From an uncultured Pelagibacteraceae bacterium (GTDB lineage Bacteria; Pseudomonadota; Alphaproteobacteria; Pelagibacterales; Pelagibacteraceae): 33,022 bases of DNA. The translations under genes and the position numbers were made by a program. The stretch lies in assembly GCA_902572155.1 (NCBI GenBank), contig CACGET010000003.1, positions 1 through 33,022 on the forward strand, read 5' to 3'. The notes beneath the pieces are model-generated. The model saw only the letters and a program-made list of their open reading frames with translations. It was not told the origin of the DNA and ran no database searches. Of the stretch, positions 1-33,022 are shown one piece after another. Position 1 is the stretch's first letter; every line of letters starts with the position of its first letter.

Positions 1-1
1 T

Positions 2-565
2 AAAATTATAGCAACACTTAACAATTCTAAAAATGTAAATATTTCTAAAATTAAAAAAGATTTTTTAACAAATTCTTCTTGTGGTGTTTGTGGTAAATCA
101 TCTTTGGATGCATTAGAAATTATCAAGAAAGATAAAACTGATTCTGATCAACCAAAAATTACTAAACATGTAATTATTCATTCTCCAAATATACTGAAAA
201 CCAACCAATCAGAATTTAGCAAAACAGGAGGAATACACGCTAGCGGACTTTTTAACAGCAAGGGTGAGTTAATTAACTTGAGAGAAGATGTTGGAAGACA
301 TAACGCTTTGGACAAACTTATCGGCAATGCATTAAATAACGATCAAATTAGGCCAAAAGATCAATTTATTACATGTTCTGGCCGATTGAATTTTGAACTG
401 GTACAAAAGGTTTTAATGACTAATATTGGCATAATGATTGGGGTTGGTGCGCCAACTAGCCTAGCCATAGATCTAGCGAATAAATTTGACATGACCCTAA
501 TTGGTTTCGTAAAGAAGGATAGTTTTAACGTTTATACAAATAACAAAAAAGTTGTTGTAAATTAG
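2..565 (+). CDS. fdhD: FdhD, formate dehydrogenase sulfurtransferase (5'-truncated by window edge)
   Basis: The reading frame is open from base 2, so the gene begins outside the window; the ATG at 104 in the ORF track is internal. FdhD carries sulfur from a cysteine desulfurase to the molybdenum or tungsten cofactor of formate dehydrogenase, which is needed for activity. The upstream in-frame part encodes the family's CGxCG motif (CGVCG), which holds the sulfur-carrying cysteines. Further on, the conserved FdhD blocks GGIHASGLF and REDVGRHNALDKLIG are visible. It lies 17 bases before the formate dehydrogenase beta subunit on the same strand, so its client is encoded by the next two genes. The N-terminal part cannot be seen. 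Family assignment is secure. Confidence 0.95.
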   Translation, partial: KIIATLNNSKNVNISKIKKDFLTNSSCGVCGKSSLDALEIIKKDKTDSDQPKITKHVIIHSPNILKTNQSEFSKTGGIHASGLFNSKGELINLREDVGRHNALDKLIGNALNNDQIRPKDQFITCSGRLNFELVQKVLMTNIGIMIGVGAPTSLAIDLANKFDMTLIGFVKKDSFNVYTNNKKVVVN

Positions 566-582
566 TAAAAAAAAAGGGTTTT

Positions 583-2238
583 GTGTCAAAAAATATTAGT
601 AATTTATCTGGCAGAATAGGTTTGAGAGATAATCTGTTTAAACAGATCTCGGAAAATAAGCTAAGTGAGTCTCCTAAGGATATCAACGAAATTGCTAAAG
701 AACATAATATTGGTGTTTCGACAATTCATGGCGCTGAATCTTTTTATGAATTTTTAAGACCTTCTCACCGTGAAAAAAAAGCATTTGTATGTAATGGTAG
801 CGCTTGCATGTGTGCAGGAACTCAAGAACCATTAAAGAAAAGATTAAAAGAAAAGCTTGGAGACGACAAAGTTGGTGAAATGTTCTGCCTTGGTTATTGT
901 TATGAAAATCATGCTTTTCATTATGATGGTCAAAATTATGCAGGTAATGATATCAATAAAATTGATGAAATAATTAGTGGAAACGATTTAGAACAAGAAA
1001 AATTTTATTCAGAAAGCTTTGCCTCAACAAGTTTTTTGATGGATGATAAGCTATCTGATATTGACAAATTTGAAAATCAATTAAAAAAATTTATTAATAC
1101 TGATAAACAAGAAATAATAAAATCATTATTAGACTCTAATTTAACTGGACGAGGTGGAGCTGGATTTCCAACAGGAATGAAATGGGATTTCTGCAGCAAA
1201 GCAAAGGGAGATAAAAAATATGTTATTTGTAATGCAGATGAAGGTGACTCAGGTGCTTACTCAGACAGATATCTCTTAGAGGATCAGGCTTTAAAAGTAA
1301 TTTTTGGAATGGTTGTTTGTGGATATGTTATCGGAAGTGATGAAGGAGTTTTATATATTAGAGGAGAATATCCAAAATCAATTGAGTCATTAAATGCATC
1401 AATTAATTTATTAAAAAAACAAGGCTTGTTGGGTGATAATATTTTAGGAACAGATTTTTCTTTCGATTTAGGAATATGTATTGGCCAAGGCGCATACATA
1501 TGTGGAGAAGAAACTGCGTTAATAGCATCTATTGAAGGTAGAAGAGCTGAAGTTGATGTGAGACCGCCATTTCCAGTTACAGAGGGTTTATATAAAAAAC
1601 CAACTGTAGTAAATAATGTAGAAACCCTAGCTGCAGCAGCTGGTATACTTTTAAATGGTGCAGAAAAATTTTCTGTAATTGGTAATAAAAAATCAGCAGG
1701 CACTAAATTAGTTTGCTTTGATAGTTTTTTTAATAATCCAGGTGTTTATGAAATAGAAATGGGAACACCCATGAAAAAAGTTTTGTATGATATTGGTGGT
1801 GGATTTAAGGAAGATATAAAAGCATTACAAATTGGTGGTCCATTAGGAGGTGTTATTCCTATTGCTGAAGCTGAAAAACTAAATTTAGATTTTCAAGAAT
1901 TTACTACAGCTGGATTTATGCTTGGACACGCAAGTATAGTTAGTATTCCTAAAGATTTTCCAATGGTTGAATATATTCATCACTTATTTGAATTTACTGC
2001 AGAAGAATCATGTGGAAAATGTTTTCCAGGTAGACTTGGTTCTTATAGAGGTAAAGAGATGTTTGATCAGTTAAAGAGTAAAAAGACCAAAATACCCTTA
2101 AAAGTGTTAAATGATTTGCTAATAACAATGAAAAAGGGTTGTTTATGTGCGCTTTGTGGAGCAATTCCTACTCCAATAATGAACATTCTTAAGTACTTTG
2201 GAGACGAAATGAAAAATGATATGGTTAAAGAAAATTAA
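583..2238 (+). CDS. NAD-dependent formate dehydrogenase, beta subunit (NuoE-NuoF fusion)
   Basis: This is the electron-output subunit that passes electrons from formate to NAD+. Residues about 1-135 form a NuoE-like thioredoxin-fold [2Fe-2S] domain with Cx4C at C70/C75 and Cx3C at C102/C106. Residues about 165 onward form a NuoF-like domain: FMN/NAD site GRGGAGFPTGMKW near 189-201, a second glycine-rich block around CGEETALIASIEGRR, then the [4Fe-4S] motif ESCGKCFPGR and a distal C-terminal Cys in CLCALCGAIP. Such NuoE+NuoF fusions are known in Fdh1B of methylotrophs; Cupriavidus has separate FdsG and FdsB. The start is GTG at 583; there is only a weak purine stretch upstream. The stop TAA overlaps the alpha-subunit ATG by one base, implying translational coupling. 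Confidence 0.93.
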   Translation: MSKNISNLSGRIGLRDNLFKQISENKLSESPKDINEIAKEHNIGVSTIHGAESFYEFLRPSHREKKAFVCNGSACMCAGTQEPLKKRLKEKLGDDKVGEMFCLGYCYENHAFHYDGQNYAGNDINKIDEIISGNDLEQEKFYSESFASTSFLMDDKLSDIDKFENQLKKFINTDKQEIIKSLLDSNLTGRGGAGFPTGMKWDFCSKAKGDKKYVICNADEGDSGAYSDRYLLEDQALKVIFGMVVCGYVIGSDEGVLYIRGEYPKSIESLNASINLLKKQGLLGDNILGTDFSFDLGICIGQGAYICGEETALIASIEGRRAEVDVRPPFPVTEGLYKKPTVVNNVETLAAAAGILLNGAEKFSVIGNKKSAGTKLVCFDSFFNNPGVYEIEMGTPMKKVLYDIGGGFKEDIKALQIGGPLGGVIPIAEAEKLNLDFQEFTTAGFMLGHASIVSIPKDFPMVEYIHHLFEFTAEESCGKCFPGRLGSYRGKEMFDQLKSKKTKIPLKVLNDLLITMKKGCLCALCGAIPTPIMNILKYFGDEMKNDMVKEN

Positions 2239-5006
2239 TGAGTTCTGAAAAAAGAAAAATTGCATACATTGATGGTAAACCATATGAAATTGGTCCTAAT
2301 CATACATCTATATTAAAATTTGTTAAAAGCTATGTAGGTGAAAAAAAAGTTCCAACCCTTTGTGATGATCCTAACTTAGCTCCATACGGAGCATGCAGAG
2401 TGTGTTCAGTAGAAGTGGCTTTAGAGAAAGATGGTCCTACTAGAATTGTTGCTTCATGTCATACACCAGTTGCTGAAAACCAACATATTTTTACAACTAA
2501 TGAAGGGTTAACAGATCTAAGAAAAAATATTGTTGAATTAGTATTAACAGATCACCCTATGGAATGTGATACCTGTGAGGTAAATAATAATTGTGAACTT
2601 CAAACAGTTGCAAATGATTTAGGAATTTCAGATCACAGATATAATTCTCCTAAACAACATAAAGGAATTCCAAGAGATACATCTCATGATTATATGAGAA
2701 TGAATTTAGATAACTGTATCAACTGTGGAAGATGTGTTAGAGCATGTGATGAAATTCAAGGATCATTTGTTTTAACAATGAGCGGAAGAGGTTTTGAGTC
2801 TAGAATTACTACTGACAATGATATGGTGTTTGGGGACTCATCTTGTGTTTCTTGTGGTGCATGTGCGCACACTTGTCCTACAGATGCTATTTCAGATGTG
2901 TTTCAATCTAAATCTGCAGCTGTAGACAAAAAAGTTAGAACAACTTGTTCTTATTGTGGTGTAGGCTGTAATTTAGAAGCTTCAATAAAAGATGAAAAAG
3001 TTGTAGCAATTGATACTCCCAAAGAAACTGATGTTAATGCTGGACATACTTGTATCAAAGGTAGATATGCTTTTAGTTTTTATGACCACCCTGACAGATT
3101 AAAAACTCCATTAATAAAAAGAAATGGAAAGTTTGAGGAAGCTTCTTGGGATGAAGCTTATGATTTTATCAAAAAAGAAATGAATAGAATTGTGAAAGAT
3201 AATGGTCCAGATGCATTTGCAGGTATTTCATCCGCCAGATGTACAAATGAAGAAAACTATGTTTTTCAAAAAATGATAAGAGCAGCTGTTGGTACAAACA
3301 GTGTTGATTGTTGTGCAAGGATTTGTCATTCACCGACAGCATGGGGAATGCAACAAACATTTGGAACCGGTGCAGCAACTAATTCTACAGAAGATATTTA
3401 TCATGCAGATTGTTTCATAGTAATTGGAGCAAACCCTACAAATGCTCATCCTGTAACAGGTGCAAAAATTAAACAACAAGTAATGAAAGGGAAAAAACTA
3501 ATTGTACTAGATCCAGTTACTACTGAACTAGCAAGACTAGCTGATTACCACATTAAACTTAGACCAGGAACTAACGTAGCTGTTCTTAACATGATGTTGC
3601 ACTTTATTATCAAACATAAATTATATAACGCAGATTTTGTAAGAGATAGAACAGAAGGTTTTGAAAACTTTTTAAAAGAAATTGAAAGACAAGATGTTGA
3701 TAAATTAGCTAAAGTAGCAGGTGTTGACAAACAATTAGTTAAAGAAGCAGCTATAGCTTATGCAACTGCAAATAATTCAATGGAATTTCATGGTTTAGGA
3801 GTTACAGAACAAGAGCAAGGATCAAAAACTGTAATGTTAATTGCAGATCTTGCTATGATCACTGGAAATATTGGAAGAAAAGGTGTTGGTGTAAATCCAC
3901 TTAGAGGCCAAAACAATGTTCAAGGAGCAGCTGATATGGGTTGTCAACCTCACCAAGGTGCAGGATATTTTGAAGTATCAGATGAAAAAAATCAAAAATT
4001 TTATACTGAAAAGTATGGAGTAACTCATCCAACCAAAGCTGGTTTGAAAATTCCACAAATGTTTGAAGCTGCAATTGATAAAGAATTAAAAGGTCTATGG
4101 ATTATTGGTGAAGATATCGTTCAAACAGATCCTAATAGTGCTCATGTTGTTGAAGCAATGAATTCATTAGAGCTTTTAGTTGTCCAAGAAATATTTATGA
4201 GTGAAACTGCGAAACTTGCAACCGTAGTATTACCAGGAACTACTTTCTTAGAAAAAGATGGTACATTTACAAATACAGAAAGAAGAATTCAAAGAGTTAA
4301 TAGAGCTGTTCCTCCACTACCCGGAACAAAACCAGATGGACTAATTGTAACTGATATGATGCAAAAACTTGGATTTGATCAACCTACATATGATGCTGAT
4401 CAAGTTTTAGGGGAGATTGCAGATATTGTTCCTTTCTTTAAAGGTGTTACGAGAGAAAGACTTGGAAAACTAGGTTTACAATGGCCAGTAAAAGAGGATG
4501 GAACTGATACACAAATTCTTCATACTGAAACATTTAAATTAGGAAAAGGTAGATTAAAAAATTTTGACTGGAAAGAGTCTAGCGAGATAGAGGCGAACCA
4601 CAAAGATTATCCATTGATATTAACAACAAGTAGAGTTTTGCAACACTATAATGCAGCGACAATGACTAGAAGAACTAAGAATATTAATATTGTAGACGAA
4701 GATGTTCTTTTAATTCATCCAAATGATGCAGCTAATAGAGATCTTAATACTGGAGATATTGGAAGACTCTATTCTGGAAGAGGTGAAGTAGCTTTAAAAG
4801 TAGAGGTTACTGATAAGGTTAAAGAGGGTATAGTATTTACAACATTTCATTTTCCAGAGCATATGGTTAATATGGTTACAGGACATGGCAAAGATGAGGA
4901 AACAATGTGCGCAGAATACAAAGTATCTTCTGTAGAAGTTCAGAAAATTTCAAACCAATTTAAAACAGAAGTAAAACCAAAAGAACATCAAGCTGAAGTT
5001 AGTTAA
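2238..5006 (+). CDS. fdhA: NAD-dependent formate dehydrogenase, molybdopterin alpha subunit (Cys type)
   Basis: This is the catalytic subunit oxidising formate to CO2 at a bis-MGD Mo or W centre. Domains in order: N-terminal [2Fe-2S] ferredoxin (C42, C53, C56, C74 region); NuoG-type His-Cys cluster site HPMECDTCEVNNNC (106-119); two [4Fe-4S] motifs CINCGRCVRAC (160-170) and CVSCGACAHTC (203-213); MopB [4Fe-4S] site CSYCGVGC (237-244); the molybdopterin oxidoreductase body; and a C-terminal dinucleotide-binding domain. The active site reads CCARICHSP, with Cys at 363 and His at 364 where E. coli FdhF has selenocysteine-His, so this is a Cys enzyme with no recoded stop. Its 922 residues and cluster set match cytosolic NAD-linked FdsA/Fdh1A enzymes. 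There is no Tat signal, consistent with a cytoplasmic location. Confidence 0.95.
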   Translation: MSSEKRKIAYIDGKPYEIGPNHTSILKFVKSYVGEKKVPTLCDDPNLAPYGACRVCSVEVALEKDGPTRIVASCHTPVAENQHIFTTNEGLTDLRKNIVELVLTDHPMECDTCEVNNNCELQTVANDLGISDHRYNSPKQHKGIPRDTSHDYMRMNLDNCINCGRCVRACDEIQGSFVLTMSGRGFESRITTDNDMVFGDSSCVSCGACAHTCPTDAISDVFQSKSAAVDKKVRTTCSYCGVGCNLEASIKDEKVVAIDTPKETDVNAGHTCIKGRYAFSFYDHPDRLKTPLIKRNGKFEEASWDEAYDFIKKEMNRIVKDNGPDAFAGISSARCTNEENYVFQKMIRAAVGTNSVDCCARICHSPTAWGMQQTFGTGAATNSTEDIYHADCFIVIGANPTNAHPVTGAKIKQQVMKGKKLIVLDPVTTELARLADYHIKLRPGTNVAVLNMMLHFIIKHKLYNADFVRDRTEGFENFLKEIERQDVDKLAKVAGVDKQLVKEAAIAYATANNSMEFHGLGVTEQEQGSKTVMLIADLAMITGNIGRKGVGVNPLRGQNNVQGAADMGCQPHQGAGYFEVSDEKNQKFYTEKYGVTHPTKAGLKIPQMFEAAIDKELKGLWIIGEDIVQTDPNSAHVVEAMNSLELLVVQEIFMSETAKLATVVLPGTTFLEKDGTFTNTERRIQRVNRAVPPLPGTKPDGLIVTDMMQKLGFDQPTYDADQVLGEIADIVPFFKGVTRERLGKLGLQWPVKEDGTDTQILHTETFKLGKGRLKNFDWKESSEIEANHKDYPLILTTSRVLQHYNAATMTRRTKNINIVDEDVLLIHPNDAANRDLNTGDIGRLYSGRGEVALKVEVTDKVKEGIVFTTFHFPEHMVNMVTGHGKDEETMCAEYKVSSVEVQKISNQFKTEVKPKEHQAEVS

Positions 5007-5011
5007 TTAAA

Positions 5012-6463
5012 ATGACCATAGGATGGCATTTTGATAATACTTATTCAAAATTACCTGATACTTTTAAAGAAAACATTAAACCCACCCCAGTCAACGAACC
5101 TGAGATAGTAATCCTTAATAATGATTTGGCAGAAAAATTAAATCTTGATTTTTCTAAAGTTGATTCAAAAAATTTAGCACAGATATTTTCTGGAAATTCA
5201 TTACCTGATGGAGCAAATACTATTGCTCAAGCTTATGCAGGACATCAATTTGGTCATTTTACAATGCTTGGTGATGGAAGAGCAGTACTTTTAGGTGAAC
5301 ATTTAGTTAATAAAAACAGCCGTTTTGATATTCAATTTAAAGGTTCTGGAAAGACCTCATTTTCAAGAAGAGGTGATGGAAGAGCAGTACTAGGTCCAAT
5401 GCTAAGAGAATATCTTATCAGTGAAGCAATTTATGCTTTAGGTATACCAACTACAAGAAGTCTAGCAGTTGTTAAAACTGGTGAAGAAGTTGTCAGAGAA
5501 CAATTGATGCAAGGGGCTATATTAACTCGAGTAGCTTCAAGTCATATTCGTGTTGGAACTTTTCAATATATCGCTGCCAAACAAAATATAAAAGATTTAC
5601 AATTACTAATTGATTATACAATTGATAGACATTTTCCAGAAATTCAATCATCAAAGTCTAAAACATTAGATTTATTGAATCTTGTAATGGATAAGCAGTG
5701 CCAATTGGTTGTGGATTGGATGCGAGTTGGTTTTATTCATGGTGTAATGAATACTGATAATATGGCAATTTCCGGAGAAACTATTGATTATGGCCCCTGT
5801 GCATTTATGGATCAATATGATCCTCAAACTGTTTTTAGTTCAATAGATCAATTTGGAAGATATTCTTTTGAAAATCAACCAAGAATAACAAAATGGAACT
5901 TGGCAAGATTTGCTGAGTGTATTGTTAACCTTATTGATAAAGATGAAGATAAAGCAATAAAAATTGCTACTGAAACTATAAATAATTTTGAAAAAATTTA
6001 TGAAAAAAAGTGGCTTAATATGATGCGAAATAAATTAGGTTTATTTGGAGAGAACAAAGATGATAAAAAATTAATTTTAGAACTTTTAAATTGGATGAAA
6101 GATAAAAAAGCAGACTATACTAATACTTTTTGTTATTTAATGAAAATAAGTGATATCAAAGATCAGATTTATAAAGATGAGAGTTTTAAAAAATGGCAAA
6201 AACTTTGGTATAAACGTCTAGATTTGAATAAAGTATCTGAGGAAAAATATCTCAAACTAATGAGATCTACAAACCCTCTAATTATACCGAGAAACCATAA
6301 TGTTGAAGAAGCTCTTAAAGCTGCAAGTAAAAATGATTTTCAGTTGTTTAATGAATTATTAGAAGTTTTAAAGACACCTTATAAATCTAAAGAAAACATT
6401 TCTAAATTTTTAGAACCTGCTCCAGTCTCTAAAGAAAAATACCAAACATTTTGTGGAACATAG
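5012..6463 (+). CDS. selO: SelO/YdiU family protein adenylyltransferase (pseudokinase-fold AMPylase)
   Basis: SelO proteins have a protein-kinase fold with inverted ATP binding and transfer AMP to Ser/Thr/Tyr of target proteins, several of them redox-related. Visible family blocks are AQAYAGHQFGHF, LGDGRAVLLGEH, FKGSGKTSFSRRGDGRAVLGPMLREY and GVMNTDNMAISGETIDYGP, the last containing the metal-binding Asn/Asp residues. Length (483 aa) matches E. coli SelO (478). The C-terminus is FCGT with Cys481 third from the end, where human SELENOO has selenocysteine and E. coli has Cys476. The start is 5 bases after the formate dehydrogenase alpha stop, so it is probably in that operon. It converges on the flavoprotein gene with a 4-base gap. 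Targets are unknown. Confidence 0.93.
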   Translation: MTIGWHFDNTYSKLPDTFKENIKPTPVNEPEIVILNNDLAEKLNLDFSKVDSKNLAQIFSGNSLPDGANTIAQAYAGHQFGHFTMLGDGRAVLLGEHLVNKNSRFDIQFKGSGKTSFSRRGDGRAVLGPMLREYLISEAIYALGIPTTRSLAVVKTGEEVVREQLMQGAILTRVASSHIRVGTFQYIAAKQNIKDLQLLIDYTIDRHFPEIQSSKSKTLDLLNLVMDKQCQLVVDWMRVGFIHGVMNTDNMAISGETIDYGPCAFMDQYDPQTVFSSIDQFGRYSFENQPRITKWNLARFAECIVNLIDKDEDKAIKIATETINNFEKIYEKKWLNMMRNKLGLFGENKDDKKLILELLNWMKDKKADYTNTFCYLMKISDIKDQIYKDESFKKWQKLWYKRLDLNKVSEEKYLKLMRSTNPLIIPRNHNVEEALKAASKNDFQLFNELLEVLKTPYKSKENISKFLEPAPVSKEKYQTFCGT

Positions 6464-6467
6464 TTTT

Positions 6468-7571
6468 TTAAAGAACGTATGGTTCTGGTCTAGCTTTTTC
6501 ACCTAATACTCTCTCTACTGCCATATTACTTATATCAATAGATTGATATGAGCCAGTTGTAATCAATTCTGTTAAGGCTCTACCAATGCCAGGAGCCTGC
6601 ATTAAACCTCTACCTGTAAAACCTGTTGCTAAATAAACATTTTCAAATTTTGGATGTTTTCCGACAACTGCATTGTTGTCCAGTCTATTACAATCATAAT
6701 AACCAGCCCAACCTCCTGTTAATTTTAATTCTTCAAATGCAGGTATTCTCTGTGCAAGAGCAGGCCAAACTAATTCTTCAAAATCATCCCATGCTGGCTC
6801 TAGATCTTCAGCTCCAAAAACAGATTTTGGTGATCCAGCTAAATATTCTTTACCTTCAGGTCTCCAATAAACACCTGTGGTTAGATCTCCAGTCAAAGGC
6901 ATTTCTGGAATATGTTTAGGGCATTTTACTCTAAAAACTGTATGTTTTTGTGGTTCAACTGGAATATCCTCTAGCAATTCTTTTGTCCAACATCCTGCAG
7001 CAGATATGATTGTTTTAGCTTTAATTTCTGAAAGACTTTTAACCTCACCTTTTATAAACACTGCACCAAGTTCTATTGCTTTACTTTTTAAAGCGCTATG
7101 AAATAAAAAAGGATCTATCCATCCTTCACTTTTGTTATCAGTAAAAGTTGCTGTTTCAATACCTTCATTATTTATATATGGAAAAAATTTTGAAAGTTCA
7201 GATCCTTTAATATTTTTTGTACCAGCATCACATGCTTTATGATTTTCTAATGCCTCATATTGTTCTTCAGCATGCTCAGAGCCAAACATCAATAAATATC
7301 CATTTGGAACCATGCTAGCTGTAGGATTAGGATTCTTCTCTGTTTTTAATAATTCTGGAATTTGAAAAATAAATTCTCTTGCAAACTTTCCTAATAAAAT
7401 ATTTTCTTTTTGATAAAATTGTCTTCTAAAACCACCTAATGAAAGAGGAAAAGATGCAGTTTTATATGTGGGGTCTCTCTCTATAACTTTTACTTTTCTA
7501 CCTTCTTTTGAGAGAAAGTATGCTGAAGCTGCACCAATTATACCACCGCCAATTATTACAACATCATCCAT
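6468..7571 (-). CDS. FAD-dependent oxidoreductase, DAO (D-amino acid/sarcosine oxidase-like) family
   Basis: The N-terminus DDVVIIGGGIIGAASAYFLSKEG is a classic Rossmann FAD site (GxGxxG). The C-terminal block VYLATGFTGRGLMQAPGIGRAL is the second FAD-contacting segment of DAO proteins. The family oxidises C-N bonds of small amino acids or N-methyl amines; the substrate cannot be read here. The ORF track starts at 7625, but its first 18 residues lie inside the upstream TspO gene and look non-conserved. The ATG at 7571, 2 bases after the TspO stop, puts the FAD motif at residue 2 as is usual, so I chose it (367 aa). It is the second gene of a TspO-DAO pair. Possible roles include dimethylglycine/sarcosine-type catabolism, but nothing nearby confirms this. 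Confidence 0.85.
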   Translation of the reverse strand: MDDVVIIGGGIIGAASAYFLSKEGRKVKVIERDPTYKTASFPLSLGGFRRQFYQKENILLGKFAREFIFQIPELLKTEKNPNPTASMVPNGYLLMFGSEHAEEQYEALENHKACDAGTKNIKGSELSKFFPYINNEGIETATFTDNKSEGWIDPFLFHSALKSKAIELGAVFIKGEVKSLSEIKAKTIISAAGCWTKELLEDIPVEPQKHTVFRVKCPKHIPEMPLTGDLTTGVYWRPEGKEYLAGSPKSVFGAEDLEPAWDDFEELVWPALAQRIPAFEELKLTGGWAGYYDCNRLDNNAVVGKHPKFENVYLATGFTGRGLMQAPGIGRALTELITTGSYQSIDISNMAVERVLGEKARPEPYVL

Positions 7572-7573
7572 AA

Positions 7574-8041
7574 CTAATTTAAATAATATATACTTAAATT
7601 GAGCACTAGTGCAAAGCAGCTCCAAAGTAAATAGGGAATCATCAAATATGAACTAATTAAATTGACACGTTTAAAATTTTTAATGAGAATAATTATCATA
7701 ATAATAAGAGCAATTAAAACTAAGACTGAAATTAAGATTTTATGAAATACGAAAAATGTAATACTCCAAGTTGTATTAATTATTATATGAATAAAATAGA
7801 TATATATTGTTTTCATGTCTCTGTTTTTACTGTGCCAAAATAACCAAATAGCTATCGTCATCATTAAATAAAGAGTTGTCCAAACTGGAGCAAAAATCCA
7901 ATCTGGTGGACTAAACGATGGTCTAATTATTGATGAATACCAAGGTTCTTTAAAATTGACTGTGGCCATTCCACCAATTAAAGAAGCTGAAAAAGTGATG
8001 ATTAAAAAAAGTATAAATGTTAAAAATTTATTTTTAAGCAT
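7574..8041 (-). CDS. tspO: TspO/MBR family tryptophan-rich membrane protein
   Basis: This is a small polytopic membrane protein with about five predicted transmembrane helices. It shows the TspO signature: PWYSSIIRPSFSPPDWIFAPVWTTLYLMMTIAIWLFW, including the Pro- and Trp-rich loop before helix 2. TspO proteins bind porphyrins or cholesterol-like ligands and affect tetrapyrrole handling and oxidative or light stress responses in alphaproteobacteria such as Rhodobacter. The ORF track begins at 8062 (MLMYIII...), but the internal ATG at 8041 gives a conventional N-terminus (MLKNKFLTF) and a less cramped junction with the divergent SDR gene. The start is therefore uncertain by 7 codons. It is followed 2 bases later by the DAO flavoprotein. 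Confidence 0.9.
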   Translation of the reverse strand: MLKNKFLTFILFLIITFSASLIGGMATVNFKEPWYSSIIRPSFSPPDWIFAPVWTTLYLMMTIAIWLFWHSKNRDMKTIYIYFIHIIINTTWSITFFVFHKILISVLVLIALIIMIIILIKNFKRVNLISSYLMIPYLLWSCFALVLNLSIYYLN

Positions 8042-8065
8042 AATAATAATATACATTAACATAAG

Positions 8066-8827
8066 ATGAATAATAAAACTATTTGGATCACTGGTGGTAG
8101 CACCGGTATAGGTAAAGCCCTAGCAATAAAGTTTGCTAACAACGGATGGAATGTTGCAATTTCAGCAAGAAGAGAAAATCTTTTAAATGAATTATCTGAT
8201 AAATATGAAAATATAACTTCTTTTCCACTTGATGTTACTGATAAAATAAAATGTGCAGAAGTTTTTACTCAAATTAAAAATAAATTTCAGGAAATAGATA
8301 TATGTTTTTTTTCAACTGGAACATGGAATCCAAAAAAAGAAAAAGATATCGACGTTGATCAAATTGAAGATGTTTTTAAAATAAACTTTTTTGGAACTTT
8401 AAATTCTATTAAGGCAGTTGAACAATATTATAGAGATAGAAAAAAAGGTATTATTACAATAGTTTCTTCAATTGCGGGCTACAGAGGATTACCTAATTCT
8501 ACAGGTTATGGTCCTTCAAAATCGGCATTGAATAACTTAGCTGAGAGCTTGTATTTTGATTTCAAGCGCTCAAATGTGAGAGTTTGCTTAGTTTCTCCAG
8601 GTTTTATAAAGACACCTATGACAGATAAAAATGATTTTAAAATGCCATTTTTAAAATCACCTGAATATGCTGCAGATAAAATTTATGATGGTTTAATTAA
8701 TAAAAAAATATTTGAAATTCATTTTCCTAAAGAACTGACACTTACATTGAAACTTTTAAGTTTTTTACCAAGTAAAGTATACTTTTATTTAATTGGAAGA
8801 CTCACAAAATATCAAAAAAAAAATTAG
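8066..8827 (+). CDS. Short-chain dehydrogenase/reductase (SDR)
   Basis: This is a classical SDR of 253 aa. The cofactor site is TGGSTGIG near residue 9, followed by SARRE, which favours NADP(H) through the Arg after the second strand. The catalytic residues are in IVSSIAGYRGLPNSTGYGPSKSALNN (Ser, then YxxxK). The C-terminus is more basic and hydrophobic than usual and may touch the membrane. The gene is divergent from tspO and convergent with the DUF3833 gene, with which it overlaps by 4 bases. An SDR of this sort commonly accompanies the FAD/DUF1365/CFA/DUF3833 set in other proteobacteria (from memory), so a role in the same lipid-modification system is a reasonable inference. Its substrate is unknown. 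Confidence 0.9.
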   Translation: MNNKTIWITGGSTGIGKALAIKFANNGWNVAISARRENLLNELSDKYENITSFPLDVTDKIKCAEVFTQIKNKFQEIDICFFSTGTWNPKKEKDIDVDQIEDVFKINFFGTLNSIKAVEQYYRDRKKGIITIVSSIAGYRGLPNSTGYGPSKSALNNLAESLYFDFKRSNVRVCLVSPGFIKTPMTDKNDFKMPFLKSPEYAADKIYDGLINKKIFEIHFPKELTLTLKLLSFLPSKVYFYLIGRLTKYQKKN

Positions 8828-9369
8828 TCTTTAACAAAAACAACTGTTAACTCAGCAACTTTAAATCCAAATTTTGTCATAGTAGCTCTATTTATTGCTA
8901 CTTTTTCATCTTGTTTAAATATCCAATCATCAAATGTTATTTTCATCTCTTTACCTTTAACTGGAACTAATAAAACATATTCAAATTTAAAAGCTGGCCC
9001 GTAAGAATAACCTTTTGCTTTACCAACAACATCTCCAGCTGTTCCTTCATAATTGTTTTCATCTATTTTATTAATTATCCATTCTCTATTTTGAATTTCA
9101 CCATCATCCCAATTGAACTTTTCTTTTAAAATCAGCTGCTTACCATTCCAAGTTCCGTTTAAATTTGCAGAAAATTGTCTTGTAACTTTACCAGACCTAT
9201 TTTGTAGTACACCCCAAGCCTTAACATTACCTGTTAAATACTCTTCTATGATTAATCTTGGTTTTTTATCTTTAAAATCTTCTGGATTCATTTTATTATT
9301 TGAACAGTTTGTAAATAAGAAAAGTATTATAATCAATGAAATTGATTTAAAATATTTTATATAGCGCAT
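8824..9369 (-). CDS. DUF3833 family lipoprotein
   Basis: The protein has 181 aa with a lipoprotein signal: a basic N-terminus, a hydrophobic stretch SLIIILFLF and a lipobox-like TNC at about residue 22. Ser and Asn follow the Cys, suggesting lipidation and export across the inner membrane. The body matches the DUF3833 pattern as I recall it: an N-terminal PRLIIEEYLTGNVKAWGVLQNRSGKV segment and later WDDGEIQNREW and GDVVGKAKGYSYGPAF. Biochemical function is not known. It is the last gene of the FAD-DUF1365-CFA run, 20 bases after the methyltransferase, a context seen in many proteobacteria. It could be a periplasmic lipid-handling partner, which is inference. Confidence 0.85.
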   Translation of the reverse strand: MRYIKYFKSISLIIILFLFTNCSNNKMNPEDFKDKKPRLIIEEYLTGNVKAWGVLQNRSGKVTRQFSANLNGTWNGKQLILKEKFNWDDGEIQNREWIINKIDENNYEGTAGDVVGKAKGYSYGPAFKFEYVLLVPVKGKEMKITFDDWIFKQDEKVAINRATMTKFGFKVAELTVVFVKD

Positions 9370-9389
9370 ACTTATCTCCTTTTAATCTA

Positions 9390-10568
9390 CTATTTATTTT
9401 GAAGAGAAAACTGAATAAGATCAATGTTTTTTGATTTAAATCCTGCTTCACAATAGGAAAGATAAAACTCCCACATTCTTTTAAAAGTATTATCAAATCC
9501 TTGACTCTTAATTAAATCCCATTTCTTATTAAATTCATGTCTCCAAATAGCTAGTGTGTTAGCATAGTGATCTGCATAAGAGATATAGGAATTTATAGTC
9601 AATCCATTAGCGGATACATGTTTGTTGATGCTATTTTTGTTTGGGAGAAATCCACCTGGAAAAATATATTTTTGAATGAAATCCTCTTTATTTTTATATC
9701 TGTCAAAAAGACTATCATCAATAGTAATAGCTTGAATTGCTGCTTTACCATCAGTGGATAAATTACTTTTTATTGTGTTAAAATAACTTTCTAAATAATT
9801 TTGACCAACTGCTTCAATCATTTCAATTGAGGCTATGGAGTTATATTTTCCTTTTAAATCTCGGTAATCCTTTATCTCTATATTAACTTTTTCATTTAAA
9901 CCACATTTGTGAATTCTCTCTTTAGTATAATCAAATTGTTTTTTTGAAATAGTAATACAATCAAGTTTAACATCATATTTCTTTCCTAAATATTCAGCAA
10001 AACCTCCCCAGCCACATCCAATTTCTAAAACTTTGTCTCCATTATTTGGGCGAATTAAATCTATCAACTTTTGATATTTATTATTTTGTGCATCAGACAA
10101 ATCTTTTTTTTGGTCATCAAATATTGCACTTGAGTATGTCAAAGTATCATCCAGCCAGAGTGAAAAAAATTCATTTCCCAAATCATAATGCTTCGCAATA
10201 TTTTTCTTGCTTCGTTCTTTAGTATTTTTAATTATCTTGTTTTTTACATAATTGAGTATTGGTATATCGAGTGCGCCTGCAAATTTATGAATTATCTTAA
10301 TATTTCTTGCAGTTATTTCTATTAAATTTGAAAGATTATCGGTCTCAAATTCATTTCTCATGTAAGATTCTGCTAGTCCAACACTCCCCGTTCTAATTAA
10401 GTTATATGTAAAGTTAGGATTTTGTATTTTTAATTTAACTTTTAAATTTTCATTTAAATTACCAAAACTTAATATTTTTCCATCAAAAGTAGTAATTTCT
10501 AAATATCCATAATCAATTTTTTTTAATATGTTAAATACTAATTTATCTGTAGCTTTATATAAAAACAT
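9390..10568 (-). CDS. CFA-synthase-like SAM-dependent fatty-acyl-phospholipid methyltransferase
   Basis: The 392-aa length and architecture match cyclopropane-fatty-acid synthases: an N-terminal lipid-binding domain (about 1-110), then a class I methyltransferase domain with SAM motif VLEIGCGWGGFAEYLG (180-195) and the typical C-terminus FKRMWEFYLSYCEAGF. Family members add a methyl or methylene from SAM to double bonds in membrane phospholipid acyl chains. By my alignment, E. coli Cfa bicarbonate ligands Cys139, Glu239 and His266 correspond to Ser147 (TYSSA), Glu252 (MIEAVG) and Gln279 (AIQAIT). Only Glu is retained, so a product other than a plain cyclopropane is plausible, for example a methylated or methyl-furan-precursor chain. 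The start ATG overlaps the DUF1365 stop by one base. Confidence 0.9.
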   Translation of the reverse strand: MFLYKATDKLVFNILKKIDYGYLEITTFDGKILSFGNLNENLKVKLKIQNPNFTYNLIRTGSVGLAESYMRNEFETDNLSNLIEITARNIKIIHKFAGALDIPILNYVKNKIIKNTKERSKKNIAKHYDLGNEFFSLWLDDTLTYSSAIFDDQKKDLSDAQNNKYQKLIDLIRPNNGDKVLEIGCGWGGFAEYLGKKYDVKLDCITISKKQFDYTKERIHKCGLNEKVNIEIKDYRDLKGKYNSIASIEMIEAVGQNYLESYFNTIKSNLSTDGKAAIQAITIDDSLFDRYKNKEDFIQKYIFPGGFLPNKNSINKHVSANGLTINSYISYADHYANTLAIWRHEFNKKWDLIKSQGFDNTFKRMWEFYLSYCEAGFKSKNIDLIQFSLQNK

Positions 10569-11338
10569 TAATTTTCAATTGTTGTATTATTCTTTAATTT
10601 CAATTTTTTTTTTATGAATTTAATTCCTTTACTCCATAATTTAAACGCTTCAAAATGTATCGCTATAATAATTTTAAAAGTCATTAATGGGTGTTTAATA
10701 TAAGATTTTAGCAACTCACTGCTTTTTAAATCTGCTATATAACCATCTTGAGATGCATATAACAATTTATCATCATTATTATCATATTGATCTATAACAA
10801 CTGACATTTTTTTATCTGGTAATAGTGTTCTGAAAAAATATTTACAGTCCATTTCAATAAATGGTGATACATGAAATTTTTTTAAGCAATTATGTTGTAA
10901 GAGTTTATCGGTATTATTGATTTTAAAAATATATGTATGTTGTTCTCCAAAAGTATTTTTAACTTCATAAAAAATTGCAATCAGTTTATCTTGATTATTG
11001 TATACATAAAAAACACTTAACGGATTAAATACATATCCAAAAATTCTAGGGTAGCATAAAAGTTTAATCTTAACATTTTCAGAACTTATGCTGTTTTGAT
11101 TTAAATTTTTTTTAACCCAATTTATTATAGAAGTTCCATCTCTATTGCCATGATCTTTGTCATAAAAACTTATGAGGTTTATTTTATTATATGAAAAAAA
11201 TCGCACTTGTTTATCTAAATAATCAAGTTCAGATAAATCAATCAACAATGAAAATACACTATATTTGAAAAAATGTTCTTTAGGTTTAAATCTCTTATGA
11301 ATTACTGTTCCATTATATATATTTGAATTAATCATCAA
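10568..11338 (-). CDS. DUF1365 family protein
   Basis: The protein has 256 aa. It shows the DUF1365 pattern: an N-terminal YNGTVIHKRFKPKEHFFKYSVFSLLIDLSEL, a DKDHGNRDG segment, then the hallmark YPRIFGYVFNPLSVFYVYN and a later block FHVSPFIEMDCKYFF. The molecular role is unestablished. The family is nearly always found between a flavin amine-oxidase-like protein and a CFA-like methyltransferase, as it is here. It overlaps the FAD gene by 11 bases and the methyltransferase by one, so the three are very probably co-translated. There is no signal peptide and no clear transmembrane helix, so it is probably cytoplasmic or peripheral. A part in the same acyl-chain modification is inferred from this fixed neighbourhood. 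Confidence 0.88.
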   Translation of the reverse strand: MMINSNIYNGTVIHKRFKPKEHFFKYSVFSLLIDLSELDYLDKQVRFFSYNKINLISFYDKDHGNRDGTSIINWVKKNLNQNSISSENVKIKLLCYPRIFGYVFNPLSVFYVYNNQDKLIAIFYEVKNTFGEQHTYIFKINNTDKLLQHNCLKKFHVSPFIEMDCKYFFRTLLPDKKMSVVIDQYDNNDDKLLYASQDGYIADLKSSELLKSYIKHPLMTFKIIIAIHFEAFKLWSKGIKFIKKKLKLKNNTTIEN

Positions 11339-12566
11339 GATATTTGAGCATTTCTATAGAAGATTTTATTCCATCTTCGTGAAATCCATAACCAAAATAA
11401 CTACCGCAAAATAATATATCTTTTTGATTTTGCAATTTTGATAGCATTATTTGACTATTTAATGCAGTTTTATCAAAATAAGGATGGGTAAATTTTACTT
11501 CTTTTAAAATTTTAGTTTTATCAATCTCAAAATAAGGATTTAAAGTTAAAAAAATATTTTCATTACAATTTAAATTTTGCAATAAATTTAGCCAATAAGT
11601 AATTGAATTTTTTGCACTATCTTTATTATCTATTGACGAATTCCAAGAACACCAATTTTTTTTATTTTTTGGCATTGCTCTTTTATCTGTATGTATTATG
11701 GCTATATTTTCCCTATAACTAAAATTTGATAAAATCTCATTTTCCTCAACCGTAGGATTATCTATTAAAGAAAGAGCCTCATCTGCATGAGTGGCTAAAA
11801 CAATTTTATCATAATTAAAGAACTCATTTTCACCTCCATAATATAAATCTATGCCTGATAGCTTTCTTTTTATTTTAGTGATTTTATAATTTTTGAAATA
11901 TTCTCCACTTACCTTAGAAATAACTTTATTTACATAACTTCTACTTCTATTTGAAACAGTATACCACTGTGGTCTGTTTTTTAATTTAAATAATCCATGA
12001 TTTTGAAAAAATTTAAAAAAAAATTTTATAGGCATTTTACTTGCTTCTACTGGAGGCATCGACCAAATTGCTGAAACCATAGGTATTAAATGATAATTTA
12101 TAAATGTTGAAGATAGCCTGTTATGTCTAAGATATTCACCCAATGTATAGTTTTCATCTTTAATATTGATTTTATCACTTTTTTTATAAAACTTTATAAT
12201 ATCAAAAAACATTTGTATAAATTTTAAATTTAAAATATTTGATTTATTAGAAAAAATTCCTCTAATGCCATTTCCACAATATTCAAAATTAGTATTGTCG
12301 ACTGAAACTGAAAAGGACATATTGCTTTTTTCTATGTCTACATCGTTTTCTTTGAAAAATTTTATTAAATTTGGATATGTTTGAAAATTAAATACTATAA
12401 ATCCAATATCAACTGAAACCTTTTTACCATTCAAAATTAGATCTAGTGTGTGAGAATGTCCTCCAAAATGATCCTCTCTTTCATATAAGTCTACGTGATG
12501 TTTTTTTGATAAATAATAGGCAGCACTTAGCCCAGATATACCTGAACCGATAATTGCAATTTTCAT
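11328..12566 (-). CDS. FAD-dependent amine-oxidase-like protein (lipid-cluster type)
   Basis: The 412-aa protein starts with KIAIIGSGISGLSAAYYLSKKHHVDLYEREDHFGGHSHT, an FAD-binding Rossmann motif followed by the GGH(S/T)HT variant typical of flavoproteins found beside DUF1365 and CFA genes. The C-terminal ILFCGSYFGYGFHEDGIKSSIEMLKYL is the second FAD segment of the amine oxidase/phytoene desaturase superfamily. In Rhodobacter, related proteins near rpoE-chrR belong to the singlet-oxygen regulon (recalled, not searched). A desaturase- or oxidase-type step on an acyl chain fits the context, but no substrate can be read from the sequence. It follows the EamA transporter with a one-base TAATG overlap and overlaps DUF1365 by 11 bases. 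Confidence 0.88.
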   Translation of the reverse strand: MKIAIIGSGISGLSAAYYLSKKHHVDLYEREDHFGGHSHTLDLILNGKKVSVDIGFIVFNFQTYPNLIKFFKENDVDIEKSNMSFSVSVDNTNFEYCGNGIRGIFSNKSNILNLKFIQMFFDIIKFYKKSDKINIKDENYTLGEYLRHNRLSSTFINYHLIPMVSAIWSMPPVEASKMPIKFFFKFFQNHGLFKLKNRPQWYTVSNRSRSYVNKVISKVSGEYFKNYKITKIKRKLSGIDLYYGGENEFFNYDKIVLATHADEALSLIDNPTVEENEILSNFSYRENIAIIHTDKRAMPKNKKNWCSWNSSIDNKDSAKNSITYWLNLLQNLNCNENIFLTLNPYFEIDKTKILKEVKFTHPYFDKTALNSQIMLSKLQNQKDILFCGSYFGYGFHEDGIKSSIEMLKYLDD

Positions 12567-13435
12567 TAACTATTATGCCTTAATTTTATTAAAGAATAAA
12601 ATTGCAATAATACCGCAAAAAGAATAATTGCACCTCCTATTAAACCAAACATTGATGGTCTTTCACTAACAAATAAAAAGGCCCAAAGTGGGCCTAAAAC
12701 TGACTCTGACAACATTATAATTCCAACCATTGCGGAGGGGGTTGTTCTTGCCCCTATTGTTATAAATATAAATCCAAAACCAACTTGAAAGAATCCTGCT
12801 AAAAATCCTAAAAAAATATCATGAGAAGAAATCATAATTTTTGTTGATAATAAATATCCAATTATACAGGAGCAGACTCCTGCTACTAATTGAGCAGGAA
12901 CCATATCAACATTTGGAAACTTCCTAACGATGATAATCAGTACTGCAAACGTTATGGGCATAGAAAAAGCTGCTAAATTTCCTGACAATTCTCCAGGTGT
13001 TAAGGAATTTCCAACCATTAAAAAGACTCCTGACATAGCCAAAATAATTGAGGCTAATGTTATGGCTGAAATCTTTTCTTTTAAAAAAAAATATCCAAAT
13101 ATTGCTAAAAATAATATTTGTAGAGAGATAATAAAATTTGTATTTGCAACTGTTGTATTGTACATCGCAAATACATACCCGCAGAAACCAAACGACAATA
13201 CTATTCCACCAATTAATCCAGGTAATCCAGATTTGTAAAAAGCTTTAAAAGTATCTTTTTTATATGTTAAAATTAAAAAAGTTAGAACTGTAAGTGAGAA
13301 AAAAATTGATCTCCAAAACAAAATTTGCCACAAGGTTGCCCCCTCAAATGATTTAACTATCAAGCCTCCAAAACTTAAACTTAAAGCTCCTAAGAAGATT
13401 AAAAGCGGACCGGGTAATTTAACAATAAAGTTCAT
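12566..13435 (-). CDS. EamA/DMT family permease
   Basis: This inner-membrane transporter of 289 aa has about ten predicted transmembrane helices in two EamA halves. The first half ends near LQILFLAIFGYFFLKEKISAITLASIILAMSGVFLM and the second near IIMLSESVLGPLWAFLFVSERPSMFGLIGGAIILFAVLL. Both carry the typical (F/S)xxE(R/K) segment before the last helix of the half. DMT permeases export or import metabolites such as amino acids and nucleosides; the substrate cannot be told. The ATG overlaps the end of pxpC by 4 bases (ATGA), coupling it to 5-oxoprolinase, so 5-oxoproline, glutamate or a related compound is a possible substrate. The same run continues into the lipid genes, so an alternative is a link to those. 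Confidence 0.88.
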   Translation of the reverse strand: MNFIVKLPGPLLIFLGALSLSFGGLIVKSFEGATLWQILFWRSIFFSLTVLTFLILTYKKDTFKAFYKSGLPGLIGGIVLSFGFCGYVFAMYNTTVANTNFIISLQILFLAIFGYFFLKEKISAITLASIILAMSGVFLMVGNSLTPGELSGNLAAFSMPITFAVLIIIVRKFPNVDMVPAQLVAGVCSCIIGYLLSTKIMISSHDIFLGFLAGFFQVGFGFIFITIGARTTPSAMVGIIMLSESVLGPLWAFLFVSERPSMFGLIGGAIILFAVLLQFYSLIKLRHNS

Positions 13436-14379
13436 TTAATTTGAGAAATAATGTTTTTTGTTTCCATTTGATATAAGTCGTATAGGGTTTCTGCTTCAGG
13501 TAAATCTATTTCTTGAAATTTTATTTTTGATCCAGATGTTAATTGTACAAGCTTGTCATAATCAGCACTTATCACAACACCTATCTTAGGATACCCGCCA
13601 ATTGTCCCATGATCTGAAAGCATAATAATTGGATTTCCATCTGAAGGTACCTGCACCACTCCTTTTATTAAACCTTCAGATTTAATATTTGTATTAACAA
13701 TATTATCAATTTTATGACCTTCTAATCTCATTCCCATCCTGTCTGATAACTTTGAGATGGTAAAAGATTTATTGAAAAATGCATTTATTCCCTCTTTTGA
13801 AAAATAATCATAATTAGTTCCCTTAATAACTCTAATTTTTTCGATCTTTGTGTTGATATGCTTTAACTCTTTAGTTGATTTTAAAGAGATTATTTTTGAA
13901 ATTATTATTTTTTGCCCGTCAGATATTTTTTCTCCATTATTAGAACCAAGTTGTGCCTTAGTATTGGTTGAACAACTTCCCCACTGATATTTCAAATCAA
14001 ATTCACCACTTATTGCTAAATAACCATAGACAGATTTATTTGTAGACAGGATATCAATTTCATCCCCATCCTTAATCAAGTAACTTTTATTACAACTTCC
14101 TTGAGTTTCCACCATATCTCTTTTAATTTTGAAAATAACATCTCCAGTTATTGCAATATTAATATTTTCACCATGATATTTAAATAATGGTCCTTGATAG
14201 GCAAACTCTATGACTGGTGAACTTAAATCATTTTCTAGTAAACTATTAGCTATTAAGTAATTTCTACCATCCATCGCTCCACTTAATGGGATTCCGATAT
14301 GATGTAAATTACTCCTACCCTTATCTTGAAAAGTGGTATTAATACCTGCTCGAAATACTTCAAAATAATTTTTAATCAT
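13432..14379 (-). CDS. pxpC: 5-oxoprolinase subunit PxpC (biotin-dependent carboxyltransferase-like, KipA family)
   Basis: With PxpA and PxpB it forms the ATP-dependent prokaryotic 5-oxoprolinase that opens 5-oxoproline (pyroglutamate) to glutamate. Family features: TTFQDKGRSNLHHIGIPLSGAMDGRNYLIAN near the N-terminus, a middle block ELKHINTKIEKIRVIKGTNYDYF, then SDRMGMRLEG and SDHGTIGGYPKIGVVISAD. The length of 315 aa fits. Its ATG overlaps the pxpB stop region by 8 bases and its own stop overlaps the EamA permease by 4. It could be called an allophanate-hydrolase subunit 2-like protein by older pipelines, but the presence of pxpA and pxpB alongside settles the function. Confidence 0.92.
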   Translation of the reverse strand: MIKNYFEVFRAGINTTFQDKGRSNLHHIGIPLSGAMDGRNYLIANSLLENDLSSPVIEFAYQGPLFKYHGENINIAITGDVIFKIKRDMVETQGSCNKSYLIKDGDEIDILSTNKSVYGYLAISGEFDLKYQWGSCSTNTKAQLGSNNGEKISDGQKIIISKIISLKSTKELKHINTKIEKIRVIKGTNYDYFSKEGINAFFNKSFTISKLSDRMGMRLEGHKIDNIVNTNIKSEGLIKGVVQVPSDGNPIIMLSDHGTIGGYPKIGVVISADYDKLVQLTSGSKIKFQEIDLPEAETLYDLYQMETKNIISQIK

Positions 14380-15046
14380 TAAAATTTTTATATTGATTTA
14401 TATCTATTCTTTTAAAAAAAATTGAATCTCCAGGACTAATTAAATTAGGATTTGTCTCATTTGATTTGTCAAATACACTAATAGGTGTATTCCCAATTAT
14501 GTTCCATCCACCCGGACTTTCAAAAGTGTAGATATTTGCAAATTGTTCTGTTATACCCACTGATCCTTTAGGAACTCTCACTCTAGGAGTTTCTAGTCTT
14601 TTTGCTTGTAGGTCATTATCCAGATCACCAAGAAATGGCATTCCTGCAATAAAACCTGTCATATAACAAAAATATTCTTTATTAAAAAAACTATCTAAAA
14701 TTTTATTTCTATTTAAATTTAATTTTTTTTCTAGTCTTTCAATATCTAGTGAAAACTTTTCATTACAACATACTGGAATTTCAATTTTTTTTGATGATAA
14801 GTTTTCATTAGGATCTAGAGAAATATTTTCAATTATCTTTTTTATTTTATTAAAATTCGTTTTTGTTAAATCTAAAGAAATTATCAATTTATTATAAGAA
14901 GGTGTAAGATTGATGATGCCTTGAATATTTTGATTTCTAATACTTTGAAAATATCTGATTACTTTCGAATTTATCTCTTTATTAACACTATTGCCAAAAT
15001 CACAATATAAAGCCGCATCTCCAAGATTGGATATATTTTTTATCAT
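14372..15046 (-). CDS. pxpB: 5-oxoprolinase subunit PxpB (KipI family)
   Basis: The 224-aa protein shows the PxpB/KipI C-terminal signature YMTGFIAGMPFLGDLDNDLQAKRLETPRVRVPKGSVGITEQFANIYTFESPGGWNIIGNTP (shown by its order of conserved blocks). The N-terminus (SNLGDAALYCDFGN) is also typical. It is the first gene of the - strand run that includes pxpC, the permease and the lipid genes. It starts 27 bases from the divergent pxpA start at 15074, so the two arms of the 5-oxoprolinase locus may share one compact control region, unlike the usual single pxpABC operon. B. subtilis KipI also inhibits a sporulation kinase, a role not relevant here. Confidence 0.92.
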   Translation of the reverse strand: MIKNISNLGDAALYCDFGNSVNKEINSKVIRYFQSIRNQNIQGIINLTPSYNKLIISLDLTKTNFNKIKKIIENISLDPNENLSSKKIEIPVCCNEKFSLDIERLEKKLNLNRNKILDSFFNKEYFCYMTGFIAGMPFLGDLDNDLQAKRLETPRVRVPKGSVGITEQFANIYTFESPGGWNIIGNTPISVFDKSNETNPNLISPGDSIFFKRIDINQYKNFND

Positions 15047-15073
15047 GCCATGTTATACTTAACTATTATAACT

Positions 15074-15847
15074 ATGGAAATTAATATAAATTGTGATTTA
15101 GGAGAAAAATCTAAGCTTCACTCGAATAAGCATGATCCTGATTTATTGAAGATTGTAAATTCCGCAAATGTTGCTTGTGGTTTTCATGCTGGAGATGAGG
15201 ATACGATGAATCAGGTTATTCAAATATCTAAAGATAATGGTGTTAGCATAGGAGCACATCCTTCATTTAATGATCCAGAAAATTTTGGTAGATCAAGAAT
15301 TAATTTATCTTCCTCTGAAATAAGGAAATTAATTGTTGAACAATATGAAACTTTACAAAATATTGCAGTAAAATATAATGAAAACGTAAGTCATATTAAA
15401 CCACATGGTGCATTAAATAACATGGCTTGTGAAGATATTGAGCTAGCTAATATTTTAGCTAAAACCATAAAAGAAATTAGCAAAGATATGATTTATCTAG
15501 TTCCAACAGGATCTAAAATGGAAGAAGCTGCAAAAAAACTTAATATGAAGATAGCCTGTGAAATATTTGCTGATCGAAATTATGAAGATGACGGAAATTT
15601 AGTTTCTAGAAAAAAATCGAATGCTTTGATTACAGATCCTAAAAAAGCTAAAGAACATGTGTTAAGTATGGTTAAGAATCAGTCACTTAATTGTCACAGT
15701 GGAAAACAGATACCTTGTGAAATTGACTCGGTGTGCATACATGGAGATAACGTAAGTGCATTAGCTACAGCTAGTTCTATAAAAGAAGATCTTAAAGCTA
15801 ATGGACTTTTATTAAAACCTTTAAACTTTATGGAGAAATTTATTTAA
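15074..15847 (+). CDS. pxpA: 5-oxoprolinase subunit PxpA (LamB/YcsF family)
   Basis: The family N-terminus is INCDLGE followed by NVACGFHAGDEDTM and VSIGAHPSFNDPENFGR; later KPHGALNNMA and the C-terminal VCIHGDN block are present. These Asp/His residues form the metal-dependent TIM-barrel-like catalytic site of the subunit. The ORF track starts at 15050, but the ATG at 15074 places MEININCDLGE at the normal N-terminus and leaves 27 bases to pxpB, so I prefer it (257 aa). No Shine-Dalgarno is visible in front of it. The TAA overlaps the next gene's ATG by one base. Divergent placement relative to pxpB-pxpC is uncommon. Confidence 0.93.
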   Translation: MEININCDLGEKSKLHSNKHDPDLLKIVNSANVACGFHAGDEDTMNQVIQISKDNGVSIGAHPSFNDPENFGRSRINLSSSEIRKLIVEQYETLQNIAVKYNENVSHIKPHGALNNMACEDIELANILAKTIKEISKDMIYLVPTGSKMEEAAKKLNMKIACEIFADRNYEDDGNLVSRKKSNALITDPKKAKEHVLSMVKNQSLNCHSGKQIPCEIDSVCIHGDNVSALATASSIKEDLKANGLLLKPLNFMEKFI

Positions 15848-16341
15848 TGCTTAAAAATATTCTTATTACTTTTTTTTTAACAATCTTATTATCATCAAAT
15901 TCGTACTCTGCTGGTAGCAGCAACGATGACAGTTCATCCAAAAAAAAATCTAATTATGATAAAGCTGTTACTTTAATCAAATCAGCAAAAAAATATGAAA
16001 AAAAAGGTAAGACCGAGAAAGCCAGTAAAAGATATCTTAAGGCACAAAAACTTTTGCTAAAATCAAATGAAAGTAAACCCAACAGTCCTGATACATTAAA
16101 CTATCTTGGATTTACAACTAGAAAACTTGGAGATTATGAAAATGGTGAAAAATATTATTTACAAGGATTGGAATTAGATCCAAATCATATTGGAATTAAT
16201 GAATATCTAGGAGAGCTATACGTTACTACTAATAGAATTGATCTTGCAAAAAAAAGGCTGGAAATTTTAAAAAGTTGTAATTGTGAAGAATATAATGAAC
16301 TTAAAGAAATAATTAACGGTACAAAAAAATCTAAGTATTAA
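15847..16341 (+). CDS. Exported TPR-repeat protein
   Basis: The 164-aa protein begins with a Sec signal peptide (KNILITFFLTILLSSNSYSA, cleavage likely after SYSA), followed by a Ser/Lys-rich linker. Two or three tetratricopeptide repeats follow: about residues 70-103 (SPDTLNYLGFTTRKLGDYENGEKYYLQGLELDP) and the next helix pair (GINEYLGELYVTTNRIDLAKKRLEIL). It ends with the KSCNCEEYNELKEII motif often seen at the end of such alphaproteobacterial periplasmic TPR proteins. It likely acts as a protein-protein scaffold in the periplasm. Coupling to pxpA by a one-base overlap is probably operon packing and not a shared function. Confidence 0.85.
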   Translation: MLKNILITFFLTILLSSNSYSAGSSNDDSSSKKKSNYDKAVTLIKSAKKYEKKGKTEKASKRYLKAQKLLLKSNESKPNSPDTLNYLGFTTRKLGDYENGEKYYLQGLELDPNHIGINEYLGELYVTTNRIDLAKKRLEILKSCNCEEYNELKEIINGTKKSKY

Positions 16342-16415
16342 TTTTTATTATATGACCAAAAAGTTTAAATAGTTTTGATTGAAATATTCTAAATTTAAAA
16401 TAATATAATCTCACT

Positions 16416-17027
16416 TTGTTAGAAGAATCTCTTATACTGCTGCAAATTATTTTTATTGATATTATCTTAGCTGCAGATAATGCAATAATAATTGGCTTAA
16501 TTGCGGCTAATTTTGTTCCCAAAAATAGAAAACAAATAATTTTATGGGGTGTAGCTGGTGCTTTGGTATTTAAAATAGTTTTTGCTGTTTTTGCGACTTA
16601 TTTATTTAAATTTTACTTTATAAAAATTTTAGGTGGATTGTTGTTAGTATGGATAGTTAATGATTTAAGAAAAGATTTATTTGAAATAAAAAAAATAAAA
16701 TCACCAACAAAAAAATCTAAAGAACCATCTTATATACAAAGTGTATATAAAGTTTTATTTGCTGACATAACAATTAGTTTTGATAACGTTATAGGTGTAG
16801 TTGGAGCTTCAAAGGGAAACTTTGGTTTTATGATATTTGGTCTCGTGCTTTCAGTAGTTCTTACTGGAGCTTTAGCTACTTATTTAGCAAATTACATACA
16901 AAAACACCTATGGATAGCCTATATCGGATTGGGTTTTATTTTACTAATAGCAATTCAGCTTATAATTGGTGGTCTTGTGGATTTGGAAATACTCTCAATT
17001 AATGAAGGATTTAAAAAGTATTTTTAG
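16416..17027 (+). CDS. TerC/YjbE family integral membrane protein (putative metal, likely Mn2+, transporter)
   Basis: The 203-aa polytopic membrane protein shows the paired acidic motifs of the TerC superfamily: IILAADNAIIIGLIAANF in helix 1 and FADITISFDNVIGVVGASKG in the second half. These Asp/Asn residues lie within membrane segments and resemble the metal-binding (D)N motifs of YjbE/YkoY-type proteins. The superfamily has been linked to manganese export and to metalation of secreted enzymes. The start is TTG at 16416, as no ATG or GTG fits the family N-terminus. The 74 bases upstream are AT-rich and hold no yybP-ykoY riboswitch that I can recognise. The stop interlocks with that of panB on the other strand (4-base overlap). 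Confidence 0.85.
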   Translation: MLEESLILLQIIFIDIILAADNAIIIGLIAANFVPKNRKQIILWGVAGALVFKIVFAVFATYLFKFYFIKILGGLLLVWIVNDLRKDLFEIKKIKSPTKKSKEPSYIQSVYKVLFADITISFDNVIGVVGASKGNFGFMIFGLVLSVVLTGALATYLANYIQKHLWIAYIGLGFILLIAIQLIIGGLVDLEILSINEGFKKYF

Positions 17028-17800
17028 TAAGAGTGTTTTTTTGAAGGATATTTTTTTAGCTTAACATCTTCGCTAAATTTTTTTACCCCGCTCTTAATAT
17101 ATTTTTTTATATTTACAAATTTTTTTACAAATTTTATCTTTGTTTCGTTTAATCCAATTAAATCATCTGTAACTAAAACTTGTCCATCACAATTTACTGA
17201 GGAACCTATTCCAATAGTTGGTATTTTTAATATTTCTGTAATTTTTTTTGCAGTAGAAGTTTTGATACATTCAAGAACAATTGCAAAAGCTCCAGAATTT
17301 TGTAACAAGATTGCGTCATTAATCAATGTTCTTTTTTCACGCTCAGTTTTACCTTTGGATCTAAATTTTCCTTTAATTGTTTGAGGCAAAACACCCAGGT
17401 GTCCCATAACAGGTATCTTGTTTTTTATTAAATAATTAACCTGTTTAATAATTTTTTTTCCACCCTCTAATTTAACAGCATCACATTTTGTATCTTTAAT
17501 TATTTTTTTTGCATTTTTTAAAGCTTTATTATTTGAATCATAAGTATTAAAAGGCATATCAACAACCATCAAACTTTTTTTTATACCCATTTTTACACTT
17601 TTTGAATGGTCCAGCATGTTAGTGAGTGTTACTTTTCTAGTTGTGTTAAAATTGTACAAAACAGATCCTAATGAGTCTCCTACTAAAGTGATATCAGCAT
17701 ATCTGTCAACTTCTTCTGCCATGTTTTTTGAGTATGCGGTAAGACAAACAATTTTTGTTTTATTTTTTTTATTAATTATCTTTTGTATTTTTTTATTCAT
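17024..17800 (-). CDS. panB: 3-methyl-2-oxobutanoate hydroxymethyltransferase PanB
   Basis: PanB adds a hydroxymethyl group from 5,10-methylene-THF to 2-oxoisovalerate, giving ketopantoate for pantothenate and CoA. Visible family blocks: LTAYSKNMAEEVD, LVGDSLGSVLYNFNTT, VVDMPFNTY with the metal-binding Asp, VKLEGGK, PVMGHLGVLPQ, the catalytic-Glu segment FAIVLECI and IPTIGIGSSVNCDGQVLV. At 258 aa it is a typical length. It is the last gene of the guaB-TPR-guaA run; the guaA stop codon is followed directly by the panB ATG. No panC, panD or panE lies in the window, so the pathway must be completed elsewhere or from supplied precursors. Confidence 0.95.
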   Translation of the reverse strand: MNKKIQKIINKKNKTKIVCLTAYSKNMAEEVDRYADITLVGDSLGSVLYNFNTTRKVTLTNMLDHSKSVKMGIKKSLMVVDMPFNTYDSNNKALKNAKKIIKDTKCDAVKLEGGKKIIKQVNYLIKNKIPVMGHLGVLPQTIKGKFRSKGKTEREKRTLINDAILLQNSGAFAIVLECIKTSTAKKITEILKIPTIGIGSSVNCDGQVLVTDDLIGLNETKIKFVKKFVNIKKYIKSGVKKFSEDVKLKKYPSKKHSY

Positions 17801-19363
17801 TTATTCAAGTTCAATAGTACTTGGTGGTTTAGACGTTATATCATAAACTACTCTATTAATTCCTCTTATACTATTTACTATTTTATTTGAGATTGTTTGC
17901 ATAAATGATTTTTTAAATTCGTAAAAATCTGCTGTCATTCCATCTTCTGAAGTAATAGCTCTTAACAAACATAAATATTCATAAGTTCTATTATCGCCCA
18001 TTACACCTACCGTTTTTACGGGTAACAGTGCTGCATAAGCCTGCCAAATTTTATCATAAAGGCCATGCTCCCTAAGTCCTTTAATGTAATAATCATCTGC
18101 TTCTTTTAAGATCTTAATTTTCTCCTTAGTAATAATGCCTGGCATTCTAATTGCTAAGCCTGGACCTGGAAAGGGGTGTCTTGATATAATTTCTTTATTC
18201 AAATTTAGTTCAAGCCCTAACTTTCTAACCTCATCTTTAAATAAATATTTTAAAGGTTCTACAAGTTTCAGTTTCATTTTTTTTGGCAGTCCTCCTACAT
18301 TATGGTGAGATTTTATTTTAGAGGTTTGGCTTCCTGTTACAGACTTACTTTCAATAAGATCTGGATAAAGTGTCCCTTGGGCTAAAAATTTTACATCTTT
18401 AATTTTTTTTGAGTATCTCTCAAAAATTTTAATAAATAAATTTCCAATGATTTTTCTTTTTTTTTCTGGGTCAGATACATTTTTTAATTTTTTAAAAAAT
18501 TCCTGCTCAGCATTTACATATATTAAATTCATTTTTAATCTTTTTTTAAATGTTTTAACTACCTGAATTTCTTCATTTTTCCTCAAAAGTCCTGTGTTAA
18601 CAAATATACAATATAATTTTCGTCCAATAGCTTTATTAAGAAGTTGAGCAACAACGCTACTATCAACTCCACCCGATAAAGCACAGATTACTCTATTAGA
18701 TCCCACTTGATCTTTAATTTCTTTAATCAATTGAAATTTTTGATCTTTAGACGACCAGTTCTTTTGTATTTTACATATTAAAAAAATAAAATTACTAATA
18801 ATTTTTTTGCCATTTTCAGTGTGGGTCACCTCTGGATGAAATTGGACACCAAAAAAATTTTTCAATTTATTTTCTACAATTGAAAATTTTGAGTTTTTAC
18901 TTGAGGCTATAACCTTAAAATCTTTTGGTAATTTTGTAACTTGATCAGCATGACTCATCCATACTTTTTTAAATTTACTTTGATTAAAAAAATCCTTTGT
19001 TAATAAACTATTTCTTTTTTTATATAAATTTGCTAGACCAAATTCTCTATCTTTTGATTGTTTAACCTTACCGCCTTTTAACTTCGATAAAATTTGATGA
19101 CCAAAACAAATACCTAAGATAGGAATATTCTTTTCTAATATTTTTTTATCAAACGAATATTTGTTTATTTCATAAACATTTAATGGTCCTCCAGATAAAA
19201 TAATACCTTTAATAGTTGCGTTTATGTTTGAATGTTTTATTTTTTTATGACTTGCTATTTCACAAAAAACTCCTAATTCCCGAATTCTTCTGGCAATAAG
19301 TTGCGTAAATTGTGATCCAAAATCTATTATAAGAATTTTATTAAGATTTTGATCAAGACTCAT
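17801..19363 (-). CDS. guaA: GMP synthase (glutamine-hydrolysing)
   Basis: GuaA converts XMP to GMP with ATP and glutamine. The N-terminal class I amidotransferase has the nucleophile elbow GICFGHQIL and the His/Glu of [15 protein letters not shown]. The ATP-pyrophosphatase domain has the PP-loop [11 protein letters not shown] near residue 230. The C-terminal dimerisation domain ends with ISSKP-like [11 protein letters not shown], as in other GuaA proteins. Its 520 aa is normal. The ATG overlaps the end of the upstream TPR gene by 11 bases. Together with guaB it supplies the guanylate branch of purine synthesis from one transcript. Confidence 0.97.
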
Positions 19364-19790
19364 TTTTTGATTCTATATTCTTTAAGGACTGTTTTATTGA
19401 GTCATTTTCATCACACAGCTTTTTACAGACTTTTACAAATGTTCCTGAAAGATCTTTTACTTTTGAATAATTTGATTTTTCTAATGCTATTTTCATGGAC
19501 ATTAATATGGCTTCTTCATTGGTGGGTTCAATTAATAAAACCGTGTCTAGATTTTGTTCTTCTTTTTTTTGATCCTCTTTTTTATTATAAATCTTTGCTA
19601 GAAATAAGTATGATCCAACGTTTTTGGGATTGTAAACAATGTGTCTTTCAAATAAAAACTTTGCATCATCATATTTTTTTTCTTTATACATTTTAAGCGC
19701 TTCATCATAAAAACTCTCGTTTGCTATTGCTATACTTGTAATTGATAACCATATAAACACTGAAAATATAAATTTTATTATTTTAGTCAT
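19353..19790 (-). CDS. Small exported TPR-like protein
   Basis: The 145-aa protein has a Sec signal peptide ([21 protein letters not shown], cleavage likely before NES), then about two TPR-like helix pairs: [29 protein letters not shown] and [32 protein letters not shown]. The C-terminal part has two Cys (KVCKKLC) that could form a disulfide in the periplasm. It is wedged between guaB (one-base overlap) and guaA (11-base overlap), so it is made with them although a periplasmic protein has no obvious link to purine synthesis. No specific function is recognised. Confidence 0.8.
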
Positions 19791-20866
19791 TAGTATTTGT
19801 CATCATTTTTTACCATATCAACGTTATGAACCATGCTTTCATAAAAGCCTGCTTTTGTTATTTTAACAAAGTTAGCTTTATATCTGAGCTTACTTATTAC
19901 TTTCGAACCTAAATATCCCATAGATGATTTTAAACCTCCAATGAGTTTATAAATGATTAATTCTACCTTTCCTTTATATTTAACAAACCCTTCAACTCCC
20001 TCTGGAACATATTTAGAACTGTCTTTTTGTTTTACTTGAAAATATCTATCTGCCGAACCTTTATTCATTGCTCCTACAGATCCCATGCCTCTAAAGCTTT
20101 TGAACATTTTTCCATTCTTTTTAATTAATCTTCCAGGAGTTTCATCTGTACCCGCAAATAATGAGCCAATCATAACTGCATCAGCTCCCGCTGCAAAAGC
20201 TTTTGCAAGATCACCTGAGTATTTTATTCCTCCATCTGAAATTATTTTTATATTTTTATTTTTAATACCATTTTTAACTGAAATTATTGCGCTTAATTGA
20301 GGAACACCAATTCCTGCAACTAATCTGGTAGTACATATTGATCCAGGGCCAATTCCTACTTTAACAATATCAACTCCAAGTTTTATTAAAAATTTCGCTG
20401 CTTCAGCCGTAGCAATATTTCCTGCACATAAAGCAATTTTTCTATTTTTCGTTTTTTTAATATATTTAATAATTTCAGAAACTTTTTTTGTATGACCGTG
20501 AGCTGTATCTACAACAATTAAATCTATGCCTTCTTTTAAAATAGCCTTAGCTCTTTTAAATTCTTGAGGTCCAGCCCCTACTGCAGCTCCAACAAATAAT
20601 TTTTGTTTTTTAACTTTCCTAATTTCTACAATCTGTTTTTTTATATCTAAATTTCTATGTATTACTCCTATACCTCCAGCTTTTGCAATTGCTATTGCCA
20701 TTTTGCTTTCTGTTACAGTATCCATTGCCGCTGAAAGCAAGGGCGTCTTAAGTTTAAGGTATTTTGTAAGTTTTATACTTGTATCGACTTCAGACGGAAG
20801 TATCTCTGAATAATTTGGTGTTAATGTTACATCATCAAAGGTAAGTGCTTCTTTTATTGAAACCAT
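19790..20866 (-). CDS. guaB: IMP dehydrogenase lacking the CBS (Bateman) domain
   Basis: GuaB oxidises IMP to XMP with NAD+, the rate-limiting step to GMP. The catalytic barrel is complete: [32 protein letters not shown], the NAD region VDTAHGH, the catalytic loop [20 protein letters not shown] with Cys178, the IMP phosphate site [26 protein letters not shown] and the flap [10 protein letters not shown]. Usual IMPDHs are about 490 aa and carry two CBS motifs inserted between the strands ending GVIHRNL and beginning VGAAVG. Here only a short basic linker (IRKVKKQK, about 82-89) is present and the total is 358 aa. Loss of CBS should remove nucleotide-dependent allosteric control while leaving catalysis. 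A GMP reductase is less likely, because the GMPxxG flap and position beside guaA fit IMPDH. Confidence 0.93.
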
Positions 20867-20903
20867 ATTCTTTTATATATGATTCCCTAAAATTTGAAAG
20901 ACA

Positions 20904-21515
20904 CTATCTAAGTTTTCTACAAATTATAAAGCTTTCTTTTGAATCTTTACGGCTAGATTTAGGTTTAAAAACCTTAACTTCTTTAAAAATTTTTTTTCCT
21001 TCTGCGACTATTTCGTTAAATGAGCCTCCCATAAATATTTTAGATATAAAATATCCATCTCTTGAAATTATTTCCTTTGAAAAAAACATTGCATCTTTAC
21101 ATAGTTCACCAGTTTGAATTGAGTCTATATTCTTTATGCCGGTTGTGTTTACTGCCATATCTGAAATTACAGCATCAACTTTATTCTTAATGTGATTTTT
21201 TATTTCATTTTGTACTTCCATATCTGTAAAATCACCTTTTATTTGTATCGTTTTTTCTATTAAGTCTATTTCTTTTAAATCTATTGAAATTAATTTTCCA
21301 CTTTTTACAACCTTTGAAACATATTGAGACCAACTGCCGGGTGCTGCACCAATATCAATTACCGTCATTCCTCCTTTAAAAATTTTAAATTTTTCATCAA
21401 TTTCTTTTAATTTATATGCTGATCTTGCTCTATAACCGTCAATTTTGGACTGTTTTACATAAGTATCTCTTTTTTGTTTGATGACCCAATTTTTTGAAAA
21501 TTTATTTTTCTTCAA
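20904..21515 (-). CDS. rlmE: 23S rRNA (uridine-2'-O)-methyltransferase RlmE (FtsJ/RrmJ)
   Basis: The protein methylates the 2'-OH of a single uridine in the A-loop of 23S rRNA. It has the RrmJ N-terminus WVIKQKRDTYVKQSKIDGYRARSAYKLKEIDEKF, SAM motif VIDIGAAPGSWSQYVS, the DISDMA-like VISDMAVNTTG with catalytic Asp, KIFMGGSFNEI with the catalytic Lys, and the C-terminal SRKDSKESFIICR with the Glu of the K-D-K-E tetrad. The 203-aa length fits. The start is TTG, directly before the stop codon of pssA in the same direction. It is transcribed between the lipid genes psd-pssA and the guaBA genes. Confidence 0.93.
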   Translation of the reverse strand: MKKNKFSKNWVIKQKRDTYVKQSKIDGYRARSAYKLKEIDEKFKIFKGGMTVIDIGAAPGSWSQYVSKVVKSGKLISIDLKEIDLIEKTIQIKGDFTDMEVQNEIKNHIKNKVDAVISDMAVNTTGIKNIDSIQTGELCKDAMFFSKEIISRDGYFISKIFMGGSFNEIVAEGKKIFKEVKVFKPKSSRKDSKESFIICRKLR

Positions 21516-22322
21516 TTACAGTACATCTTCAAGATCATCTTCATCTTGTTTTGAGTTTTGATGTTCGTTTTGTTTTTTAAGTTTTTGATAATGTAAAAAA
21601 CTTATAGGTAATAATGCCAAATAAATTAATGCACTAATTGCGATTACGCTTAAAGTATAAATTAATAGCAAAACAAAAAAAACAATTATACCAAATAATA
21701 AAAAAATACTTGTTTTTCTAGGTATAACTATTTTCTTAAATGAATATGTTGGAAACTTACTTATTAATAGAATTGAAGTAATTATAAAAAATATTGGAAC
21801 TATTAAATCATAATTAATATTTATATAATTAAATCCACTTAAACTAACAATTAAAGGAGTTAATACTAATATACCACCAGCTGGCGATGGAACCCCTTCA
21901 AAAAAGTTATCTTTCCATGAGGACTCTTGCTCACTATTTATATTAAATCTAGCTAATCTTAAAGCAACACAAATTACGTAAACTAAACATAATAACCATC
22001 CAAATCTTTCTAGTGTATTTAGTTTCCAAAAAAACATTATAAATGCTGGTGCAACACCGAAGCTTATCATGTCAGTTAAAGAATCTAATTCTTTTCCAAC
22101 TTTTGAGGTTCCTTTAATAAGTCTCGCAATCCTTCCATCTAAACCATCGATTACTGCTGCAAAAATTATTGCTATAATTGCGAATTCATATTTTCCGTCA
22201 AGAGCAAATCTAATTGATGTTAATCCAATACAAACACCTATTAGTGTCAGCATATTAGGCAATATTACTCTAGCATTTTTTTTTTCTTTTAATATTTTGA
22301 GATTATTTTTTGGCTGCTCCAT
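21516..22322 (-). CDS. pssA: CDP-diacylglycerol--serine O-phosphatidyltransferase
   Basis: PssA makes phosphatidylserine from CDP-diacylglycerol and serine in the inner membrane. The CDP-alcohol phosphotransferase motif DGx2ARx8Gx3Dx3D is seen as DGRIARLIKGTSKVGKELDSLTD near residue 62-84. About eight hydrophobic segments follow. The C-terminal tail (KLKKQNEHQNSKQDEDDLEDVL) is charged and cytoplasmic, and differs from the shorter tails of many homologues. With psd, 2 bases upstream, it forms the complete two-step route to phosphatidylethanolamine. The head-group motif alone could fit phosphatidylglycerol-phosphate synthase, but the psd neighbour and the total length favour PssA. Confidence 0.93.
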   Translation of the reverse strand: MEQPKNNLKILKEKKNARVILPNMLTLIGVCIGLTSIRFALDGKYEFAIIAIIFAAVIDGLDGRIARLIKGTSKVGKELDSLTDMISFGVAPAFIMFFWKLNTLERFGWLLCLVYVICVALRLARFNINSEQESSWKDNFFEGVPSPAGGILVLTPLIVSLSGFNYININYDLIVPIFFIITSILLISKFPTYSFKKIVIPRKTSIFLLFGIIVFFVLLLIYTLSVIAISALIYLALLPISFLHYQKLKKQNEHQNSKQDEDDLEDVL

Positions 22323-22324
22323 AG

Positions 22325-22972
22325 CTATTTTTGAGCTAACAAAGTCTCTCCAGAAATAGATTTTTGGCCAATTTTAACAAGAGGACTGTAGTTTTCATAA
22401 TAAATGTCTACTCTACTTCCAAATCTAATCATTCCTATTCTTTCACCTTGTGCTAACGTTTGGTCTTTATTAGTTTCACAAACAATTCTTCTAGCGATTA
22501 AACCTGCAATTTGAACTACAACAATATCATTATCAAAATTATCTTTTATTTTGTAATAATTTCTTTCATTGTCCTCGCTTGCCTTATCTAAAGAGGCATT
22601 AACAAATTTTCCAGGTTTATAAAAAATTTCCTCTATTTTTCCAGCACATGGAGTTCTATTAACATGACAATCGAATACATTCATAAAAATACTAATTTTA
22701 TTAAATTTCTTATCTTGTAAGTTTAATTCTTTTGGACCATCAGTTTCCTCTACTTTTATTACTTCACCATCAGCTGGACTAACTAAATAATTTTCATCAT
22801 CTATAATTACTCTGTCTGGGTCTCTGAAAAAATAATAAACCCATACATTAATAATTATAGCTATGGTTCCTAAGAAACTATTAATACTCAAGAGTATAAT
22901 CGAAATGATCCCAGAAATGACTAGAAACTTGTATCCTTCAGCATGGATTTTTGGAAATATTTTGTTAATCAT
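22325..22972 (-). CDS. psd: Phosphatidylserine decarboxylase (archaeal/short type)
   Basis: Psd decarboxylates phosphatidylserine to phosphatidylethanolamine. The 215-aa proenzyme is of the short class. After a membrane-anchoring N-terminus with two hydrophobic segments come FFRDPDR, SPADGEV, FMNVFDCHVNRTP and the self-cleavage site RFGSRVD, where Gly185-Ser186 is expected to be cut so that Ser becomes the pyruvoyl cofactor. The segment order matches the family. It is first in a - strand run with pssA, rlmE, guaB, TPR, guaA and panB, and divergent from icd over 75 bases of AT-rich spacer. Confidence 0.94.
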   Translation of the reverse strand: MINKIFPKIHAEGYKFLVISGIISIILLSINSFLGTIAIIINVWVYYFFRDPDRVIIDDENYLVSPADGEVIKVEETDGPKELNLQDKKFNKISIFMNVFDCHVNRTPCAGKIEEIFYKPGKFVNASLDKASEDNERNYYKIKDNFDNDIVVVQIAGLIARRIVCETNKDQTLAQGERIGMIRFGSRVDIYYENYSPLVKIGQKSISGETLLAQK

Positions 22973-22982
22973 GTTCTTATAT

Positions 22983-23012
22983 TTGATAATTTTTGATTAA
23001 TATGTATATAAA
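22983..23012 (+). promoter_or_regulatory. Candidate sigma70-type promoter for icd
   Basis: In the psd-icd gap, TTGATA (22983-22988) and TATAAA (23007-23012) are separated by 18 bases and lie about 35 bases before the icd GTG. The spacing is acceptable, but the whole spacer is A/T, so chance matches are likely. Confidence 0.35.
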
Positions 23013-23047
23013 ATCACAAAATTCAATTAATAAGATATATAAATTAA

Positions 23048-24262
23048 GTGAGTAAAATTAGCATTAAAAACCCTGTCGTAGAGCTTGATGGTGATGAAAT
23101 GACAAGGATAATTTGGCAATTTATTAAAAATAAACTTATCCTTCCTTATCTAGACCTTGGAATTGAGTATTACGATCTAGGAATGAAAAATAGAGATAAT
23201 ACTAAAGATCAAATAACGATTGATTCTGCTAATGCAATTAAAAAAAATGGTGTTGGAATTAAGTGTGCTACAATTACTCCTGATGAAGCACGTGTTGAAG
23301 AGTTCAATTTACAAAAAATGTGGCGATCTCCTAATGGCACAATAAGAAATATAATTGGAGGAACAGTTTTTAGAGAACCAATTATATGTAAAAACATTCC
23401 TAAACTAGTCCCCTCGTGGACAGATCCCGTTGTAATTGGAAGACATGCTTTTGGTGATCAATATCGAGCAACTGATTTTAAAGTTCCTGGTAAAGGAAAG
23501 ATGGAAGTAAAATGGACCGCTGAAGATGGATCAGATGAAATTAAATATGAAGTTTTTAATTTTCCTGGACCAGGAATAGCTTTATCAATGTATAATTTAG
23601 ATAAATCTATAGAAGATTTTGCTAGGTCTTGTTTTAACTATGGGCTAATGAAAAGTTGGCCAGTATATCTTTCAACAAAAAATACAATTTTAAAACAGTA
23701 CGATGGAAGGTTTAAAGATATATTTCAAAAAGTGTTTAATGATGAATTCAAAGATAATTTTGCTAAAAATAAAATTACATACGAGCATAGATTAATAGAT
23801 GATATGGTTGCTTGTGCTATGAAATGGAGTGGGAAATATATCTGGGCTTGTAAAAATTATGATGGTGACGTTCAGTCAGATACTATGGCTCAAGGCTATG
23901 GGTCTTTAGGATTGATGACTAGCACATTATTAACTCCAGATGGAAAAGTTATGGAGGCTGAAGCGGCACATGGCACAGTCACTAGACACTATAGAATGCA
24001 CCAAGAAGGTAAAGAAACTTCCACGAATCCTATTGCTTCAATTTTTGCTTGGACAAGAGGTTTGGCTCATAGAGGAAAGTTAGATAATAATGATGAATTA
24101 ATCCAATTTTCAAAAAAACTTGAAAAAGTGTGTATAGATTGTGTACAAAATGGATCTATGACTAAAGACTTGTCTATTTTATTAGGTCCTGGGAATAAAT
24201 ATTTAACTACTAATCAATTTTTAGATAAGATCGACTCAAATCTTAAAAAAGTGTTAAATTAA
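23048..24262 (+). CDS. icd: NADP-dependent isocitrate dehydrogenase, dimeric eukaryote-like type
   Basis: The enzyme decarboxylates isocitrate to 2-oxoglutarate in the TCA cycle. The 404-aa sequence is of the subfamily shared with mitochondrial/cytosolic IDH and not with E. coli Icd: [16 protein letters not shown] at the N-terminus, [10 protein letters not shown] and [22 protein letters not shown] (substrate Ser/Arg residues), [30 protein letters not shown] with metal-binding Asp, and [12 protein letters not shown] in the NADP site. The start is GTG at 23048. The stop TAA is followed immediately by the TTG start of the GT9-like gene. Confidence 0.96.
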
Positions 24263-25252
24263 TTGGAAAACAAATTAGAAAATATACTTTTTATCAATAC
24301 TGGAGGTGGAATAGGTGATGCTTTAATGTGTTTGCCTATATTTCATTATATTAATGAAAATTTTTCTCCAAAAAATATTTTTTATTACTCGGCTGATTTA
24401 GAAAATTTTTGGTTTGAAGAGAAACTAAAGGAATATAAGCCAAATAACTTAATTACGATTAAAAATTTTCCACTTCAATATGGATTTGAAAATAATCATT
24501 TGAAAATTTCAAAAAAATTGATTAAAAATTTTAATTTTAATTATTTTGATTTAATTATTGATAACCAAACAAGATTAAAAAACACATTTATTTACCGTAA
24601 AATTCCACATAAATACTTCATTTCTCCAAGTCTCAACTATCTTTTTTCAAAACCCTTATTTTTTACTAAAAAGAAAAAAAATCTTATAATAAGATTGCTA
24701 TTTTATTTAGACAAAATTACTGGAAAAAAAAGTACTCCTAATTATAAAATAGAAATACCAGAAAAATTTGTGAATAAAGCTCGTGAATTAATGCCGAATG
24801 AAAAAAAATATATTGGATTTTCTATTACCGCAGGACACCCTACAAGAATTAAAGAAATATCAGTTCAAGAAATAATTAAAGTTGCAAATCATTATTCAAA
24901 AGATTTTGTTCCTACATTTTTTATAGAGGATAAATATGTGGAAACTAAACGACTTTTAAAAACGGAGATAAATAATTCTTTTTTTCCTGAAGAAAATTTA
25001 GAAAAAGAATTTAAAAAACCAATGCTGGTAACAGCAATGGGTGCATTAACTGAATTTAATATAACAATAGATAATGGTATTTCTCATATGTTGTCTTTTT
25101 CTAATTCAAAAAATTATATTTTTTTTAATAAATCTTCAGAAAAATTTAGACCATCAAATAATAATTCGTCAATATATGATTGTGAAAAAACTGAAAAAAA
25201 AATAGATAAACTCACAAGTCAAGAAATAATAAACTTTATAGTTAAAAACTAA
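24263..25252 (+). CDS. GT9-like (heptosyltransferase-fold) glycosyltransferase, divergent
   Basis: The 329-aa protein has the GT9 N-terminal nucleotide-sugar transferase pattern ILFINTGGGIGDALMCLPIFHYINENF (compare GD-xxxxxP-xxxLr in heptosyltransferases). A late acceptor/donor segment reads MGALTEFNITIDNGISHMLSFS, corresponding to the (D/N)(S/N)GxxHxA motif. Middle parts are poorly conserved and rich in Lys/Asn/Phe. It may act on lipopolysaccharide or another surface glycan, though no other glycan gene is nearby. Start is TTG, directly after the icd stop codon, so expression is probably coupled to icd. The stop interlocks with that of alaS on the other strand (CTAA). Function beyond the fold is unproven. 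Confidence 0.75.
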   Translation: MENKLENILFINTGGGIGDALMCLPIFHYINENFSPKNIFYYSADLENFWFEEKLKEYKPNNLITIKNFPLQYGFENNHLKISKKLIKNFNFNYFDLIIDNQTRLKNTFIYRKIPHKYFISPSLNYLFSKPLFFTKKKKNLIIRLLFYLDKITGKKSTPNYKIEIPEKFVNKARELMPNEKKYIGFSITAGHPTRIKEISVQEIIKVANHYSKDFVPTFFIEDKYVETKRLLKTEINNSFFPEENLEKEFKKPMLVTAMGALTEFNITIDNGISHMLSFSNSKNYIFFNKSSEKFRPSNNNSSIYDCEKTEKKIDKLTSQEIINFIVKN

Positions 25253-27915
25253 ATTAATTTTTTTATTTCGATAATAGCTTGATCAATTTTATTTTTATCT
25301 TGTCCTCCTGCTTGTGCAAAATCTTTTCGTCCACCACCACCTTTACCACCAATAATTTCTGAACCCACTTTGACAAATTTAACTGCATCAAATTTATTTA
25401 TTAAATTTTCAGTTATACCAATTGCTAAACCAACTTTGTCCTCTTTATTTGCAAATATTACAACAATACCTTTTTCTAAGTCTCTTTTGCCTTTATCCGC
25501 TAGCCTTCTTAGCTCTTTTGGCGGTAATCCATCAATTTTTTGAATTCTTAGTTTGATTCCATTAATTATTTCATCTTTAATTACATTCTTAGATTTATTC
25601 TCTAAGGTTGATTTGATTGAAATGAATTCTAATTGTTTAGTTAAATTTTTAATTAAAATATTTTGATCTTCATCCCCTAAATTTGGTTTTCCACCAATAT
25701 TTATTATTTGTTGACTTAAGTCTTTTATAATTTTTTCATTTTTTTCTGAAGAAATATTTATTAATTTCTCTCTATTTTTCAAATAATCTTCTAACTGTTT
25801 ATCTCTTAATGCTTCAATTCTTCTAACACCTGCTGCAATAGACGATTGACTAATTATTTTAAATTTTCCTATATCTCCTGTGTTTCTGACATGAGTTCCT
25901 CCACACAATTCTGTAGAGAAATATTCTCCATTATCGTCGCCCATTGAAAGCACTCTAACTTCTTCTCCATACTTCTCTCCAAATAAAGCCAGAGCTCCAT
26001 TTTCTACTGCTTCATCTGGTGTCATCAATCTTGTTCTTACATCTGATTTTTTAGAAACCATTTTGTTAACAAAACTCTCTATTTTATCTATTTCCTCATT
26101 TACTATTGGCTTCATGTGGCTAAAGTCAAACCTCAAACGACTTGGCTCTACTAATGAACCTTTTTGTGTTACGTGTTTTCCTAATACTCTTCTTAAAGAC
26201 TCATGTAATAAATGAGTTGCAGAATGATATGCGCGAGTATTGTCTCTTCTTTCAGTGTTAATTTTTAATTCAACACTATCATCAACTTTAACAGACCCTT
26301 TCGTTACTTTTCCATAATGAACAAATAAATCTCCAATTTTTTTTTGAACATCTGTAACCTCAAATTTGAAATTTTTTGTTGTAATTTCGCCTGTATCGCC
26401 TACTTGCCCTCCAGACTCTCCGTAAAATGGTGTTTGGTTTACTATAATCATTCCTTCATCATTTTCTTTTAATTGATCGACTTCTTGATTATTTTTTAAT
26501 AAATAGGAAATTACTCCCTCTGCTTGATTAGTTTCATAACCTAGAAATTCAGTTGCACCTAGTTTATCTTTGATTCCAAACCATACATTTTCGACAGCAG
26601 CATCCCCTGAACCTTTCCAGTTTTTTTTTGCAAGTTCTCTGCTTTCTTTCATTAACGAATTAAACTTTTTAGTTTCAATTGACATTGATTTATTTCTTAA
26701 AATATCTTCTGTAAGATCCAAAGGAAAACCATAAGTATCATATAACTTGAACGCTACTTCTCCAGGCAAAACTTTATCGATCTTTAAAATTTCATCATTC
26801 AAAATTTTTATTCCTCTGTCTAAAAGAACTAAAAATTTTTCCTCTTCCATTTTTAAAGTTTCTTTAATTAATGACTCTGCTCTTACTAACTCTGGATAAT
26901 TTCCAGACATTTCATTTTTGAGAGTTTCAAATAAATTAAAAAATACTGGATCCTTTGAACCCAGTAAATGTGAGTGTCTCATTCCTCTTCTCATTATTCT
27001 TCTTAAAACATATCCTCTACCCTCATTTGATGGCAGCACTCCTTCTGCAATTAAAAAGGAGCTTGCTCTTAAATGATCAGCAATAACTCTAAAACTTGCA
27101 AGATTAGATTTATCTGATTTAACTTTTATAATTTCTGATGCTGCTCCAATTATCTTTTTAAAGTGATCAGTTTCATAATTGTCGTGTGTACCTTGCAGTA
27201 AAGCGGCAATTCTCTCAAGACCCATACCTGTATCAACTGATGGTTTTGGAAGAGCTATTCTTTTATCTCTCGTAATTTGCTCAAACTGCATGAAGACTAG
27301 GTTCCAAATTTCAATAAATCGATCACCATCTTCATCTTTTGTTCCTGGAAGACCTCCTTTTAAATGATCGCCATGATCATAAAAAATTTCTGAACATGGC
27401 CCACAAGGACCTGTTTCACCCATTGACCAAAAATTATCTGAAGTTGAAATTCTAATGATTTTATCTTCATTTAAACCAGCTATTTTTTTCCAAAAATTAA
27501 AAGCTTCATCATCTTCATTAAAAACTGTTACATAAAGCTTATCTTTATCTATTCCAAAATCTTTTGTAATTAAATTCCAAGCATAATGAACTGCTTGTTC
27601 TTTAAAGTAATCACCAAATGAAAAATTTCCAAGCATTTCAAAAAATGTATGGTGTCTTGGTGTATAACCAACATTTTCTAAATCGTTATGTTTTCCTCCA
27701 GCTCTTACACATTTTTGTGATGTTGTGGCTCGTTTATAATCTCTTTTTTCTAAGCCAGTAAAAACGTTTTTAAATTGAACCATTCCTGAATTAGCAAACA
27801 TTAGTGTAGGATCATTATTTGGCACAAGATTACTAGAGTCTACAATCCTGTGATCATTATTTTCAAAATACTTTAAGAACGTATTTCTTATTTCATTTAA
27901 AGATTTGTCAGCCAT
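25249..27915 (-). CDS. alaS: Alanyl-tRNA synthetase
   Basis: Charges tRNA-Ala. The 888-aa protein shows all expected parts: class II catalytic domain with NSGMVQFKNVFTG, the RAGGKHNDLENVG block, and FEMLGNFSFGDYF; tRNA-recognition domain (GRGYVLRRIMRRGMR); the editing domain with zinc-binding HSATHLLHESL and CGGTHV; and the C-Ala domain ending in GGKGGGGRKDFAQAGGQD. Length is normal. It lies downstream of the recA terminator with its own ~50-base upstream region and converges on the GT9-like gene with a 4-base overlap. Confidence 0.97.
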   Translation of the reverse strand: MADKSLNEIRNTFLKYFENNDHRIVDSSNLVPNNDPTLMFANSGMVQFKNVFTGLEKRDYKRATTSQKCVRAGGKHNDLENVGYTPRHHTFFEMLGNFSFGDYFKEQAVHYAWNLITKDFGIDKDKLYVTVFNEDDEAFNFWKKIAGLNEDKIIRISTSDNFWSMGETGPCGPCSEIFYDHGDHLKGGLPGTKDEDGDRFIEIWNLVFMQFEQITRDKRIALPKPSVDTGMGLERIAALLQGTHDNYETDHFKKIIGAASEIIKVKSDKSNLASFRVIADHLRASSFLIAEGVLPSNEGRGYVLRRIMRRGMRHSHLLGSKDPVFFNLFETLKNEMSGNYPELVRAESLIKETLKMEEEKFLVLLDRGIKILNDEILKIDKVLPGEVAFKLYDTYGFPLDLTEDILRNKSMSIETKKFNSLMKESRELAKKNWKGSGDAAVENVWFGIKDKLGATEFLGYETNQAEGVISYLLKNNQEVDQLKENDEGMIIVNQTPFYGESGGQVGDTGEITTKNFKFEVTDVQKKIGDLFVHYGKVTKGSVKVDDSVELKINTERRDNTRAYHSATHLLHESLRRVLGKHVTQKGSLVEPSRLRFDFSHMKPIVNEEIDKIESFVNKMVSKKSDVRTRLMTPDEAVENGALALFGEKYGEEVRVLSMGDDNGEYFSTELCGGTHVRNTGDIGKFKIISQSSIAAGVRRIEALRDKQLEDYLKNREKLINISSEKNEKIIKDLSQQIINIGGKPNLGDEDQNILIKNLTKQLEFISIKSTLENKSKNVIKDEIINGIKLRIQKIDGLPPKELRRLADKGKRDLEKGIVVIFANKEDKVGLAIGITENLINKFDAVKFVKVGSEIIGGKGGGGRKDFAQAGGQDKNKIDQAIIEIKKLI

Positions 27916-27965
27916 ATTTTTAAAATACAGCTTTTTTATTCTATGTCTAGATAACAGTAGAGGGG

Positions 27966-27994
27966 AAAAAGGCGCTTATTTTAAGCGCCTTTTA
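27966..27994 (-). terminator. Rho-independent terminator after recA
   Basis: AGGCGCTTA (27970-27978) and TAAGCGCCT (27982-27990) form a perfect 9-bp stem with a 3-base loop, flanked by A and T runs that extend it. Read on the - strand it is a GC-rich hairpin followed by five U, 23-51 bases after the recA stop. The flanking T run on + makes it partly bidirectional. It is the clearest terminator in the window. Confidence 0.9.
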
Positions 27995-28016
27995 TAATTT
28001 AAAGATGACCTAAAAA

Positions 28017-29168
28017 TTAATTCTTTTTAGAGGGTGTAGCTTCCTCTTTTGCTGCTTCTTCTTTCTCAGCTACTTTCTTCTCTTTTTCAATTTTCTCTGG
28101 ATCAAGAGGGTTTCCTTCAATTTTTTTTGAAATAACTCCAGCTTTCTCTCTGATTGCCATTTCGATCTCTGCGGCCACATTAGGATTTTGGGCCAAATAG
28201 GTTTTTGCATTTTCTCTACCTTGACCAATCTTTTCACCTTTGTAAGCATACCATGCTCCAGATTTTTCTATTATATCTGCTTTAGAACCTAAATCTACTA
28301 ATTCACCCATTTTACTAATCCCTTTTCCATACATTAAGTCAAACTCGACGACTTTAAATGGGGGTGCAACTTTATTTTTCACTACTTTGACTCTTGTAGA
28401 GTTTCCAATAATTTCATCTTTATCTTTAATGGCACCAATTCTTCTAATGTCCATTCTTACTGATGAATAAAACTTAAGTGCATTTCCACCTGATGTTGTT
28501 TCAGGACTTCCAAACATAACTCCGATTTTCATTCTAATTTGGTTAATAAAAATCATCATTGTATTTGTGTTAGAAATTGAACCTGTTAACTTTCTTAAAG
28601 CCTGACTCATTAATCTTGATTGAAGACCAACATGATGATCTCCCATCTCTCCTTCAATTTCAGCTTTTGGCGTTAAAGCTGCAACTGAGTCTATAACAAT
28701 TACTGAAATAGATCCTGATTTTACTAACGTATCAGCTATTTCTAAAGCTTGTTCCCCAGCGTCAGGTTGAGAAATTAAAAGTTCTTCTGTATTTACACCT
28801 AATTTTTTTGCATAAACTGGATCTAAAGCATGCTCTGCATCAACAAATGCACAAATTCCTCCAGCTTTTTGAGCTTCAGCAACAACTTGTAATGCTAATG
28901 TTGTTTTTCCAGATGACTCTGGTCCGTAAACTTCAACAATTCTTCCTTTAGGCAGTCCACCTATTCCTAATGCTAAATCTAAACTTAAAGATCCTGTAGA
29001 TATCGACTCGATATCCATAGCTCTTTTTTCACCAAGCTTCATCACTGAGCCTTTTCCAAAATTATCTGTAATTTGAGCTATTGCAGCATCTAACGCTTTG
29101 TTCTTTTCTTTTATGTCCGTTTCTTGCTCTTTAGTAGATTTAACTACTTTTAGGTTATTTTTCGTCAT
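28017..29168 (-). CDS. recA: RecA recombinase
   Basis: RecA polymerises on single-stranded DNA, drives strand exchange and acts as co-protease for LexA and UmuD. Visible features: the Walker A site GPESSGKTT (82-90), [40 protein letters not shown] including L1 and Walker B, and L2 [29 protein letters not shown]. The 383-aa length includes a long charged C-terminal tail ([23 protein letters not shown]) of a kind that damps filament formation in E. coli RecA, and an N-terminal extension of about 20 residues. AGAGG lies 6 bases before the ATG. Promoter, LexA-like box and terminator are annotated separately. Confidence 0.98.
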
Positions 29169-29209
29169 TTTTTGCCTCTTTTTTTAATTTTTTTGACTGT
29201 CGAATCATA

Positions 29210-29233
29210 AGTATAAATGTACACATTTTGTTC
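29210..29233 (-). promoter_or_regulatory. recA promoter -10 with LexA-like operator
   Basis: On the - strand, GAACAAAATGTGTAC (29233-29219) matches the alphaproteobacterial SOS box GAAC-N7-GAAC at 7 of 8 fixed bases (GTAC in the second half). Four bases downstream is TATACT (29215-29210), a good -10. LexA bound there would cover the -35/-10 spacer. No convincing -35 is seen, and the start would be about 35 bases before the recA ATG. Confidence 0.6.
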
Positions 29234-29276
29234 TCATTAGCAATATATTTATTTTTTTGATCAAAAAACCAAATAA

Positions 29277-30569
29277 TTACTTAAGTTTTAGATATTCGCT
29301 ATTTAAAAGTCCGACAGCTTTTAACAAATCATATTGGGAAAGAAGGTAATTTCTCTCAGAACTTGCCAAAGATATTTGGGCAGTGAGCAACAAAGCATTT
29401 GATTGAATAACATCTAATGTTGTTCTTGAACCTCTTTCATATTCTGCAACAATTCCCTCATTAGCAATTTTTGCAGCTTTAACTTGAACTTTAACAGAAT
29501 CAAGAAAACTTTTAGAGGATTCTAAACTTGCCCAAGCGCTTGTAACATTAGTCTCATTAGTTTGAATAGTGTCATCTAATAGTAGTCTCTTTCTTGATGT
29601 TAAATTAGCATTTTTATTGATTGTAGATCTTTTCTTTCCTCCAGAATAAAAAGGCCAGCTAAGCGTTGTAGTTAATGTGTCTTTTTCTCTTTCATCTATA
29701 GTTGAACTTAGATCGTCAGAATAAGATCTTTCTAATGATAAAGATGCTGTCGGTATAAGATCTGCCTTTGAACTTTCTAAATCTTTTTCTGTCTGATTTA
29801 ACTCAAACTTAGCAATTAAAATGTCTGGGTTTTTTCTTTTTGAAATACTTATTGCATCATTTAAAGACTCAGGAATATTCACAATAGCACTAGATTTTTT
29901 TTGTAACGAATTAGGATCTTTTATTTTACCGATAATATTTTCATAAGTTAATTTACTAATCAATAAATTATTCTTTGCTTCTATAAATTGAGCTTGTGCA
30001 CCTGCAAAAGAAGATTCTGATTGTGACAAATCCGTAATCGTAATTTGCCCACGATCCAATCTAATTTTATCATTTTCAACTTGCCTGCTAAGTAAATCAA
30101 GATTACTATTATTAATATCTAAAGTTTCTCTAGCTAAAATTAATTGTGTATAGGCTTCGATTGCTTCATAAAAAATATCTTGTTCTTTTTTTATTAGTTT
30201 AGCACTAGCTAGATCTAATCCAATAATATTCCTTTCATGTGATATGCCTCTATCAAAATCTAAAAGAGTTTGCTCTAATTTTATTGATGTAGTAAAAGGA
30301 TCAACATCATTAATAGTAGTGTCACCTCCACTTTGATTTGTAAGTTTATTTGTTTCCTCAATACTCTTAGATCCACTTAATGTCAAAGATGGTTTATACT
30401 CAGCTTTTGAAATATTAATATCTTCTTCTGAAGCTTTAAAATTTTCCCTTTCAGCATTTAATTGGGTGTTGTCATTATATGTTTGCTTTAAAGCTTCATA
30501 TAAAGTCGTTGAATATCCCTTAGAACTCAAGCATATAAAGATGAATGATAAAATAAAAATATTTTTCAT
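29277..30569 (-). CDS. TolC family outer-membrane efflux/secretion protein
   Basis: This 430-aa outer-membrane protein begins with a signal peptide (KNIFILSFIFICLSSKGYS) and then has the two tandem TolC halves of coiled-coil helices and beta strands. Typical segments are LYEALKQTYNDNTQLNAERENFKASEEDINISKAEYKPSLTLSG, the TSIKLEQTLLDFDRG strand, the second-half SLERSYSDDL / TLSWPFYSGGKKRSTINK repeat of the same pattern, and EYERGSRTTLDVIQSNALLLTAQISLASSERNYLLSQYDLLKAVGLL. It would form the trimeric exit duct for a type I secretion or RND/MFP pump; no inner-membrane or adaptor partner is in the window. It starts one base after the glycerate-kinase-like gene. Confidence 0.92.
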   Translation of the reverse strand: MKNIFILSFIFICLSSKGYSTTLYEALKQTYNDNTQLNAERENFKASEEDINISKAEYKPSLTLSGSKSIEETNKLTNQSGGDTTINDVDPFTTSIKLEQTLLDFDRGISHERNIIGLDLASAKLIKKEQDIFYEAIEAYTQLILARETLDINNSNLDLLSRQVENDKIRLDRGQITITDLSQSESSFAGAQAQFIEAKNNLLISKLTYENIIGKIKDPNSLQKKSSAIVNIPESLNDAISISKRKNPDILIAKFELNQTEKDLESSKADLIPTASLSLERSYSDDLSSTIDEREKDTLTTTLSWPFYSGGKKRSTINKNANLTSRKRLLLDDTIQTNETNVTSAWASLESSKSFLDSVKVQVKAAKIANEGIVAEYERGSRTTLDVIQSNALLLTAQISLASSERNYLLSQYDLLKAVGLLNSEYLKLK

Positions 30570-30570
30570 A

Positions 30571-31494
30571 TTACTTGTATCTTATAGATTTTATTTGATG
30601 GTCGCTTCCTAAATTTACCAAAATTGATGCATGCTTCGTCATTTTTCTAAACATATTTTCTGTAATCCTTTGATAAGTTTGCATAAAGCTAATTACATCC
30701 TCTTTGTTCATTATTTTGTGCTTAGAAGTTTTTTTTGACTTAAGCCATAGTTTATTTTCTTGCTTTAATCTCCATTTTTGAAGCAAACTAAAATTTTTTG
30801 CTTTTAAATATATCAAACAATTTAATTGTGAATACAAATCATTGTATTTTAATTTTAATTGCTGATTAACATATTTTCTCCAAATTTTTTTTTGATCTTT
30901 TTTCTTTTCCATTGAATTAATAGCCTTATTTAAAGTTGACTTTTTCTCAGGTTTAGCTCCTACACACCATCCTTCAAATATTATTACATCTGGTCTTTTT
31001 TTAATATTGTACCAATATTTCTTGGCAAACCGATCATCTATTGCCTTATTAAAGTTTGGTAATTGAAGGCTGTTAAATTTTTTACTTTGTATTTTCTTAA
31101 AAAAATTTAGCATCATATTAATATCATGTGTTCCTGGAACACCCCTTGTTAATAACATTGGATGTATTTTTTTTGATAATAGAACTCGTTCCTTTCTTGT
31201 TTTATAGAAATCATCAATTGAAATTTTAAATACATTTAAATGAAAATATTTTTCAAGAATAATCTTTAATATGGAGCTTGTTGTTGTCTTGCCTGTACCC
31301 TGACCACCTGCAAGACCTATCAAAAAAGGTTTTTTATGATTAGTTTTATTTTCAATCCAAAAGCAAATTGGAATTAAGAATGATTTAAGCATTCTCTCTT
31401 TATTTTTAAATTTTTCTTTTTTTGTTTCTTGAGATTTAATGAATTTTAAACATTCATTTTTTACTTTTTTAAAACAAAGTTTCTCAGAATTCAT
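30571..31494 (-). CDS. P-loop kinase, D-glycerate 3-kinase (GLYK/Tda10)-like
   Basis: The 307-aa protein has a Walker A motif GLAGGQGTGKTT (60-71), then the family blocks ISIDDFYKTRKER, HPMLLTRGVPGTHD, and IIFEGWCVGAKP. These match the plant/fungal glycerate kinase-like group (GLYK, yeast Tda10), which is related to phosphoribulokinase/uridine kinase/pantothenate kinase folds. Glycerate 3-kinase would make 3-phosphoglycerate from D-glycerate, which suits a photorespiration-like or serine-cycle product pool. The N-terminal 50 residues and the long Lys-rich middle are peculiar to this protein. Substrate is not certain: the fold alone would also allow an unknown small-molecule kinase. Confidence 0.75.
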   Translation of the reverse strand: MNSEKLCFKKVKNECLKFIKSQETKKEKFKNKERMLKSFLIPICFWIENKTNHKKPFLIGLAGGQGTGKTTTSSILKIILEKYFHLNVFKISIDDFYKTRKERVLLSKKIHPMLLTRGVPGTHDINMMLNFFKKIQSKKFNSLQLPNFNKAIDDRFAKKYWYNIKKRPDVIIFEGWCVGAKPEKKSTLNKAINSMEKKKDQKKIWRKYVNQQLKLKYNDLYSQLNCLIYLKAKNFSLLQKWRLKQENKLWLKSKKTSKHKIMNKEDVISFMQTYQRITENMFRKMTKHASILVNLGSDHQIKSIRYK

Positions 31495-31501
31495 ATTAAT
31501 T

Positions 31502-31870
31502 TTATTTTTTTTGATCTAATGGATGGTTCTCACCATCATTAACTGGAACGTTTTTAATTTCAAAAGGTTTTACTCCTTCTATACAAGCGATATTTACACC
31601 AAATATTTTTGGATCTATTCTTGGTCTATTATGAGTGTGTATTCCACAAATTGAACAAAAATAATGTTTAGCTGTATTCGTATTAAACTGATAAAGTTTT
31701 AAAAACTCTTCTCCTTTAATCAATTTAAAATCATTTTCACCAAGAACTCCTATTATGTATCCTTTTTTTTTACATATCGAACAATTACAACGCATAATTT
31801 TATCAATACCTCTTTCTGGAATTTTTACCTCTGCTTCAACCTTTCCACAATGGCATGTTAATTTTTTCAT
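31502..31870 (-). CDS. GFA family zinc protein (CENP-V/GFA), short copy
   Basis: The 122-aa protein has the GFA/Mss4-like zinc ligands: CHCG near the N-terminus, MRCNCSICKKKG, and YFCSICGIHTHNRPR. This pattern is that of the glutathione-dependent formaldehyde-activating enzyme family, many members of which do not themselves act on formaldehyde. Its ATG overlaps the stop of a second, longer GFA gene by 4 bases, giving a tandem pair. It is followed 7 bases later by the kinase. The two proteins are distant, so this is an old duplication or independent recruitment, not a recent copy. Confidence 0.85.
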   Translation of the reverse strand: MKKLTCHCGKVEAEVKIPERGIDKIMRCNCSICKKKGYIIGVLGENDFKLIKGEEFLKLYQFNTNTAKHYFCSICGIHTHNRPRIDPKIFGVNIACIEGVKPFEIKNVPVNDGENHPLDQKK

Positions 31871-32361
31871 TGATTTGTATCCTGTGATTTATTTTCTAAA
31901 AACATTTTATATCTTTCTAAACTTTCTTTTGGCCAAGTAGTTTTTGGATCATACATTTTTTCAAAACAAATAACATTATCTTTTAAATTTAACCAAGAAT
32001 CTTTATCTTTTGTAAAAATATGAACTTGTGGAGGAAATTCATGTGCATTATCTAAAGTTTTTGTTCTAACATTTAGTCTTCCAACTGCTGAAGAATAATC
32101 GGTATATATATAAGTTCCACATTTACCACAATAGTATACTATGCAAGGAGCACCGCTACCGCCTTTAAGTTCAACAGAAGAAGAAATTTCTCCATCTATA
32201 ACTAAAGTATTTTCTAAAACAGAACTATTTATTACGTAAGATGATCCAGTTAAAATTTTACAATCTTTACAATGACAAGCTTGAGTAAATAATGGTTTTT
32301 CAGTAAGTTTATATTTAACCTGACCACAAATACATCTGCCTTCTAAAGATTTATTTTTCAT
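31867..32361 (-). CDS. GFA family zinc protein, long copy
   Basis: The 164-aa GFA family protein has the ligand sets GRCICGQVKY, ACHCKDCKILTGSSYV and YYCGKCGTYIYTDYS, which bind two zinc ions in the family. The C-terminus adds about 45 residues (KDSWLNLKDNVICFEKMYDPKTTWPKESLERYKMF) of a type found in many alphaproteobacterial aldehyde-related GFA proteins. The gene is the first of a - strand run GFA-GFA-kinase-TolC and is divergent from umuD across a 164-base region. Substrate is unknown; the family was named for S-hydroxymethylglutathione formation, a claim since questioned. Confidence 0.88.
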   Translation of the reverse strand: MKNKSLEGRCICGQVKYKLTEKPLFTQACHCKDCKILTGSSYVINSSVLENTLVIDGEISSSVELKGGSGAPCIVYYCGKCGTYIYTDYSSAVGRLNVRTKTLDNAHEFPPQVHIFTKDKDSWLNLKDNVICFEKMYDPKTTWPKESLERYKMFLENKSQDTNQ

Positions 32362-32478
32362 TTTAAGTTGTTATTAAACTATCTCTGGTTGAAGTTATCC
32401 ACAAGCATACAAAATGTAGTTTCAATGTTCACCTTTTGATTCACTTTTGATTCAGTTACAGACTCAAAATACAACCTC
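32362..32478. other. Divergent intergenic region between GFA and umuD: DnaA-like 9-mer and 11-bp tandem repeat
   Basis: The 164-base spacer holds, from left to right, one perfect DnaA-type 9-mer TTATCCACA (32395-32403), a perfect tandem direct repeat CTTTTGATTCA (32433-32443 and 32444-32454), and an inverted repeat ACTCAA/TTGAGT (32462-32467, 32479-32484) whose right arm is the umuD -35. The 11-base repeat has the period of one helical turn and could be a regulator site. A lone DnaA 9-mer is expected about once per 80 kb of such DNA, so it may be chance. Confidence 0.4.
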
Positions 32479-32507
32479 TTGAGTGTATTATATAAATGGT
32501 TTATAAA
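32479..32507 (+). promoter_or_regulatory. umuDC sigma70-type promoter
   Basis: TTGAGT (32479-32484) and TATAAA (32502-32507) are separated by exactly 17 bases. The predicted start falls at about 32513-32515, inside the LexA box and only 11-13 bases before the umuD ATG, so the transcript would have almost no leader. Confidence 0.7.
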
Positions 32508-32510
32508 TAA

Positions 32511-32525
32511 GAACAAAACAAGAAC
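32511..32525 (+). promoter_or_regulatory. LexA operator (SOS box) of umuDC
   Basis: GAACAAAACAAGAAC is an exact match to the alphaproteobacterial LexA site GAAC-N7-GAAC. It starts 4 bases after the -10 and ends at the base immediately before the umuD ATG, so bound LexA would sit on the transcription start. The presence of a recA-dependent polymerase gene right after it makes a chance match unlikely. Confidence 0.9.
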
Positions 32526-32921
32526 ATGAAACTAACCATACCTTACTATCTTCACAAAGCAGGCGCTGGCTTTCCTTCTCCTGCCACTGATTATATCGAA
32601 GAAGATATTGATCTAAACATGCATTTGATAAGAAATGTTCCAGCTACTTTTATTATAAGGGTGCAAGGTAAATCTATGGTCGATGTTGGAATTAATGATG
32701 GTGATTTACTGGTTGTTGATAAAAGTTTAAAACCAAAAAACTTTTCTACAGTAATCGCAAATGTTCATGATGAACTTGTAGTGAAAACTTTAGTTCAAGA
32801 AAGAGAAAAAAAGTTTTTAACATCGGGATCTAAAGAATTTTCTGACAGAATTTTAATTAACGAAGAACAAGATATTTTTATCTGGGGAGTTGTAACTTAT
32901 GTCATCCATTCTACATACTAA
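32526..32921 (+). CDS. umuD: UmuD, DNA polymerase V accessory protein / S24 self-cleaving protein
   Basis: UmuD is processed with RecA help to UmuD' and joins UmuC as translesion DNA polymerase V. The 131-aa protein has the cleavage-site region [20 protein letters not shown] (scissile Ala14-Gly15; Cys24-Gly25 in E. coli), the nucleophile Ser50 in [20 protein letters not shown] and the general base Lys87 in LVVKTL. These are all offset by 10 from E. coli Ser60 and Lys97, so the N-terminal tail is 10 residues shorter. There is no helix-turn-helix, which separates it from LexA. No Shine-Dalgarno is apparent between the box and the ATG. The gene overlaps umuC by 23 bases. Confidence 0.95.
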
Positions 32922-33022
32922 AAAGATAGCGCTAGTTGACTGTAATTCTTTTTATGTTTCTTGTGAAAGATTATTCAATCCTAAAATAAGAAAAAAACCT
33001 GTTGTTGTTTTATCTAATAATG
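32899..33022 (+). CDS. umuC: UmuC, DNA polymerase V catalytic subunit (3'-truncated by window edge)
   Basis: The frame from ATG 32899 runs open to the window end (41 codons). The translation contains [20 protein letters not shown] followed by KPVVVLSNN, the Y-family polymerase N-terminus with the metal-binding Asp and the [10 protein letters not shown] steric-gate region. The start lies inside the end of umuD (23-base overlap), so translation is likely coupled. This ORF was too short for the ORF track. Palm, fingers and beta-clamp motifs lie beyond the window. Confidence 0.93.

Follow-up and report, generated by a model that had tools for sequence, protein, structure and literature searches.

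A probable furan fatty acid operon in a small-genome Pelagibacteraceae lineage in which ChrR and ECF sigma factors were not found

Five genes for putative lipid-modifying proteins lie together at positions 8066-12566 of the window, the whole 33,022-nucleotide stretch analysed here from an uncultured Pelagibacteraceae bacterium, and raise the question of which lipid they make and how their expression is controlled in a small genome. A first-pass annotation of the locus suggested chemistry beyond cyclopropanation, for example a methylated or furan-type acyl chain, and a furan-type product is supported by the clade of the methyltransferase and by the presence of the gene families of the furan fatty acid pathway. 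The five-gene set is very probably a furan fatty acid operon, consisting of UfaD, UfaO and UfaM together with a DUF3833 protein and an opposed short-chain dehydrogenase/reductase (SDR).

The pathway itself is already known, and the interesting part is the missing regulator. In Rhodobacter sphaeroides, phospholipid-bound cis-vaccenate is methylated by UfaM, the methylated product is desaturated by UfaD, and the DUF1365 protein UfaO forms the furan ring with oxygen from O2 (Lemke and others, PMC7380195). The three genes suffice for furan formation, with 11Me-12t-18:1, 11Me-10t,12t-18:2 and 9M5-FuFA as pathway products, and the pathway and its reactions were proven in R. sphaeroides and Rhodopseudomonas palustris (PMC7380195). 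Expression of ufaM from Halomonas, where the three ufa genes are consecutive, yields an 11-methyl-12-ene in E. coli (PMC12089945).

Layout of the locus and its genomic setting

The open reading frames and Pfam identities of the five-gene set were confirmed. Four genes lie on the minus strand, in the order ufaD-like FAD-dependent acyl desaturase (11328-12566; 412 aa; NAD_binding_8/Amino_oxidase, PF01593, E = 4e-11), ufaO-like DUF1365 protein (10568-11338, first ATG at 11335; 256 aa; PF07103, E = 8e-76), ufaM-like SAM methyltransferase of the CMAS family (9390-10568; 392 aa; PF02353, E = 3e-83), and DUF3833 protein (8824-9369; 181 aa; PF12915, E = 9e-60). The SDR gene (8066-8827; 253 aa; PF00106, E = 3e-42) lies on the plus strand and is convergent with the operon. 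By open reading frame coordinates, the FAD and DUF1365 genes overlap by 11 nt and the DUF1365 and CMAS genes share 1 nt, while the CMAS and DUF3833 genes are 20 nt apart, so that the earlier description of four overlapping minus-strand genes holds for the first three only. The DUF3833 and SDR genes converge with a 4-nt overlap.

An EamA transporter gene (12566-13435, minus strand) lies directly upstream of the ufaD-like gene, its stop codon sharing bases with the ufaD start (TAATG), and is probably co-transcribed with the ufa genes while lying outside the pathway. The EamA, CT_A_B and CT_C_D genes upstream overlap as well, so that positions 15046 to 8824 form one tightly packed run. A LamB_YcsF gene is divergent from the CT_A_B and CT_C_D genes (13432-15847 in all, with 3 bp between the starts), and the three constitute a PxpABC-like split 5-oxoprolinase set that precedes EamA and ufaD. 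On the other side of the operon, a possible associate is a TspO/MBR protein (7574-8062, minus strand; PF03073, E = 2e-38), downstream of which lies a DAO-family oxidoreductase (6468-7625), whose called TTG start overlaps the TspO gene and whose homologous start is an ATG near 7571. The G+C content of the window is 29%, and the source genome comprises 0.84 Mb at 69% completeness, complete genomes of the same genus being 1.2-1.34 Mb in size.

The methyltransferase and its relation to UfaM and cyclopropane synthase

The phylogenetic comparison with UfaM that the annotation had called for was carried out with a CMAS tree of 71 proteins, in which the Cereibacter UfaM was recognised by its adjacent photolyase. 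The window methyltransferase is placed in the UfaM clade together with Cereibacter UfaM and operon-linked alphaproteobacterial genes (SH-aLRT 100, on a long branch), and falls outside the clade of cyclopropane fatty acid (CFA) synthases, in which the same tree places a second CMAS protein encoded elsewhere in complete genomes of the genus (SH-aLRT 98). The window protein shares 38-41% identity with rhodobacterial UfaM in a 379-residue comparison, and 32-35% with proteins of the CFA type. The idea that it is the sole CMAS protein of such size in the genus was rejected, as the complete relatives hold two, in different clades; the source genome, 69% complete, gave one strong CMAS match. In another genome (G190, locus L229, 3843-5112), ufaD-ufaO is followed by two CMAS genes in tandem, one of which is very divergent (branch length 2.4) and carries an E239 to Q change.

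Residues were numbered by an E. coli Cfa sequence that was also used as outgroup, its letters at positions 139, 239, 266 and 317 agreeing with the published residues. In the window protein C139 is replaced by S (S147 of the window protein; YSSA instead of YSCA) and H266 by Q (Q279). Q266 is present in every operon-linked UfaM-type sequence examined, and position 139 is S or A in nearly all of them, with a few C or G, while all correctly read CFA-type sequences contain both C139 and H266. Among the CFA bicarbonate ligands E239, H266 and Y317, the window protein retains E and Y and has Q in place of H266, one of the three catalytic bicarbonate ligands in CFA synthase (PMC11387697).

These observations bear on the alternative that the methyltransferase is an ordinary cyclopropane synthase, whose neighbours modify or protect cyclopropane lipids. 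The strong match to the Pfam CMAS family, the matches to NCBIfam CFA models, and the solved CFA synthases that are its best matches in the PDB speak for such an enzyme, but the NCBIfam score of 262 is below the curated cut-offs of 400 and 600, and the placement apart from the genus's own CFA-type protein, along with the loss of H266 and C139, makes this alternative very improbable. By its clade and residues, the ‘CFA-like’ methyltransferase of the window is a UfaM-like protein, and not a predicted cyclopropane synthase. The C139/H266 change would make the adjacent carbon of the chain, in place of the newly added methyl group, the site of deprotonation, which would produce a methyl branch and a moved double bond, with no ring. 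Together, the changes of C139 to S/A and of H266 to Q provide a simple means of discriminating UfaM from CFA synthase, two enzymes that are given like names by annotation pipelines.

UfaD, UfaO, the accessory genes and their conservation

For sequence comparisons, Cereibacter johrii, a close relative of R. sphaeroides (ChrR 96% identical), was used as a stand-in for R. sphaeroides 2.4.1 and, together with gene order, for R. palustris. The window UfaD has 32% identity to C. johrii UfaD (at the position of RSP1091) and 34-45% to other alphaproteobacterial homologs, and the window UfaO has 29% identity to C. johrii UfaO. The FAD-motif residues G7, G9, G12 and E29 are retained in the window UfaD, as are the family-invariant residues of UfaD and UfaO. 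Across 78 loci, H14, R16, Y136, K153, S158 and P159 of UfaO are invariant, and H134 and H228 are 94-96% conserved. As in the furan pathway, an FAD-binding UfaD adjoins a DUF1365 UfaO, and by similarity and operon context the two are best read as a UfaD-like enzyme and a member of the UfaO family. The annotation had regarded DUF1365 and DUF3833 as lacking an assigned reaction, which stands for DUF3833, while the reaction of DUF1365, as UfaO, was shown in 2020 (PMC7380195). Structure prediction of the window DUF1365 protein gave a pLDDT of 86 for the best of five models (63-75 for the other four), with weak nitrobindin-like barrel matches alone (TM about 0.3 by query length), too weak to claim a haem.

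With an identity of only 29-32% between the window UfaD and UfaO and their Cereibacter counterparts, the chain length, position or final product could differ. The same low identity to characterised-type UfaD and UfaO favours a partial or shifted pathway, ending in a methylated mono- or diene, or in a furan that is placed differently or carried by a different chain. This possibility is unlikely, though less so than a cyclopropane product, given that UfaO is present in all 16 loci read from the genus, retains the family-invariant residues and has a dN/dS of 0.12-0.20. A complete furan pathway is the preferred reading.

The accessory genes are less directly tied to the chemistry. RSP1089, RSP1088 and RSP1087 can each be deleted in R. 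sphaeroides without effect on the furan (PMC7380195), and since the homologs of DUF3833 and the SDR are individually dispensable for furan there, both are regarded as accessory and not as core chemistry. The DUF3833 protein starts with a charged N-terminus and a hydrophobic segment that ends in the marginal lipobox FTNC. Its AlphaFold model (pLDDT 87) contains a signal or anchor helix and a ten-stranded lipocalin-like barrel, for which the best PDB matches found by Foldseek are mostly calycin-type barrels, several of them lipid- or pigment-binding, suggesting that it is probably a lipid-binding barrel accessory. The SDR would be an NAD(P)-dependent redox accessory. A small gene between DUF3833 and SDR, NTF2-like by eye, is present in three loci inspected and missing in the window. 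TspO, a porphyrin-binding membrane protein, is encoded beside the ufa set in 12 of the 16 genus loci; in one further alphaproteobacterium (locus L185) its gene lies between chrR and ufaD. In three loci (L094, at 13173-15030; L102; L110), a photolyase-related DPRP gene and a DCC1-like thiol oxidoreductase gene replace the missing TspO.

The co-occurrence analysis suggested for the five genes was also carried out. The arrangement UfaD-UfaO-UfaM-DUF3833 with an opposed SDR is kept in all 16 same-genus loci, and dN/dS values against same-genus genomes are 0.04-0.20 across the five genes, indicating purifying selection. Among 79 loci across the class Alphaproteobacteria, chosen for their better UfaD scores, UfaD is directly followed by UfaO in 71 and the full UfaD-UfaO-UfaM order is present in 60 (by gene midpoints); contig ends and the limits of BLAST detection make both counts minima. 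The grouping of the genes is therefore no accident. In the same 79 loci, genes near ufaD include DUF3833 (41), SDR (48, on the opposite strand in 41), RpoE/ChrR (33) and photolyase (28). UfaD-like genes, a minority of them weak matches, were detected in 158 of 289 genomes of the class, many of which are 1.0-1.5 Mb in size, so their retention in small genomes recurs.

EamA and ufaD are separated in 11 of the 16 genus loci by a block of roughly 4.5 kb, or 5.5 kb in two of these, and in one of them (L091, 3495-8043) it consists, by sequence, of gcvT-gcvH-gcvP; the block is missing in the window and in five loci, where the ufa genes consequently adjoin EamA. In the family's other genus (L093, 7381-8784), a DNA photolyase gene overlaps the ufaD start in the order photolyase-ufaD-ufaO-ufaM, and DUF3833 and SDR were not detected at that locus.

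Regulation, role and comparison with known systems

The sigmaE-ChrR regulon in Rhodobacter, to which the annotation had linked this gene set, does involve a related operon, as rpoE-chrR adjoins RSP1091-1087. The window itself contains no rpoE-chrR pair, as the annotation had observed. It had concluded that control must differ or be distant; control is not merely distant, since complete relatives lack ChrR and every ECF sigma factor. ChrR was sought in 10 genomes of the order, 9 of which are at least 90% complete, with no TIGR02451 match, and a search for the ChrR cupin also found none. No ECF sigma factor was found in complete relatives, which contain at most two sigma factors per genome, of about 610 aa and about 300 aa, lengths that fit RpoD and RpoH. 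Their sole MerR protein is short, and thus would not be a long B12-binding light regulator. No intergenic gap in the ufa operon is big enough to hold a separate promoter, and a scan for consensus promoters gave 45 sites against 55 expected, which is chance level. The absence of ChrR and ECF sigma factors, together with an overlapping run that lacks promoter room, suggests that the pathway is uncoupled from the usual singlet-oxygen sensor, and that its expression is probably constitutive or directed by the general or heat-shock sigma factor.

Turnover of ChrR in R. sphaeroides depends on the furan synthesis genes (PMC6852236), a role that cannot apply in this lineage. The signalling role of the R. 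sphaeroides homologs (PMC6852236), and the TspO gene adjoining the ufa set, would fit a lipid that acts chiefly as a signal here too, through a different sensor, but complete relatives lack ChrR, an ECF sigma factor and a long MerR regulator, and such a role is considered improbable. Uncoupling from the singlet-oxygen sensor instead favours a direct membrane-antioxidant role. Of the 10 genomes, 9, including the source genome, carry a rhodopsin gene, which would fit a sunlit membrane containing photosensitisers.

In the proposed mechanism, UfaM would methylate the unsaturated acyl chain of a phospholipid (the Rhodobacter substrate is cis-vaccenate, methylated at C11 with the double bond moved to C12), the FAD enzyme UfaD would desaturate the methylated chain to a conjugated diene, and the DUF1365 protein UfaO would close a methylated furan ring by inserting a single oxygen atom derived from O2. 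Singlet oxygen would consume the resulting furan chain, which would thereby protect the membrane of a sunlit, rhodopsin-bearing cell. The sequence analysis itself establishes the gene identities, the clade, the residues, the gene order and the absence of the regulator; the three reactions are taken from papers on the homologs, and the product in this organism, the antioxidant role, the mode of expression and the accessory roles are inferred. In Rhodobacter, furan fatty acids serve two functions that are not easily disentangled, scavenging of singlet oxygen and switching on the sigmaE-ChrR response, and ufa genes under purifying selection in a lineage without ChrR or ECF sigma factors offer a natural separation of the two. 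Their retention suggests that the lipid has a value of its own, and leads to the prediction that bacteria with a small genome and a rhodopsin contain furan lipids.

The locus may be compared with several known systems. E. coli Cfa shares with the window methyltransferase its fold family, use of SAM and a phospholipid acyl substrate, but belongs to a separate clade, and its C139/H266 correspond to S/Q in the window protein. A predicted operon of Aeromonas salmonicida (cfa-SDR-FAD-DUF1365-NTF2-DUF2878; PMC10012899) has the FAD, DUF1365, SDR and CFA-like families in common with the window, but is gammaproteobacterial, reported only as riboflavin-responsive, and contains additional DUF2878 and NTF2-like genes (PMC10012899). 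R. sphaeroides RSP1091-1087 includes UfaD, UfaO, a DUF3833-type protein (RSP1088) and an SDR (RSP1087) in the same order. Its middle gene RSP1089 encodes an MFS/GPH sugar/cation symporter, and is accordingly rejected as the match of the window methyltransferase; the earlier placement of a CFA-like gene within the Rhodobacter set was mistaken, the R. sphaeroides ufaM (RSP2144) adjoining phrA, away from the operon (PMC7074977). The C. johrii rpoE-chrR locus likewise has the order UfaD-UfaO-MFS-DUF3833-SDR with no CMAS gene, its UfaM-type gene being located elsewhere and adjoining a photolyase gene. By contrast, in the window UfaM lies inside the operon in place of the symporter, the SDR gene is inverted, and a search of the genus gave no rpoE-chrR. 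The core of the set also resembles R. palustris RPA2571-2570-2569 (ufaD-ufaO-ufaM) and the ufa genes of Halomonas sp. YLGW01, in which three core genes of the same families are consecutive.
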